From Pigmentiphaga sp. NML080357 (GTDB lineage: Bacteria; Pseudomonadota; Gammaproteobacteria; Burkholderiales; Burkholderiaceae_B), in assembly GCF_002188465.1 (NCBI RefSeq), contig NZ_NINW01000017.1, positions 1 to 55,876 of the forward strand: a stretch of DNA of 55,876 bases, given 5' to 3'. A program made the position numbers and the translations under genes. The notes under the pieces are model-generated. The model was not told where the DNA came from, searched no databases, and worked only from the letters and a program-made list of their open reading frames with translations. This document shows, one piece after another, positions 1 to 55,876 of the stretch. Each line of letters opens with the position of its first letter. The stretch's first letter is position 1.

Positions 1-126
1 AGTGGATGTGGTCCTACAATCACGAGCGCCCGAACATGGCCCTGGGCGGATTTACCCCGAAACAGCGGCTCGCCATGGCCGCATAGCGTTCCTACTTCTG
101 GCAAACGCTAAAAATGGGGGGATTAC
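1..126 (+). mobile_element. 3' end of an IS3-family insertion sequence
   Basis: The last codons of an IS3-family transposase are followed by about 40 bases ending in a G-rich terminal stretch (aaaatggggggatta, about 110-124). That stretch looks like an IS3-type terminal inverted repeat. The element interrupts the response-regulator gene to its right, whose frame runs straight into the IS. The rest of the element lies outside the window, so its exact boundary, the other inverted repeat and the target duplication cannot be seen; the boundary is placed at about 120-127. Confidence 0.75.
3..86 (+). CDS. IS3-family transposase (OrfB), C-terminal fragment at window edge
   Basis: The third frame from base 3 encodes 27 residues and a TAG stop. 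They contain YNHERPNMALGGFTP, the conserved C-terminal block of the IS3 OrfB integrase (the 'YN..RPH..LG..TP' motif after the DDE catalytic core). The gene is cut only by the window edge. It is followed immediately by the IS terminal repeat. Whether the full element is intact cannot be judged. Confidence 0.85.
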   Translation, partial: WMWSYNHERPNMALGGFTPKQRLAMAA

Positions 127-481
127 CCAGCCGGATGGCTGCTTCCAGGATTTCTACCGACACCGTTTTCATGACGCACCCGGAAACCGGCACTCCCGCC
201 AGGTTGTGCAAACCGCCCGGCAGCGGCAGCACATCGGTCAACAGCAGGATCCGCTTGGGCCGCAAGGTCTTGTGTATCTCCATGAGGAGATGCCAGTCGG
301 AGTCCATCGCCGACGACACGCCATAAATCAGAAGATCGACCCCGATGGCAGCGGGATCCGCCTTGGAAATATCGTCGTAATCTAACTCGACGATCTCCCA
401 GAGTTCTCCCAGCTTGTTCACTATCTGCCATAAACCGAGACGTAGTAACGGATGAGATTCCATCAGGACTATTTTTCCCAT
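122..481 (-). pseudogene. LuxR/NarL-type response regulator truncated by an IS; degenerate receiver domain
   Basis: The ATG at 481 has a GAGGAA ribosome site about 4 bases upstream. The product starts MGKIVLMESHPLLRLGLW and covers a receiver domain (about 115 residues) up to EAAIRL, where the NarL/FixJ/BvgA family would continue into a linker and a helix-turn-helix. Here the frame enters the IS, adds about 11 foreign residues and stops at 92. The DNA-binding domain is therefore lost. The receiver is also atypical: the acidic pair is ES (MESHP), and the usual phospho-acceptor aspartate position reads LLIYGVS, so no Asp is there. The switch Thr (LLLTD) and Lys (CVMK) are kept. It was probably already a phosphorylation-independent regulator before the IS inserted. 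Confidence 0.8.
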
Positions 482-523
482 CACTTCCTCTGTTTCTAAA
501 TGGGCGCCTGCCCGCATCAACAT

Positions 524-897
524 CGGTACCCACTAAAAGACCAGCGCCGCATCCAATTATTTTTTGTTACAACTGTCTCAAAATCGCGGAATTGCGTCAC
601 TATCCGGTGGCGGACAGTGATTGGATTCTTTACAGTGGAATAAAATGAGGTAACCCCGAAGAAAAGGCGTTCCTACGAATCCGGAAACTTCAAGAATGAG
701 TCATTCCGCTTGAAGTGGCCTTTTTCGTTAGTTGTAGCACAACACCGATACGATATGCGCATTTCCGCGCGAGTATGTGTCGACCTCCCCTCGCGTCTTG
801 GTTACGAAGATATATCATCTTGTGCGATATACGCATGATTAGACCCATTACTTAGTTCATCGGGATGAAACCGAACGGCGGAGGAAAACCGGCCGGA
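524..897. other. Intergenic region with one hairpin
   Basis: This 374-base stretch is AT-richer than its surroundings and has no convincing gene. The arms ACTTCAAG (687-694) and CTTGAAGT (709-716) enclose a smaller AATGA/TCATT dyad and are followed on the + strand by ggccttttt. The hairpin looks like a rho-independent terminator for + transcription, such as read-through from the IS, although no + gene ends here. It may also limit leftward transcription from the gene ending at 898. Confidence 0.4.
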
Positions 898-2493
898 CTA
901 TTCCATATATGCAAAGTCGAAAACGGTATGCCCGCCATGGCTGTGCCAATGATGCATGGCTGAGTTGTTTTTACCGACGAATTGCGCGTAATGAACAGTT
1001 CCGTCGCTTTCCCGATATTCCAGCGGGGTTAGTTTCTCGATACGGTTAAGGGATATCCCTTTGCCATATTGGCAAAAACCCTGATATTGCGCGCAGCGGA
1101 TAATATCGCCTGACGGCGACACCACCAGGCCGGCATTCCGGGCTTTCGCCGGACTGCGCACCACCGGGTTTGCCGCATGCGGCCGCCAGTCCGTCGCCGT
1201 GGGCGAAGATGCGTAGAACGCAAACAACTCGTCGCAATGGCTCAGCCCATCGGTCCTGTCGATATTGGTCAGCAGCCACCAATACTCCCCGTGCTGGAAC
1301 ACGATGGTGTCCACCGCCGATATATCCCGCATCAAGGTGCATTCGAGTTTCCATTTCATCGGAAACTCCTCGCATTTCCATAGTTCGATACTGCGGTTGC
1401 CGCAAGTTTCGGGGACCATGTAAGTGGCACCCTGGTATTCGAACACGAAGGGAAACGAGAGGTGGTACGGTAGATTCAGGACGTCGCCGAGCAGTTCGAA
1501 GCGGCCGTCGCGGTAGGTGGCTACGGCGATTCGTCCCTTGCGCTCATTGAAGTCGTAGTCCTCGAAGAAAATGTAGGGGCGGTTGTCGCGCATGTGCACG
1601 AAGGGATCGGCAAAGAAACGGCCTTTCGGCGGCGTGAGGACGAGCGCGTCCGACGCCATGGCCTGCGCCCCCATCGAGGGGAACATGCCTATCCGCCATC
1701 GCATGTTCCGGTTCATCAGACGGCGCATCGTCAGCACGGCGGCCAGCCAGACCTGCCTTGCGAGATAGCTGGCCCCATCCCACTCCGTGGGGTGGCCTGT
1801 GGGCAGGGCCGTGTCGATGCGCGGGACCGGATCCGTGTACCGCTGCGGCGCCGCCACCGCGAGGCAGCAAAGGGCATCGCAAATGATCAGCTTGCCCAGG
1901 TCGAAGGCGCGGGCCTGGTTCTTCAGCCAGAATGCCTCGGTATTGAAGCTGCGCTTTTCTATCGGCTCGTCGTCCTCGGGACGTTCGGCCAGCCACCACA
2001 GGGTCTCCACCGTATGGTCGGCCCGGCGCAGGACTTCCCAGAAGCCGGCGTACCTGCCCGACCCCGCGTCGGTCGCGCAATACGAGAGGCACCAGGTTCC
2101 GATCCGCGCCGCCCCCTGCAACTGGTCGCGCGCAACGGGCAGGCCGTCGGGCGCGATGATCAGGTCGAGCTCCAGTCCGCGCAGCGCCTCCGCCGCATTC
2201 GACTTGGGCCATAGGCCTATAGGCTTACTCTCGACGCTCGGCAGCAGGCGTATGTCCTGGCTCTTGAGCAATGCACGCTGCCTCTCGGTCAGCACGCGCT
2301 GCTCCATCTGGATCAGGGCTTTCATCAACGGGCCGTTCCTGCGCGTCCAGCCGGCACGTATCGGACGATGGGGCGCCACAAGGATCGCAGCCAGCTCGAA
2401 GTCTCGACGCTGCACGATCCATTCAATGAGATCACACACCCATCCGGGCTGCTCGTAGGCATCAACCAACAGCGCAATCCTCGCTATGCTCAT
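898..2493 (-). CDS. GINT1-N-type glycosyltransferase-like protein with formyltransferase-like N-terminus
   Basis: 531 residues. The N-terminal half (about 1-230) starts IARIALLVDAYEQPGWV and resembles the Rossmann-like, formyltransferase-like module found in front of this family. The C-terminal half (about 270-520) has the propeller-like repeats of the 'glucosamine inositolphosphorylceramide transferase N-terminal' family, for example FFADPFV, YIFFEDYD, GATYMVPETCG and WWLLTN. Family members occur in polysaccharide or glycolipid loci, so a role in modifying a surface glycan is inferred; the substrate is unknown. There is no signal peptide. It is transcribed away from the PhyH gene and stands alone. 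G+C is visibly lower than in the genes to its right, which fits transfer. Confidence 0.6.
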   Translation of the reverse strand: MSIARIALLVDAYEQPGWVCDLIEWIVQRRDFELAAILVAPHRPIRAGWTRRNGPLMKALIQMEQRVLTERQRALLKSQDIRLLPSVESKPIGLWPKSNAAEALRGLELDLIIAPDGLPVARDQLQGAARIGTWCLSYCATDAGSGRYAGFWEVLRRADHTVETLWWLAERPEDDEPIEKRSFNTEAFWLKNQARAFDLGKLIICDALCCLAVAAPQRYTDPVPRIDTALPTGHPTEWDGASYLARQVWLAAVLTMRRLMNRNMRWRIGMFPSMGAQAMASDALVLTPPKGRFFADPFVHMRDNRPYIFFEDYDFNERKGRIAVATYRDGRFELLGDVLNLPYHLSFPFVFEYQGATYMVPETCGNRSIELWKCEEFPMKWKLECTLMRDISAVDTIVFQHGEYWWLLTNIDRTDGLSHCDELFAFYASSPTATDWRPHAANPVVRSPAKARNAGLVVSPSGDIIRCAQYQGFCQYGKGISLNRIEKLTPLEYRESDGTVHYAQFVGKNNSAMHHWHSHGGHTVFDFAYME

Positions 2494-2880
2494 TGCCGCA
2501 CCCGCGCTCTGGAGTCAAGTCACACTGTGGATACTGCTTGCTTTCCCATGTGCTTTCCAGCCTGCGCACGTCCTAGGGCGAATGCCCGGGACAACAGAGG
2601 AAATGCTCCCCATGCAATACGACACGCGCTTGAAGAAGCCGTATAAACACCTCCTACACACGTCCTAGTTCGCGGGATTACCCTAGCGCGCATGCCGTCA
2701 CGCCGCTGTCACGCGTAGCACGTCTGCATTAGCTCTCCATACGCCAACCCCTCCGCCGTCTCGGCGCTCTGATTTAGGGCCGATGCGCGATGGTTAGGCA
2801 ACCGTTCGAAGCGATACGTTAGGCCCCATGTCAAACCTTGCCAAAAGGCTACGAGCCGAAAGGCATTCATGGGGGGAATC
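2494..2880. other. Divergent intergenic region
   Basis: About 390 bases separate two divergent genes (the glycosyltransferase-like gene and the PhyH gene). Promoters for both must lie here. No clear dyad, RNA gene or short coding region was recognised. Confidence 0.5.
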
Positions 2881-3825
2881 ATGGAAGAGACGAGCGTGAT
2901 ATCGGACGCGCAGGCCGCGCTGTACCAGAGACAGGGATTCCTCACGCTGGAGGGCATATGTCCGCCCGAAGAGATCGAATTGATCCGCACCACCTTGCTG
3001 GATCTGTTCAAGAACCGGACCGGATACGACGAAGGCGCGCAGTACGACTTCGTCAGCCGCGACGATCCTTCCAAGCCGGCGAAATTCCCCAGCATGCACG
3101 ATCCGCGGCACTATGCGCCCGCGCTGCTCAAGACCCGCTACCACCAGCATGCCCTGGCGCTGGCCCGGCAGTTGCTGGGAGAGGACGCCGCCTTGTACGG
3201 CGAACATGCCCTGCTCAAGCCCGGCCTGACGGGTCCGGAGACCCCCTGGCATCAGGACGAGGCCTTCCGCTCCCCCGACTTCGAGTACAAGGAACTGAGC
3301 ATCTGGCTCGCGCTGCAGCCGGTCACCGAGGAAAACGGCTGCATGCAGTTCATTCCCGGCTCGAACAAGTACGAAGTCCTGGAGCATCGCTCGCCGGGGG
3401 GCGACAAGAGCCTGCACCCGCTGGAGTGCTGCGCGGACTTTCCGCGCGAACTCGCGGTACCCGCGCCCCTGCAGGCGGGCGATGCGACCGTTCATCACAT
3501 GCGCACCCTGCACTACACCGCGCCCAATACTTCGCCGGCGCCCCGCCTCGCCTACATCCTGATCTTCAACACGCCTCCCGTCTACAAGCCCGGCAGGCGC
3601 GAGTTCCCCTGGCTCGAAGGCCGGTGGACGGACAGCCAGACACGGCGCAAGCAGTGGCACAAGCGCGGCGGACTGGCCATCGAAGTCATGCGGCGGCTTC
3701 CTTCGGCCCGCCTGACCAGCCCGAGATGGATGGCCTGGGCGACGATACGGGCCGTCAACAAGGTCCTGCGGGGCAAGCGGCAGCCCGCCTCCGGCGGCGA
3801 GGCACCGCCCAAGGAAGTCGCCTGA
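2881..3825 (+). CDS. Phytanoyl-CoA dioxygenase (PhyH) family Fe(II)/2-oxoglutarate oxygenase
   Basis: About 314 residues. The ATG at 2881 is preferred because GGGGGG lies 5 bases upstream; an in-frame ATG at 2869 would add four residues. The PhyH fold is clear: WHQDE gives the HxD iron ligands (H124, D126 from this start), LHYTAPN gives the distal His (H211) and the Arg of TSPAPR (R222) would bind 2-oxoglutarate. Family members hydroxylate lipids, small acids or sugars, and the substrate cannot be predicted. The gene is monocistronic, with the glycosyltransferase-like gene divergent on its left. A link between the two in glycolipid modification is possible but only positional. Confidence 0.85.
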   Translation: MEETSVISDAQAALYQRQGFLTLEGICPPEEIELIRTTLLDLFKNRTGYDEGAQYDFVSRDDPSKPAKFPSMHDPRHYAPALLKTRYHQHALALARQLLGEDAALYGEHALLKPGLTGPETPWHQDEAFRSPDFEYKELSIWLALQPVTEENGCMQFIPGSNKYEVLEHRSPGGDKSLHPLECCADFPRELAVPAPLQAGDATVHHMRTLHYTAPNTSPAPRLAYILIFNTPPVYKPGRREFPWLEGRWTDSQTRRKQWHKRGGLAIEVMRRLPSARLTSPRWMAWATIRAVNKVLRGKRQPASGGEAPPKEVA

Positions 3826-3960
3826 ACCTGGTCTTCTCCGGCCCCCCCTCCGGCCGGAACCCGCACGGTGCTGCGGCCTCCCGTCTCCCCCTACAATGGG
3901 GCCCCGAGGCTGCGGCGCCCCTTCCCGGCGCGGATGGCCTCGGGCAACGCGAGGCTACAC

Positions 3961-5802
3961 GTGTCTTCAGACCCCTTGACCGGCAGGCTCGATCGCCCTG
4001 TCGACGACGCCAACGACCATGTACTCGGCCCGCCCGGCGCCGAGATCACCCTCGTCGAATACGGCAGCTATGCCTGCCCGTATTGCCGCGCGGCCAACGA
4101 GCGCATCGCCGAGATCCGCCACCAGCTCGGCGACCGCCTGCGGTACGTCTTCAGGCACTATCCGCTGCCCGGCAGCGACATTGCCCGCAGGGCGGCCGAA
4201 CTGGTCGAACACGCCCAGGATCCCAGGCGCTTCTGGGATGCCCACGTCGCGCTGATGACGCACTCCAAGACCTTGACCGAGGACGATCTCGAACTGGTCG
4301 CCGGCGAGCTGGGCGTAACCGGCGCGGCGCCAGCCGAAGCGGCCCAGGCCGATGCGCGCGCCCGGGCCCGCGTCGAGGCGGACGTCCAGAGTGCCCGGGC
4401 CAGCCGCGTGATGGTGACGCCCACCTTCTTCATCAACGGCCGCCGCTACGATGGCCCCTGGGACGACAGCTCCTTCACCGACGCCATGTTGCGGACGCCC
4501 GGCCACCGCATCCGCAGCGTGGCGCAGGATTTCGCCGGCTGGGCGCCGTCCGCCGGCGTGCTGCTCCTGCTGGCTGCCGCCCTGGCCGTCCTGCTCACCA
4601 ACTCAGGACTGGGCACGACCTTCGCGGCCTTCTGGGAACGCCCGCTGGCGGTTTCATTCGGGCAGGACGGATTCGGCATGTCGCTGCTGCACTGGATCAA
4701 CGACGGCCTGCTGACGATCTTTTTCCTGGTCGTGGGACTCGAGATCAAGCGCGAATTCACCGTGGGCCACCTGGCCAACCTGCGCGCCGCCGCGCTGCCG
4801 GTGGCGGCGGCGCTGGGCGGCATGTTCGTGCCGGCCCTGCTCTACTGGCTGTTCACTCCCAGCGGGCCATGGTCGCACGGCTGGGGCGTGCCCATGGCCA
4901 CGGATACCGCTTTCGCGGTGGCGCTCATCGCCATGATGGGCAACCGCGTCCCGGCCGCGCTGCGGGTCTTCCTGACGGCGGCGGCCATCGTCGACGACAT
5001 CGGCTCCATCGTCGTGGTGGCCCTGTTCTATTCGGGTTCGCTAAGCCTCGGCTACCTGGCCGCGGCCGCCGCCTTGGTGGCAGTCCTGGCACTGCTCAAC
5101 CGGTCACACATCTACCGCGTAGCGCCCTATGCCCTGGTCGGCATCCTGCTCTGGGCCTGCGTGCACGCGAGCGGCCTGCACGCGACGATGGCGGGCGTCC
5201 TGCTGGCGCTGTTCATCCCTACCCGGCCTCCTCCCAACCTCGCGAGCCTGGTGGCCCAGGCCGACGCGATCCTGACGGCCGAAGCCCGCCGCAGCGGCGA
5301 AGTCCTGCGGCATGGGCCGTCGCTGCCCGCGCTGGCAGCCTTCGACGCGATCCACGACCGGCTGGAGTCGCCGGCAGACCGGCTGCTGCGGACCGCGGGC
5401 GCGCGCTCCAGCTACGTCGTGCTGCCCTTGTTCGCCCTCGCCAATGCCGGCGTGGCGATCGCCCCGGACATCCTTTCCGGCCATGAGCCCCTGGCCATGG
5501 CCATCATCGCCGGACTGGTGATCGGCAAGCCGCTCGGCCTGTTCTCCGCGTCGGTACTGGCCGTCCGGCTGGGCATCGCACGCAAGCCGGCCGACTACTC
5601 CTGGCGCCAGCTGCTGGGGGCCGGCGCACTGGCGGGGATAGGCTTCACGATGTCGCTGTTCATCGCCGGCCAGGCCTTCCCGGAGAATACGGATTTCGCC
5701 GCGGCGAAGGTCGCCGTGTTCATCGGCTCCATCCTGTCCTCCCTCGCCGGCGTGGCCATCCTGTGGAACGCCGGCCGGACGGGGCCGGCCGACGCGGATT
5801 AG
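3961..5802 (+). CDS. nhaA: Na+/H+ antiporter NhaA with an N-terminal DsbA/thioredoxin-like domain
   Basis: The frame is open from 3868 (GTG), but the GTG at 3961 with GAGG 6 bases upstream gives the usual start of fused NhaA proteins (about 613 residues). Residues about 20-190 form a DsbA/thioredoxin-like domain with a CPYC active site (TGC at 4075). Then follows a complete NhaA membrane domain with a dozen hydrophobic segments. It contains MATDTAFAV and the AIVDDIG pair of aspartates (4993-4998) that correspond to the Na+/H+-binding D163/D164 of E. coli NhaA. The inner-membrane protein exports Na+ for H+. The thioredoxin-like domain is known in the family but its role is unclear. The gene is separate from its neighbours and convergent with the M28 gene. 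Confidence 0.9.
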
Positions 5803-5818
5803 CCGCTCGCTCCGGCGC

Positions 5819-7306
5819 TCATTTCAGCGCCGGCAAGTGCCTGGGCCGGATATCCGACGGCGGCGTATAGGCCGCGGCTCGGACCGACTGGAGCGGTCTT
5901 GCCGCGGATGCGCCGCGAATGCCCCCGAGGTCGTTCGCGTAACGCAGCGTGGCCGCGGCGACCGCGTCCGAATTCAGATCGAGCACCGCCAGGTCCAGGT
6001 TCGCCAGGCCATCGCAGGCAGCGTGATAGCACGGGTCAAACGCGATGCCCGCCGTTCCGCCCCATCGCGCCGCATCGTCTGCCGTCTTGATGTCCTCGCC
6101 ACCAGAGAAGATGCCGCCCGCCGGAATGCCCTGCCGGATGAAGGGACCGTAATCGGAGCGTCCATCGAAGTCCGTACCCTTGAAGGCCTTGCCGCGGGCC
6201 GCATAGAAAGCCTCGAAGAACTTTTCGATGGCCCCGGCCCCCTCCGGCCCGGGCCCCTCCCCGATGCCGTCCGAATCGTCGCCGTCATAAATGAAGTAGC
6301 CCGCATTGGGCGACGCGATCATGTCGAAATTCAGGTACAGCGCAATCTTCGCCAATGCATCCGGCTCGAGCCGTTCGACGTAATCCGTCGCGCCTAGTAT
6401 GCCTATCTCCTCCGCCCCCCAGAGCGCAAAACGTACCTTGTGCCGGGGCGTCACCCTGGCCATCTGCACGGCCGTCTCCAGGATCGCGGCCGAGCCGCTG
6501 CCGTTGTCGTTGATGCCCGGCCCGTCGAGGACAGAATCCAGATGCGCACCCGCCATCACTACGTGGTCCGGATCGCCGGCCCGGCTCTCGGCCAGGACAT
6601 TGAAGGTCGTTCCCCGTTCGCGCCGCGTCGTCGCGGCCATACGCAGCGCCAGGCCCGGCGTGCCGGCCAGTTGTCTTCCCACGGCCTGCGAGACCTCCAA
6701 GACCGGCAGGTCGGCGGTGAAGCCCTCGCCCAGCGAACCGTGCACCGGCCCTTCCGCATTGTTGTAGACCACCACGCCGGCGGCGCCTGCGGCAAGGGCC
6801 AGCGACGCCTTCTGGCTGAAATCGCAGCCGCCGCGCTCGATGAGCACGATATTGCCCGCGGGAAAACCGGCAAAATCCGCGGCGGCGCACCCTGGTCCAG
6901 CCAGCGCGGTCACGCTCGCCGTCACGTCGCCGGAGCCGGAATACGGCATGACCTCATGCGCGAAATCGGCGCCGGGCAGCGGCGCCATCTGCCGCAGCAC
7001 GCTGCCGCCGAGATCGTCGAAACGGACGAAGCCGAACTCTGAACGCGTGACGACATATCCGGCATCGCGCAGCACCTTCTCGGCATACGCGCCCGACGCC
7101 TCGTACCCCGCCGATCCCGCCGCGCGGTGGCCGCCGTTGGCCTTGGCGATGCGGTCGAACTCGCGCAAGTGCGCCAGCACGCCGTCCAGCGTGACGCAGG
7201 CCAGGAGCTTGTCCTCGGTATCGTTCACCTGCTGCGCACAAGCCTGTGCCGGTGCCACGGCTCCGTCGCCGCCGCAGGCCGCTAGCACTAGTGCCGAGCC
7301 GGCCAC
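5819..7306 (-). CDS. M28-family metallopeptidase with PA domain, lipoprotein
   Basis: 495 residues from the GTG at 7306. A lipobox LVLAAC lies at residues 6-11, a PA domain at about 125-225, and a zinc aminopeptidase domain at 245-490. The metal ligands are visible: AHLD (H255), D267, EE (E299/E300), D328 and H428. It should release N-terminal residues from peptides at the cell envelope. The start is a problem: from this GTG the signal peptide lacks an n-region. The same frame continues upstream through FLAGRLAAVAG to a TGA at 7340, so a CTG at 7327 or an ATT start would give a proper signal. A +/-1 shift would instead join MALFSRFFKDIPLN (from 7379) to it. No operon partner. Confidence 0.82.
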   Translation of the reverse strand: MAGSALVLAACGGDGAVAPAQACAQQVNDTEDKLLACVTLDGVLAHLREFDRIAKANGGHRAAGSAGYEASGAYAEKVLRDAGYVVTRSEFGFVRFDDLGGSVLRQMAPLPGADFAHEVMPYSGSGDVTASVTALAGPGCAAADFAGFPAGNIVLIERGGCDFSQKASLALAAGAAGVVVYNNAEGPVHGSLGEGFTADLPVLEVSQAVGRQLAGTPGLALRMAATTRRERGTTFNVLAESRAGDPDHVVMAGAHLDSVLDGPGINDNGSGSAAILETAVQMARVTPRHKVRFALWGAEEIGILGATDYVERLEPDALAKIALYLNFDMIASPNAGYFIYDGDDSDGIGEGPGPEGAGAIEKFFEAFYAARGKAFKGTDFDGRSDYGPFIRQGIPAGGIFSGGEDIKTADDAARWGGTAGIAFDPCYHAACDGLANLDLAVLDLNSDAVAAATLRYANDLGGIRGASAARPLQSVRAAAYTPPSDIRPRHLPALK

Positions 7307-7445
7307 GGCCGCCAGGCGGCCGGCCAGGAAGATGCCAATTCAATGGAATATCCTTGAAGAATCGGGAAAAGAGAGCCAAGGGCGGACCTCGCCGCGCCCT
7401 ACCTCCGCTGGGCGCGGATTGTAACGGAAAGTTTCAATAGAAACC

Positions 7446-7585
7446 TTGCCCTGTCCCGCCATCCCGGCGCCGGATCCGCGCGCCCGCAGCCGGCGTGCGG
7501 ATCTGATGGACGCCGCCGAGCGCCTGTTCCTCAAGAAAGGCGTTGCGGCCACCAGCATCGACGACATCACTGCCGGCGCCCTCAC
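7446..7585 (+). pseudogene. TetR-family regulator, N-terminal remnant
   Basis: After about 17 residues the frame encodes RRADLMDAAERLFLKKGVA followed by ATSIDDITAGA. This is the typical start of a TetR DNA-binding domain (helix 1 and the beginning of helix 2). Similarity stops at about 7580, before the recognition helix. The frame then runs into a GC-rich repeat and ends at 7676. Only about 45 of the usual 200 residues remain, so this is a broken gene. It is divergent from the M28 peptidase gene. What it once controlled is not visible. Confidence 0.75.
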
Positions 7586-7629
7586 TGGTGTACCCTCCTG
7601 TCGCTGCGCGACATCCCCCCCGAGGGAGG

Positions 7630-7664
7630 GAGCGCGCCCTTCGGACGGCCGGGCGGGCGCGCTC
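7630..7664. repeat. Perfect 10-bp inverted repeat (possible REP-like element or terminator)
   Basis: The arms GAGCGCGCCC (7630-7639) and GGGCGCGCTC (7655-7664) flank a 15-base loop and can form a very stable hairpin. It lies in a GC-rich block (about 7590-7680) between the tetR remnant and the end of the flavoprotein gene. No T-run follows, so it is either a strong pause/terminator for the leftward flavoprotein gene or part of a dispersed intergenic repeat. Only one copy was noticed in this window. Confidence 0.5.
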
Positions 7665-7691
7665 AGGCCCTCTTGATGCCAGCGGCCTTCC

Positions 7692-8585
7692 CTACCCGCC
7701 CAGGCCGAACATCAGCGAGCGGTGGGTTGCCGCGCCAGCCATCGCGCCATCGCCCACCGCCAGCGGCACCGAGCCGGCGGCCCGTGCCAGGTCGCCGCAT
7801 GCGAACACGCCGGGCACCGTCGTCGCCTTCATGGGATCGGTCTTGACGACCGCGCCCAACGGTCCTTCCTCGAGCGCGCAGCCCAGTTGCGCCGCCAGTC
7901 CGGAAGGCCGCACGCGCGTCGCCACGAACAGGCCGTCCAGCGCAATTGCCCTGCCGTCCGCCATGATCACCTCCAGGCCGTCGCCATCCAGCCGCGACAC
8001 GGCCCCGCTCTCGACCCGCACGCCTCGCGACTGCAACTGCGATCGCTGCTGCGCGTCCGGCTCGAAGACCTCGTTCAGGAAGAAGGTCGTCGTCCCCCAG
8101 TCGGGCAGCATCAAGGCCTGGTGCATCGACATTTCGGAAGTGGCGAGCACGCCGATGCGGCCCTGCTGCAGCTCATAGCCGTGGCAATAGGGGCAATGGA
8201 AGACGTGCTTGCCCCAGCGCTCGGCCAGTCCGGGAACCGGAGGCAACTCGTCCTCGACGCCGGCGGCCAGGATGAGGCGGTGCGCCGCTTGTACGGCTCG
8301 CCCGTCCACCGACACCAGGAAGCCCTCGGCATCCCGCCGCACGCTATCGACGCGGCCATCCATCCAGGCGACGGTTTCGTACTTCATGAGCTGGGCCCGG
8401 CCTTGCGCGGCGATCTGGTCGGGTTCGACGCCGTCCTGCGTCAGGAAACCGTGGGAGCGGGCCGCGAACCGGTTGCGCCGCTTGCCCGCGTCGACCACGA
8501 GTACCTTGCGCCGTGCGCGTGCGAGCGGCAGCGCTGCCGACAAGCCCGCGTAGCTGCCGCCGATGATGATTACGTCGTAGTCCAT
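7692..8585 (-). CDS. Thioredoxin-reductase-like FAD/NAD(P) oxidoreductase
   Basis: 297 residues from the ATG at 8585, which has AGGGAG 7 bases upstream; the GTG two codons earlier is a worse start. The FAD-binding GGSYAG is at residues 9-14. A CPYC redox pair (C131, C134) followed by HGYE matches the thioredoxin reductase active-site region. This subfamily often lacks the full NADPH-dependent thioredoxin activity and reduces unknown partners. An Rrf2-type regulator gene lies directly upstream in the same direction, with a dyad between the two genes. The flavoprotein is therefore probably controlled by that redox-type regulator. Confidence 0.85.
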   Translation of the reverse strand: MDYDVIIIGGSYAGLSAALPLARARRKVLVVDAGKRRNRFAARSHGFLTQDGVEPDQIAAQGRAQLMKYETVAWMDGRVDSVRRDAEGFLVSVDGRAVQAAHRLILAAGVEDELPPVPGLAERWGKHVFHCPYCHGYELQQGRIGVLATSEMSMHQALMLPDWGTTTFFLNEVFEPDAQQRSQLQSRGVRVESGAVSRLDGDGLEVIMADGRAIALDGLFVATRVRPSGLAAQLGCALEEGPLGAVVKTDPMKATTVPGVFACGDLARAAGSVPLAVGDGAMAGAATHRSLMFGLGG

Positions 8586-8603
8586 GTCCACGCTCCCTGA
8601 GCA

Positions 8604-8630
8604 ATCATGATACTTTTAATGATACATGAT
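8604..8630. promoter_or_regulatory. Candidate Rrf2 operator before the flavoprotein gene
   Basis: Outer arms ATCATG (8604-8609) and CATGAT (8625-8630) with 15 bases between, plus a repeated TGATAC inside, sit about 20-45 bases upstream of the flavoprotein start. This AT-rich symmetrical element stands out in GC-rich DNA and lies between the regulator gene and its presumed target. The assignment to the Rrf2 protein is by position only. Confidence 0.5.
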
Positions 8631-8682
8631 TGACCGGCCGGCGTGGCGAGCGGATTGCAATGCCCGGCATGCGCCGGGCCGC

Positions 8683-9141
8683 TCAGGCGTGGGAATGCGC
8701 GTGTGCAGCCGCCGGATGCGTGGAGCAAAGCTGGTCGAATTCGGCCGCAAGGTCGGCCAGGGTCACGGCACCGAGCCGCCTTGTCAGCAACTCCTCCGCC
8801 TGTCGCAAGGCATCGGCAAGGGCGGCGTTGACGACCCGTTCCACCGCACAGTCGGGATTGTCCCGGTCGGCGCCAATCGCGAAGAGCCTCGGGCCACCCA
8901 CGGCATGGTGGATGTCCAGCAGCGTGACGCGGCGCAGATCGCAGGCCAGGCGCCAGCCGCCGTGGTGTCCCTTCTCCGACTGCACGTAGCCGGCCTTGCG
9001 CATGCCCGCCATGGTCCTGCGCACGACGGCGGCATTCGTTCCCAGCATGGCGGCGATCTGTTCGGACGTCATCGGCCGATCGTTCCGTGCCATGTGCAGC
9101 AGGACGTGCAACATCCGGGAAAGGCGGCTATCTGTTCTCAC
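8683..9141 (-). CDS. Rrf2-family transcriptional regulator
   Basis: 152 residues from the GTG at 9141, which gives the family's usual N-terminus VRTDSRLSRMLHVLLHMA; upstream in-frame codons encode no recognisable family sequence. The winged helix lies at residues 1-75 with MTSEQIAAMLGTNAAVVRR as helix-turn-helix and KGHHGGWRLA as the wing. Unlike IscR/NsrR it lacks the three-cysteine Fe-S loop; only one Cys of that kind is seen (NPDC) plus one near the C-terminus (QLCSTH). It therefore resembles the YwnA/CymR branch. The C-terminus ends in a His-rich tail (AAAHAHSHA) that could bind metal. It precedes the flavoprotein gene. Confidence 0.8.
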   Translation of the reverse strand: MRTDSRLSRMLHVLLHMARNDRPMTSEQIAAMLGTNAAVVRRTMAGMRKAGYVQSEKGHHGGWRLACDLRRVTLLDIHHAVGGPRLFAIGADRDNPDCAVERVVNAALADALRQAEELLTRRLGAVTLADLAAEFDQLCSTHPAAAHAHSHA

Positions 9142-9235
9142 GCGTCGGTCTTGCGGTATCGGGAAGCGGATGGATCGAGTCTCCCAACGATACCGCATCT
9201 GCCCTGTCCCCGTCGGCTGCGCAACGCGCCGGCTT

Positions 9236-10111
9236 TCAGCCTGCGGGCCTGCCGATGCCGTCCAGCTCGGACAGCGCGTCGGCCGGCAGCGCCAACGACG
9301 CCGCTGTCAGGTTCTCGCGCAGATGGGCCAACGAAGACGTGCCGGGGATGAGCAGGATGTTGGGCGAACGCGCCAGCAGCCACGCCAGCGCCACCTGCAT
9401 CGGCGTGGCTTCCAGCCGTGCCGCGACCTTGGACAGGATTCCGGACTGGAGCGGCGTGAAGCCGCCGAGCGGGAAGAACGGAACATAGGCGATCCCCTGT
9501 CTGGCAAGATCGTCGATGAACACATCGTCCGCACGATGCGCGAGGTTGTAGTGATTCTGCACGCACACCACTTTCGCGATACCTTGGGCCTGCGCCACTT
9601 GCGCGGGCGTGGCGTTGCTCAGGCCCAGATGCCGGATGAACCCTTGTCGCTGCAGCTCCGCCAAGGCGGTGAAGGGCGCTTCGATCGAGCCTTCGGACGG
9701 CGCATGGACGTCACCCATGAGGCGCAGGTTCACCACGTCCAGCACGTCGAGACCGAGATTGCGCAGGTTGTCGTGCACGGCACGGGCGAGCTCGGCCGGG
9801 CTTTGCGCGGGATTCCACGACGCATCGGCCCCGCGTACGGCACCGACCTTGGTCACGATGACGAGGTCCCGGGGATACGGATGCAGCGCTTCCCGGATCA
9901 ATTGGTTCGTAATATGCGGGCCGTAGAAATCGCTCGTATCGATGTGATCCACGCCCGCTTCCACCGCAGCGCGCAGCACGGCCAGCGCCGCGCCGCGGTC
10001 CTTCGGCGGTCCGAATACGCCGGGACCCGCCAACTGCATGGCGCCATAGCCCATGCGGGTCACGCTGCGGTCGGCCAGCGGGAAACGGCCTGCTTGCTTC
10101 AAGTCGGTCAT
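9236..10111 (-). CDS. Aldo/keto reductase (YdbC/pyridoxal-reductase-like)
   Basis: 291 residues forming a complete TIM-barrel AKR. HIDTSDFYG gives the catalytic Asp and Tyr, and VTKVG the catalytic Lys. The usual catalytic His is replaced in VVNLRL, as in the YdbC/PdxI-type branch that includes pyridoxine 4-dehydrogenases. The C-terminal NADPH-binding end reads LLIPGTSSLAHLRENL. It is a cytosolic NADPH-dependent oxidoreductase; a pyridoxal or small-aldehyde substrate is possible. A divergent LysR gene and a T-N11-A site lie upstream, suggesting one-target regulation. Confidence 0.85.
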   Translation of the reverse strand: MTDLKQAGRFPLADRSVTRMGYGAMQLAGPGVFGPPKDRGAALAVLRAAVEAGVDHIDTSDFYGPHITNQLIREALHPYPRDLVIVTKVGAVRGADASWNPAQSPAELARAVHDNLRNLGLDVLDVVNLRLMGDVHAPSEGSIEAPFTALAELQRQGFIRHLGLSNATPAQVAQAQGIAKVVCVQNHYNLAHRADDVFIDDLARQGIAYVPFFPLGGFTPLQSGILSKVAARLEATPMQVALAWLLARSPNILLIPGTSSLAHLRENLTAASLALPADALSELDGIGRPAG

Positions 10112-10167
10112 GCGGTTTCTCCAGAAGGTAGCGAAGAATCCCCGCCACTATAGGCATTGACCTGCCG

Positions 10168-10190
10168 ATCGATAATCCTATGTAATCGAT
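10168..10190. promoter_or_regulatory. Candidate LysR-type binding site (T-N11-A)
   Basis: ATCGAT (10168-10173) and ATCGAT (10185-10190) are separated by exactly 11 bases. This forms the symmetrical T-N11-A pattern of LysR sites inside the 103-base region between the divergent aldo/keto reductase and LysR genes. Confidence 0.6.
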
Positions 10191-10214
10191 ACAGGTTGTG
10201 CGGAATTTCGAACA

Positions 10215-11150
10215 ATGTCCTCTCCTCCCCTGCAAGACCTGTTTGCGTTCCTGGCCGTGGTGCGGGCCAAGGGTTTCCGCGAAGGAGCCCGCGCCACCGG
10301 CACCTCGGCCTCGAGTCTGAGCGAAGCCATCCGGCGCTTGGAATCCCGGCTGGGCGTGCGGCTGCTCCATCGCACCACGCGCAGCGTCGCCCCCACCGAA
10401 GCCGGCGCACGCCTCGTCGAACGGTTGGTGCCCGCCTTGGGCGAGGTGGAAGCCGCGCTCGACGTCGTCAACAATTTTCGCGACCGTCCGGCGGGAACGC
10501 TCCGCCTGAACGTACCGGCCAGCGCTTCCCGCCTCGTCCTGGCGCCCTTGGTCACGCCGTTCTTGCGGGCCTACCCCGACATCAAGCTGGAAGTCATCGT
10601 CGAAGACGGATTCGTGGACCTGCTGGCCGCCGGCTGCGACGCCGGCATCCGCTACGACGAACGGCTGGAGCAGGACATGATCGCCGTGCCCATCGGCCCC
10701 CGCCGCCAGCGATTCGCCACCGCCGCGGCGCCCGCCTACCTCGAAGCCCGGGGGCGGCCGCGACACCCGCGCGACCTGCTCCGCCATGCCTGCCTGCGCG
10801 GCCGGTTCGCCAGCGGCGCCATGCCGGCCTGGGAATACGAGCGCAAGGGGCAGGTCGTACGGGTGGACCCCAGCGGCCCGCTGCTCGTGAACGTGAGCGG
10901 CGGAGTAGACCTGGCCGTGGACGCCGCGCTGGACGGCCTGGGCATCATCTATCTGTTCGAAGGCTGGCTGCAGCCCCATCTGGACAGCGGCGCGCTGGAA
11001 CCCGTGCTCGAACCATGGTGGCAGAGCTTCACCGGACCGTTCCTGTACTATCCGGGCCGCCGCCACCTCCCCTCGCCGCTGCGCGCGTTCATCGATTTCA
11101 TCAAGGACCGCGGGACGTGGGAACCGCCGGGCAAGACCGGCCGCAAATAG
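10215..11150 (+). CDS. LysR-family transcriptional regulator
   Basis: 311 residues. The N-terminal winged helix (about 5-65) contains GFREGARATGTSASSLSEA and IRRLESRLGVRLLHRTTR. The substrate-binding domain (about 90-300) begins GTLRLNVPASASRLVLAP and is complete. It is divergent from the aldo/keto reductase gene with a LysR-type site between, so it most likely controls that gene and itself. The effector is unknown. Confidence 0.88.
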   Translation: MSSPPLQDLFAFLAVVRAKGFREGARATGTSASSLSEAIRRLESRLGVRLLHRTTRSVAPTEAGARLVERLVPALGEVEAALDVVNNFRDRPAGTLRLNVPASASRLVLAPLVTPFLRAYPDIKLEVIVEDGFVDLLAAGCDAGIRYDERLEQDMIAVPIGPRRQRFATAAAPAYLEARGRPRHPRDLLRHACLRGRFASGAMPAWEYERKGQVVRVDPSGPLLVNVSGGVDLAVDAALDGLGIIYLFEGWLQPHLDSGALEPVLEPWWQSFTGPFLYYPGRRHLPSPLRAFIDFIKDRGTWEPPGKTGRK

Positions 11151-11220
11151 GCGAGGCAGGCGGTCCTTCACTGCGGCGGAAGTCCCATATCGTTATGGCG
11201 GACGATCTTGCCACACTACT

Positions 11221-11246
11221 ATTCAATATTTGTTGTATTATTGAAT
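11221..11246. promoter_or_regulatory. ArsR operator before arsR
   Basis: ATTCAATA (11221-11228) and TATTGAAT (11239-11246) form a perfect 8-bp inverted repeat with 10 bases between. It ends two bases before the arsR start codon. AT-rich imperfect dyads of this kind bind ArsR/SmtB repressors. The position over the start means the leader is very short. Confidence 0.7.
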
Positions 11247-11247
11247 T

Positions 11248-11568
11248 ATGCAAGAACCCCAAGTCATTTCCGCTCTCGCCGCCCTCGCTCACCCGCAACG
11301 CCTGCGAATATTTCGCGCCCTGGTCGTTGCCGGCCCGGAGGGGCTCACGCCCAGTACGCTTGCCGAGCAGCTCGACGTCGCCCGCAACACCCTCTCTTTC
11401 CACCTGAAGGAGCTGGCCCATGCCGGCCTCGTCACCATCGAGCAGCAGGGCCGCAACCTGATCTACCGCGCCGAATACGCCCGGATGAACGAGCTCATCG
11501 GCTACCTGACCGAGCACTGCTGCCAGGGCGGCGTCTGCGAGGTCTCCTCGACCGCGGCATGCTGCTGA
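11248..11568 (+). CDS. arsR: ArsR-family arsenic-responsive repressor
   Basis: 106 residues. The winged helix (5-75) contains LTPSTLAEQLDVARNTLSFH. The protein ends with a cysteine-rich tail, with C91, C92 and C97 in HCCQGGVC and C105/C106 at the very end. The first three have the arrangement of the Acidithiobacillus ferrooxidans ArsR As(III) site (C95, C96, C102) rather than the E. coli ELCVC site in the helix. As(III) binding should release it from the operator. It is the first gene of the ars operon, 9 bases before acr3. No clear ribosome site is seen. Confidence 0.92.
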   Translation: MQEPQVISALAALAHPQRLRIFRALVVAGPEGLTPSTLAEQLDVARNTLSFHLKELAHAGLVTIEQQGRNLIYRAEYARMNELIGYLTEHCCQGGVCEVSSTAACC

Positions 11569-11577
11569 GGGACCACC

Positions 11578-12675
11578 ATGACCGGACATTTCATGCCGGC
11601 GCCGCAAGCGGCCGCCTCCTCGATGAATCTCTTCGAGCGTTACCTGACCGTCTGGGTCCTGTTGTGCATCGTCGCCGGCATCGCGCTGGGGCAGATGGCG
11701 CCCGACGCGTTCCAGGCCATCGGGCGCATGGAAGTGGCCCAGGTCAACCTGCCCGTGGGATTGCTGATCTGGATCATGATCGTTCCCATGCTGCTCAGGG
11801 TGGATTTCGGAGCGCTCGGCCAAGTGCGACGGCACTGGCGCGGCATAGGAGTGACGCTGCTGATCAACTGGGCCGTCAAGCCCTTCTCGATGGCGCTGCT
11901 GGCCTGGCTGTTCATCCGCCATGTTTTCGCCGCCTGGCTCCCGGCCGACCAGCTCGACAGCTACATCGCCGGCCTGATCCTGCTGGCCGCCGCGCCTTGC
12001 ACGGCCATGGTGTTCGTCTGGAGCCGACTGACTGGCGGCGACCCCGTCTTTACGCTGTCCCAGGTCGCCTTGAACGATGCCATCATGGTGTTCGCCTTCG
12101 CGCCCATCGTGGGCCTGCTCCTCGGACTCTCGTCCATCATCGTGCCATGGAATACGCTGCTGATCTCGGTAGCACTCTATATCGTGATCCCGGTCGCCAT
12201 CGCCCAGGCATGGCGCCGTGCGCTGCTGCGCCGCGGCCAATCCGCCTTCGAGCGCGCGCTGGCACGCATCGGCCCGCTGTCCATCGCCGCGCTGCTGCTG
12301 ACGCTGGTGCTGCTGTTCGCCTTCCAGGGCCAGGCGATCCTGCAACAGCCGCTGGTCATCGCCATGCTCGCGGTCCCCATTCTCATCCAGGTGTTGTTCA
12401 ACTCGGGGCTGGCCTACTGGCTCAACCGCAAGGTGGGCGAAAGGCACGACATAGCGTGCCCTTCGGCGCTGATCGGCGCCAGCAACTTCTTCGAACTCGC
12501 CGTGGCCGCCGCCATCGGCCTGTTCGGGTTCCATTCCGGTGCGGCGCTGGCGACCGTGGTCGGCGTACTGATCGAAGTGCCGGTCATGCTGCTGGTGGTA
12601 CGCGTGGTCAATCGCTCGCGCGGCTGGTATGAACGCGGTATGCCCCAAACTGATTCCTGCGAGACAGCCTCATGA
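11578..12675 (+). CDS. acr3: Arsenite efflux permease, ACR3 family
   Basis: 365 residues with about ten hydrophobic helices. The ACR3 signatures are seen: INWAVKPFSMALLAW, the essential cysteine in AAAPCTAMVFVWSRL (C141) and ASNFFELAVA with the conserved Glu in the ninth helix. It is an inner-membrane protein exporting arsenite (and possibly antimonite) with the proton-motive force. A ribosome site GAGGGA lies 6 bases before the ATG. The stop codon overlaps the arsC start (ATGA at 12672), so the two are translationally coupled. Confidence 0.93.
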   Translation: MTGHFMPAPQAAASSMNLFERYLTVWVLLCIVAGIALGQMAPDAFQAIGRMEVAQVNLPVGLLIWIMIVPMLLRVDFGALGQVRRHWRGIGVTLLINWAVKPFSMALLAWLFIRHVFAAWLPADQLDSYIAGLILLAAAPCTAMVFVWSRLTGGDPVFTLSQVALNDAIMVFAFAPIVGLLLGLSSIIVPWNTLLISVALYIVIPVAIAQAWRRALLRRGQSAFERALARIGPLSIAALLLTLVLLFAFQGQAILQQPLVIAMLAVPILIQVLFNSGLAYWLNRKVGERHDIACPSALIGASNFFELAVAAAIGLFGFHSGAALATVVGVLIEVPVMLLVVRVVNRSRGWYERGMPQTDSCETAS

Positions 12676-13100
12676 ACGACATCACGATCTACCATAATCC
12701 CGCCTGCGGCACGTCGCGCAACGCGCTGGGCCTGATCCGCAACAGCGGCGCCGAACCGATAGTCATCGAGTACCTGAAATCGCCTCCCACCCGGGAAACC
12801 CTGAAAGCCCTGATTGCGGCGATGCAAGTGCCGGTGCGCGAGGTACTGCGCGTCAAGGGCACGCCGTATGAGGAACTCGGCCTGGGCGATCCCAAGTGGA
12901 CCGACGAACAACTGATCGACTTCATGCTGGAACACCCCATCCTCATCAACCGGCCCATCGTGGTCACGCCGTTGGGAACGCGGCTGTGCCGGCCCTCGGA
13001 AGCCGTGCTCGATATCCTTCCCCAGCCGCAGCAAGGCGCCTTCAACAAGGAAGACGGCGAGCCCGTGATCGACAAGGATGGCCAACGTGTGCGGACCTGA
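12672..13100 (+). CDS. arsC: Arsenate reductase, glutaredoxin-coupled
   Basis: 142 residues, the usual length. The N-terminus DITIYHNPACGTSRNA holds the catalytic Cys12. The arginines that bind arsenate are present in VREVLR, INRPIV and GTRLCRPSE. It reduces As(V) to As(III) with glutathione/glutaredoxin; the product is exported by the upstream ACR3. It overlaps acr3 by four bases. Some 60 bases follow before chrA, so chrA is probably in the same transcript. Confidence 0.93.
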   Translation: MNDITIYHNPACGTSRNALGLIRNSGAEPIVIEYLKSPPTRETLKALIAAMQVPVREVLRVKGTPYEELGLGDPKWTDEQLIDFMLEHPILINRPIVVTPLGTRLCRPSEAVLDILPQPQQGAFNKEDGEPVIDKDGQRVRT

Positions 13101-13160
13101 GACTCGTCTTCCCGGCATCGACACCGCGCTGTCCCGCCGCATGCGGCAGGAGGCCATTTG

Positions 13161-14363
13161 ATGCCGGCGGACATGGAAAGACACGATAGCGCGTGGCGGG
13201 TCTTCCTCGCCTTCCTGCGACTGGGCTTGACCTCTTTCGGCGGACCCATCGCCCACTTGGGCTATTTCCGTGCGGAGTTCGTCGAACGCCGCCGCTGGCT
13301 GGACGACCGCAGCTATTCGGACCTGGTGGCGCTGTGCCAATTCCTGCCTGGGCCGGCCAGCAGCCAGGTCGGCATGGCGCTGGGCCTCGGGCGCGCGGGC
13401 TGGCCCGGCATGCTGGCGGCCTGGGTGGGATTTACGCTTCCTTCGGCCCTCATCCTGATGCTGTTCGCCTATGGCATGAACGAATACCAGGTGCTGGCCG
13501 ATTCGGGCTGGGTGCACGGACTCAAGGTCGTGGCCGTGGCGGTGGTGGCACAGGCGGTCTGGGGCATGGCCAGGGCGCTTTGCCCGGACCGGTTCCGGGC
13601 AGGACTGGCGATCCTGGCCGCCTTGATCACACTCGCCCTGCCCTCGGCCGTAGGGCAGGTCGCAGCCATTGCCCTTGCCGGCATGCTCGGCCGCATCGCG
13701 CTGCAATCATCCCCACCAGACGTCTTACAGGCCGCCTCGTACCCCATCTCTCGCAAGCTGGGGTTCGCAGCCCTGCTGCTGTTCCTGTTGCCCCTCGCCA
13801 TCCTGCCGATCTGGGCGGCGGCCGGCGGCTCGCCCACGATCGCCTTGCTGGAAGGATTCTATCGGTCGGGCGCCCTGGTCTTCGGCGGCGGCCACGTGGT
13901 GCTGCCGCTGCTGCAGGCCACGGTGGTTCCCACCGGCTCGGTGGGCAATGCCGAATTCCTTGCCGGCTACGGCGCGGCGCAGGCGGTGCCCGGTCCGCTG
14001 TTCACCTTCGCCGCCTACCTTGGGACCATCGCCCGCGGCCCGCTGCAGGGCTGGCCGGGCGGCCTCGTCATGCTGCTCACGCTTTTCCTGCCGGCCATGC
14101 TGGTGCTCGTCGCGGCCCTGCCGTTCTGGGAACGGCTGCGCCAGCGCCCGGACGTCCAGACCACCATGGCGGGCGTCAACGCAGGCGTGGTCGGTATCCT
14201 GCTGTCCGCGCTCTACGACCCGGTGTGGACCAGCGCGGTCCACAGCCGCGCGGATTTCGGCCTGGCGCTGGCCGCCTTCGGACTGCTGGTGCATGGGCGC
14301 ATGCCGCCCGTCCTGGTGGTAGGTTTGGCGGCGCTAGGCGGATGGGCGCTGGCGGCGGACTAG
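13161..14363 (+). CDS. chrA: Chromate transporter ChrA (long, two-domain form)
   Basis: 400 residues from the ATG at 13161, preceded by AGGAGG 8 bases upstream (a TTG one codon earlier is ignored). Two homologous CHR halves are seen. The first starts FLRLGLTSFGGPIAHLGYFR and the second FYRSGALVFGGGHVVLPLLQ (about residue 235). The inner-membrane protein expels chromate. Its position after arsR-acr3-arsC makes a combined arsenic/chromate resistance unit, with arsR as the only visible regulator. Confidence 0.9.
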   Translation: MPADMERHDSAWRVFLAFLRLGLTSFGGPIAHLGYFRAEFVERRRWLDDRSYSDLVALCQFLPGPASSQVGMALGLGRAGWPGMLAAWVGFTLPSALILMLFAYGMNEYQVLADSGWVHGLKVVAVAVVAQAVWGMARALCPDRFRAGLAILAALITLALPSAVGQVAAIALAGMLGRIALQSSPPDVLQAASYPISRKLGFAALLLFLLPLAILPIWAAAGGSPTIALLEGFYRSGALVFGGGHVVLPLLQATVVPTGSVGNAEFLAGYGAAQAVPGPLFTFAAYLGTIARGPLQGWPGGLVMLLTLFLPAMLVLVAALPFWERLRQRPDVQTTMAGVNAGVVGILLSALYDPVWTSAVHSRADFGLALAAFGLLVHGRMPPVLVVGLAALGGWALAAD

Positions 14364-14394
14364 CGGCCGCCTCTCTTCCCGAATCCTCTCTAGA

Positions 14395-14460
14395 TACTAG
14401 TAATTTTTTTCTTACTTACGTTAGAAAATTTTGACACGAGGCACCATCCACCCGTAAACT
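14395..14460 (+). promoter_or_regulatory. Sigma70-type promoter with upstream dyads for the ArsR/HemJ-like operon
   Basis: TTGACA (14431-14436) and TAAACT (14455-14460) are separated by 18 bases. They lie 28 bases before the TTG start, with a GGAGG ribosome site between. Upstream are the palindrome TACTAGTA (14395-14402) and an imperfect dyad TTTTCT/AGAAAA (14407-14428) that touches the -35 region. These are candidate binding sites for the winged-helix protein encoded next. Confidence 0.65.
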
Positions 14461-14487
14461 AAATCTGACAGGAGGAGGTAACACGCT

Positions 14488-14814
14488 TTGGCCAACACTG
14501 GCGATCAACTGCTGGAGAGGATATCGGCGCTGGCCAACCCGCATCGTCTGCGGATCGTCGCGGCCTTGAGCACCAACGGCCGCACCTATATCAGCCAACT
14601 CGCCCGCGAGCTCGGCATGAGCCGCCCGCTCATGCACCTCCACTTGCGCAAACTCGAGGAGGCCGGACTGGTCAAGAGCCGGCTGGAGCTCTCCGAGGAT
14701 GGCAAGGCGCTTCACTATTTCGAGGTGGCGGACTTCCGCATCGATCTCACTCCGCCTGCCATTGCAAGGGCAGTACGCACGCTGGCCTCCCCCACTGGCA
14801 AGTCCGATCCCTGA
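14488..14814 (+). CDS. ArsR-type winged-helix regulator
   Basis: 108 residues starting at TTG, chosen because GGAGGT lies 8 bases upstream and the product begins at the usual family position (MANTGDQLLERISALANPHR). The helix-turn-helix is in YISQLARELGMSRPLMHLHL, followed by a wing. There are no cysteines, so it is not a thiol-based metal sensor. It heads a tight operon with three small membrane-protein genes and probably controls it through the dyads at the promoter. Its signal is unknown. Confidence 0.85.
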   Translation: MANTGDQLLERISALANPHRLRIVAALSTNGRTYISQLARELGMSRPLMHLHLRKLEEAGLVKSRLELSEDGKALHYFEVADFRIDLTPPAIARAVRTLASPTGKSDP

Positions 14815-14824
14815 AGGAAAAGCA

Positions 14825-15088
14825 ATGACAGACAAATCCGTGGTGTTTCTGCTCATCACCGTTCTCGCGCTGGCGACGTGCATCGCCGTTTTCGGCATGA
14901 AGTACTTCTCCGGCGCGCGCCAGGCGCGCCTGCGCGCCGCCGGCGAAGACGCTTATCGCGAGTTGGCCGCCAAAGCGGTGAAGGCGCAGGAGGAAAGCGC
15001 CGCCGCGCTGACCGCGCTCAAGCAGCACACCGCGACGATTGAAACCCGGCTCGCCCATGTCGAGAGGGTCTTGAAGGAGGTCGAATGA
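14825..15088 (+). CDS. Small membrane protein with coiled-coil tail, unknown function
   Basis: 87 residues from the ATG at 14825, with AAGGA about 6 bases upstream. One transmembrane helix lies at about 5-25 (VVFLLITVLALATCIAVFG). It is followed by an alanine/glutamate-rich stretch (about 35-87: KAVKAQEESAAALTALKQ) likely to form a coiled coil in the cytoplasm. No family is recognised beyond small phage-shock-like or hypothetical proteins. It follows the regulator by 10 bases and overlaps the next gene by four. Confidence 0.75.
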   Translation: MTDKSVVFLLITVLALATCIAVFGMKYFSGARQARLRAAGEDAYRELAAKAVKAQEESAAALTALKQHTATIETRLAHVERVLKEVE

Positions 15089-15420
15089 CCACCCCGGAGG
15101 CGCGTGCCGAGGAGCATCGGCAACTGCGATGGATGCGGGCGGTCTCGCTGCTCGAAGGCAGCACCCTGCTGGCCCTGGTCTTGGTAGCCGTACCGTTGAA
15201 GCACCTGGCCGGCGTGCCCATGGCCACCCGCATCATGGGGCCGATCCACGGGTTGGCCTTCCTGCTCTATGTGTGGATGCTCGCCAGGACGGTCTGCGCC
15301 GGGGGATGGCCCCGTTCCGAAATGATACGGCTGGTCGCCGCCGCATTCATTCCCTTCGGCGCATTCATCAATGAGCGAAGGCTGGCGCGGCGCCAGGCCG
15401 TGCTCGCGGCGTGCGACTAA
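15085..15420 (+). CDS. DUF3817 family integral membrane protein
   Basis: 111 residues. LRWMRAVSLLEGSTLLALVL, then PLKHLAGVP and MGPIHGLAFLLYVWML are the typical DUF3817 (YdzA-like) pattern with three membrane helices. Conserved His and Glu lie in the first two helices. Function is unknown. It overlaps the preceding gene (ATGA) and precedes the HemJ/CopD-like gene by 9 bases. Confidence 0.85.
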   Translation: MTTPEARAEEHRQLRWMRAVSLLEGSTLLALVLVAVPLKHLAGVPMATRIMGPIHGLAFLLYVWMLARTVCAGGWPRSEMIRLVAAAFIPFGAFINERRLARRQAVLAACD

Positions 15421-15429
15421 GGAGCGGCC

Positions 15430-15861
15430 ATGATCTATCCCTGGCTCAAGGCCTTGCACGCCGCCACCGCGCTTACCTGGACTGGCGGGCTCCTGGCGGC
15501 GGCGATGGCCATACAGGCCTGCGCCGGCGCGAAGGTGCCGGCGGATACGGCCGACCGTCGCCGCGCCCTGGACACCGTCCGCCGCTGGGATCGCCATGTA
15601 ACCTCGCCCGCGATGCTGCTGGCCTGGGTGCTGGGAATCGCCATCGCGATACAAGGAGAATGGTTCGGCTCCCTCTGGCTGGCCATCAAGCTGGGTTTCG
15701 TCGTCTTCCTCTCCGCGATGCACGGATTGGCCACGGGAACGCTGAAGCGACTGGCTCTCGGCAGCCTGCCCTCCCCGTCGTCTGCGCTGCGCCACATTCC
15801 GGCGGCAACCGTGGCGAGCATCGCCGTCATTGCCGTGCTCGCCGTCGTCAAGCCGTTCTGA
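15430..15861 (+). CDS. CopD/HemJ-like four-helix membrane protein
   Basis: 143 residues with four membrane helices. YPWLKALHAATALTWTGGLL, RHVTSPAMLLAWVLGI and AIKLGFVVFLSAMHG match the layout of HemJ (UPF0093 protoporphyrinogen oxidase) and small CopD proteins. The His residues of helices 1 and 4 and the Arg/Lys that bind heme in HemJ are in place. Either heme-dependent oxidation or copper handling is possible. It is the last gene of the operon, and an ArsR-type regulator at its head favours a stress or metal role. Confidence 0.72.
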   Translation: MIYPWLKALHAATALTWTGGLLAAAMAIQACAGAKVPADTADRRRALDTVRRWDRHVTSPAMLLAWVLGIAIAIQGEWFGSLWLAIKLGFVVFLSAMHGLATGTLKRLALGSLPSPSSALRHIPAATVASIAVIAVLAVVKPF

Positions 15862-15879
15862 CGGCCCCCCTCCCTGCAT

Positions 15880-17175
15880 TCACGGCTGCGTGCACGCCAC
15901 GCGCCGCGTGGCCGACGCCGGCGTCGCCTTCAAGGTCAACGCCCAGAATGCGAGCGTCAACGCGCTGATGCCGGCACCCATCAGGCAAACACCCGTCCAG
16001 CCGGCATGCGCGTACACGATCGTCGAGAACGACGAGCCGAGCGCGCTGCCGATGGAATAAAACACCATGTAGGCGGCGGTCAGGCGGTTCTGCGCCTCGG
16101 GACGCACACGATAGATCATGCCCTGGTTGGTCACGTGGGTGGCCTGCAAGCCGAAATCGATCACGAAGACGCCGACGATCAGCCATGCTATCGAATGCGG
16201 CAACAGCGAGATGGGCAGCCACGCCAGAAGCATGAGGCCGAGCGCGATGCCGGTCGTGCGCTGGCCATGGCCCTGGTCGGCCCAGCGCCCCGCCCTCGCG
16301 GCCCCCAGGGCGCCCGCCGCGCCGGCCAGGCCGAACAGGCCGATTGCCGTATGCGACAGCGAGAACGGCGGCGCGCTCAGCGGCAGCACCAGCGGCGCGA
16401 GCAGCGTCGTGATGTTGGCGAAGATCAGCATGGCGATGATCGCGCGTATGCGCAGCACGGGCTCCTCGACGAAGAGCGTCAGGAGCGAACCGATCAGCCG
16501 CGGATACGATATCGACGCCCGTGGCCGTTGCTGCCGCGGCAACGTCTTGTACAACAGCGCCGCGATTACCAGCGTCAGGATGGCGGAGACAATGTAAACC
16601 GTACGCCATCCGGATAGATCGGTCAGGGCCCCCGCAACCGTCCGGGCCAACAGGATGCCGAGGACGATCCCGCTCGTGACCACGCCCACCACTTGTCCAC
16701 GCGCGGCGGGCTGCGCCAGGCTTGCCGCATAGGCGACCAGCGCCTGCGTGACGACCGCCAGCAACCCGACCGCCGCCATCGACGCGAGCAGCATCGCGCC
16801 GGAGCCCGACAGGCCGACGCACAGCAGGGCCAGCACGGACAGCAGCGATTGGCCAATGATGAGTTTGCGCCGGCCCACGAGATCGCCCAACGGCACCAGC
16901 AGCACGAGTCCCAGGCCGTAGCCGAGCTGGGTCGCTCCCACGATGAGGCCCGCCAGCGTGCGCGACAGCCCCAGGTCGTCCGCCATCACGTCGAGCAGAG
17001 GATGCGCGAAATAGGCGTTCGCCACGGCCAGCCCGCTCGCCACCGCGAACAGCAGCGTCACCGGCCGCGTCAGCGACAGAGCGGTCGGCGCGGCTGCCTC
17101 GCCACTTGGCGCGGGGTGCCCGGGCGGAACATCGGCTTGCACGGCGCCGGCGGGCGCCCTTCCCTTCGAATCCAT
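15880..17175 (-). CDS. MFS transporter (drug-efflux type)
   Basis: 431 residues from the ATG at 17175, with GAGG 7 bases upstream. Twelve hydrophobic segments are seen. The MFS signature GDLVGRRKLIIGQSL lies between helices 2 and 3. The N-terminus is a hydrophilic tail of about 35 residues. The family (YgaY/NepI/AraJ-like) exports small molecules. It is divergent from an HxlR regulator gene across a 108-base region with a perfect dyad, which suggests inducible efflux. Confidence 0.86.
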   Translation of the reverse strand: MDSKGRAPAGAVQADVPPGHPAPSGEAAAPTALSLTRPVTLLFAVASGLAVANAYFAHPLLDVMADDLGLSRTLAGLIVGATQLGYGLGLVLLVPLGDLVGRRKLIIGQSLLSVLALLCVGLSGSGAMLLASMAAVGLLAVVTQALVAYAASLAQPAARGQVVGVVTSGIVLGILLARTVAGALTDLSGWRTVYIVSAILTLVIAALLYKTLPRQQRPRASISYPRLIGSLLTLFVEEPVLRIRAIIAMLIFANITTLLAPLVLPLSAPPFSLSHTAIGLFGLAGAAGALGAARAGRWADQGHGQRTTGIALGLMLLAWLPISLLPHSIAWLIVGVFVIDFGLQATHVTNQGMIYRVRPEAQNRLTAAYMVFYSIGSALGSSFSTIVYAHAGWTGVCLMGAGISALTLAFWALTLKATPASATRRVACTQP

Positions 17176-17188
17176 CGCAACCTCGTCA

Positions 17189-17209
17189 TTGGTTTTATAA
17201 CGAAACCAA
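17189..17209. promoter_or_regulatory. Candidate HxlR operator
   Basis: TTGGTTT (17189-17195) and AAACCAA (17203-17209) make a perfect 7-7-7 dyad 14 bases before the MFS start. A second, partial copy (cggttttataatgc, 17227-17240) lies toward the HxlR gene and shares the ggttttata core. This arrangement fits a repressor acting on both divergent promoters. Confidence 0.7.
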
Positions 17210-17283
17210 AATGACGATACCGAATTCGGTTTTATAATGCAACAATTATCCGAAAACCCCGCCAATGCTGCCGGAGCTGCACG

Positions 17284-17757
17284 ATGGTCGGACGAAAAAG
17301 CCTGAAGGGCGACTACTGCCCCAGCGCCCGCGCCTTGGATGCGATCGGCGACTGGTGGTCGCTCCTGATCGTGCGCGATGCCTTCGATGGCTTGACGCGA
17401 TTCAGCGAATTCCAGAAGAGCCTGGGCATCGCCAAGAACATCCTCTCGGACCGCCTGCGGACCCTGACCGCGCGTGGAATCCTGGAACTCGTGCCCGCTG
17501 CCGAAGGCGGCGCGCGCATGGAGTATCGCCTGACCCCGATGGGGCGGGACCTCTTCCCCGTGATGGTCGCCCTCCGGCAATGGGGCGAACGGCACCTGTA
17601 CGAACCGGACGAAGAACATTCCGTTCTGGTCGATCGGGAAACCGGCCAGCCGGTGCGGCTCGACGTCCGGGCGCAGGATGGCCGGGAAGTGGGCCCCGAC
17701 GACACCGTGATCCTGCGGGTTCCGGAGCAGACTGACGAGGAACCTGGCCAGCGCTAG
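17284..17757 (+). CDS. HxlR-family transcriptional regulator
   Basis: 157 residues. The family core is KGDYCPSARALDAIGDWWSL with the conserved N-terminal Cys12. FQKSLGIAKNILSDRLRTL forms the winged helix. The C-terminal tail of about 45 residues is longer than the minimal domain. HxlR proteins with this Cys sense electrophiles or quinones in several bacteria. Its target is very probably the divergent MFS gene. It overlaps the converging lipoprotein gene by four bases. Confidence 0.88.
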   Translation: MVGRKSLKGDYCPSARALDAIGDWWSLLIVRDAFDGLTRFSEFQKSLGIAKNILSDRLRTLTARGILELVPAAEGGARMEYRLTPMGRDLFPVMVALRQWGERHLYEPDEEHSVLVDRETGQPVRLDVRAQDGREVGPDDTVILRVPEQTDEEPGQR

Positions 17758-18485
17758 CGCACCGGCAGAAAGGAAAACAGAAAGAGGTTCTGGGCGTAGT
17801 TGATGCCCAGCCGCCGCGAGTTCTCGCCCAGCAGGTTCGCGATCAGGTCCAGGCGTCCGATGATCGCCCCGAACTCGCGCTCGAAGCTCAGGTTCACCTG
17901 CGTGTCCGTCCATTCGTTGGCCAGCAGCAAGGGAGCTCCCTGCGCATCGCGGCGGCTGCCGAGCAGCCAGGCAGCCGCTTCGACGTTGCGGGCGGCGTTG
18001 TAGACGCGTTCGCCATCGAGCAGGTCGAAGGCGTAGAAGCGCGTCTTGCCGTCATGGGCCGTGACGATGGTGTCGGCCATCCCGTAGATGAACGCGGCGA
18101 CGCGGTCGCCGGTGTAGGCGGGATCGAGCGATACGGCAAGGATCTCGATATCGCGCAATCCCTCCAGGCCCGCGGGCGGCGTGCGGGCATCGATGGACAG
18201 GCGGACCGCTTCGGCCGCGGCCGCGAGACTCGGCTTGCCGGACTTGCGCCATTCGCGCGGATTCCGCTTGTAGAGCTTGGTCATCAGAGACATCAGGCTC
18301 GACAGGTTGTCGCGCATGGCGATGGTCAACGTCCGGTTGAAATCCGTCTGCGCCATCTGGTCCGAGGACATTTCCTCGGTGCCGCGCGCGTCGTGGCCCG
18401 CGCGCGGCAATGCTGGGTACTGGGCACAGCCCGCCACGATGGCGCACGCCACCGCGATCGCGCCGGCCTTCCTGAGACGGGTCAT
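17754..18485 (-). CDS. Lipoprotein of unknown function
   Basis: 243 residues from the ATG at 18485. The signal peptide MTRLRKAGAIAVACAIVAGC has its lipobox at AGC, so the protein should be lipid-anchored in the envelope. The rest is soluble and rich in charged helices, ending NLLGENSRRLGINYAQNLFL. No enzyme motif is recognised. It follows the MscS-type channel gene by 46 bases in the same direction, so they are probably co-transcribed. Confidence 0.75.
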   Translation of the reverse strand: MTRLRKAGAIAVACAIVAGCAQYPALPRAGHDARGTEEMSSDQMAQTDFNRTLTIAMRDNLSSLMSLMTKLYKRNPREWRKSGKPSLAAAAEAVRLSIDARTPPAGLEGLRDIEILAVSLDPAYTGDRVAAFIYGMADTIVTAHDGKTRFYAFDLLDGERVYNAARNVEAAAWLLGSRRDAQGAPLLLANEWTDTQVNLSFEREFGAIIGRLDLIANLLGENSRRLGINYAQNLFLFSFLPVR

Positions 18486-18531
18486 GCGGATTCCGTTTTT
18501 CGCGTTGCCGCGAGAATAACCCATTGGACGC

Positions 18532-21015
18532 TCAGGCCGGCGACCGCGCTCCTTCGCCCGGCGACTCCCCTCCCTCATCCACGGCCTTGTCCAGTTCGTT
18601 GCCCAATACATCGCCGGAGGGCCTGGCACGTTCGGCGGCCAGTCCGCGCAGCGTATGTCCGGGCGCGCGCGCGAGCCCCGGCTCGCCGGGCTGCTCGGCT
18701 TGCAGCACGACATTCGCCGGCGGCGCGTAACCCTCTTTGTCCTGTCCGAAATACACCACCATGTGCGGATACGGCAGCTCGATGCCGGCCGCGGCGAAAT
18801 GCTTCTTCACCAGCCGGTTGTAGCCGCGCTGCACGGCCCACTGCATGCCCGGCTTGGTCTTGATCAGCACGCGTATGGTGGCGCCCTTTTCGTTGACGGC
18901 CGTCACGCCCGGAATGGTGATGTCCTCCAGGATCTCGGGCGCCAGCACCTCGTCGGTCATCAGCTCGGCGAAGGCATTGCGCAGGTGCTGCATGGCGTCG
19001 TCCACGCTTTCCCGGTGCGAGATGGTGTACTCGCCCAGGTGATAGGAGAAGTCCCGCATGTGATTGGCCACCACGTCCACCGACGAGAACGGCACCAGGT
19101 GGTAGCCGCCGTCCAGCGTGCGTATGCCCACCGACCGGATCGTCATTTTCTCGACGGTGCCGAACACGCCGGCCACCTGCACGACGTCGTTCTCGTTCAT
19201 GCCGTTCTCGAGCTGGATGAAGACGCCGGTAATGATGTCCTGCACGAGTTTCTGGGCGCCAAAGCCCACGGCCAGCCCGACCACGCCGGCGCCGGCGATC
19301 AGCGGCGCCACGTCGATGCCGATCTGCGACAGCACCACCATGACGGTCATCGTCACGATCACGATCAGCGCGGCATTGCGGAACAGCGAAAGCAGCGTCT
19401 TCTCGCGCGCGGTGGGCATCGCCCCGCCTTCCCGCAGGTTCAGCCGGTGCTCGATGATGCTGGCGACCACCGTCCATGCCAACGCCGCGATCAGCAGCAC
19501 GATAGCCACATTCACCGCCACGCCGATGGCGGCCGCGCCGGCGCCCGAAGCGATCCAGTGCGACAAGTCGAACGCGCGCCAGGCGTCCAGGACCAGCAGC
19601 AGGACGACGACGCGCACTACCCAGCCGGCGATCCGCAGCGCCGCCGGGACATACGAATTCAGCCGGCTCTCGAGCATGGGCAGGCGCGCGCGCAATTCGT
19701 CCGACACGCGTATGGGCTTGGCCAGCAGCGCGTTCAACAGGACGATGGCCAGGCTGCCCACGCCCATCGCCAGCAGGGTCTGCAGCGTGGCTGCGACCAT
19801 GAAGGGCAGCGCATTGGTCGGATCGATCTGGCTGACCACCAGGAGCACGGAAAAATAGCCGATGCCCAGCCAATGCCAGATCCGCGCCAACAGGCGCGGC
19901 GACGTGCCCAGGAACGTCGCCGTGCGCGATCCGCTGCGCTCGAGCTTCTCGCGCACGCGCAGGCGATTGCGCCAGATGACGCGCACCGCGTAGACGTAGA
20001 CGCCCAGCATGATGACCAGTCCCGTCAGCCGGCCCAGGGCCGGGGACAAGGCGGCGGACACCACCGGGTCGACCAGCATCGTCCCATAGCCCGCCGCCAT
20101 GACCAGCACGATCAACCACCCGTTCCAGTACCTGGCCATGTCGTCCGACATCGGCAGCAGGCGCAAATGCGGATGCCGCGTCGAAAACACCGTACGAACC
20201 AGGACCTTGGTGATCTCGACCGCCAGGAAAGCTTTGAGGAACACCGCCACCAGCGGATCGACCGCACCGCCTCCGGGACCGCCATACACGCCCACGCCGT
20301 AGGCCGCCGCGGCGGCCAGCAGCACCACCAGCACGTCGATGATCAAGGCGCCGACGATGGCGCCCGCGCGGCGGTAGAGCACGTGCATGCCGACCGGCAC
20401 GCCGGCCCGGGGCGACGCCGTGGCGTCCCATCCCAGGCTGGCCACCCAGTTGTCGATACGCCGATAGATCCATAGCGCGATCAAGCGCATCAGCACGAAG
20501 GCCACGACGGCGGTCGCTGCCGCCACGGCCAGCCTGCGCAAGGCTTGCGCCGTCTCGCCGCTCGCCAGGCGCAGTCCATCGCCCGCCACCGCCGCCTTTA
20601 TGTCCGCGGCTCCCTGTGCCAGGTCGGACACCAGCCCCGAAAGGAAGCGCTGCGTACCGTCGGCAAGGCGCTCTCGCCATGTCGGACCGTCCGGGTCGGC
20701 GGCCGCGCCGGACGCCGGCCTTGCCTGGGCCTGTGCGGAAGCCGGCTCGTGCGCGCGCAATTGGTCGATGAGCGCCTGGCGGCTTTCGGGGTTCTCGAGC
20801 AGGTCCGCCAAGGCGGCCGGCGTCGGGGTCGACACCGATGATGCGCCCTCGGCTTGAGCCGCCATCGCGACGCGGCTCGCGGCCAGCGCGAATACCAGGC
20901 ACAACAGCAAGGCGACGTGGACCGACCAGGGCTTCGACAGCCTGCGACGACTCAGCGAAACGTCGCGGTTTGATTGCAAGGGAAGAATGGATGCTGTCGT
21001 TGCGAGTCGAACCAC
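18532..21015 (-). CDS. Mechanosensitive ion channel, MscS superfamily (YbiO-like size)
   Basis: 827 residues from the GTG at 21015, which has GGAG 8 bases upstream. An N-terminal signal segment (about 30-53) is followed by a periplasmic stretch and about ten membrane helices. The MscS core lies at about 530-770. The pore helix and its continuation read LIAGAGVVGLAVGFGAQKLV and DIITGVFIQLENGMN, then the beta domain. Length and layout match E. coli YbiO. It opens under membrane tension at hypo-osmotic shock. The C-terminus is a charged tail. Confidence 0.88.
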   Translation of the reverse strand: MVRLATTASILPLQSNRDVSLSRRRLSKPWSVHVALLLCLVFALAASRVAMAAQAEGASSVSTPTPAALADLLENPESRQALIDQLRAHEPASAQAQARPASGAAADPDGPTWRERLADGTQRFLSGLVSDLAQGAADIKAAVAGDGLRLASGETAQALRRLAVAAATAVVAFVLMRLIALWIYRRIDNWVASLGWDATASPRAGVPVGMHVLYRRAGAIVGALIIDVLVVLLAAAAAYGVGVYGGPGGGAVDPLVAVFLKAFLAVEITKVLVRTVFSTRHPHLRLLPMSDDMARYWNGWLIVLVMAAGYGTMLVDPVVSAALSPALGRLTGLVIMLGVYVYAVRVIWRNRLRVREKLERSGSRTATFLGTSPRLLARIWHWLGIGYFSVLLVVSQIDPTNALPFMVAATLQTLLAMGVGSLAIVLLNALLAKPIRVSDELRARLPMLESRLNSYVPAALRIAGWVVRVVVLLLVLDAWRAFDLSHWIASGAGAAAIGVAVNVAIVLLIAALAWTVVASIIEHRLNLREGGAMPTAREKTLLSLFRNAALIVIVTMTVMVVLSQIGIDVAPLIAGAGVVGLAVGFGAQKLVQDIITGVFIQLENGMNENDVVQVAGVFGTVEKMTIRSVGIRTLDGGYHLVPFSSVDVVANHMRDFSYHLGEYTISHRESVDDAMQHLRNAFAELMTDEVLAPEILEDITIPGVTAVNEKGATIRVLIKTKPGMQWAVQRGYNRLVKKHFAAAGIELPYPHMVVYFGQDKEGYAPPANVVLQAEQPGEPGLARAPGHTLRGLAAERARPSGDVLGNELDKAVDEGGESPGEGARSPA

Positions 21016-21120
21016 TAGGAGGTCTCCGGATCGGGAAAACAGATATCTTGGCGAAGCATGGCGCGGCCCTGCCCCGGGCTGCGCCGGGACAGGGTAAAAC
21101 AGCCTGCGCGAGGAAACAAA

Positions 21121-21981
21121 TCAAGTGCGGGCCACCAGCAGCTCTTCCGCATTGGCCGGCGGCCGCAAGCCGTCCGTCCGGCCCGCGAAGTAGCGCTGGG
21201 TCAGCTCGGCCGCCGACACGTGCCGGCTTTCGCCAAAGCCTGCTTCGCGGGCCAGAGCCAGGATTTCGGGTGGCGAGAAAAAGCTCAGGAACGGCGTGCC
21301 GCTGGCTTGCGCGCCCTTCACCGCCATCTCCAGTCCCGGGCGCACGTCGGGGTCGGACAGCTCCAGCGGCAGCAGGAAGGTCATGGCGAACGTCGAGCCC
21401 GGCGCCAGCGCCGCGACTTGGCGCAGCGTCGCCCGATTCGCATCTTTCGTCAGATACATGCTCACGCCCGTGGACACCACGACCGCCGGCTTGCCGGCAT
21501 CGAAGCCCGCCGCCAGGAGCTGGTCCAGCCAGGATTGGCCCGCCTCGAAATCGACCGGCACGAACCGCAGCCACTCCGGGACACCGAAACCGAGCTCGGT
21601 CAGGCGCTGGCGTTTCCATGCCTGGGGACCTGGCCGGTCGATTTCGAATATCTTGAGGCGGGACGCCACTTCCGGCTTGCGTTGCGCGAAGCTGTCCAGG
21701 CCGGCCCCCAGGATGACATACTGGCCCAACCCGCGGCCCGCCTGCTCCACCACCAGGTCCTCGATGAAGCGGGCGCGCGCGACGATGGAAGCGCGAAAGG
21801 GCCGCGTGAATTCCTGGTCCATGTCTCCGCGGCGCTGCCAGCCCTGCTCCGGGGCCAGCAGCTGAAGACCGACCTTGTCTTCCAGCACATGGGGCGGCGG
21901 ATCGATTTCCACATGCAGGGCGCGCCACAAGGCAACCCGCGCCGCCGTGCTGTCCGGTATTGCATCTTGCTCGTCGCTCAT
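21121..21981 (-). CDS. Class I SAM-dependent methyltransferase, LCM/TIGR00027 family
   Basis: 286 residues. The SAM-binding motif YVILGAGLDSFAQR lies at about 89-102, the acidic loop FEIDRPG at about 117 and VVVSTGVSMYLT at about 168. These are typical of the leucine-carboxymethyltransferase-like group of O-methyltransferases. The substrate is unknown. It is the third gene of a leftward operon with a VOC protein (10 bases upstream) and a ribbon-helix-helix regulator. Confidence 0.83.
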   Translation of the reverse strand: MSDEQDAIPDSTAARVALWRALHVEIDPPPHVLEDKVGLQLLAPEQGWQRRGDMDQEFTRPFRASIVARARFIEDLVVEQAGRGLGQYVILGAGLDSFAQRKPEVASRLKIFEIDRPGPQAWKRQRLTELGFGVPEWLRFVPVDFEAGQSWLDQLLAAGFDAGKPAVVVSTGVSMYLTKDANRATLRQVAALAPGSTFAMTFLLPLELSDPDVRPGLEMAVKGAQASGTPFLSFFSPPEILALAREAGFGESRHVSAAELTQRYFAGRTDGLRPPANAEELLVART

Positions 21982-21991
21982 GGCCGCGGCC

Positions 21992-22342
21992 TCACTTGTC
22001 CGTCTTGGCCGGGGCCTGCAGCCGCCAGATGCGCCCGTCGGGATCGCGCACCGTCATTTCCCTCGTGCCCCAATGAGTATCCTCGAACGGCGTGACCACA
22101 TCGACGATGGGCTCGGGCCGGAAGGCATCCTCATCGGGCACCTTGAGCACGGCTTGCATCTCGGGCTTTTCGCTTGCCGGCACCTCGGCGATGAACAGAT
22201 AAGGGCCGTCGCCGCTGCGAAGCTGCCCCGAGTTGTGGTCGGTCTCGAACTCGAGGGTAAAGCCCAGCGCCTGGAAGAACTTGGCCGCCTTGCCCCAGTT
22301 GTGAGTGGTCAGGAACACGGCCTCGATCCGCTCGGATTGCAT
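21992..22342 (-). CDS. VOC (glyoxalase/bleomycin-resistance) family protein
   Basis: 116 residues, a single VOC domain with two beta-alpha-beta-beta-beta halves: IEAVFLTTHNWGKAAKFFQA and later TREMTVRDPDGRIWRLQ. The family includes metal-dependent lyases, dioxygenases and drug-binding proteins; the reaction is not predictable. It starts one base after the stop of the ribbon-helix-helix gene and precedes the methyltransferase gene. Confidence 0.83.
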   Translation of the reverse strand: MQSERIEAVFLTTHNWGKAAKFFQALGFTLEFETDHNSGQLRSGDGPYLFIAEVPASEKPEMQAVLKVPDEDAFRPEPIVDVVTPFEDTHWGTREMTVRDPDGRIWRLQAPAKTDK

Positions 22343-22343
22343 G

Positions 22344-22520
22344 TCATTTCTCCTTTCTGGTTGATCGCCGCTCGGGCTGCCGCGCGTCCAGATAGGCGCG
22401 CAACGCTTCAGCCACCAGGGCCGAGAGAGACGACTCCGACTCGATGGCGTGATGCTTGACCCGCCGGATCAGGCTGACCGGCAGGTACACATTGAATTGC
22501 TTGACGTCTTCATCCGCCAT
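22344..22520 (-). CDS. Small ribbon-helix-helix (CopG/ParD-like) protein
   Basis: 58 residues: the ribbon [20 protein letters not shown] followed by the helix [20 protein letters not shown] and a basic tail. This is the complete RHH fold (beta strand, helix A, helix B). RHH proteins bind DNA as dimers and autoregulate. No toxin gene accompanies it; instead VOC and methyltransferase genes follow, with an AAGGAG ribosome site inside its last codons serving the VOC gene. It is most likely the local repressor of this operon. Confidence 0.8.
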
Positions 22521-22534
22521 GGCTGCCCTGATTG

Positions 22535-22554
22535 CTAGATTGCTAGCATTCTAG
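22535..22554. promoter_or_regulatory. Triple CTAG repeat, candidate RHH operator
   Basis: CTAG occurs at 22535-22538, 22543-22546 and 22551-22554, exactly 8 bases apart, in the context attgctag. It starts 14 bases upstream of the RHH gene's ATG. CTAG is a rare tetramer in such genomes. An 8-bp spaced array of identical palindromic half-sites is what cooperative CopG/MetJ-like RHH dimers bind (MetJ boxes are 8-bp tandem repeats). Confidence 0.65.
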
Positions 22555-22658
22555 AAAATCCCGGGCAGCCGGTCAATCCTGCGCCTGCCTAGCTGCCGGG
22601 ATGGAAAAAAGCGCAGGTCTGTCGCTTGCTGCTACCGGAATGCGCCCGTTCGGCGCAC

Positions 22659-22680
22659 AATGATATTGATTATCATTATT
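22659..22680 (+). promoter_or_regulatory. Fur box upstream of sodA
   Basis: The sequence aatgatattgattatcatta (22659-22678) matches the classical Fur consensus GATAATGATAATCATTATC at nearly all positions. It lies about 40 bases before the sodA ATG. Iron-bound Fur should repress sodA, so that the Mn enzyme is made when iron is short. Confidence 0.85.
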
Positions 22681-22718
22681 GTTTATTTCCGAACCGCGAG
22701 CTGATCCTGGAGGAACAA

Positions 22719-23330
22719 ATGGCTTACACCCTTCCCCCTATGCCGTACGCCTACGACGCGCTCGAACCCCACATCGATGCGCAAACCATGGAGATCCATC
22801 ACACCAAGCACCACCAGACATACGTCAACAACGTCAACGCGGCGCTGGAAGGCGCCAACCTGCCGTTTCCCCCCGTCGAAGCGTTGATCGCCGACATCGC
22901 CAAGCTGCCGGAGGCGGTCCAGGGACCGGTCCGCAACAACGGCGGCGGTCATGCCAACCACAGCCTCTTCTGGACCGTCATGGCGCCCAACGGCGGCGGC
23001 GAACCTCAAGGGAGACTAGCGACCGCCATCGATGGCGAACTGGGCGGCATGGACAAATTCAAGGATGCTTTCACCAAGGCCGCCGTCTCGCGCTTCGGCA
23101 GCGGCTGGGCATGGTTGAGCGTCACGCCCCGGAAAAAGCTGGTGGTGGAGAGCACGGCCAACCAGGACAGTCCTCTGATGACCGGCAACACCCCCATACT
23201 GGGGCTTGACGTGTGGGAGCACGCGTATTACCTGAAGTACCAGAACCGGCGGCCCGAATATATTTCCGCGTTCTACAACGTGATCAACTGGCCGGAGGTG
23301 GGTCGGAGATACGAAGCGGCGATGGCGTAG
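22719..23330 (+). CDS. sodA: Superoxide dismutase [Mn]
   Basis: 203 residues. The ATG at 22719 has GGAGGAAC just upstream; the open frame before it crosses the Fur box and is not coding. The sequence is close to E. coli Sod[57 protein letters not shown]. The metal ligands are H27, H81, D164 and H168. Residues that favour Mn over Fe, as in [10 protein letters not shown], are present. It is cytoplasmic and removes superoxide. Monocistronic, under the Fur box. Confidence 0.95.
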
Positions 23331-23333
23331 GAC

Positions 23334-23349
23334 CCGCGGCAGGCCGCGG
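23334..23349 (+). terminator. GC-rich hairpin after sodA
   Basis: CCGCGG (23334-23339) and CCGCGG (23344-23349) form a 6-bp stem with a 4-base loop, four bases after the sodA stop. No T-run follows, so its role as a terminator is uncertain. It also lies just before the end of the leftward acetyltransferase remnant. Confidence 0.35.
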
Positions 23350-23356
23350 TGCCCGC

Positions 23357-23665
23357 TCAGTGCGGCAGGCCGGCTCCGGTCGCCGACCTGCGCGCCTCGT
23401 CGCATTCCTCGCACCGGGCCTCGGGCGGATGCAGGAAGATCAGCGGATCGCGCGCGAGGTGGCCGAGCGCCGTCGCCACGATGTCGCGCGACCGGACCAG
23501 GCGCGCCATGGCATGGCCGACCCGGCCTTTCCTCTGCAGCCCTTTTGCACCGAGCCAGGCATCGGCCAGACTGAAGCGCTCGCAGCAATGGTCGTTCTCG
23601 CGATAGTCGACGCGGACCGGCGAGCCGTGCTCGATAACCGTGCAATAGCGCGGCCCTGCCGCCAT
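23357..23665 (-). pseudogene. C-terminal remnant of an aminoglycoside 3-N-acetyltransferase (AAC(3)/antibiotic NAT family)
   Basis: About 100 residues, from PRYCTVIEHGSPVRVDYREN through DHCCERF, GRVGHAMARLVRSRDIV and DPLIFLHPPE to CEECDEARRS, match the C-terminal end of antibiotic acetyltransferases as I recall them. The N-terminal two thirds, including the acetyl-CoA site, are absent. Upstream, the luciferase-like gene continues in a different frame, so no start codon of its own exists. The junction lies between about 23650 and 23690. This is a deletion or recombination scar and cannot give resistance. Confidence 0.65.
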
Positions 23666-24573
23666 TCGCCCAACAGATCGATCAAGCCCTTTCGCCCGGT
23701 CTGCAGCAAAAAGCCGCCGCGCAACGGCGTGCGAGGATGGTCGGGATCTTCCACGAGGTCGATCCATTCATTGGTCATGTGCGGCCGGAACCCGCCATCG
23801 GGAATCTCGTCGCGCCACGCCCGTATCTTGCTTTCCAGTCGCTTCGGCCCTTGACGCGTATGCGATTCGCCGGGATAGGTCAGCCAGCCGTCCGCATGCT
23901 CGCCCAGCCATGAGAGCGCCTGTCCGGATGCGCCGGTCACTATCAGGGGAATGGCGCCCGCGACCGGCTTGGGCAGGAGCTCCACATTCTCGAGGCGCCC
24001 GAGCGGCGAATCGATCGCAGGCATGCCCGGCCGTATCAACCGCCGAAAGTAGTCCACGGCCTGCGCAAATCGCTCCCCTCGGGCACCGTGATCGATGCCG
24101 TACGCAGGGAACTCGACGGGACGGTCTCCCGAAGCAATGCCGAGCACCAGGCGTCCGCCGGAAAGATGATCGATGGTCGTTGCGGCCTTGGCCAGGTCGA
24201 TGGGGTGGCGCAGCGAGAAAATCGCGCTGCCGGTCGCCAAGGCCACATCCCGCGTCTTCGCCGCAAGGAATGCCAGATAGGAGAAGGAATCGAAAACCTG
24301 GCCTGCGTCGCCGAACGACGGATCGAACAGCGGGATGTCGCGCACCCATACCGCGGCGAACCCATGTGCATCGATCCGGCTCACGAGCTCTTCCTGGCCG
24401 GCAAACACGCGCATGTCGCCCTTATAGAAGCGCAACGGCAGAAAGACCCCCACGGTCAATTCCCCCGGCTTGAACATTCTCAGGTAGCCGCGGTGATGAC
24501 TGAACGCCTCCGACGACATGCCGGATGTGGAGGGCGGCGTCCGGGAGAGGCCGGGGTTGGGTGCGAAATTCAT
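23666..24573 (-). pseudogene. LLM-class (luciferase-like) oxidoreductase, C-terminally truncated
   Basis: The first about 302 residues are a BA3436-type flavin-dependent luciferase-like monooxygenase: MFKPGELTVGVFLPL, GFAAVWVRDIPLFDPSFGDA, LSGGRLVLGIASGDRPVEFP, GGFLLQTGRKGLIDLLGEW. Just after GEW the family sequence ends. The frame continues out of register through the acetyltransferase remnant to 23440, adding about 75 non-homologous residues. About 35-40 C-terminal residues of the barrel are lost, so activity is doubtful. The start is the ATG at 24573 or 24477. The divergent LysR gene at 24682 was probably its regulator. Confidence 0.75.
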
Positions 24574-24634
24574 ATAGTTTTCCTACAGTCTTGAGGTAGG
24601 CTAAGCTGCATCATGATCACCCTAATATCTGGCA

Positions 24635-24679
24635 GGTAGAAACGATTTGTTCTACCCCATCAATTTAGAAAAACTAAAT
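24635..24679. promoter_or_regulatory. Two dyads between the LLM gene and the LysR gene
   Basis: GGTAGAA (24635-24641) and TTCTACC (24650-24656) are separated by 8 bases. ATTTAG (24663-24668) and CTAAAT (24674-24679) are separated by 5 and end two bases before the LysR ATG. Both are perfect and AT-rich, consistent with an autoregulated divergent LysR promoter. Confidence 0.55.
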
Positions 24680-24681
24680 CT

Positions 24682-25578
24682 ATGAGCGCACCCCTTCCCT
24701 TGCTGGCGCTACGCGCCTTCGTCGAAGTCGCGCAGCGCGGCACCATCAAGGCCGCGGCCGATTCGTTGCACGTCACGCCCGGCGCCATCAGCCAGCAAGT
24801 GCGCCTGCTCGAAAGCAGGACGGGCGTGATGCTTTTCAAGCGCGAACGCCAGGGGCTGCGGCTGACCGAACCGGGAGCCAAGGCCTATCCGCCATTGCGC
24901 CAGGCATTCGACCAGATCGAAAAAACCATGGCGCAACTCGCCAACAGCGCTTCCCCTCTCTCGCTGACGGTCAGCACGGTCGCCACGTTCGCGGCCTCCT
25001 GGCTGGTGCCCCGCCTCGGCCGCTTCAACGAACGGCACCCGGACATCGAGATCCGCATCGAGGCCACCTCCGCGCTCGCGGACATGCGGCGACAGCGTGT
25101 GGATGTCGCGCTCCGCCACGGCCTGGGCGACTACCCCGGCCTGGACACCATTCGCCTCATGGCGCCGGTGCTCGTGCCGGTGGCCAGCCCCTCGCTGCTC
25201 GGCCCCGGCGATACGCTCGATGCGCCGGAGGATTGCCTCAGGTATCCCCTGCTGCACGATTCCGATCGTGCGGACTGGCCCCTATGGCTGAGCGCGCATG
25301 GCGTGGCCGACGATCCGCGCGCCGCCCGCGGGTCGTCGTTCGACGATGATTTCCTCTTGATCCGCGCCGCGCAGGCGGGCCAGGGCATCGCCCTCGTGCC
25401 GATCGAGTACGCGCGCGAGGACATCGCGGACGGACGGTTGGTACAGGTGCTGGACAAACCCTGGCCCGCGCGATTTGCGTACTATGCCGTCACCCGGCCA
25501 GGCGCCCTCGCACGCGCCGAAGTCAAGGCGTTCATCGACTGGATCACGGATGAGGCGCTGCGGGAAGCCCGGGCCTGA
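24682..25578 (+). CDS. LysR-family regulator (GcvA-like)
   Basis: 298 residues. The helix-turn-helix [20 protein letters not shown] lies at about 19-38, followed by [20 protein letters not shown]. The effector domain starts [20 protein letters not shown], typical of the GcvA branch. It is intact although its presumed divergent target (the LLM gene) is broken. It may have other targets, or be next to decay. Confidence 0.88.
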
Positions 25579-25697
25579 CCACGGCGCCGCGGGCCGTTTT
25601 CCGGCCATCTTCATCGCACCAGGCGCGCGCTCAGGACTTTATCGGCAAACGTAAAGCCGGCAGAATGCAATCATTCAACGCCATCCGGAGTCTTTTC

Positions 25698-26501
25698 ATG
25701 AGCATCCCCTCCTTCGGCCTGGGCACTTTCCGCCTGACCGGCCAGACCGTCATCGATTCGGTGCGCAACGCGCTGGAGCTGGGCTACCGCGCAGTGGATA
25801 CCGCGCAGATCTACGGCAACGAAGCCGAGGTCGGCCAAGCCATCGCCGAGAGCGGCGTGCGGCGTGCCGATCTATTCATCACCACCAAGATCTGGCCCGA
25901 CAACTACGCCAGGGACAAGCTCGTGCCTAGCTTGCGCGAGAGCCTGGAGAAGCTGCGCACCGACTACGTCGACCTGACCTTGATCCACTGGCCAGCGCCG
26001 GGCAACGGTGTCGAACTGCCCGAATACATGTCGGCGCTCGCCGAGGCCAAGGCGCTGGGCCTTACCCGGCAGATCGGGATATCCAACTTCAACATCGCGC
26101 TGACGAAAGAAGCCATTGCAGCGGTCGGCAAGGGCGAGATAGCCACCAACCAGGTCGAGCTCAGCCCCTATCTCCAGAACCTCAAGCTGGCGAGCTTCCT
26201 GAACGACCAAGGCATCACCGTCACCTCGTACATGACCCTGGCCTACGGCAAGGTGCTCAAGGATCCGGTCCTGGCGCAGATCGCGGACAAGCACGGGGCC
26301 ACCGTGGCACAAGTCGCGCTGGCCTGGGCGCTACGGCTCGGCTACGCGGTGATTCCCTCGTCCACCAAGCGCGAAAACCTCGCGAGCAACCTGCTCGCTC
26401 GCGACCTCCGGCTGGACGCCGACGACATGGCCAAGATCGGCACGCTAGAGCGCAACGGCCGCGAAGTGGATCCCAAAGGCCTGGCGCCGGAGTGGGATTG
26501 A
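25698..26501 (+). CDS. dkgB: 2,5-diketo-D-gluconate reductase B (aldo/keto reductase)
   Basis: 267 residues from the ATG at 25698, with GGAG 8 bases upstream, the same length as E. coli Dkg[29 protein letters not shown] (catalytic Asp and Tyr), ITTKIW (Lys), LTLIHWP (His), [13 protein letters not shown] and [15 protein letters not shown] are all near-identical to that enzyme. It reduces 2,5-diketo-gluconate, methylglyoxal and other aldehydes with NADPH in the cytoplasm. It stands alone between two LysR genes. Confidence 0.92.
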
Positions 26502-26524
26502 AAAAGACGTCCTGAAAGCAAGGC

Positions 26525-27451
26525 TCAAACCTTTGCGGCACGGCCGGGCAGCCGGCCGGCTCGTGCCCCACCCCTCTTGCCGCGGCCGTGGAACTCCCGG
26601 ACCAGCTCCAGGAAAGCCGTCAACGCGCTGGAAACATGGCCGTCCCGCCGGCGAACGAACAATGTCTCTACATGGGCTTGTTCACCGGGAATACGATGAA
26701 GGGCTACCCGCCCAGCCTTGGCCGCTTCGGCGACCACGCCTTTGGGCAGCAGCGTCACGCCCGCTCCCGCGGATACGCAGCTTACGATGGCGTCCAGCGA
26801 GCCGAATTCCATGGGCCGGGCGGCGACCACCCCCATACCCGCCAGCAAGGCTTCCAGCCGCTGCCGATACGAACAGCCGAACTGAAAAACGATGGTCTTG
26901 AGTTCCGGCATGCCTGCCAGTTGCTTCAGCGTCCGCACGGCCGGACTGCTGACCAGCACCAGCTCTTCGGCAAGCATGGTTTCCTGGTACAGGTCGGGAT
27001 GGGTGACCGGGCCCGCGACGAAAGCGCCGTCGAGCTTGTATTCGACCACATCCTGCACCAGCCGGGCTGTCGTACCCGTACTCAGGACCAGCCGGACGGC
27101 CGGGTAGGCTCGCGCATAAGAAGCCAGCACCGGAGAAAGGCGGAGCGCGGTCGTCGTTTCCAGTCCTCCCAGCGACAAAGCGCCTGTCGGCGTCCCGTCG
27201 TCCCGCGCCGCGACCCGGACCTCGGACACCAGCTTCGAAATGCGTCCCACCAGGGGAAGGATGCGCTGTCCCGCCGGCGTCACCACGACGCCGCGGGGAT
27301 GCCGGTCGAACAAGGGCAGTCCGAGCTCGTCCTCCAGCGCGCGTATCCTTGCCGTGACGTTGGACTGGACGGTATGCAGCTCGGCCGCCGCCTTGTTCAT
27401 GCTGCCGTGCCTTGCAACCGCCTCGAACGTTTTCAGGTCGGCTAGATCCAT
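26525..27451 (-). CDS. LysR-family transcriptional regulator
   Basis: 308 residues. MDLADLKTFEAVARHGSMNK followed by LHTVQSNVTARIRALEDEL is the winged helix. The effector domain (about 90-285) begins GALSLGGLETTTALRLSPVL. The C-terminus is a basic tail of about 20 residues (GRGKRGGARAGRLPGRAAKV) that could add DNA contacts. It is divergent from a YbfB/YjiJ-type MFS gene, a frequent pairing, and probably controls it. Confidence 0.88.
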   Translation of the reverse strand: MDLADLKTFEAVARHGSMNKAAAELHTVQSNVTARIRALEDELGLPLFDRHPRGVVVTPAGQRILPLVGRISKLVSEVRVAARDDGTPTGALSLGGLETTTALRLSPVLASYARAYPAVRLVLSTGTTARLVQDVVEYKLDGAFVAGPVTHPDLYQETMLAEELVLVSSPAVRTLKQLAGMPELKTIVFQFGCSYRQRLEALLAGMGVVAARPMEFGSLDAIVSCVSAGAGVTLLPKGVVAEAAKAGRVALHRIPGEQAHVETLFVRRRDGHVSSALTAFLELVREFHGRGKRGGARAGRLPGRAAKV

Positions 27452-27610
27452 GCTTTTCCTATCGTGATGGGTCGGCGCTGCGACACGCTACGCGCCATCG
27501 ACCATGGCGTGCATATCATTATTTCAGATAGCGGCAATCCAATAAATTCGCTTCTTGAGATAAATGATAGCGCGTACGCTTTTCCTATCCTTAGAACAGA
27601 AGGAACGGCA

Positions 27611-28819
27611 ATGGAAAGGTCGACGGCGCAGGGCCATGCGAAGGCCGGGAATCCCGCCGTCCCGCACGAGGGATGGGGAATTCTTTCAGGCTTCTGTGCC
27701 AGCCTGGTCGGCATCGGACTTGCCCGCTTCGCCTATACCCCCCTTCTGCCGGCCATCATCGATGCACACTGGTTCGAACCATCCCTGGCGGCCTATCTGG
27801 GGGCCGCCAATCTGGCCGGTTATCTCGCCGGCGCCCTAACTGGCCGCCCTTTGGCCGCAAGGCTGCCGGCCTCCGCGGTCCTGCGCGGGATGATGCTGCT
27901 GGCGACGGCCGCGTTCTTCGCTTGCGCCGTGCCGGTATCCTTCATCTGGTTCTTCGCCTGGCGCTTCCTGTCCGGCCTCGCGGGCGGCGCGCTCATGGTG
28001 TTGGCGGCACCCGCCGTATTGTCACGGATCCCCGCTTCACGGCGAGGACTCGCCGGCGGCGTCGTCTTCACAGGCGTGGGCGCGGGCATCGCGCTGTCCG
28101 GAACGCTCGTGCCACTCTGGCTACAGCAAGGCTTGGACCGGACGTGGCTCGGGCTGGGAGCCTTGTCGTTGCTGCTGTCCGGCCTGGCCTGGCGAGGGTG
28201 GCCCGGCGAGATCCGGCAAACTCAGGCAACGACGCATCACCGCGCACCCGTGGCCGGGGCCGGCACCTTGCGAGCGCTGTATGTCGAATACGCCCTCAAT
28301 GCGGCCGGCTGGGTGCCCCACATGATTTTCCTCGTCGACTTCGTTGCGCACGGGTTGGGACAAGGTGTCCGTGCCGGAGCCCAGTACTGGGTGCTGTTCG
28401 GCATCGGCGCCACCGCGGGGCCGGTCCTCGCCGGCCTGTTGGCCGACAAGGTCGGTTTCGGCCGGGCGTTGCGGATGTCGTTCGCCCTGGAGGCATGCGC
28501 CGTGGCCATTCCCGCTCTGGAACTCGGAGCGGTCTGGCTCATGGCCTCCAGCGTGGTGGTGGGCGCGTTCGTCACAGGCACGGTTCCTTTGGTGCTGGGC
28601 CGCGTGCAGGAGCTGCTTGCCGGGCATCCCGCGCATCAGGGACCGGCATGGAGAACCGCAACCGTGGGATTCGCGCTATTCCAGGCGATGGCCGCCTATG
28701 GGCTGTCCTTTCTCTTCTCGCACAACGGGGGCAACTATGCCCAGCTCTTCGTCGTCGGAACTTGCGCAATGGTGCTGGCGCTGATGATCGACCTGGCGAT
28801 GGCCGCGAGGTATCGATGA
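27611..28819 (+). CDS. YbfB/YjiJ family MFS transporter
   Basis: 402 residues from the ATG at 27611, with AAGGA 7 bases upstream; the open frame before it (from 27464) covers the divergent promoter region. WGILSGFCASLVGIGLARFAYTP is the family signature, followed by twelve membrane segments. The substrate is unknown. The leader (27452-27610) is AT-rich and must hold both divergent promoters; no clear dyad was found in it. Confidence 0.85.
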   Translation: MERSTAQGHAKAGNPAVPHEGWGILSGFCASLVGIGLARFAYTPLLPAIIDAHWFEPSLAAYLGAANLAGYLAGALTGRPLAARLPASAVLRGMMLLATAAFFACAVPVSFIWFFAWRFLSGLAGGALMVLAAPAVLSRIPASRRGLAGGVVFTGVGAGIALSGTLVPLWLQQGLDRTWLGLGALSLLLSGLAWRGWPGEIRQTQATTHHRAPVAGAGTLRALYVEYALNAAGWVPHMIFLVDFVAHGLGQGVRAGAQYWVLFGIGATAGPVLAGLLADKVGFGRALRMSFALEACAVAIPALELGAVWLMASSVVVGAFVTGTVPLVLGRVQELLAGHPAHQGPAWRTATVGFALFQAMAAYGLSFLFSHNGGNYAQLFVVGTCAMVLALMIDLAMAARYR

Positions 28820-28834
28820 ACGGGCAGCCAGCGC

Positions 28835-29824
28835 TCAGTGCGTAGGCTGGCGCGGACCGGACATGCGCTCGGATACGGACAGGATCCTGCTTGCGGGACG
28901 GGCGGCACCGAGCAGCGGGATGCCGGCGCCGTCGGCCGTACCGGGACCGAAGGCGCGCGACGTGTTGGCGACCCGCCGGCGCAGTTTTTCGACAGCGGCC
29001 GCAACCTTGGAGACCGGCAGCAGGTATTTCCACGAGAACTCCCGCAACCATCGGCCGGGCATCAGCGGAGGCGCGGTAATCGCCAGGCTGGGCGCCCAGC
29101 CGGGCGCCCAGCGCAAGGCGATGCGCGGCCGCATGGCCAGCGAGACGGCCGGCACGCCGACGTTGGAGGCCAGGTGCGCGAGGCCCGAATCGTTGCCGAC
29201 GAAAACGCTGGCCGTGATCAGCCAACGTGCCAGATCGGCCAGCGATGCGTGCGAGACGAGCCGGAATCCGTGCGCCTCCACCCACGTCCAGTCGGCGTGC
29301 TCGTATGGCGCGACCACGAAACAGGGATCGTAGCCTTCGTCTCGCAAGCGTCGCGCCAGCCTCAGGAAGCGCCGCGGCAACCACTGCTTCTGGATCTCGC
29401 TCGCGGTGGGATGGATGACCACGCGGTTGCGGACCACCGCCGCGCCAATGTCGGCCGGCACCACCAGGCCGTTGTCGCGCGTCAGCGAGCCGAGCCCAAA
29501 GCAATATCGGCAAAGATCGAGTTGGATGTCGATCATGGGCTTGACCTGGCGATAGGTCGGCCATTGGTCCATGACCCAGACTCGCGGATGCCAGTCATAC
29601 CCGCCCATCACGTCGGACTCGTAGGCGTGCAGCACGACGTCGTAACGCTCGAGCATGCTCCCGGCCCGGGCCGCGCAGAGGGCCGGCTCGATGCGGAACC
29701 CGGGAAACCAGTCGCGCAAGGCGTAGAGATGTGCGCTGAAAATCGTGACCTCGATCCCATGGCGGACCAGGTTGTTGGCGACCACCATGGAGATGAGCGT
29801 GTCACCGATCCGCGGCGACATCAC
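28835..29824 (-). CDS. Glycosyltransferase family 9-like (heptosyltransferase-like), start uncertain
   Basis: At least 329 residues. SPRIGDTLISMVVANNLVRH is the nucleotide-side loop of GT9 enzymes, and VVIHPTASEIQKQWLP and FVGNDSGLAHLASNVGVPAV are the donor-binding motifs. It probably adds a sugar to LPS core or another glycan on the cytoplasmic face. The GTG at 29824 begins after the first beta strand. The strand itself (DWSVAFV) is encoded in frame upstream, but no ATG, GTG or TTG occurs before a TGA at about 29906. An ATT start (29851), a frameshift or loss of the 5' end are possible. The 295 bases to the next gene (29825-30119) are AT-rich at first and carry a CAGGAA/TTCCTG dyad (30065-30077). 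Confidence 0.72.
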   Translation of the reverse strand: MMSPRIGDTLISMVVANNLVRHGIEVTIFSAHLYALRDWFPGFRIEPALCAARAGSMLERYDVVLHAYESDVMGGYDWHPRVWVMDQWPTYRQVKPMIDIQLDLCRYCFGLGSLTRDNGLVVPADIGAAVVRNRVVIHPTASEIQKQWLPRRFLRLARRLRDEGYDPCFVVAPYEHADWTWVEAHGFRLVSHASLADLARWLITASVFVGNDSGLAHLASNVGVPAVSLAMRPRIALRWAPGWAPSLAITAPPLMPGRWLREFSWKYLLPVSKVAAAVEKLRRRVANTSRAFGPGTADGAGIPLLGAARPASRILSVSERMSGPRQPTH

Positions 29825-30119
29825 GAAGGCAACGGACCAGTCTTTCTGAATCGAATATTGAGGATGGTTGATGGCGACTCCACCGGCTGTAACGGTTCAG
29901 ATCGATACAAAACAAACTGTACCCTCACATTTGTCGCAACTTGTTTTTTATGGTAACGCCATGATGTTCCGCGCACATTTCGTGCCCGCGCGCAGGGGTT
30001 TTCCCGCAAGGGGCGATCCCGCCCGTGATATCGAAACGGCGTATGTCCGCGACATTCGCGGCAACAGGAATTTCCTGCGGGGAGCGCGGCATGGCCGCCG
30101 CGGCGGCCCGGGCCCGGCA

Positions 30120-30986
30120 TCAGCCTGCGGAGCCGCCCAGGCCTATGCGCGACCAGAATGAGCGCTTGCGGGTGCGCCGGTTGCCGGCGTAGTCGCGTTG
30201 GGAAGCCTTCATCAGGTCGCCGAATGGCTGCGGCGCCCGGTAGCGATCGAGGTCGTAGCCCGCCGACAATGCTTCCTGGTAGTAGCGATCGAACAGCGCG
30301 GCCAGATCGGCCCGGGGATGAGGCAGCACGCGACCGTCGAACCAGTGCCGCCGCCCTTCTTCCGCGAGCCTGGGAAAGGCGTATTTGTGGCTGAACTGCG
30401 TCCCCATGTCGGAGTAATGCAGGATGCGGATGGCCTCGAGCGGCTTTTTCTCCCCATCGACGTTGTTGTAGTCGGAATGCATGGGCTCGATCAGCTCTGC
30501 ATGCTGGGCGAAATACCGCATCATGCGCTGGTGCGACTCGGGCTCGGCGCGCAGGTCTTCGATGGGCGGCAACTGGGCCCGGGCGGCGGCGCAATCCCAT
30601 ACGGCCACGCAGAAACGCCAAGATGCCTTGCGCCCCTTGCCGGTCAAGACCTTGCCGGGACCGAAAGGCAGGCGCCAGAGTTCCGCCAGATCGCACAGCA
30701 CGAGCATGTCGGTGTCCATGTAGATGGCCCGCCCCTCGTAGCCGCAGAACGCCGGCACGCCCCAGCGAAACCCCGAGAATGGCGTTGCCCACGCTTCTGT
30801 GCGCCACCCGAGCCCGCGTTCGGGGTCTGCGTACCAGAAGCTCGATGCGTCTCTCGTGAGCCGCATCCATTCGATGTCGATAGGCAGCGAACTATGCTTG
30901 CGAGCGCTGTACTCGAGCACCATCATCTGCTCGAGGTCGCAGTCGTTCGGATCGCATCCGACGAACAGCCTGATCCGGTCTTCCAT
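30120..30986 (-). CDS. Glycosyltransferase (GT8-like, DxD type)
   Basis: 288 residues from the ATG at 30986, with GAGGAG 5 bases upstream. IRLFVGCDPNDCDLEQMMVL is the nucleotide-sugar binding start. AIYMDTDMLVLCDLAELW holds the DxD metal motif. HSDYNNVDGEKKPLEAIRIL and HYSDMGTQFSHKYAFPRL are acceptor-side motifs shared with surface-polysaccharide transferases. It is soluble and ends with a basic tail (RRTRKRSFWSRIGLGG), perhaps touching the membrane. It follows the MptE-like gene at 31028 by 41 bases in the same direction. Confidence 0.78.
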   Translation of the reverse strand: MEDRIRLFVGCDPNDCDLEQMMVLEYSARKHSSLPIDIEWMRLTRDASSFWYADPERGLGWRTEAWATPFSGFRWGVPAFCGYEGRAIYMDTDMLVLCDLAELWRLPFGPGKVLTGKGRKASWRFCVAVWDCAAARAQLPPIEDLRAEPESHQRMMRYFAQHAELIEPMHSDYNNVDGEKKPLEAIRILHYSDMGTQFSHKYAFPRLAEEGRRHWFDGRVLPHPRADLAALFDRYYQEALSAGYDLDRYRAPQPFGDLMKASQRDYAGNRRTRKRSFWSRIGLGGSAG

Positions 30987-31027
30987 GCTCTCCTCTGAGA
31001 TCGGGTCGCCGGCGCCGAGCCGGCGCT

Positions 31028-32056
31028 TCAGTCCACCACCAGTTCCCGCCAGTCGAGCTGGCGGAACGGGCCGGCCGACAGCGCGCCATGCCGCGACAGG
31101 TTGGCGATCTGCACCCCCGACTCGCCCAGCAGCGCCGCGGCGCGGGTAAAGGACGGCAGGATATGGTCGGGCAGATAACGATCGAGCGTCGTGGGCAGGC
31201 GGTCGGCGGGCGTTTCGTAGAAACGTGGCGCGGTGGCGGCGTTGACGAGGTCGACGCCATGCAGCACGATTTCCGAGAACCCCAGCCAGGCCATGACCTG
31301 AAGGGCAGTGTACGCCACGGTACCCACGTCGAACACGCCCTTGCGGATGTCGTGGCTGAATCCCAACGCGCGGTCGAGATCGAAGATGGCCAGTTCGGTA
31401 TCGGGATGGTCGCGCCGCACTTCCGCCATGGTGCGTGCCGGCAGCAATGCCCTGCGCTGCGGATTCTCGATCAGGAACAGCCGGCAGCCAAGCGCCGCGG
31501 CGGGCACCCGCTGCAGCACGTGCCACAGGCACAGCGGCGTGGTGAACAACAGCAGCTCCTGCGCCACGACGCGGCGGACCAGATCGGGGCGGGCCCGCAC
31601 AAAGCCGGTGTCATTGAAGCAGTAGTAGTCGAAGCGCACCGGGTGCCGGTCGGCCAGCGCGATGGCGCCGTTGACGCCCATCACGCCGGATAGCGACAGG
31701 CGTCCGTAGTCGATCTCGTTGATCGACGGGCCGCAGGCGATGATGTGTCCGGTACCGCTGAAGGCGCCGCGCCCGAGCACGGGATTGGCCAGCGGCAGCG
31801 GGCGGCCGCGGTAGGAATAACTGACCAGGTTGCCGTCGGCGTCGCGGCCGACCGAGACGTGCGGCCAGAGACGCTCGTTGTGGCGATGGCCGGGACCGTG
31901 GCTGTAGCGATACAGCAGCTTGAGCGCGGTATTCGCGATTCGGCGGGAAGCGGACATGAGCGTATTGTTTACCGCACCGGGCAGAATGTCGAACCGATTT
32001 TTCACCTGATTGAAACGTTGTGATACTTCCTCCGGGGCATCGGCCCGGTACAACAT
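31028..32056 (-). CDS. MptE/DUF115-like or GT42-like glycan protein
   Basis: 342 residues from the ATG at 32056, chosen because GGTGAG precedes it and an upstream TTG (32083) would leave only two bases to the divergent gene. The centre reads HIIACGPSINEIDYGRLSLS, then VMGVNGAIAL and later EIVLHGVDLVN. This is the nucleotide-binding pattern shared by DUF115/MptE-like proteins and GT42 sialyltransferases. Such proteins transfer or modify sugars on LPS, capsule or flagellin. The substrate is unknown and no CMP-sialate genes are seen here. Confidence 0.6.
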   Translation of the reverse strand: MLYRADAPEEVSQRFNQVKNRFDILPGAVNNTLMSASRRIANTALKLLYRYSHGPGHRHNERLWPHVSVGRDADGNLVSYSYRGRPLPLANPVLGRGAFSGTGHIIACGPSINEIDYGRLSLSGVMGVNGAIALADRHPVRFDYYCFNDTGFVRARPDLVRRVVAQELLLFTTPLCLWHVLQRVPAAALGCRLFLIENPQRRALLPARTMAEVRRDHPDTELAIFDLDRALGFSHDIRKGVFDVGTVAYTALQVMAWLGFSEIVLHGVDLVNAATAPRFYETPADRLPTTLDRYLPDHILPSFTRAAALLGESGVQIANLSRHGALSAGPFRQLDWRELVVD

Positions 32057-32085
32057 AAGCTCACCAGAAACAGAATCAGCCAATC

Positions 32086-32775
32086 ATGATTGAATCTGCG
32101 CGGATCTACATCGGTTTCGACAGCAAGGAAGTCGTCGCTTATCACGTACTGTGCCAGAGCATCCTGGAAAAAAGCTCCATTCCGGTTTCCTTCACCCCTG
32201 TCGCGCTGAATCACGTCAGGCCCGTCTTTACCCGGGAACGAAATGCCCTGCAATCGACCGAATTTTCATTCTCGCGATTCCTTGTCCCTTACCTGAGCGG
32301 ATTCGAGGGCTGGTCCCTGTTCATCGATTGCGACACACTGGTGCGCGCGGACATCGCCGAACTCTGGGCCTTGAGGAATGATCGCTATGCCGCGATGTGC
32401 GTGAAGCACGATTATGTTCCGAAAACCGAAACCAAATTCCTGGGACACATCCAGACCAAATACAGCAAGAAAAACTGGTCGAGCGTGCTCCTTTTCAACA
32501 ACGGGAAATGCCGGAAACTCGAACCGGGCTACGTGAGCAGCGCTACCGGACTCGAACTCCACCAGTTCAAATGGCTGGAATCCGACGAACTCATCGGCGA
32601 ATTACCTGCCGCCTGGAACTGGCTCGTCAGCGAATACGATTACCGGCCCGACGCCAAGCTGGTTCACTTCACCGATGGCGGCCCCTACTTCGACGAACAC
32701 AAGGACGACGACTACGCGGACGAATGGTTTGCCGCACGTGACCGCCTCTTGCACGTCCAGCAGCGCATCGGATGA
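32086..32775 (+). CDS. Glycosyltransferase (GT8-like), AT-rich
   Basis: 229 residues. RIYIGFDSKEVVAYHVLCQS is the N-terminal nucleotide-sugar site, SLFIDCDTLVRADIAELW holds the DxD-type motif, and WNWLVSEYDYRPDAKLVHFT is the C-terminal conserved part. It looks like a compact, complete transferase. G+C is clearly lower than in the neighbours (27 of 60 bases in 32401-32460), suggesting foreign origin. Its start lies 29 bases from that of the divergent MptE-like gene, so each promoter must overlap the other gene's 5' end. No ribosome site is evident. Confidence 0.78.
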   Translation: MIESARIYIGFDSKEVVAYHVLCQSILEKSSIPVSFTPVALNHVRPVFTRERNALQSTEFSFSRFLVPYLSGFEGWSLFIDCDTLVRADIAELWALRNDRYAAMCVKHDYVPKTETKFLGHIQTKYSKKNWSSVLLFNNGKCRKLEPGYVSSATGLELHQFKWLESDELIGELPAAWNWLVSEYDYRPDAKLVHFTDGGPYFDEHKDDDYADEWFAARDRLLHVQQRIG

Positions 32776-32815
32776 ATTCCGCCGGTCGGCGAGCCCCCGC
32801 CCGGCCCGGGGAGGT

Positions 32816-33586
32816 CTAAATATCGGTGGCCGGCGCTGCCTTCGCCGGGAGGGTTTCCGTCAGCGCCGCATTCCACAGGGGGATGCCCGTTTCACGGGCC
32901 ACCTCCGGATCAGCGGTATAGATAGGCCGGCCCGCCTCGAGCAATCGCCGCAGGATAATCGTGTCCATTCGGACGTGCAGCCTCGACAGGCCCGCATCGT
33001 TGTATGCATGGCCGCTTGAATTGGGATTGATTCCCGTAATGATGACGGCCGGCGCGCCGTGATAGAGGGCGAACAGGACCGCATTGACGCCGTTGGAGCA
33101 TTTCGACTCCGCGTCGATCTCCAGGGAACGGAGGCCGGCTACCTTGTCGAGCAGCGCCATTCGTTCGTAGCGGTCAACGATATAAAGGTGGTCGTATCGG
33201 TAATTGAACGATGCCAGCCCGCGCTCCAGCCGTTCGCGTTCATTCTTGCGCCATAAAAGCACGAACAGAGCCCGGGTTCGCCGCCCGGATAACACTCGCC
33301 TTACTTCCCGCGCATTATGCGTGGTCCCCTCGATCTGATTGAACATCATCATCGTGATATCGGGGACCTCGATGCCCCATTGCGACGTGATCGATTGAGA
33401 TCCATTGACGGTGATGACGGAAAAACTGTCGTCCATACCCGCGGGGCAATGCGACACAGGCGCCGAACCGACGACGACGGCGGGACCGGTAAAACGGAAA
33501 GGCGATGGGGGCGGCTCCGGCCGGACGAGGCGGTACTTTATCCATCGATAAACGAGTTTTTTCGTATCTACAAGGAAATTGTTCAT
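32816..33586 (-). CDS. MptE/GT42-like glycan protein (second, divergent copy type)
   Basis: 256 residues from the ATG at 33586. PAVVVGSAPVSHCPAGMDDS is the 'GSAP' nucleotide-binding start and CSNGVNAVLFALYHGAPAVI followed by ITGINPNSSGHAYND is the conserved C-terminal motif. These are seen in DUF115/GT42-like proteins, but similarity to the protein at 31028 is only at motif level. It is cytoplasmic, with a short basic N-terminus (KKLVYRWIKYRLVR) that may touch the membrane. It converges with the transferase gene at 32086. Function in a surface glycan is inferred. Confidence 0.58.
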   Translation of the reverse strand: MNNFLVDTKKLVYRWIKYRLVRPEPPPSPFRFTGPAVVVGSAPVSHCPAGMDDSFSVITVNGSQSITSQWGIEVPDITMMMFNQIEGTTHNAREVRRVLSGRRTRALFVLLWRKNERERLERGLASFNYRYDHLYIVDRYERMALLDKVAGLRSLEIDAESKCSNGVNAVLFALYHGAPAVIITGINPNSSGHAYNDAGLSRLHVRMDTIILRRLLEAGRPIYTADPEVARETGIPLWNAALTETLPAKAAPATDI

Positions 33587-33804
33587 CCTGGAAAATCCGG
33601 CTGGTTGGTACCTTCATCGATATAGAGTACCGCGGCGCGCGGCCATGCCTGCCGCGTGTTTTTCTTTCAGTCTTTGTAAGTTTTGGCATGGCGGCGGCGC
33701 GCGTCGAGCCATGCCCGGGCACAGGCCCATGCGGAGCGCCTCCGGGCACGGTTCTTGTCTGGGGAATCTGCTCTAGCGTCGACACGATCCAAGGACCCGT
33801 TCCC

Positions 33805-34794
33805 ATGACCGAACCCCGCACCGTGGTCATTACCGGCGCCAGCGCCGGCATCGGAAGGGCCACAGCGCTTGCCTTCGCCAGCGCCGGCTACCGGGTGGGC
33901 CTGCTGGCACGCAGCCAGGCGGGATTGCGCGACACCGAAGCGGAATTGCGCGCGCGCGGCGCCACGACCCTGTCCGCCTGCGTCGACGTGGCCGATGCCG
34001 AGGCGGTCGAGCGCGCCGCGGTGCGCTTCGAAACGGAACTGGGCCCCATCGACGTATGGGTCAATTCCGCCATGGCGACGGTATTCAGTTCCGTCAGCCA
34101 GCTTACGGCGGAAGAAATCAAGCGAGTGACGGAAGTCACCTACCTGGGCTTCGTGCACGGCACACTGGCGGCCCTGCGGCACATGCGCAAGCGGGACAGC
34201 GGCACGATCGTGCAGGTCGGTTCGGCGCTGGCCTACCGCGCCATTCCCCTGCAATCGGCGTACTGCGCGGCCAAGTTCGCCGTCCGCGGTTTTACCGACG
34301 CGCTGCGCTGCGAGCTTATCCATGATGGCAGCCATATCCGTCTTACCATGGTCCAGCTGCCCGCCCACAACACCCCGCAGTTCGAGTGGGCCCGCAACAA
34401 GCTGGGACGCCGGCTCCAACCGGTGCCGCCTATCTATGCGCCCGAGGTAGCCGCGCGCGCCATCCTGCGGGCGGCGACCGAGGCACCGCGCGAGCTGTGG
34501 CTCGGCCGCGCCACGTTCCAATCGATATTGGGCACGGCGCTGATGCCCGGCTGGCTCGACCGGCTGTTGGCCAAGCGGGCGTACGAGGGCCAATCCACCA
34601 ACGATCACGAACCGCCCCGCCCCGACAATCTCTATCAGGCCGTGGACGCACTGCATCGCACGGCAGGCCGCTTCGAGAATACATGCCTGGACAAGGCGAC
34701 CTGCCTGTCGTCCGAGAGCGTCGGCAAGCTGCTCGCACTGGCCGCCGCGGCCGCGGTCCTGGGGATCGTGCTGGTCACGCTCGCCCTGGCTTGA
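33805..34794 (+). CDS. SDR-family oxidoreductase with C-terminal membrane anchor
   Basis: 329 residues from the ATG at 33805, with AAGGA about 8 bases upstream. TGASAGIG (residues 10-17) binds NAD(P); the catalytic pair is in SAYCAAKFA (Tyr, Lys). The C-terminal extension (about 245-329) ends with a hydrophobic segment LLALAAAAAVLGIVLVTLAL that should anchor it in the membrane. It is followed 52 bases later by a GH15 gene, a pairing common in Proteobacteria. The substrate is unknown. Confidence 0.85.
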   Translation: MTEPRTVVITGASAGIGRATALAFASAGYRVGLLARSQAGLRDTEAELRARGATTLSACVDVADAEAVERAAVRFETELGPIDVWVNSAMATVFSSVSQLTAEEIKRVTEVTYLGFVHGTLAALRHMRKRDSGTIVQVGSALAYRAIPLQSAYCAAKFAVRGFTDALRCELIHDGSHIRLTMVQLPAHNTPQFEWARNKLGRRLQPVPPIYAPEVAARAILRAATEAPRELWLGRATFQSILGTALMPGWLDRLLAKRAYEGQSTNDHEPPRPDNLYQAVDALHRTAGRFENTCLDKATCLSSESVGKLLALAAAAAVLGIVLVTLALA

Positions 34795-34846
34795 ACCGGG
34801 CATGCCGCCCCGCCGGAGCGGCCCCGCCGAACCTCGAAGGAACCCC

Positions 34847-36646
34847 ATGACAGCTCGCATAGAAGACCATGCCTTGATCGGGGACTGCGAAACCGCGGCG
34901 CTGGTGACGCGCGACGGTTCCATCGACTGGCTATGCTGGCCGCGCTTCGATTCGGGCGCGTGCTTCGCCGCCCTGCTCGGCACGGCGGAACATGGACGAT
35001 GGCGCATTGCGCCGGCCGGCGGCATCGCGCGCACACAGCGCCAATACCTTCCCGACACGCTCATACTGCGGACGGACTTCGAAAACGACGAAGGCGCGGT
35101 CTCGCTGGTCGACTTCATGCCCATCCGCCGAGGCCGGCCCGTTTCCGAACTGGTCCGCCTGGTCATCGGCCGCCGCGGCAAGGTGCGCATGCGCATGGAC
35201 CTGGCTCTGCGCTTCGACTATGGCCGGCTCATTCCCTGGGTGACGAAGACCGGAGGGGGGTGCCTGCGCGCGGTCGCCGGCCCGCATTCGGTCATGCTCA
35301 AGACGCCCGCTCCCCTGCGCGGCGAAGACTATACGACCGTCTCGGAGTTCAGCGTAGGCGCAGGCGAGCGCGTACCGTTCACGCTGGCCTACGAAGCGTC
35401 CCACCTGCCGGCGGCCATTCCGGGCGACAGCGAAGGCGCCCTGGCGGAGACGGAGCGGTTCTGGCGCGACTGGGCCGCACGCTGCAACTACGAGGGACCG
35501 TGGAAGGACGCGGTCGTCCGGTCGCTTATTACCATCAAGGCCCTGACCTATCGCCCCACCGGCGGCATCGTCGCCGCCGCCACCACCTCGCTTCCCGAGC
35601 AGCTCGGCGGCGTGCGCAACTGGGACTACCGGTTCTGCTGGCTGCGCGACGCCACCTTCACGGTGCTGTCGCTGATGAACGCCGGCTACCGCGACGAGGC
35701 GCAAGCCTGGTGCGACTGGCTGCTGCGCGCCGTGGCAGGCGCCGCCTCGCAAATCCAGCCGCTCTACGGCGTGGCGGGCGAGCACCGCAATGATGAAAGC
35801 GAGCTGCCCTGGCTGCCTGGCTATCGCGGTTCCCGCCCGGTTCGCATCGGCAACGGCGCCCACTCCCAGTTGCAGATCGACATATTCGGCAACGTGATGG
35901 ATGCGCTTTTCGAGGCGCGCTGCCTGGGCCTCGAGCTTCACGAGGCCGCGACAGGGCTGCAGACGGAACTACTGCAGCGCCTGGAGCAAGTGTGGCGGGA
36001 ACCCGACGAAGGCATCTGGGAAATACGCGGCGAGCGCCGGCACTTCGTCCACTCCAAGCTGATGGCGTGGGTCGCCTTCGACCGGGCCGTCGCATCGGCC
36101 GAAAGATTCGGCCTCGCGGGGCCCGTCGAACGCTGGAAGACGCAGCGCTCAAGCCTCCACGCCGAAATACTGGAAAAAGGATTCGACAAGCAAAAAGGCG
36201 CCTTCGTCCAGGCATACGGATCCAAGGAACTGGACAGCGCAACGTTGCTGATGCCGATATTCGGCTTTCTGCCGCCCGACGATCCCCGCATCGTCTCGAC
36301 CGTGCGCGCGATTGAAACGGATCTGTGCCGCGACGGCCTGCTGCTGCGCTACGACACGCGCGGCGGCGGCGACGGCCTGCCGGCCGGCGAAGGCGCCTTT
36401 CTTGCGTGCAGCTTCTGGCTGGCGGACAACCTGATCCTGCAGGGACGCCGGGACGAGGCCGAGCGCCTGTTCGAGCGGCTGCTATCCCTGCGCAACGACG
36501 TCGGCCTGCTGGCGGAACAGTACGACACCCAGGCCAAGGCCTTCGCCGGCAATTATCCGCAAGCGTTCTCGCACTTCGCGCTGGTCGACACGGCCTTCAA
36601 TTTCTCGCAGTCCCGCGGCGCCGTGCGGGAAGCCCGCTGGAAATGA
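34847..36646 (+). CDS. Glycoside hydrolase family 15 protein (glucoamylase/trehalase-like)
   Basis: 599 residues from the ATG at 34847, with AAGGA 6 bases upstream. The N-terminal domain opens with IEDHALIGDCETAALVTRDG and SIDWLCWPRFDSGACFA. The (alpha/alpha)6 catalytic barrel carries GGVRNWDYRFCWLRDATFTV with the general-acid region, and ends FSHFALVDTAFN. There is no signal peptide, so the enzyme is cytoplasmic and probably acts on trehalose or an alpha-glucan. It is co-transcribed with the SDR gene. Confidence 0.9.
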   Translation: MTARIEDHALIGDCETAALVTRDGSIDWLCWPRFDSGACFAALLGTAEHGRWRIAPAGGIARTQRQYLPDTLILRTDFENDEGAVSLVDFMPIRRGRPVSELVRLVIGRRGKVRMRMDLALRFDYGRLIPWVTKTGGGCLRAVAGPHSVMLKTPAPLRGEDYTTVSEFSVGAGERVPFTLAYEASHLPAAIPGDSEGALAETERFWRDWAARCNYEGPWKDAVVRSLITIKALTYRPTGGIVAAATTSLPEQLGGVRNWDYRFCWLRDATFTVLSLMNAGYRDEAQAWCDWLLRAVAGAASQIQPLYGVAGEHRNDESELPWLPGYRGSRPVRIGNGAHSQLQIDIFGNVMDALFEARCLGLELHEAATGLQTELLQRLEQVWREPDEGIWEIRGERRHFVHSKLMAWVAFDRAVASAERFGLAGPVERWKTQRSSLHAEILEKGFDKQKGAFVQAYGSKELDSATLLMPIFGFLPPDDPRIVSTVRAIETDLCRDGLLLRYDTRGGGDGLPAGEGAFLACSFWLADNLILQGRRDEAERLFERLLSLRNDVGLLAEQYDTQAKAFAGNYPQAFSHFALVDTAFNFSQSRGAVREARWK

Positions 36647-37030
36647 ATGGGCGATGAAACCATCGCGCAGCGCATCCCGCCGGATTTGTGGACACTGCAC
36701 GGGTCGCTCGTCACGCCGCGGCGCAAGGCGATCGCCGTCGACCTCATCACGGGCCTGAAACAGAATCGGGCCTGGTTCCCACAGCACCGGAAATACCTCG
36801 CCGACCGCCAACCCGCGACGTTGACCGTATGGGGTCCCCGGGATCATTACATGCCGGAGGAATCCGCGCGTGCGTACCCGTGCGACCTGCCGTCGGCCGA
36901 GCTGCATTTGCTGGACGGCGGCCATTGGCTTCTCGAGACCTACCTGGACGAAGTGGTGGCGCTCATGCGCGATTTCCTGGGCCGGTGCGCTGATCGCCTT
37001 GCGCCTCGACGATGTCTATTGACCGATTAA
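36647..37030 (+). pseudogene. Alpha/beta hydrolase, C-terminal remnant
   Basis: The frame directly after the GH15 stop encodes FPQHRKYLADRQPATLTVWG, then PRDHYMPEESARAYPCDLPS and LDGGHWLLETYLDEVVALM. This is the last third of an epoxide-hydrolase/dehalogenase-like alpha/beta hydrolase, with the late acid (Asp in GPRD) and catalytic His (GGHW). The nucleophile elbow and oxyanion hole are missing, and there is no ribosome site of its own. About 180 N-terminal residues have been lost. Confidence 0.75.
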
Positions 37031-37071
37031 TAACCTAGTGGTTATGATTTTAAAAATAACCGAGCGGTTAT
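37019..37071 (+). promoter_or_regulatory. Promoter with two perfect ArsR operators
   Basis: ATAACCTAGTGGTTAT (37030-37045) and ATAACCGAGCGGTTAT (37056-37071) are two perfect ATAACC-4-GGTTAT dyads, 26 bases centre to centre. A promoter TTGACC (37019-37024), 18 bases, TATGAT (37043-37048) overlaps the first dyad. The arsR ATG follows 10 bases after the second. This is a textbook autorepressed promoter. Confidence 0.82.
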
Positions 37072-37080
37072 GAATTATCC

Positions 37081-37404
37081 ATGAAGAACACTCCTGACCT
37101 GCTTTTCACGACCCTTGCCGACCCGACCCGGCGGGCCATTTTCGAACGCCTGTGCCGCGACGGGGAACAAACCGTCGCCGCCCTGACGGCGCAAGCCGGT
37201 GTCTCGCAGCCGGCCGTCTCCAAGCACCTCAGGATGCTGAAACGGGCCGGCCTCGTGCTCGATCGGCACGAGGGACGCCAGACGCACTACAGCGCCCAAC
37301 GCCGTTCGCTGATTCCTCTGGTCGACTGGACCACCCGGATGGCCGGGTTCTGGGAAAGCCGGTTCGACAACCTTGAAGACCTGCTCAAACGGATGGACCA
37401 ATGA
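37081..37404 (+). CDS. ArsR-family regulator (SRPBCC-linked type)
   Basis: 107 residues. LLFTTLADPTRRAIFERLCR, TVAALTAQAGVSQPAVSKHL and RMLKRAGLVLDRHEGRQTHY form the winged helix. It is the non-metal ArsR type typically coupled to an AHSA1/SRPBCC gene, which follows here with a four-base overlap. The gene is intact and has two operators at its promoter, although the genes it used to control are damaged. Confidence 0.9.
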   Translation: MKNTPDLLFTTLADPTRRAIFERLCRDGEQTVAALTAQAGVSQPAVSKHLRMLKRAGLVLDRHEGRQTHYSAQRRSLIPLVDWTTRMAGFWESRFDNLEDLLKRMDQ

Positions 37405-37730
37405 CTGATACGCCGGCCGAGACGCGCACCGTCGTCGTCGAACGCGAGTTTCCCCACCCTCCGGAAAAAATCTGGCGCGCGCTCACCCAGCCGCACCTGA
37501 TCGAGCCAGACAAGGCGCTGTCCTATACATGGAACTTCAGCCACGACGATACGGCATTCGACCTGAGGAGCGTCGTGACCTTCACGCTCACGCCCACGCG
37601 CGCAGGGACCCTGCTGCGCATGGAGCAATCCGGCTTCCGACCGGACCAGAAACAAGCTTACGGCGGCGCCAAGCTCGGATGGCCGCAATTCTTCGGCAAG
37701 CTGGAACAACTCTTGGCGCGAACGGCTTGA
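37401..37730 (+). pseudogene. SRPBCC/AHSA1-domain protein with an internal in-frame deletion
   Basis: 109 residues instead of about 145. The N-terminal VVVEREFPHPPEKIWRALTQ and PHLIE are normal. The text then jumps to PDKALSYTWNFSHDDTAFDL, RSVVTFTLTPTRAGTLLRME and SGFRPDQKQAYGGAKLGWPQ. The segment between, normally about 35-40 residues (EEWL... through the 'gd..G.v..ev' strands), is missing at about 37503-37506. Three beta strands of the helix-grip fold are lost, so the product is unlikely to fold. The frame is preserved. It overlaps the arsR stop. Confidence 0.78.
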
Positions 37731-37925
37731 TCTGCGCCGGCGCTTCCGGCAGGGCCAGCCAGCAATCAATTCCATACCGATGACGTCGAGAGAGACTACG
37801 CACGCATCAAGGCGCGTGGCGACGATTTCACCATGGCGCCGACCGAGGTGACGGGTTCGGCCGTTGCGCGCTTGAAGGACACTTGTGGCAACATTCCGCA
37901 GATAACGCGGTCGGCGCGGTGGTAA
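37731..37925 (+). pseudogene. VOC/glyoxalase protein, C-terminal remnant
   Basis: Directly after the AHSA1 stop and in the same frame, 64 residues include ASNQFHTDDVERDYARIKAR, DDFTMAPTEVTG and LKDTCGNIPQIT, ending RSARW. This is the C-terminal half of a VOC protein of the type often found behind arsR-AHSA1 genes. Start codon and N-terminal half are absent. Together with the preceding entries it shows that an arsR-AHSA1-VOC operon has collapsed. Confidence 0.75.
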
Positions 37926-37992
37926 GGCGCAGTGGGCCTTTGCCCTCGCGGCGCGTCTCGCATCCTGCAATCATCAAAACGGAGACCCTTCC

Positions 37993-38352
37993 ATGAAGCA
38001 GCCGATCCGGTTCGCCTGCCTGGCGCTCTTCTTCGCAGTGGCGGCGACGGCAACCGGTGCGGAGCACGCGGCCGGTGTGCGCTCTCCAGCGCCTGGCGTA
38101 TTATGCGACCCGTACCTGTGCGCGAACGACCAGGGCATTTCGCGGGAGCTGACAGCCAGGCATCTTGGCGAGAAAGCCGCGGCACGGCTTTTCTCGCAAG
38201 GCGAGTTCGACCGTACCGAATTCACCCTCGCAAATGGCGTCTTCTGCGACACGAAGGAACGCCTGTGTCGCAAGGATCGCTACTTTGGCTCGGATGGCAA
38301 GCGCAGCGGCGAGGTGTCGGAACAGTACACGCAGTTGCTGTTCGGCAAATGA
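37993..38352 (+). CDS. YcgJ-family secreted small protein
   Basis: 119 residues with a Sec signal peptide (1-22, FACLALFFAVAATATGA). The mature part, GVLCDPYLCANDQGISRELT, then GEFDRTEFTLANGVFCDTKE and RLCRKDRYFG, is clearly related to E. coli YcgJ (Fels-1 prophage protein-like family). Four cysteines could form two disulfides. It is periplasmic, of unknown function. GGAG lies 8 bases before the ATG. No other prophage gene is near. Confidence 0.85.
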   Translation: MKQPIRFACLALFFAVAATATGAEHAAGVRSPAPGVLCDPYLCANDQGISRELTARHLGEKAAARLFSQGEFDRTEFTLANGVFCDTKERLCRKDRYFGSDGKRSGEVSEQYTQLLFGK

Positions 38353-38366
38353 TGCCGCCTCGACCG

Positions 38367-39104
38367 TCAGGATCGGGGCAGTGCGACACCGGTGGCCCGC
38401 TCAAGCTCGCCCAGCAACTCGTCCTGGAACGCCACGTCGAGCGATGCCGGATGAGGCTCGATGCGGCGCTGGTGGTGCCAGTAACCGCCGGTGACGAGAA
38501 CCTGCGGATCCTGGCTGGACGCCAGCCATTCTTGCGTCAGATGCCCCAGTCGTAGGTCGTCGGGCGCGTCCGGTCCGCCCATCCTGGTCGGGACCCAGCC
38601 CGGATCGACCGCACTGCTGACCACCCGGGGCCACAATCGGGCGACCGCTGCGGCCAGCGCCGTCACGAAAAGCTTGCTGTCCGAATAGGAACCCGACGCG
38701 CCGCGCCCGCTCCAATCCAGCCCGCCAAGAACCGGGCGACCGTCCAGGTGCATGCCGCTGCTCAGGTACACCAGGCGGTCCGGCCTGGTGATCAGCGCGG
38801 TCAGCACATAGGGCGCCACGACGTTGACAGGCAGCACCTGTCGCCCGGAATAGACGCCGGCATTATGGATGACCGCATCCATTCGGCCGAGCCGGTTCAC
38901 CTGGTCGGCAACGGCCTCCATCTCCCCCTGGTCCGACAGGTCGCCGACGGCCACGCGGGCCCCCTGATCCAGCAAATCCCGGATTGCATCGAGCCGTTGC
39001 TTGCCGCGCACGTGAAGCACTACTTCATGGCCGCCGGCGAGCAGATTTCGCGCCGCAGCCTGGCCCAGTCCGTCGGCCGAGCCCGTGATGAAGATTCGAG
39101 ACAT
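38367..39104 (-). CDS. SDR-family oxidoreductase
   Basis: 245 residues. TGSADGLG (7-14) binds the cofactor, HNAG appears at about 85, and the catalytic Ser (LVYLSSG), Tyr and Lys (SYSDSKL) are present. ARVAVGDLSDQ suggests NADP or NAD binding without clear preference. It is a complete, stand-alone enzyme converging with the YcgJ-like gene. The substrate is unknown. Confidence 0.85.
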   Translation of the reverse strand: MSRIFITGSADGLGQAAARNLLAGGHEVVLHVRGKQRLDAIRDLLDQGARVAVGDLSDQGEMEAVADQVNRLGRMDAVIHNAGVYSGRQVLPVNVVAPYVLTALITRPDRLVYLSSGMHLDGRPVLGGLDWSGRGASGSYSDSKLFVTALAAAVARLWPRVVSSAVDPGWVPTRMGGPDAPDDLRLGHLTQEWLASSQDPQVLVTGGYWHHQRRIEPHPASLDVAFQDELLGELERATGVALPRS

Positions 39105-39314
39105 TGAGACCTCCCACTCCGGTCAGGCATACCTCCCCCAGCCGGCGGCGCACGCAGCACCGCGCCATGCCAGGCAAGCGTCACCGGGCTTGAGGGAGTC
39201 GACACGCCAGAATACCCGGAAGCCGGACAAGGCCGTCAACCGTTTCAAGCGCAAGGCCGCAAGGAGGTAGACTTCTACTTCACCCGGCACGGGGAAACCC
39301 CTGAAGGACCCGTC

Positions 39315-39725
39315 ATGCGTCAAGCCAGCAGCGCCACCATATCCTCCACCGACACCAACTACCTGCATCGCATCCACGTCGGGGCATTCGACCTGGACAC
39401 CGACGAGCCGAGGACTCTGGGCGGCCAGGGTGCCGCCCCGGCCCCATTCGACTACTACCTGGCGTCCCTGTCGGCCTGCACCGCCATCACGCTGCGCATG
39501 TATGCGCAGCGCAAGGGCTGGAGCCTGGGCGAATTCCGCGCCGAGCTGACGTTGAGCTTCGACGACCAGGGCACGGCGCACATCCACCGCAAGCTGTATT
39601 CGGACCAGCCGCTGACCAGCGAGCAGTGGAACCGGCTGCTGGAGATCGCTGCCAAGACACCAGTCACCAAGGTCATGAGCAATGGCGCGGTAATCACCAG
39701 CGAAGCCGTCGCGGCGGACACGTAG
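39315..39725 (+). CDS. OsmC-family protein lacking the second cysteine
   Basis: 136 residues. PAPFDYYLASLSACTAITLR contains the first OsmC/Ohr cysteine (C55). The second family motif, normally CPV, reads KTPVTKVM here, with Thr in place of Cys. Without that residue the usual two-Cys peroxidase cycle cannot run, so it is either a one-Cys variant of the YhfA-like group or a binding protein. The 210 bases before it (39105-39314) hold no gene. Confidence 0.8.
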   Translation: MRQASSATISSTDTNYLHRIHVGAFDLDTDEPRTLGGQGAAPAPFDYYLASLSACTAITLRMYAQRKGWSLGEFRAELTLSFDDQGTAHIHRKLYSDQPLTSEQWNRLLEIAAKTPVTKVMSNGAVITSEAVAADT

Positions 39726-39784
39726 GCAGCCGGCGCCATGGCCGGGCCGCTCATCGTCAAGCCGTTCCCGCCGCCCTCCTCCGG

Positions 39785-41140
39785 TCAATCGAACTGGCCC
39801 TGCGTCTCGGGCGAAACTTTCGCGCCCACGAGGTAGACCGCCGCCAGCAAGGCCGAAGTGACAGCCAGGACATGGGGAATGTCCTGCGGCGAGCCGCTCA
39901 TCAGCGAGACCACGGTAGGCATCATGCCGCCGATGGCGAATCCGATGTTCCATGACAACCCCGTGCCGCTGGCGCGCATCTTGGCCGGGAAGCGCTCGTT
40001 CAGGAAGATCATGACCGGCGCGATGATGGCCCCTCCCAGCAGGGCGATGGCCGAGGCGATGACCGTGATCTGCGGCAGGGACGCGGGCCTGGCGATGAGC
40101 ATGAAAAGGTACGGCAGCAACACCAGGCAGAAAACCCCCAGCGCGTAGAACGTCTTCTTCCGACCGATCACGTCGCTCAGGGCGCCGAATGCCAGCGCGC
40201 CGACGATCGTTCCCACCGAGCTGATCATCAGGATGAGCGCCGAACTCTCGTGCGGCACGTTCGCGACCAGTTTCAGCAGCGTCGGAAGATAGCCCGCGGT
40301 GATGTAGTAGGTGGCGCCGCCGCCGAAGGTGATGAGCAGGTTGATCAACAGGACGTTCCGGTACTCGCCCGCGAACAACGTCTTGAGCGGAGAGGCCTGC
40401 CTGGCCGCGCCGTCTTTCTGCTTCGCCCTTTCGGCCTGGATCTTCTTGAAGGAAGGCGTCTCGTCGAGCAGCCGATACATCACCAGGCCGAACACGGTAC
40501 TGATCAGGCCGGAGAAGAACATGACACGCCAGCCGATCTGGTCGAACCGGTCGCCGGGGAACACATGGGACAGCGCAAAGTACACGATGGAGGCCATCAA
40601 AGCTCCCATGCCCGCACCGCCGCTTCCCACCAGCCCCGACATCAGGCCGCGATGGCGCGGCGCGATCGACTCCGTGCCGATCGTATGCGTCGAGGCCACG
40701 ATGCCGCCCACGAACAACCCCTGCACGATGCGCAGCACCAGGAAGATGATGGGAGCGATCAGCCCGGCCTGGTGAATGGTCGGCAGCAAGCCGAACGCCG
40801 CCGTGCTCAGGCCTACGCCCACCATCGAGATCATCAGCGCCCGCTTGCGGCCATGCTTGTCCGCATAGGCACCGAACACGGCCGACCCGAGGGGCCGCAC
40901 CAGCAGCGCCACGGCGAACGAAGCGTAGACCGCCGCGAGCGACAGAGTCGGCTTGTCCGAGGGAAAGAACAGGCGGCCGATGATGGGCGCCACATACAGC
41001 AGAATGAACAGATCGAACAGGTCCAGCGCCCACCCGAAGGTCGATGCAACACCTGCCAGGAAAGCCTTGCGCGATTGCGCGGGGTCGGCCGCGGACTCGC
41101 GCGAGCCCGCGCCGCTGACCGTGTCAGTGGTGGAATTCAT
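39785..41140 (-). CDS. MFS transporter of the metabolite:H+ symporter family
   Basis: 451 residues, twelve membrane segments. FGWALDLFDLFILLYVAPII with the acidic pair in helix 1, RPLGSAVFGAYADKHGRKRA and LRIVQGLFVGGIVASTHTIG are typical of organic-acid/H+ symporters (ShiA, NanT, PcaK-like). It is the last gene of the molybdenum hydroxylase operon, 98 bases after the crotonase gene, and so very likely imports the acid degraded by it. Confidence 0.87.
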   Translation of the reverse strand: MNSTTDTVSGAGSRESAADPAQSRKAFLAGVASTFGWALDLFDLFILLYVAPIIGRLFFPSDKPTLSLAAVYASFAVALLVRPLGSAVFGAYADKHGRKRALMISMVGVGLSTAAFGLLPTIHQAGLIAPIIFLVLRIVQGLFVGGIVASTHTIGTESIAPRHRGLMSGLVGSGGAGMGALMASIVYFALSHVFPGDRFDQIGWRVMFFSGLISTVFGLVMYRLLDETPSFKKIQAERAKQKDGAARQASPLKTLFAGEYRNVLLINLLITFGGGATYYITAGYLPTLLKLVANVPHESSALILMISSVGTIVGALAFGALSDVIGRKKTFYALGVFCLVLLPYLFMLIARPASLPQITVIASAIALLGGAIIAPVMIFLNERFPAKMRASGTGLSWNIGFAIGGMMPTVVSLMSGSPQDIPHVLAVTSALLAAVYLVGAKVSPETQGQFD

Positions 41141-41238
41141 GATGTCTCCTTTGTTTGAACGAGGACTGGGGGCGCCCTGTCGCCCGGCTGGCGACTCCGG
41201 TCGTCAGCCTGCCCTGCGAGCGAACCGGCGGTGCCGGC

Positions 41239-42045
41239 TCAGCGCCCCAACCACTGCGGCTTGCGCTTGGCGTGAAACGCTTCCACACCCTCGCGGAAAT
41301 CCTCGGAGCTGCGCAGGCGGCTGTAGCAATGGCCCTCGAGTTCGATGGCGATCGACAGCGGCGAATCTTCGGTGTCGTTGAGGAGTTTCTTGACCGTACG
41401 CTGCGCAAGCGGCGAAAACTCCCGCAGCTCGTCCACGAGCTTGTCGGTGGCGGCCTCGAGCTGGTCGTCCGGCACGCATTCGACGACGAAACCCCAGTCA
41501 TAGGCCTGCTGGCCCGAAACCCGGCGGGATCGCATGACGACGTCCTTGGTGCGCGCAATGCCGATCATGCTTTGCAGCCGCGCCGAGCCGCCCGATCCGG
41601 GTATCTGTCCCAGCTTCTGCTCGGGCAGCGCATACTGTGCCGTGACACTGGCGATACGAAAGTCGCAGGCGAGCGAGATCTCGAATCCCACGCCGAAGCA
41701 ATATCCTCGGTTGGCGGCGATCACGGGCTTGGTGCAGCGCGCCGGCGCGGCGACGTTCCAGGCCAGCTTGGATACGTGCTCGGGCGAGGCTTCCAGGAAA
41801 CCGCGGATGTCACCGCCGCTGGAAAAGTGCTCGCCCTCGGCGCGCAACACGATCACCCGTACGCGCGGATCCTCGTCCAGCGCCTCGAACACCAGGCGCA
41901 GCTGTTCCCGTTGCAGCATGGAAATGATGTTGAAGGGCGGCCGCTTCAGGACGATATCGGCGCGCTCGCGCCCGGCGTCGACGATGACTTCGAAGCCGTC
42001 GAGTCGTTCAAGCAGGGTCTGGGCCGGATGGTTGAGATTGGGCAT
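41239..42045 (-). CDS. Enoyl-CoA hydratase/isomerase (crotonase) family protein
   Basis: 268 residues. The first oxyanion motif is in EHFSSGGDIRGF, the second in RGYCFGVGFEISLACDF, and the acid loop in ALPEQKLGQIPGSGGSARL with a glutamate in the place of hydratase Glu164. The second motif has FGVG instead of the usual GGG, a small deviation. It acts on a CoA thioester, presumably made by the ligase encoded 67 bases upstream: hydration, ring opening or dehalogenation are all family options. Confidence 0.85.
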   Translation of the reverse strand: MPNLNHPAQTLLERLDGFEVIVDAGRERADIVLKRPPFNIISMLQREQLRLVFEALDEDPRVRVIVLRAEGEHFSSGGDIRGFLEASPEHVSKLAWNVAAPARCTKPVIAANRGYCFGVGFEISLACDFRIASVTAQYALPEQKLGQIPGSGGSARLQSMIGIARTKDVVMRSRRVSGQQAYDWGFVVECVPDDQLEAATDKLVDELREFSPLAQRTVKKLLNDTEDSPLSIAIELEGHCYSRLRSSEDFREGVEAFHAKRKPQWLGR

Positions 42046-42112
42046 GGGAATTTCCTTGTTTGGGTCGTAGACAAGACTTCGATACGGGGAATGCGGGCGG
42101 CGTCCTTTCCGG

Positions 42113-43657
42113 TCAGTGCGGTTCGGGCTCCACGCCCGGATCCGGCTCGAACTCGCCGGCGGTCAGCTTGCGGCGCAGGATCTTCCCCACCGGCGACTTG
42201 GGAATCTCACTGACGAAGACGTACTCGCGCGGGCGCTTGAAATTCGCGAGGTCCGTGCCCCGGCAGTAGGCGTCCAGCTCGTCGCCATCCACGGCGTTCT
42301 TGCGCTTGATGAACGCGACGACACGCTGGCCCCAGCGTTCGTCCTGCAGGCCGGCGACGGCGACCTCGTCCACGCCGGGATGCAGCGACAGCACGGACTC
42401 GATGTCGACCGGCGAGATGTTCTCGCCGCCGCTGATGATCATGTCGTCGACCCGTCCGGTGACGTGCAGCTCGCCATCCTCGTCCAGGTATCCGGTATCG
42501 CCGGTGAAGTACCAGCCGTTGCGCAGCGACTTGGCGTTGGCGTCTGGCCGGTTCCAATAGCCTTCGAACGCCTCGTCTCCGGCCAGGTCGGCGATGATCT
42601 GGCCCTCCGTTCCGCGCGGCGCCAGGTCGTCGGGGTCGGTCGTTTCCAGCCGCACCAGGCGCAGGCGCGTATTGATGCCCGCGCGCCCCGCGCTGCCGGG
42701 CTTGCGGCGGGCATCGGGATTGATGGCCATGGTGTAGACCTCGGAACTGCCGTAGTGATTGACGAACAGCTCCGGCCGGAATGCCTCGTCCAGGCGCAGC
42801 AGCAGCGCATCATGCATGGGAGCTCCGGCGAAGCCGAGCTTGCGGACGCTGGAAATGTCGGTGCGCGCGAAATCCTCGTGCGCCAGCAGGTCGTGGTAGA
42901 GCGTCGGCACCAGGTACAGGTTGCTGACACGCTCACGCTCAATCAGCTGGAGCGCCGTCGCGGCGGAAAAGCGCGGCAGGCAGACGAAGCATCCGTCCAC
43001 CAGCGCCATGGCCAGCAATGACCGCACCCCCATGGTGTGATAGAGCGGCATCACGCCCAACGTGCGCTCGCCGATCCCGTACTGATTCTGCGCCACGTGC
43101 CCCAGCGCGGCGGCCCGCTCCTGCCGGTGCCTGCGCGGCACGCCCTTGGGCTTGCCGGTGGTCCCGGACGTATAGAGCATCAGCGATACATCGTCCGCTC
43201 CCGCCGACGGCCCGGCGGTCCAGGGGCTTGCGGCAAGCAATTGCGCATACTCGTGCGTCGCGCGCGCGTCCGATCCCACCACGATGCGCGGGACGTGCGC
43301 GGCTCCCGCCGCATGCGCCACGGCGTCCCCGCTGGCTTCTTCATAGACGATCGCCTTCGCCGCGGAATCTGCCAGGCAATAGTCGACCTCTTCGGGCTTG
43401 GCGCGCCAGTTCAAGGGCGTGACGATCACACCCAGGAACTGGCAGGCCCAATGCAGGGTGGCCATTTCCAGGCGGTTCTGCAACACCACCAGCAAGTGGT
43501 CGCCGTGCTTGAGTCCGAGGTCATCCAGCCCTTGCGCAACGCGCAGGACCTGCCCCAGCCACTCGGCATAGGTCAGGCGGGATTCGCCTTCCACGACCGC
43601 TATCGCGTTGGGATTGCGCTCCACGCTCTGCAAGAATGTACGTCCCAAATCCAGCAT
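42113..43657 (-). CDS. Acyl-/aryl-CoA ligase (AMP-binding, 4-chlorobenzoate-CoA-ligase-like)
   Basis: 514 residues. The P-loop is LMLYTSGTTGKPKGVPRRHR, the A5 motif VNHYGSSEVYT, A7/A8 YFTGDTGYLDEDGELHVTGR followed by VDDMIISGGENISPVDIE, and the catalytic Lys is in KSPVGKILRR. Size and text resemble aromatic-acid ligases such as 4-chlorobenzoate:CoA ligase. It activates a carboxylic acid to its CoA thioester. It lies 12 bases after the 2Fe-2S subunit gene, in the same operon. Confidence 0.86.
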   Translation of the reverse strand: MLDLGRTFLQSVERNPNAIAVVEGESRLTYAEWLGQVLRVAQGLDDLGLKHGDHLLVVLQNRLEMATLHWACQFLGVIVTPLNWRAKPEEVDYCLADSAAKAIVYEEASGDAVAHAAGAAHVPRIVVGSDARATHEYAQLLAASPWTAGPSAGADDVSLMLYTSGTTGKPKGVPRRHRQERAAALGHVAQNQYGIGERTLGVMPLYHTMGVRSLLAMALVDGCFVCLPRFSAATALQLIERERVSNLYLVPTLYHDLLAHEDFARTDISSVRKLGFAGAPMHDALLLRLDEAFRPELFVNHYGSSEVYTMAINPDARRKPGSAGRAGINTRLRLVRLETTDPDDLAPRGTEGQIIADLAGDEAFEGYWNRPDANAKSLRNGWYFTGDTGYLDEDGELHVTGRVDDMIISGGENISPVDIESVLSLHPGVDEVAVAGLQDERWGQRVVAFIKRKNAVDGDELDAYCRGTDLANFKRPREYVFVSEIPKSPVGKILRRKLTAGEFEPDPGVEPEPH

Positions 43658-43669
43658 CGAATGCCTCCT

Positions 43670-44191
43670 TCATGTGTTCTTGTTGCGCGCGGCGGCCACG
43701 TCCAGGACGGCCTGGACGATGGGCGTGTAGCCCGTGCACCGGCAAAGGTGCCCCGAGAGCATGTCGCGCACTTGTTGCTCGGTCGGCGCAGGCGCGCGCT
43801 CCAGGAAGTCCGCGCACGACATCAGGATCCCCGCCGTGCAGAAGCCGCATTGCAGCGCGTGGTGCCGCCGGAAGGCCTGCTGCAGGTCGCTCAGTTCGCC
43901 GTCGCGGGCCAACCCCTCCACCGTGTCGACCCTGCGGCCGTCCACCTGGACGGCCAGGGTCAGGCACGAGCGGCCGGCCACGCCGTCGATGCGCACGGTG
44001 CAGGCGCCGCATACTCCGTGCTCGCATCCCACGTGGGTGCCGGTCGCCCCCAGCTCGTGCCGCAGGAAATCGGACAACAGCGTGCGGCTTTCCGCCGCGC
44101 CCTCGCACGGCTTGCCATTCAGCGTGCAGCGGACGCGATGCGTCCTGCCGGCAGGCAGCGCTTGTCCGGCGGTCTTGCGTTCATCCTTCAT
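43670..44191 (-). CDS. 2Fe-2S subunit of a xanthine-dehydrogenase-family molybdenum hydroxylase (CoxS-type)
   Basis: 173 residues from the ATG at 44191. The plant-type 2Fe-2S cluster is ligated by C56, C61, C64 and C76 (HVGCEHGVCGACT). The second cluster uses C115, C118, C150 and C152 (QCGFCTAG and HLCRCTGYTP). It passes electrons from the Mo centre to FAD. It overlaps the FAD-subunit gene by 11 bases. The N-terminus is about 15 residues longer than usual. Confidence 0.93.
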   Translation of the reverse strand: MKDERKTAGQALPAGRTHRVRCTLNGKPCEGAAESRTLLSDFLRHELGATGTHVGCEHGVCGACTVRIDGVAGRSCLTLAVQVDGRRVDTVEGLARDGELSDLQQAFRRHHALQCGFCTAGILMSCADFLERAPAPTEQQVRDMLSGHLCRCTGYTPIVQAVLDVAAARNKNT

Positions 44192-45026
44192 TGCTTGCCC
44201 CTTGCGCCCGCGCCGCGGCAGTCGCGATTGCCCTGGCCGCCAGTTGCCGCACCAGCCGCCGGCGGTAGGCCGCGCTCGCGTGCGCATCGTCCTGAGCCCC
44301 CAGCGTCCACGCGAAATCATTGATGGCCGCTTCCAGCTCGTGCCGCGGCAGGCGTGGCCATTGCACGACGGCCGGCCGGTCGGCCACTCCGCCCACCCCC
44401 AGGCGTATGGCGTCCTGGCTGACCGCGGCCGCGCATGCGGCGATGGCGAAATCGCCGTGGCGCAGCGAAAATTCTTCGAATGCGTAGCCAGTCCCCGGAG
44501 CCCGCAGGGGATAGCGCACGCAGGCGATCAGTTCGTCGCCGGCGCGCGCCGTGGTAAGCATTCCCTGGAAGAAGTCCCGCGCGGACAGTGTCCTGCGGCC
44601 CCGCCTGGATGCCAGCACGACCTCGCCGTCCAGCAACGCCAGGCACAGCGGCAGCTCCGCGCTCGGGTCGGCATGCGCGACCGACCCGCAAACCGTGCCC
44701 CGGTTACGCACCTGGAAATGCGAGATATACGGAAACGCGCAAGCCAGCAGCGGCACCTCGTCGGCCAGTCCCGGTCGCCACTCCACGCTGGCCTGCGTGG
44801 CGGCAGCCCCCACTTCCAGCTTGCCGCCCACCACCTTCGCGTAGTCCAGCGGCTCGCAGCGCGAGACGTCCAGCAGCACCGACGGCTGCGCGAGACGCAT
44901 GTTCAGCACCGTGATGAGCGACTGTCCGCCCGCCAGCACGCGGGCCTCCTCGCCATGGCGCGCCAGCAGGTCGCAGGCCTGCGCCTCGTCCTCCAGCCGC
45001 ACGTAATCGAAAGCCGCCGGCTTCAT
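44181..45026 (-). CDS. FAD-binding subunit of molybdenum hydroxylase (CoxM-type)
   Basis: 281 residues from the ATG at 45026. ARVLAGGQSLITVLNMRLAQ is the first FAD loop, and VRNRGTVCGSVAHADPSAEL the second, followed by the C-terminal CO-dehydrogenase flavoprotein domain. It transfers electrons from the 2Fe-2S subunit to an acceptor. Its ATGA start overlaps the stop of the large-subunit fusion gene. Confidence 0.92.
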   Translation of the reverse strand: MKPAAFDYVRLEDEAQACDLLARHGEEARVLAGGQSLITVLNMRLAQPSVLLDVSRCEPLDYAKVVGGKLEVGAAATQASVEWRPGLADEVPLLACAFPYISHFQVRNRGTVCGSVAHADPSAELPLCLALLDGEVVLASRRGRRTLSARDFFQGMLTTARAGDELIACVRYPLRAPGTGYAFEEFSLRHGDFAIAACAAAVSQDAIRLGVGGVADRPAVVQWPRLPRHELEAAINDFAWTLGAQDDAHASAAYRRRLVRQLAARAIATAAARAQGASNEG

Positions 45027-48000
45027 GCCGCCCCCCTCCATCCCAGCAGCGCCAGCACCTTGCGCCACCAGCTTCGCGATGCGGCGGCCGGCGGTTGTCC
45101 GCTGGCCTGCCGGCCCAGTTGTTCGAACAATTGCGCGAGGACGATCTTGGCCGCCCCTTCCAGCATGCGGCTGCCCACCGCGGCGACCTTGCCGCTGACC
45201 TCGGCGCTGTAGTCGTAGCGCAGGCGCGTGCCGCCCTCGTGGGGCTCGAGCAGCACCTTCCCGCTGCCGCGCGCGCTGCCCAGCGACGAGCTCCCGGAAC
45301 CGGCCAGCCGCAAGGAACGCGGCGGATCGAGCTCCGACAGGGCGATCTCGGCCGCATAGCGGGCCTTGATCATGCCCACGCCCACCGTCACGTCGGCGCG
45401 ATACCGGTTCTCCCCTATCGCTTCCAACGAATGGCAGCCCGGCACCACCTTTGCAAGGGCTTCCGGATCCAGCAGCACGCCGAAGACCACTTCGGGCGCG
45501 GCCGCGATCTGCACGCTGCCCGCGGCGGACAAGGCCTTGCCCGAGCCGCTGCCCTGCGGCGCGACGCCCGCGGGCGGCGCGGATGCCACGTGCGGGCTTC
45601 CGCTGGGCGGCGGGTCGTCGAACCCGATCAGTTCCATGACCTTCAACGGGGTCAGGGGCAGGCGCACGTCGCACGCCCCACGGATCGGCGCCAGCGCGTC
45701 CGCGACGGCGTTGGCCACGCATACCGGCGTGCTCATGTTGTTGCCCTCGCCCAGTCCCTTGGCCCCCAGGGGCGTAAACGGCGACGGGGTTTCCAGATGC
45801 ACGATGACCGGGTCCGGCACCTCGCAGGAGGTCGGAACGAGATAGTCGGCGAACGTGCCGGACTGGAAGCTGCCATCGTTCGCGTAGCGGAACTCCTCCA
45901 TCAACGCGGCGCCCAGCCCCTGGGCGAAGGCCCCGCGGATCTGGCCGTCCGCCAGGGCGGGATTGAGCAGCTTGCCGGCGTCATGCGTGGTGACATAGCG
46001 GTCGATGCGCACGCGCCCCGTATCGCGGTCGATCTCGACCGCGCAGATGTCGAAGGCGAAGCCGTAGGCCGCGGAAGTGTTGACGCGATCCTGCTCGTCC
46101 GGGGCGGTCAATGGCTCCGGCGTCCAGAACTCGGTCACGCGCAAGCCCGGCGATTCCCCTTCCGGAAGTTGTCCCGGGGCCCAATGCGCGCTGCTCGCCG
46201 CGCGGCCGAACGACAGCATCTTCCCCGGCACGTCCGGCAATCCCACCTTGCCGCCGGCGAACACCACGTCGGCCGGATCGCAGGCCAGCTGGTGGGCCAC
46301 GATGCGCGCCACCTTGTCGCGCAGCCGGGTCGCCGCCAGGTGCACCGTTCCGGCCACCGCGCCCGCGAAGCGGCTGGAGTAGTTGCCCGCTGCCACCGAC
46401 CACGCATCCTTCTGCGTATCGAAGTCCACGTTCACCGTCACCTGTTCCGGCGCCAGGCCGAACACGTCCGCGACAACCTGCGCGCACACGGTCATGTGCC
46501 CCTGCCCCGCCGGGGAGGACGCGACGACCACCGACACGCCGCCCAGGGGATCGATGCCGACGGTGGCGCTGGCGATGGCGCCGTTCTTGGGGCCGGCCTT
46601 GGCGCGCTGCTCCGCCGTCAGGACCGTGCTGATGTAGCCCATGTTGGAAATGGACGGCTCCACAATCGCGGAAAAACCGATGCCGTACAGCCGGCCCTCG
46701 GCCCTGGCCGCGTCGCGCCGCCGCAGCAGTTCGTCCAGCCCGCCTTCGCGGGCGGCCATTTCCACGGCCAGCGGATAATTGCCGGAATCCAGCAAGGCGC
46801 CGGCGGCGGCCCGGTAAGGAAACGCCTCGGGCTGCACGAAATTGCGCCGGTACACCGCCAGCGGATCGAGGCCCAGCTCCTGCGCGATGCGCTGCACCAG
46901 GCGCTCCAGGGCGAAGTACACCTGGGGGCCGCCGAAACCGCGCACCAGGCCGGCCGGCGTGCGATTGGTCAGCACCACGCGGTTTCGTACCTTCAGGTGA
47001 GGAATTGCGTAGGCCCCCGTCAGGCAGCCGTGCATGCGATAGAACGTCGCGGGTTCGGGGGCGCGCAGATAGCCGCCCACGTCGTCGAACTGGTCGTACG
47101 ACAGCGCGCTGATCCGGCCCTCGCCATCCACCGCCGCTTCGATCGTGCACATGCGGGACGTGGCGGAGGTCGCCGCCACCAGGTGCTCCAGGCGGTCCTC
47201 CACCCACTTCACCGGCGCGCCCGCCTTGCGCGAGGCCAGGCACATGAGCACGACGTAGGGAAAGACGCTCTGCTTCACGCCGAAGCTTCCGCCCGAGTCC
47301 CTGGGCAGTTTGTGGCGCAGGCGCGTGCCGGGAATCTTCAGGGCCAGCGCCATCACGGAATGCAGCGAGAACGGCCCCATGAAGTTGGAACTGACCTCGT
47401 ACCCGTCCTCGCCGGGCAGATGCTCGGCGATCACCACCGCTCCCTCGATGGGCGTGCAGGAATTGCGCGGATAGTGGACGGTCAGCCGGACGCGGTGCTC
47501 GGCCGCCTCGAAGGCGGCGTCCGGCTCGCCGTAGCTGAAGCTGCGATCGCTGACGACATTGCTGCCCACCGCGGGATGCAGCACCGGCGCCCCCTCGGCG
47601 ATGGCCGCCTCGATCTCCACGGCAACGGGCAACGCCTCGTAATCGACCCGGATCAGCTCCAGCGCATCCTCGGCCACGTAGCGGTCCTCGGCCACCACCA
47701 CGGCCACGGGCTCGCCCACGTAGCGCACGCGGTCCTGCGCCAGCGACCAATGCTCCATGGGAGACTTCACACCCACGACGAAAGGCTGGGACCAGCGCTT
47801 CACGTCCGCGCCCGTCAGTACCGCCCGGACGCCCGGGAACGCTTCCGCGGCACTCGCATCGATGCCTAGCAACATCGCGTGAGCGTGGGGCGATCTGAGG
47901 ATGGCGGCATGCAGCGTGCCGGGCTTGACCGGCAGGTCGTCGCCATAGGCGCCGCGCCCCGAAAGCAGCGCCGCATCCTCGACACGCTCCAGCCGGCGCC

Positions 48001-48046
48001 CTACGAACGGCGCCCGGGCCGCGGACAGAACGCTCGCCTCGCTCAT
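45023..48046 (-). CDS. Molybdopterin-binding large subunit fused to a CoxG-like SRPBCC domain
   Basis: 1007 residues from the ATG at 48046, with GGAGG 6 bases upstream. Residues about 15-800 are a xanthine-oxidase-family large subunit: FVGRRLERVEDAALLSGRGA, DSGGSFGVK, LVRGFGGPQ at the Mo site, PAGQGHMTV, and GAKGLGEGNN with the catalytic Glu. The Mo loop is RGFGG, as in xanthine/aldehyde oxidases, not the AYRCSFR of CO dehydrogenase. A Pro/Ser/Gly linker (about 805-835) leads to a CoxG-like domain (about 836-983: VQIAAAPEVVFGVLLDPEAL and VVPGCHSLEAIGENRYRADV). A Trp-rich amphipathic end (SWWRKVLALLGWRG) follows. CoxG proteins recruit Mo hydroxylases to the membrane, so the fusion likely anchors the enzyme. 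It is first in the operon. Confidence 0.9.
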   Translation of the reverse strand: MSEASVLSAARAPFVGRRLERVEDAALLSGRGAYGDDLPVKPGTLHAAILRSPHAHAMLLGIDASAAEAFPGVRAVLTGADVKRWSQPFVVGVKSPMEHWSLAQDRVRYVGEPVAVVVAEDRYVAEDALELIRVDYEALPVAVEIEAAIAEGAPVLHPAVGSNVVSDRSFSYGEPDAAFEAAEHRVRLTVHYPRNSCTPIEGAVVIAEHLPGEDGYEVSSNFMGPFSLHSVMALALKIPGTRLRHKLPRDSGGSFGVKQSVFPYVVLMCLASRKAGAPVKWVEDRLEHLVAATSATSRMCTIEAAVDGEGRISALSYDQFDDVGGYLRAPEPATFYRMHGCLTGAYAIPHLKVRNRVVLTNRTPAGLVRGFGGPQVYFALERLVQRIAQELGLDPLAVYRRNFVQPEAFPYRAAAGALLDSGNYPLAVEMAAREGGLDELLRRRDAARAEGRLYGIGFSAIVEPSISNMGYISTVLTAEQRAKAGPKNGAIASATVGIDPLGGVSVVVASSPAGQGHMTVCAQVVADVFGLAPEQVTVNVDFDTQKDAWSVAAGNYSSRFAGAVAGTVHLAATRLRDKVARIVAHQLACDPADVVFAGGKVGLPDVPGKMLSFGRAASSAHWAPGQLPEGESPGLRVTEFWTPEPLTAPDEQDRVNTSAAYGFAFDICAVEIDRDTGRVRIDRYVTTHDAGKLLNPALADGQIRGAFAQGLGAALMEEFRYANDGSFQSGTFADYLVPTSCEVPDPVIVHLETPSPFTPLGAKGLGEGNNMSTPVCVANAVADALAPIRGACDVRLPLTPLKVMELIGFDDPPPSGSPHVASAPPAGVAPQGSGSGKALSAAGSVQIAAAPEVVFGVLLDPEALAKVVPGCHSLEAIGENRYRADVTVGVGMIKARYAAEIALSELDPPRSLRLAGSGSSSLGSARGSGKVLLEPHEGGTRLRYDYSAEVSGKVAAVGSRMLEGAAKIVLAQLFEQLGRQASGQPPAAASRSWWRKVLALLGWRGAA

Positions 48047-48079
48047 CGCCCCCCTCCTGCTGGAGCGCAAGCGCCGTGC

Positions 48080-48100
48080 CTTGCGGGCATCACACGCAAG
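48080..48100. promoter_or_regulatory. Inverted repeat in the leader of the Mo-hydroxylase operon
   Basis: CTTGCG (48080-48085) and CGCAAG (48095-48100) form a dyad 34 bases before the large-subunit start; a third CGCAAG-like copy lies at 48066-48071. It may be an activator site or an RNA hairpin. The remaining bases of 48047-48293 show nothing further. Confidence 0.35.
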
Positions 48101-48293
48101 CATCGCATTTGTCTTCCTCCTGTTCCCGGCATGCCGCCTGAGGCGGTCTGCGCGAGGCGTTCAAGCCTCAAAAAAGAATGGGGAGAAAGATAAGCGGCGT
48201 GCTGCCCGCAGCCGTTACCGCTGCATCGGGCGACTTACCGTAGAGTCTGATTTTTCAGTTTCTTGACGGAAAAACGGCGCAAAGGACTGCCTG

Positions 48294-49160
48294 TCAGCGC
48301 CTGTCCTGGCCGGCATCGAACAGGTCCACCACCCGGCGATATTCCGTAGGCGTGGTTCCCAGGTGCTCGCGGAAGAAACGGGTGAAATGCCCCGGGGCGG
48401 AGAAACCCACGTCGTACGCGACGTCGGCGATGGGTGTATCGCCCGCGGTCAGCGCGGCGATGGCCGCCTCCATGCGCAGCACGTTGGCATACACGCGGGG
48501 GGTCAGCTTGGTCGTCTTCCGGAAAAGCTCGAAGAAATGCGCCCGCGACAGGCCGCACTCCGATGCGAGCACGTCCATGTCCAGCGGCTGCGCAAGGTTT
48601 TCCTTCATGCGGGTGATGGCCTTGCGGATCCGCACGTCGCCGTGATGCTGCCGCAGGCTGCCCATCAGCGACTGATAGCTGCGCCACTCGGAATGATGCT
48701 CGATGGTGGCGATCATGAGCTCGAAAAGACGCTCCTCCAGCTGGCTCGCGGGCAGTTCCGTCATCAGCAGCATGTCGCGGGCGAGCGCATCCGCCAGTTT
48801 GCGTGCCGCGGGAGAAAGCGCGACGCAGGGTTGCTGGAAAAAATGCGGATGCGCGCTGACCGTCAACGCCTGCTGGATGCCGGCCAGCCAACTGGGTTCG
48901 ATATACAGCGCCAGGATGACCGTGCGTTTCACTTCCGCGCCGTTGTGCGTGTAGGAATGCGGCTCCCAGGCGTTGACCAGCACGGCGCTGTCGTCCGTGA
49001 GCGGCTGCGGCCGGCCGCGCACCGAAAAATACGTGTCCGCGCCGAACGCCTTGATCAGGACGTGGCAATGGTGATGCGCATGCGACACCAGGAGCATGTT
49101 CATGTCGAGCAAGGCGACGCGCCCGAACTTTCCCTGCAGGATCCTGATTGCAGCTGACAT
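48294..49160 (-). CDS. AraC-family regulator, probable activator of the Mo-hydroxylase operon
   Basis: 288 residues. A cupin-type N-terminal sensor domain (about 15-110: HHHCHVLIKAFGADTYF, AVLVNAWEPHSYTH) is followed by two helix-turn-helix motifs (about 180-280: MDVLASECGLSRAHFFELFR and IADVAYDVGFSAPGHFTRFF). It is transcribed in the same direction as the operon, whose first gene begins 247 bases downstream. It probably senses the pathway acid. Confidence 0.88.
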   Translation of the reverse strand: MSAAIRILQGKFGRVALLDMNMLLVSHAHHHCHVLIKAFGADTYFSVRGRPQPLTDDSAVLVNAWEPHSYTHNGAEVKRTVILALYIEPSWLAGIQQALTVSAHPHFFQQPCVALSPAARKLADALARDMLLMTELPASQLEERLFELMIATIEHHSEWRSYQSLMGSLRQHHGDVRIRKAITRMKENLAQPLDMDVLASECGLSRAHFFELFRKTTKLTPRVYANVLRMEAAIAALTAGDTPIADVAYDVGFSAPGHFTRFFREHLGTTPTEYRRVVDLFDAGQDRR

Positions 49161-49644
49161 GGACGCCCCCCTACGCGCTTACGCGCGCCCCCCGGGGGGC
49201 GGCACTGGCGGACCGGCGGAGCCGGGTCCGCGGTGCCCTCGGTAAGGAGCGGGTGCGTCTTTTTATTCGAGACGGGGGGCACACTGCAGGATGGAAGACT
49301 GACATGGTGGGAATGCTCCACGTAATCCGTATGCGACGAAAGCGCGGGCGTGCTCTCCTCATGGTGCTTGAGAGGTGCCTCTGGCCAGAATGAAGGTTCA
49401 GGGGCGTCTAGCGACTCGTTTGATTTTAGTATGGGTCGGCTTCGGCGACGCGAACCGCCTGCCGGCGTCACGGCGGGCGGGCGCGGCTGTGCGATGGCCG
49501 GCCCCCCGAATGGCGGCTGCGCACTACGGATTGGCGGCTGCGCGAGAGCGCCGGTTCCGGGCGGGTGAGATGCTGGAACCGCTGCGAGCGACTGGTCGAA
49601 AGCGCTCGGGCTTTCCCTTCATCGTCTTTGGCAGGAACTCGGCA
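49161..49644. other. Long leader with nested hairpins, no gene
   Basis: The 484 bases between the leftward AraC gene and the rightward hypothetical gene hold no convincing coding region. Next to the AraC start lie the palindrome CGCCCCCCGGGGGGCG (49186-49201) and a nested stem: GGCAC (49201-49205) with GTGCC (49233-49237) outside GCGGACC (49208-49214) and GGTCCGC (49225-49231). In the leftward direction these form a very stable structure in the AraC mRNA leader. Two near-identical tggcggctgcgc units (about 49510-49545) follow on the right. Confidence 0.55.
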
Positions 49645-50025
49645 ATGCTGGTTGATGACTCGCGCGCACCCTTCGTATTCCTTCGGCCGGAAGTGGAAAC
49701 CGGCCTTTCCATCGAAGAGCAATTTCAACGGTTGCTCGACAAGGGCCAGCCGTTCGTGCTCATGACGGATCACTCGCCCGACGATCACCACGACGAGAGC
49801 GTCGAGGAACGCCGGGAAAAGGCCCTCTTCTTCAAGAAGGTCAAGGATCGCCTGCGCAGCCAGTGCCGCGGGATGATCGTCATCGAACGCGGCAAGCCCA
49901 CTTCCGGGCCGGCACGCCTGATGGCGGCCACCGCCAGCAAGGTTTTCGGCTTCGCGGTCGCCTTCGCCTCCGACGAAAACGAGGCAATCCGCCAGGGCGA
50001 AGCACTGCTGGCCCGGGAGGAGTGA
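49645..50025 (+). CDS. Conserved-looking hypothetical protein
   Basis: 126 residues from the ATG at 49645, with AGGA 8 bases upstream. It has no signal peptide or membrane segment. It is acidic in the middle (LMTDHSPDDHHDESVEERRE with clustered His and Asp), then SQCRGMIVIERGKPTSGPAR, FGFAVAFASDENEAIRQGEA. The alternating pattern suggests a small alpha/beta fold, perhaps Rossmann-like, but no family is recognised. Convergent with the AraC gene at 50043. Confidence 0.6.
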   Translation: MLVDDSRAPFVFLRPEVETGLSIEEQFQRLLDKGQPFVLMTDHSPDDHHDESVEERREKALFFKKVKDRLRSQCRGMIVIERGKPTSGPARLMAATASKVFGFAVAFASDENEAIRQGEALLAREE

Positions 50026-50042
50026 CGAGTTCCCGGATTCGA

Positions 50043-50867
50043 TCAAGCCCGGTTTGGTTCGCCGTGGCCGGTGGCAGCGGCCCCCGGGCGAAGACGCTCC
50101 CGGTACACCGCGGGCGTCTCGCCGAACGTCTTCCTGAAAAGATTGATGAATGCCGTGGCCGTCGAATATCCCAACTCGATGGCTATGCTCGTCACCGGCG
50201 TCCCCGCCGCCAACAGTTCCAGCGCCCGCATCAGGCGGGCGCGCTGTCGCCAGGCCGTGAAGTTGAATCCGGTCTCGGCGACGAAGCGGCGGCTGAGCGT
50301 CCGGGTGCTGACCGCGCCCCACTCCGCCCACTGCTCCAGGCTGCGCGCATCGGCCGGATCGTCGATCAGGGCGCGCGCAATGCGCTCCAGGCGGACCTCC
50401 TTGGGCAGCGGCAGGCCGAACGTCTCGACGGGAAGGTTCCTGATCTCATCCAGGATGACCGCCGCCACATGCCCGCGCGCCTCGTCGAGTGGTTCGATGG
50501 GCCAGCTGCTGGCCCGCAGGACTGCCTCGCGCAGCAGCCCCGACACGCGCAAGGTGCAAGGACGCCTGGGCAGGGTCCCGCACGCCGCTTCCGCGATGTA
50601 GGCGCTCCAGCCGTTGAAGGGGCCGTGGGAGCGGGCCGAATGGACGTGATGCGGCGGGAGCCAGACGGCATGAATGGCCGGGACGACCCACACCCCGCCC
50701 TCGACGCCGACCGACAACAACCCCTGCAGCGACCCGAAAAGCTGCCCGCGGGCGTGGCGATGCGGCCCCTGCGCAAACTCGGTGTCCTGGCAGCGGCCTG
50801 CGACGACGAACACGACGGGACCGTCAGAGGCATCGACCAGGCTTCTATCGATCGTCAGGGCGGCCAT
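50043..50867 (-). CDS. AraC-family transcriptional regulator
   Basis: 274 residues. The N-terminal cupin is seen in PHRHARGQLFGSLQGLLSVG, GVWVVPAIHAVWLPPHHVHS. The C-terminal double helix-turn-helix is in LEQWAEWGAVSTRTLSRRFV and VTSIAIELGYSTATAFINLF. It belongs to the subgroup with a pocket cupin that often controls a divergent MFS gene, but the divergent neighbour here is the ParD-like/map operon, an unlikely target. Its target is unknown. Confidence 0.87.
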   Translation of the reverse strand: MAALTIDRSLVDASDGPVVFVVAGRCQDTEFAQGPHRHARGQLFGSLQGLLSVGVEGGVWVVPAIHAVWLPPHHVHSARSHGPFNGWSAYIAEAACGTLPRRPCTLRVSGLLREAVLRASSWPIEPLDEARGHVAAVILDEIRNLPVETFGLPLPKEVRLERIARALIDDPADARSLEQWAEWGAVSTRTLSRRFVAETGFNFTAWRQRARLMRALELLAAGTPVTSIAIELGYSTATAFINLFRKTFGETPAVYRERLRPGAAATGHGEPNRA

Positions 50868-50962
50868 TGGCGTACACCATTCATCTCAGGTCATGAATAT
50901 TCTATAGCGGCCACGCCGGCTACCAGCCTGCGTACCCAAGCCGCATGGCGCCCTCGCCGGTC

Positions 50963-51008
50963 TTGTTTCGTCGGCCAACAGGCAATATGATCTATATACG
51001 TTTCATAT
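50963..51008 (+). promoter_or_regulatory. Promoter and dyad for the ParD-like/map operon
   Basis: TTGTTT (50963-50968), 17 bases, TATGAT (50986-50991) is a good sigma70-type promoter. ATATGA (50985-50990) and TCATAT (51003-51008) form a dyad over the -10 and start region, 13 bases before the ATG. This is the expected place for autorepression by the ParD-like protein. Confidence 0.6.
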
Positions 51009-51021
51009 ATTAGAGGGCCGC

Positions 51022-51234
51022 ATGGGCATCGTGAACATTGACGACGATCTGCACGACCAGCTACGCAAGGCGAGCGCGGTAGCGTGCCGGTCCATCAACG
51101 CCCAGGCTGCCTTCTGGATCAAGATCGGCATGCTCTGCGAAATGAACCCGACGCTGACTTTCAATGAAATCGTCGCGCGGGAACTGCGGGCCGCCGGCGT
51201 CGAGGCTCAAGCCGCCAGGGCCGTTTCGACATGA
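51022..51234 (+). CDS. ParD-like ribbon-helix-helix protein
   Basis: 70 residues: GIVNIDDDLHDQLRKASAVA, then RSINAQAAFWIKIGMLCEMN and FNEIVARELRAAGVEA. This is the ParD-like antitoxin family (PF11903-type). ParD-like genes of this kind are usually followed, as here, by a type I methionine aminopeptidase gene rather than a ParE toxin. The four-base overlap (ATGA at 51231) indicates coupled translation. It probably regulates its own operon. Confidence 0.82.
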   Translation: MGIVNIDDDLHDQLRKASAVACRSINAQAAFWIKIGMLCEMNPTLTFNEIVARELRAAGVEAQAARAVST

Positions 51235-51995
51235 CCAAGCGGCCGGAAGAAATCGCGTTGTTGGCGGAATCCGGCAGACTGCTGGCGACGGTATTCGGCT
51301 ACCTGGACCAGATGAACTTGATCGGCATGTCGACCATGCAGGTCAACGACATGGTCGACCGCTTCATCGTGCATGAACTGCGCGCGCGTCCGGCCAGCAA
51401 GGGGCAGTACGGCTATGCCTATGCATTGAACGCCTCCCGCAACCACGTGGTCTGCCACGGCGTTCCGTCCCCGGCGGATATTCTGCGGGACGGCGATATC
51501 GTGAATTTCGACATCACGCTGGAGAAAAACGGATTCATCGCCGACTCCAGCAAGACCTACCTCGTCGGCGCAGTCGCCCCATCGGCCAGGCGGCTCGTGC
51601 AGGTGGCCTATGAAGCCATGTGGAAAGGAATCAAGGCCGTTCGTCCCGGCGCCCGGCTGGGGGATGTGGGCCATGCCATCGAGCGCCATGCCCGGCGCCG
51701 AGGCTACTCTGTCGTCAGGGAATATTGCGGGCACGGCATTGGCCGTGAAATGCACGAACCTCCCGAGGTGCTGCACTGGGGCAAGCCGCACAGCGGGCTG
51801 CCGTTGCGGGAAGGCATGGTCTTCACCATCGAACCGATGATCAACCAAGGTCGCCCCGAGGTCAGGACCGAAGATGACGGCTGGACGGTCGTTACGAGGG
51901 ACGGGACCCTGTCCGCCCAGTTCGAGCATACGGTGGCCGTGACACGGACCGGCGTGCGGGTCTTGACGCTGCGCCCGGAAGAAAGACCGGGCTGA
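51231..51995 (+). CDS. map: Type I methionine aminopeptidase
   Basis: 254 residues, complete. The five metal ligands are visible: two Asp (NFDITLEKNGFIADSS), His in GHGIGREMHEPP, Glu in FTIEPMIN and Glu in QFEHTVAV. NASRNHVVCHGVPS is the substrate-side loop. It removes the N-terminal Met from new proteins. Because it is co-transcribed with a ParD-like gene and not with rpsB/tsf, it is probably an accessory copy rather than the essential housekeeping enzyme. Confidence 0.92.
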   Translation: MTKRPEEIALLAESGRLLATVFGYLDQMNLIGMSTMQVNDMVDRFIVHELRARPASKGQYGYAYALNASRNHVVCHGVPSPADILRDGDIVNFDITLEKNGFIADSSKTYLVGAVAPSARRLVQVAYEAMWKGIKAVRPGARLGDVGHAIERHARRRGYSVVREYCGHGIGREMHEPPEVLHWGKPHSGLPLREGMVFTIEPMINQGRPEVRTEDDGWTVVTRDGTLSAQFEHTVAVTRTGVRVLTLRPEERPG

Positions 51996-52097
51996 ACCAG
52001 ACGGCTGGCGCCTGGCTGCGCTTCGCATCGCAGCCGCACGCCCGGACCGGCATATTGCTTATCATATGGCCCTTCCTTGCATCAATGACAAGAATTC

Positions 52098-52781
52098 ATG
52101 GGCCAAGCCTTCCAGGAGCTATCGGCATTGCAGGTCATGCTGGTGGGCCTGCTTTTCTTCGGCGGCATCTATCTGGCGTTCGGCGCGCTGACCTGGCTGC
52201 TTACCCGCCACCTGCTGCCGGCGCTGGACCTGGGCCGCCCGCTGGATCCCCGCCCGTTGGCCCCTGGCCAGTTGCGCCGGGAACTGTTCCAGTCCGGCAT
52301 GTCCATCCTCTTGTTCGGCACGGGAATGATCTTTCCCTGGGGCTTGCTGCAGCTCGGCTGGGCCAGGCTCGACCCGGCGGCCAGCGGTTGGAAGATCGCG
52401 CTGGAAATCCTGGCCCTCGTCGCCTGGAACGACGTGCACTTCTGGATCAATCATCGCCTGCTGCATACGAAGCTCCTGCGCCGCTTCCACCTCCCCCACC
52501 ACCGCTCCATCGTCACCACGCCGTTCTCGACGTACAGCTTCCATCCGGTCGAGGCCCTGATGCTGGGCAACGTGATCCTGCTGCCCATGGTGGTGCACGA
52601 CTTCAGCTTCTGGTCGCTGGCTTCGGTGCCTTTGTTCAGCCTGTTCTTCAACTGCGTCGGCCACGCCAATTACGATTTCTTTCCCGAGGTGTCCTACGCC
52701 CATTGGTTCGCCGCCAGCCGCCGGCATCATCTGCACCATGCCTGCTTCAACGGGAACTACGGGTTCCAGTTCACCTTCATG
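52098..52781 (+). pseudogene. Sterol desaturase/fatty acid hydroxylase family protein, C-terminally truncated
   Basis: The first 227 residues are a complete catalytic part: membrane helices, HFWINHRLLH, RRFHLPHH, HYxF-like SFHPVEA and RRHHLHHACFNGNYGFQF, i.e. the His boxes that bind two irons. At FTFM (52779), where the family goes on with DRLFGT and about 30 more residues, the sequence changes to unrelated DNA. The frame stays open to 52970 but encodes other remnants. The His boxes are intact, so residual activity is not excluded. Confidence 0.75.
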
Positions 52782-52785
52782 GCAG

Positions 52786-52887
52786 GCGCTGGACCGGACG
52801 CTGCAAGCCATCGCCGGACGCTACGGCGCCCGCACCGCCGACGTGGTCGCCATGCAGCTCGAATATCCCTGGAGAGCCTTTCGATGA
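52786..52887 (+). pseudogene. C-terminal remnant of an unidentified protein
   Basis: In a different frame from the desaturase, 33 residues (ALDRTLQAIAGRYGARTADV, then VAMQLEYPWRAFR) end at a TGA whose ATGA overlaps the start of the next remnant. This is the way adjacent genes of an operon join. The text looks like the genuine end of a protein, perhaps of the DJ-1/PfpI or GlxA type, but the identification is weak. Confidence 0.45.
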
Positions 52888-52926
52888 TCCCCACCATTAC
52901 CGCGTTTGAACGCTCGCCCGACGGCG
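52884..52926 (+). pseudogene. N-terminal remnant of a glutathione S-transferase
   Basis: ATG at 52884 starts MIPTITAFERSPDGG. This matches the opening of a GST subgroup (xTLTAFERSPDRGRGLARDMR) and then breaks off after about 14 residues. The frame continues into the dbpA promoter region and stops at 52970. It is joined by ATGA overlap to the preceding remnant, so the two were neighbours before the deletions. Confidence 0.6.
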
Positions 52927-52984
52927 GCGCGGCATACACTGTCGGTCAATCCAGCCTTTCGCGGGTCTAACGACCCGCTCCATC

Positions 52985-54373
52985 GTGACCGACGCTCCCT
53001 TTACCTCCCTCCCCCTCCTGCCCGCCCTGCTGGACAACCTGCAAAGCCTGGGCTTCCACCAGATGACGCCCATCCAGGCGCAAGGCTTGCCGCTCATCCT
53101 GGAAGGCCGCGACCTGATCGCGCAGGCCAAGACCGGCAGCGGCAAGACCGCGGCCTTCGGCCTGGGTGTGCTGCAGAAACTGAACGTCGACCGCCTGGTT
53201 CCGCAGGCGCTGGTCGTCTGCCCCACCCGCGAACTGGCCGACCAGGTCGCCCAGGAGCTGCGCCGGCTGGCCCGCCGGATTCCCAACGTCAAGGTCCTGA
53301 CCCTATGCGGCGGCGTAGCCGCCCGCCCCCAGGCCGAATCGCTGGCCCGCGGCGCCCACCTGGTCGTGGGCACGCCCGGCCGCATCCAGGACCACCTGGA
53401 ACGCGGCAGCCTGGACCTGTCCGCCCTGAACACCCTGGTGCTGGACGAGGCCGACCGCATGGTCGACATGGGCTTCTACGACGACATCGTCGCCATCGCC
53501 TCGCACTGCCCGGCCAAGCGCCAGACCCTGCTGTTCTCGGCCACCTACCCCGACAACATCCGCAAGCTCAGCGCCCGCTTCCTGCGCAACCCGGCCGAAG
53601 TCAAGGTCGAGGCCCAGCACGACGCCAGCCGCATCGAACAGGTCTTCTACGAAATCGACGAAGGCGAACGGCTGGACGCCGTCGTCGCCTTGCTGGCGCA
53701 CTTTCGCCCCGTCTCCACGCTGGCCTTTTGCAATACCAAGATCCGCAGCCAAGAACTGCTCGAACGCCTGCGGTCCGAGGGCATCAGCGCCCAGGCGCTG
53801 AACGGCGACCTGGAACAGCGCGATCGCGACGAGATCCTGATCCAGTTCGCCAACCAGAGCTGCGCCGTGCTGGTCGCCACCGACGTCGCCGCCCGCGGCC
53901 TGGACATCCAGGACCTGGGCGCCGTCATCAACGTGGACGTCACCAAGGACACCGAGGTCCACATCCACCGCATCGGCCGTAGCGGTCGCGGCGACCAGAA
54001 GGGGCTGGCGCTAAGCCTGTGCTCGCCCGAGGAAATGCGCTGGGCCAATCTGATCGAGCAATACCAGGGCTCGCCGTTGAAATGGGGCGATCTCAAATCG
54101 CTGCGCGCCAAGGCCGATCGCCCGCTGCGGGCGCGCATGATCACCTTGTGCATCCAGGGGGGAAAAAAGGACAAACTGCGGCCCGGGGACCTGCTGGGCG
54201 CACTGACCGGCGATGGCGGCCTGGCTTTCGAGCAGGTCGGGAAAATCAATATCACCGAATTCAGTTCTTATGTGGCGCTGGACCGGCAAATTGCCAAACA
54301 GGCATTTGCGCGGATTTCCAATGGCAATATCAAGGGGCGGCGGTTCCGGATGCGGTTTCTGGAGGAGTTCTGA
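52985..54373 (+). CDS. dbpA: ATP-dependent RNA helicase DbpA
   Basis: 462 residues from a GTG start. The DEAD-box motifs are in order: Q motif FHQMTPIQAQGLP, motif I AKTGSGKT (48-55), PTREL, TPGR, LDEADRMVDMG, SAT and HRIGRSGRG. The C-terminal domain (about 385-462: KKDKLRPGDLLGALTGDGGL and RQIAKQAFARISNGNIKGRR) is the RNA-binding domain specific to DbpA/YxiN, which recognises hairpin 92 of 23S rRNA. It acts in late 50S subunit assembly. The gene follows a scar of gene fragments but is itself intact. Confidence 0.94.
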   Translation: MTDAPFTSLPLLPALLDNLQSLGFHQMTPIQAQGLPLILEGRDLIAQAKTGSGKTAAFGLGVLQKLNVDRLVPQALVVCPTRELADQVAQELRRLARRIPNVKVLTLCGGVAARPQAESLARGAHLVVGTPGRIQDHLERGSLDLSALNTLVLDEADRMVDMGFYDDIVAIASHCPAKRQTLLFSATYPDNIRKLSARFLRNPAEVKVEAQHDASRIEQVFYEIDEGERLDAVVALLAHFRPVSTLAFCNTKIRSQELLERLRSEGISAQALNGDLEQRDRDEILIQFANQSCAVLVATDVAARGLDIQDLGAVINVDVTKDTEVHIHRIGRSGRGDQKGLALSLCSPEEMRWANLIEQYQGSPLKWGDLKSLRAKADRPLRARMITLCIQGGKKDKLRPGDLLGALTGDGGLAFEQVGKINITEFSSYVALDRQIAKQAFARISNGNIKGRRFRMRFLEEF

Positions 54374-54403
54374 ACTCCCCCAGACCGCGTGGCCGGAAAG
54401 CGA

Positions 54404-54775
54404 TCACATGGCTTGCGATGGCTTGGCGGCGCCATCCAGGAAGCCGATTACCTCTGCGATCCGGCCGTTCTCGTCCAGCCTGACCACGTCGGTTCCCCGG
54501 GCGATCGCTTCCTCGGCGCCATTGCGCAAGATCCAGCTGAACCGGACGAAAGGCCCATGCCCGTCCGGTTCGCCGTCCAGCGCGAAACGATGGCCAGGAA
54601 ACCGGGACATGGCGCTCTCCATCATGGTCCGCAACGCCTCATGCCCCCTGCTCGACATGAGCGGATCGGTGTAAACCGCGTCCGCACGCCATGCGGACAA
54701 GGCGGCGGGCCTGTGGCTGGGCGCCCCGTTCCACGTTTCCAGATAGGCCTGCGCGACAATCTTCGGATCGGACAT
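54404..54775 (-). CDS. SnoaL/NTF2-like protein
   Basis: 123 residues from the ATG at 54775, with AGGAG 9 bases upstream. KIVAQAYLETWNGAPSHRPA, AVYTDPLMSSRGHEALRTMM and VRLDENGRIAEVIGFLD are typical of the small NTF2-like fold used by SnoaL-type cyclases and isomerases. Its function is unknown. It is divergent from an XRE regulator gene with a perfect dyad between, so it is probably the regulator's target. Confidence 0.85.
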   Translation of the reverse strand: MSDPKIVAQAYLETWNGAPSHRPAALSAWRADAVYTDPLMSSRGHEALRTMMESAMSRFPGHRFALDGEPDGHGPFVRFSWILRNGAEEAIARGTDVVRLDENGRIAEVIGFLDGAAKPSQAM

Positions 54776-54824
54776 GATTTCATTCTCCTGGTGTTGACCG
54801 GAAGCATGATGGACGGCACAAAAA

Positions 54825-54874
54825 GACCGGTCGATTACCTCCGAGGTAATCTCTCGCCAACAGGCCAATATGAT
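54825..54874. promoter_or_regulatory. Operator dyad and -10 between SnoaL and XRE genes
   Basis: GATTACCTCCGAGGTAATC (54833-54851) is a perfect 8-3-8 dyad, preceded directly by the palindrome GACCGGTC (54825-54832). Seventeen bases after it lies TATGAT (54869-54874), a -10 for the XRE gene, so the dyad covers its -35. It is the obvious binding site for the XRE protein. Confidence 0.72.
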
Positions 54875-54898
54875 GCAGCCCGATCACAGGAGTCATGC

Positions 54899-55678
54899 GT
54901 GAGCAGCGAAACAGTCGGCGACCTGACCCGCGCCTGGCGCAAACGCCGGGGCAAAAGCCAGCTCGACCTCGCCCTGGATGCCGACGTGTCCGCGCGCCAC
55001 CTGAGCTTCGTCGAAAGCGGTCGAGCCAGCGCCAGCCGCGAACTTCTCCTGCGGCTTGGAGAACGGCTTTCCATGCCGCTGCGCGACCGCAATCGCCTGC
55101 TGGTCGCCGGCGGCTACGCGCCGGTTTTCAACGCGCGCACGCTGGACGATCCGGACATGGAACCCGCGTTGACGGCGATTTCGGCCGTGCTCGACGCCAG
55201 CGCCCCCTACCCCGCCCTGGTGGTCGATCCCTCCTGGAATCTCGTCCGCGCGAACCGGCCCGCGCAGAAACTGCTCGAGGGCCTGCCGACCCGTCTGACC
55301 ACGCCGCCGGTCAATGTACTGCGCGCGACGCTGGACCCCGAAGGCCTTGCGCCGCGCATCGCCAATCTGCCCGAATGGCGGCACCACCTGCTTGCCCGCC
55401 TGCGCGCCGATTTCAACGCCAGCGGCAACGCCGGGCTCCTGACGCTGCACGATGAACTCGCCGCGATTCCCGTGGCCGCCGGCAAGACGTCCCCGGCGCA
55501 AACGGCGCGTATCGCCGTCCCCCTGATGCTGAGCATCCCCGGCGGCCCCGTGTTGTCGCTGATTTCCACCACGACGGTATTCGGCACCGCCCACGACGTC
55601 ACCCTTGCGGAATTGACCCTGGAAAGTTTTTTTCCCGCCGACGCCCAAACCAGGGATTTCTTTCTGGCCCATGGGTAA
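54899..55678 (+). CDS. XRE-family regulator with MmyB-like ligand-binding domain
   Basis: 259 residues from the GTG at 54899, with AGGAG 6 bases upstream. The helix-turn-helix (about 8-65) reads LTRAWRKRRGKSQLDLALDA, then DVSARHLSFVESGRASASRE. The C-terminal part (about 85-255: YPALVVDPSWNLVRANRPAQ) is the PAS-like MmyB domain that binds fatty acids in related proteins. It is a frequent partner of short dehydrogenase or SnoaL genes and probably controls the divergent SnoaL gene and itself. Confidence 0.88.
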   Translation: MSSETVGDLTRAWRKRRGKSQLDLALDADVSARHLSFVESGRASASRELLLRLGERLSMPLRDRNRLLVAGGYAPVFNARTLDDPDMEPALTAISAVLDASAPYPALVVDPSWNLVRANRPAQKLLEGLPTRLTTPPVNVLRATLDPEGLAPRIANLPEWRHHLLARLRADFNASGNAGLLTLHDELAAIPVAAGKTSPAQTARIAVPLMLSIPGGPVLSLISTTTVFGTAHDVTLAELTLESFFPADAQTRDFFLAHG

Positions 55679-55752
55679 ACAAAGGAAAAAGCCGGCTTCG
55701 GGCCGTCATTTACCCCCCTTTTTCGTGATTGCTTGAAACCTCAACTCTTCTA

Positions 55753-55876
55753 GGGCGTGTTCACACTAAATGAATTTGCTCGTATACTTCGGGTATGGAA
55801 ATCACCGAAGCCCAATATCAGCAGATCGAGCACTGTTTGCCGCGACAGCGCGGCAACGTCAGCCTGACGAATCTGC
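55753..55876 (+). mobile_element. Left end of an IS5-like insertion sequence
   Basis: The terminal-repeat-like gggcgtgttcacactaaatg begins at about 55753, and 42 bases later a transposase gene starts. The element runs off the window. Its right end and target duplication are not visible. The 74 bases between the XRE stop and the element (55679-55752) contain a short GC hairpin-like stretch and T-runs but no gene. Confidence 0.7.
55795..55876 (+). CDS. IS5-family transposase, N-terminal fragment at window edge
   Basis: From the ATG at 55795 the frame reads MEITEAQYQQIEHCLPRQRG and NVSLTNL, the N-terminus of IS5/IS1031-type transposases (OrfA-like, with the later conserved 'n.ily....gckWr.LP' region outside the window). 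It is cut by the window edge. Whether the element is intact cannot be judged. Confidence 0.72.
   Translation, partial: MEITEAQYQQIEHCLPRQRGNVSLTNL

Follow-up and report, generated by a model that had tools for sequence, protein, structure and literature searches.

A stretch of 55,876 nucleotides from Pigmentiphaga sp. NML080357 (contig NZ_NINW01000017.1, hereafter the window) carries what is very likely an hmf-type operon for the catabolism of 2-furoate, an assignment that rests on sequence relatives, gene order and published identity percentages. 2-Furoic acid is a breakdown product of furfural, which is derived from plant sugars. The operon is known biology from another genus; its unremarked part is a CoxG domain built into the main enzyme, the molybdenum large subunit HmfA. 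Among the relatives we found, this fusion is the usual form and not an oddity. By analogy with CO dehydrogenase, the fused domain probably acts at the membrane, in quinone handling, or in both.

Gene content and pathway assignment

The initial annotation had placed seven genes on the minus strand at 39785-49160, and all seven lie there (Table 1), the five enzyme genes following one another in the order A-B-C-D-E on one strand. Family-profile matches confirmed its labels for the FAD, 2Fe-2S, AMP-ligase, crotonase and AraC proteins. For its acid symporter, membership in the MFS family stands, and the symporter label amounts to a resemblance to the subfamily: TIGR00883 scores 251 bits against a cut-off of 443. 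The window also contains an OsmC gene.

Table 1. Genes and HmfA features of the hmf-type operon (positions in the window)
Feature	Position	Strand	Length	Remarks
AraC-family regulator	48294..49160	-		same strand as hmfA, 247 bases upstream
hmfA, predicted large (molybdenum) subunit of furoyl-CoA dehydrogenase, CoxG domain fused to it	45023..48046	-	1007 aa	
RGFGG, HmfA residues 369-373	46928..46942	-		
Pro/Ser/Ala-rich linker, HmfA residues 811-836	45539..45616	-		pLDDT <50, full-length model
CoxG (SRPBCC) domain, HmfA residues 843-981	45104..45520	-		
Short cationic Trp-containing C-terminal helix, HmfA residues 993-1000	45047..45070	-		full-length model, low confidence
hmfB, FAD subunit	44181..45026	-	281 aa	4-base overlap with hmfA
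hmfC, 2Fe-2S subunit	43670..44191	-	173 aa	start set to the ATG of MKDERK
hmfD, AMP-forming acyl-CoA ligase (predicted 2-furoyl-CoA synthetase)	42113..43657	-	514 aa	
hmfE, crotonase-fold protein (predicted 2-oxoglutaryl-CoA hydrolase)	41239..42045	-	268 aa	
MFS carrier, metabolite/H+ symporter type	39785..41140	-		putative furoate uptake

The pathway is not new, as the gene set equals the hmfABCDE described for 2-furoate. In the available text of PMC6678421 this pathway consists of the furoyl-CoA dehydrogenase HmfABC, the furoyl-CoA synthetase HmfD and the 2-oxoglutaryl-CoA hydrolase HmfE, which releases 2-oxoglutarate, the product of furoate; in P. pseudoalcaligenes, according to the same text, the hmfABCDE locus comes with an AraC gene and an MFS gene and has osmC next to it. 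The gene table of P. umsongensis GO16, in the available part of PMC12064950, lists hmfA-E together with araC as the lower-pathway regulator. The initial annotation had suggested a pathway that hydroxylates an aromatic or heterocyclic acid or its CoA ester at the membrane, to be refuted by any known pathway with exactly these genes. hmfABCDE is such a pathway, so that the suggestion of novelty falls on its own terms, while its chemical part is retained: the molybdenum enzyme very probably hydroxylates a heteroaromatic acid in the form of its CoA ester.

The published identities between C. basilensis HMF14 and P. pseudoalcaligenes are 64, 59, 77, 61 and 80% for HmfA to HmfE. Nine pairs of our own, each setting a Cupriavidus/Burkholderiaceae locus against one from Pseudomonas/Stutzerimonas, gave 61-64% for HmfA, 51-60% for HmfB, 67-77% for HmfC, 59-62% for HmfD and 68-79% for HmfE, most of them below the published HmfB value and all nine below that for HmfE. 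Their closeness to the published values supports the hmf identity. The window's HmfA-E are 93, 92, 86, 90 and 93% identical to those of Pigmentiphaga kullae, and 75, 67, 72, 68 and 79% identical to those of Cupriavidus pinatubonensis. In both Dinoroseobacter and Geobacillus, UbiD decarboxylases are encoded next to this operon, which fits a furandicarboxylate-to-furoate step. The association is not due to chance: of 69 loci that extend 4.5 kb or more downstream, 61 have both a strong hmfD and a strong hmfE match no more than 10.5 kb from hmfA and on its strand. Of the 62 loci on genome contigs that match both D and E strongly, 61 keep the A-B-C-D-E order; one group in this count includes the gene of the window under two entries, L004 and L008.

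We infer that 2-furoate is the substrate in this strain. That the same gene set acts on another five-membered heteroaromatic acid, such as thiophene-2-carboxylate or pyrrole-2-carboxylate, instead of furoate or besides it, is unlikely. Family membership by itself does not decide the substrate; no NCBIfam match reaches its cut-off among those listed for the seven proteins (the best 25 for the ligase, the crotonase and the AraC protein), and a related fused clade differs in its ligase and lacks an hmfE match. However, the five enzymes look orthologous to those encoded, in the same order, in genera whose growth on furoate is published, and HmfE yields the product of furoate, both as far as the available texts describe.

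Pfam divides HmfA into Ald_Xan_dh_C (residues 29-140), MoCoBD_1 (157-403), MoCoBD_2 (434-744) and PF06240 COXG (843-981). Across 27 aligned sequences including the window's, R369, G370, G372 and G373 of the RGFGG motif never vary, and F371 hardly does. AYRCSFR is the active-site loop of CO dehydrogenase, and a sequence check found this motif absent from the window's HmfA. Scores against CoxL models are far below cut-off (TIGR02416, 411 versus 991 bits; NF040766, 458 versus 950), which upholds the earlier view that an enzyme with RGFGG at its Mo site is not CO dehydrogenase. Xanthine dehydrogenase models also score far under their cut-offs. A 4-hydroxybenzoyl-CoA reductase-like enzyme, or an aryl-CoA hydroxylase of a new pathway of the kind that the initial annotation suggested, is highly improbable: the distant similarity to that reductase which favors it (TIGR03194, 348 bits) is far under the cut-off of 994.55, and the gene set is the same as that of the pathway described in the available text of PMC6678421.

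The fused CoxG domain and its tail

The CoxL-CoxG fusion read from the large subunit is real. PF06240 COXG matches with 92.3 bits (E 2.9e-26) against a Pfam cut-off of 22.2, and the domain model (pLDDT 89.5) has a CoxG fold whose best structure matches are CoxG-family proteins (Foldseek ranks 1-4: 2pcs, 2ns9_A, 2ns9_B and 8uds). 8UDS was deposited as CoxG "minus lipid anchoring C-terminus", and PDB 2PCS carries the sole name "conserved protein". The Pro/Ser/Ala linker before the domain is seen in the sequence and coincides with residues 811-836, which the full-length model predicts with low confidence.

The tail had been described as Trp-rich and amphipathic, and here the tryptophan and the cationic charge hold up better than the amphipathicity. 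Tails of fused relatives have a net charge of at least +2 in 70 of 76 cases, and contain Trp in 41 and Trp or Phe in 67. The hydrophobic moment within the last 18 residues is above that of shuffled sequences (p<0.05) in just 10 of the 76, with amphipathicity not above composition in the other 66; for the closest relative, P. kullae, p is 0.33. The window's own tail has a raw hydrophobic moment of 0.61, the shuffle comparison covering the 76 relatives.

Distribution of the fusion

Searching for other fusions, we found the CoxG domain fused in 78 of the 80 best HmfA relatives retained from genome contigs. The roughly 75 relatives with a named lineage are all Pseudomonadota in the listed part of the HmfA-core tree described below. 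Geobacillus kaustophilus has the operon, with homologues of the same ligase and crotonase, and a separate coxG, and CoxG genes are present in two of three haloarchaeal loci. In a metagenome-assembled relative (L108), hmfA runs directly into hmfB and CoxG is absent from the 13 kb examined, 2.7 kb of which lie downstream; the domain may thus be dispensable or encoded elsewhere. L108 falls in a sister clade of fused enzymes whose ligase differs; the six loci tested from this clade lack an hmfE match, and its members may act on another acyl-CoA. Another relative, L045, has a strong hmfD match and no hmfE match.

Two trees bear on the history of the fusion. In the CoxG-domain tree, which bears on whether the fused domains arose once, these are one-sided in 33% of 200 bootstrap trees, and 10 of 32 inner branches are starred. 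Its rows are 25 of the 46 in set A4, three separate hmf-type CoxG and seven other CoxG (five from this genome); L007 has no match at E<=1e-5. The HmfA-core tree sets the fused rows, together with L108, apart from the split rows of Bacillota and haloarchaea (92/80, not starred). Flags were raised for several long branches and for the letter make-up of four out of five split rows. Its 57 rows comprise 43 of 85 fused cores, five split and nine without CoxG; it omits L001, L003, L004, L009, L019, L025, L048, L058, L090, L094, L099, L103 and L104, anything scoring below 330, and some more of the fused rows, which were thinned manually.

Proposed function and known systems

In the scheme we propose, whose reactions follow the literature on the pathway, the MFS carrier would take up furoate, HmfD would convert it to 2-furoyl-CoA, and HmfABC (Mo/2Fe-2S/FAD) would hydroxylate the furan ring. 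The hydroxylated product would open to 2-oxoglutaryl-CoA, a step for which the available text of PMC6678421 assigns no gene, and HmfE would release 2-oxoglutarate, with the AraC protein controlling the operon. Electrons would pass from Mo through 2Fe-2S to FAD and, by analogy, on to quinone as the acceptor of HmfABC. The CoxG domain probably ties HmfA to the membrane, carries quinone to the FAD subunit, or does both; tethered there or delivering quinone, it would let furoyl-CoA oxidation feed electrons into the quinone pool or respiratory chain.

It is rather unlikely that the domain is instead an assembly or maturation module, serving Mo-cofactor insertion or subunit docking, with no membrane or quinone role. 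Some neighboring genes encode XdhC-type proteins, a family of maturation factors, and L108 does without the CoxG domain; yet the top fold matches belong to the CoxG family, among them 8UDS, from which a lipid-anchoring C-terminus was left out according to its title, and a cationic tail ends 70 of the 76 fused proteins. Sulfolobus glycerol-3-phosphate dehydrogenase (G3PDH) cuts both ways: CoxG recruits it to the membrane, as in the role that we favor, but it reduces quinones without CoxG, and its authors conclude that CoxG anchors and does not transfer electrons (available text of PMC11962113). The CoxG of Mo-CODH is described as menaquinone-binding (available text of PMC13240472, citing Kropp 2025). 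Within the membrane or quinone role that we favor, we raise more tentatively the idea that the tethered domain might reach into the membrane, take ubiquinone and present it to the FAD subunit, turning a soluble molybdenum hydroxylase of Proteobacteria into a one-piece respiratory entry; the sister clade might apply this architecture to further acyl-CoA esters, perhaps aryl-CoA.

The available text of PMC6678421 has 0 occurrences of "coxg", so the CoxG domain of HmfA goes unmentioned there, and the literature searched yielded no mention of a CoxG-HmfA fusion. The fused domain makes the electron hand-over of furoyl-CoA dehydrogenase directly testable, and links a described furan-degradation enzyme with the recently reported CoxG quinone mechanism. 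It also places the structural-genomics entry 2PCS in the setting of an operon. The engineering of furfural/HMF strains could be affected too, since HmfA might not work once its C-terminus is truncated or tagged.

The window shares all five enzymes with the hmfABCDE operons of C. basilensis HMF14 and P. pseudoalcaligenes CECT 5344, and with the latter, in its available description, also the AraC, MFS and osmC genes. It differs from both in lying in Pigmentiphaga, with no UbiD (hmfF-type) match on its contig. Mo-Cu CO dehydrogenase (CoxLMS) likewise has three cofactor subunits and a CoxG partner, but has its own loop and a separate CoxG where the window has RGFGG and a fused one. The Sulfolobus acidocaldarius G3PDH is a soluble dehydrogenase recruited to the membrane by a CoxG homologue (available text of PMC11962113), but the enzyme is unrelated to the window's and the anchor is a separate protein. 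Plasmid pHTA426 of Geobacillus kaustophilus carries hmfA-E homologues in the same order, at 49, 41, 55, 52 and 52% identity. There coxG stands as a gene of its own between hmfA and hmfB, its product identical to PDB 2PCS at 151 of 152 residues (the first excepted), whereas in the window the domain is fused to HmfA.

The operon and its pathway

Family searches back each gene label of the initial annotation in general terms, and all seven genes lie on the minus strand where it had placed them (the 2Fe-2S query bore ten extra N-terminal residues, which left the result unaffected). hmfA and hmfB overlap by 4 bases, and hmfB and hmfC by 11, provided that hmfC begins at MKDERK; gaps of 12, 67 and 98 bases then separate hmfC from hmfD, hmfD from hmfE, and hmfE from the MFS gene.

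Genes of the operon and of its surroundings in the window
Feature	Position	Strand	Remark
AraC regulator	48294-49160	minus	family search; most upstream gene
Large subunit (hmfA)	45023-48046	minus	family search
FAD subunit (hmfB)	44181-45026	minus	family search
2Fe-2S subunit (hmfC)	43670-44191	minus	family search
AMP-forming ligase (hmfD)	42113-43657	minus	family search
Crotonase (hmfE)	41239-42045	minus	family search
MFS carrier	39785-41140	minus	family search; most downstream gene
OsmC-family gene	39315-39725	plus	adjoins the operon
109-aa ORF	37401-37730		AHSA1 match starts only at profile position 56
ArsR-type gene	37081-37404		precedes the 109-aa ORF

The pathway matching this gene set is 2-furoate catabolism. 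In PMC6678421, 2-furoyl-CoA is formed by HmfD and then oxidised by the molybdenum-dependent HmfABC; the hydrolysis that follows has no assigned gene there, and a role as 2-oxoglutaryl-CoA thioesterase is proposed for HmfE. In the same text, the hmf locus of P. pseudoalcaligenes also has an MFS gene and an osmC neighbour, and its AraC gene is required for growth on furfural. P. umsongensis GO16 carries the same hmf genes, with araC as the lower-pathway regulator, according to PMC12064950. The Pigmentiphaga kullae operon likewise has an OsmC-family neighbour; that this gene is common to the window, P. kullae and P. pseudoalcaligenes may be coincidence.

As a stand-in for the characterised Hmf proteins, we compared stop-to-stop frames from three beta-proteobacterial loci (Cupriavidus pinatubonensis, C. 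laharis and "Burkholderiaceae bacterium 16") with those from three Pseudomonas/Stutzerimonas loci. The nine pairs gave identities of 61-64% for HmfA, 51-60% for HmfB, 67-77% for HmfC, 59-62% for HmfD and 68-79% for HmfE, against published values of 64, 59, 77, 61 and 80% between C. basilensis and P. pseudoalcaligenes. The agreement is close for HmfA and HmfD and holds for HmfC in part of the pairs; HmfB falls mostly, and HmfE always, slightly below. The window's own HmfA-E share 67-79% identity with their Cupriavidus pinatubonensis counterparts. A pathway hydroxylating an aromatic or heterocyclic acid, or its CoA ester, at the membrane had been suggested for these genes, with a known pathway of the same composition named as what would speak against it; the described hmfABCDE set is such a pathway. 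The operon is known, and the pathway claim ordinary.

Two UbiD proteins of the same genome (G000:C57:83239-84582 and G000:C45:46448-47848), encoded on contigs other than that of the hmf operon, are 55 and 59% identical to the Dinoroseobacter hmf-side UbiD. Furandicarboxylate use by this organism may be possible. In the 109-aa ORF of the window, the N-terminal half of the usual AHSA1 domain seems to be missing or diverged.

A CoxG domain fused to HmfA

Residues 29-744 of HmfA match the three domains of the xanthine-dehydrogenase molybdenum subunit, and PF06240 (COXG) follows at residues 843-981. Together with the molybdenum loop, RGFGG, this match bears out the proposed CoxL-CoxG fusion that is not a CO dehydrogenase; the CO-dehydrogenase motif was not found in the HmfA sequence. 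When a model of the C-terminal domain (172 residues, 46 sequences, pLDDT 89.5) was compared with the PDB, the first four places went to 2PCS, 2NS9 (two chains; its title reads "Pfam COXG") and 8UDS, which is Mycobacterium smegmatis CoxG "minus lipid anchoring C-terminus"; a sequence search with the domain recovered the same three entries. In the full-length model (27 sequences, pLDDT 80.1), residues 811-836 remain as a linker modelled at low confidence. The tail had been described as a Trp-rich amphipathic segment. Among 76 fused relatives, 70 tails carry a net charge of at least +2 and 67 contain Trp or Phe, but amphipathicity found weaker backing, the hydrophobic moment exceeding that of shuffles at p<0.05 in only 10.

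The search for further fusions, proposed at the outset, found them in 78 of the best 80 of at least 588 relatives in genome contigs. Of the two others, L104 is cut off by its contig end within the linker, and L108 has no CoxG domain. Among these 80, 69 loci come with 4.5 kb or more of downstream sequence; all 69 carry hmfB and hmfC, and 61 have strong matches to both hmfD and hmfE (the exceptions are L045, L075, L080, L082, L085, L088, L096 and L103); within 10.5 kb on the same strand, 44 have an AraC match and 22 an MFS match. The A-B-C-D-E order is kept in 61 of 62 loci with strong hmfD and hmfE, L038 having hmfE upstream. HmfA matches at E<=1e-180 occur in 7 of 398 sampled genomes of the phylum, the window genome included. 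Across the window genome and 60 relatives, 12 of 61 have a match of 66-100% identity; the remaining listed matches, at 31-39%, are other molybdenum enzymes. The closest named relative among the matches listed is Pigmentiphaga kullae (93%).

Sister clade, split versions and origin of the fusion

In a tree of the molybdenum core, nine fused rows (L082:7971-10943, L096:7974-10940, L065, L075, L080, L085, L087, L088 and L089) form a separate, well-supported clade (100/98), with L108 as its sister (100/99). In the six clade loci that extend 4.5 kb or more past hmfA (L075, L080, L082, L085, L088 and L096), no strong hmfD and no same-strand hmfE match was found; in L075 a crotonase matches weakly (95 bits) on the opposite strand. 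Weak ligase matches (113-188 bits) lie near seven of the nine. Two ligases, one from L096 and one of the pair in L082, are members of the benzoate-CoA ligase family, at 578 and 379 bits versus 375. Because same-strand hmfE is lacking in these six loci and L082 and L096 each have a neighbouring ligase of that family, this clade probably acts on a different acyl-CoA substrate than HmfA.

Operons with a separate coxG, also proposed as a check, exist: Geobacillus kaustophilus pHTA426 has the order hmfA, coxG, hmfB, C, D, E, preceded by a UbiD decarboxylase. Its translated coxG (L028:14418-14876) matches PDB chain 2PCS, deposited as a "conserved protein", over the whole 152 residues and is identical except for the first. 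In Priestia megaterium NCT-2, hmfA is shortened and no coxG was found. Three haloarchaeal plasmids carry unfused hmfA-like genes, each with two AMP ligases, and a CoxG-family gene lies about 6 kb off in two of the three. These clusters (L113, L121 and L122) also hold a BenE transporter and a PaaI thioesterase; no crotonase was found among their annotated genes.

The tree places the fused rows and L108 on one side and the Bacillota and haloarchaeal rows outside, at 92/80, a split that falls short of the tree tool's own mark and in which four of five split rows were flagged for odd composition. The simplest reading is a single fusion in the proteobacterial line followed by loss in L108; the tree of the CoxG domain does not decide this. 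L108:8001-10400, from a metagenome assembly, stops short of the CoxG domain and leads directly into hmfB, possibly a natural deletion of the domain. A second, distant CoxL-CoxG fusion occurs in another genome of the same family (L132:1698-5006; 1103-aa ORF, COXG at 917-1052). It is 32% identical to HmfA residues 14-980 and neighbours an FAD subunit, an alpha/beta hydrolase and a TctC-type binding protein.

Possible role of the fused domain

In the openly licensed literature we found no joint mention of hmfA and CoxG; papers on CoxG, SRPBCC and fusion appear unrelated, judged by title and the start of the abstract, and "coxg" is absent from PMC6678421. The CoxG fusion in HmfA is widespread and unremarked in the openly licensed literature searched, and this built-in domain is a modest lead open to testing. 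Two known systems offer an analogy. CoxG homologues recruit Sulfolobus G3PDH to the membrane, an enzyme that reduces quinone without CoxG (PMC11962113), and CoxG of CO dehydrogenase is described as a menaquinone-binding membrane protein that passes the enzyme's electrons to the chain (PMC13240472, citing Kropp 2025). By analogy with these, the CoxG domain of HmfA may anchor the enzyme, deliver quinone, or do both.
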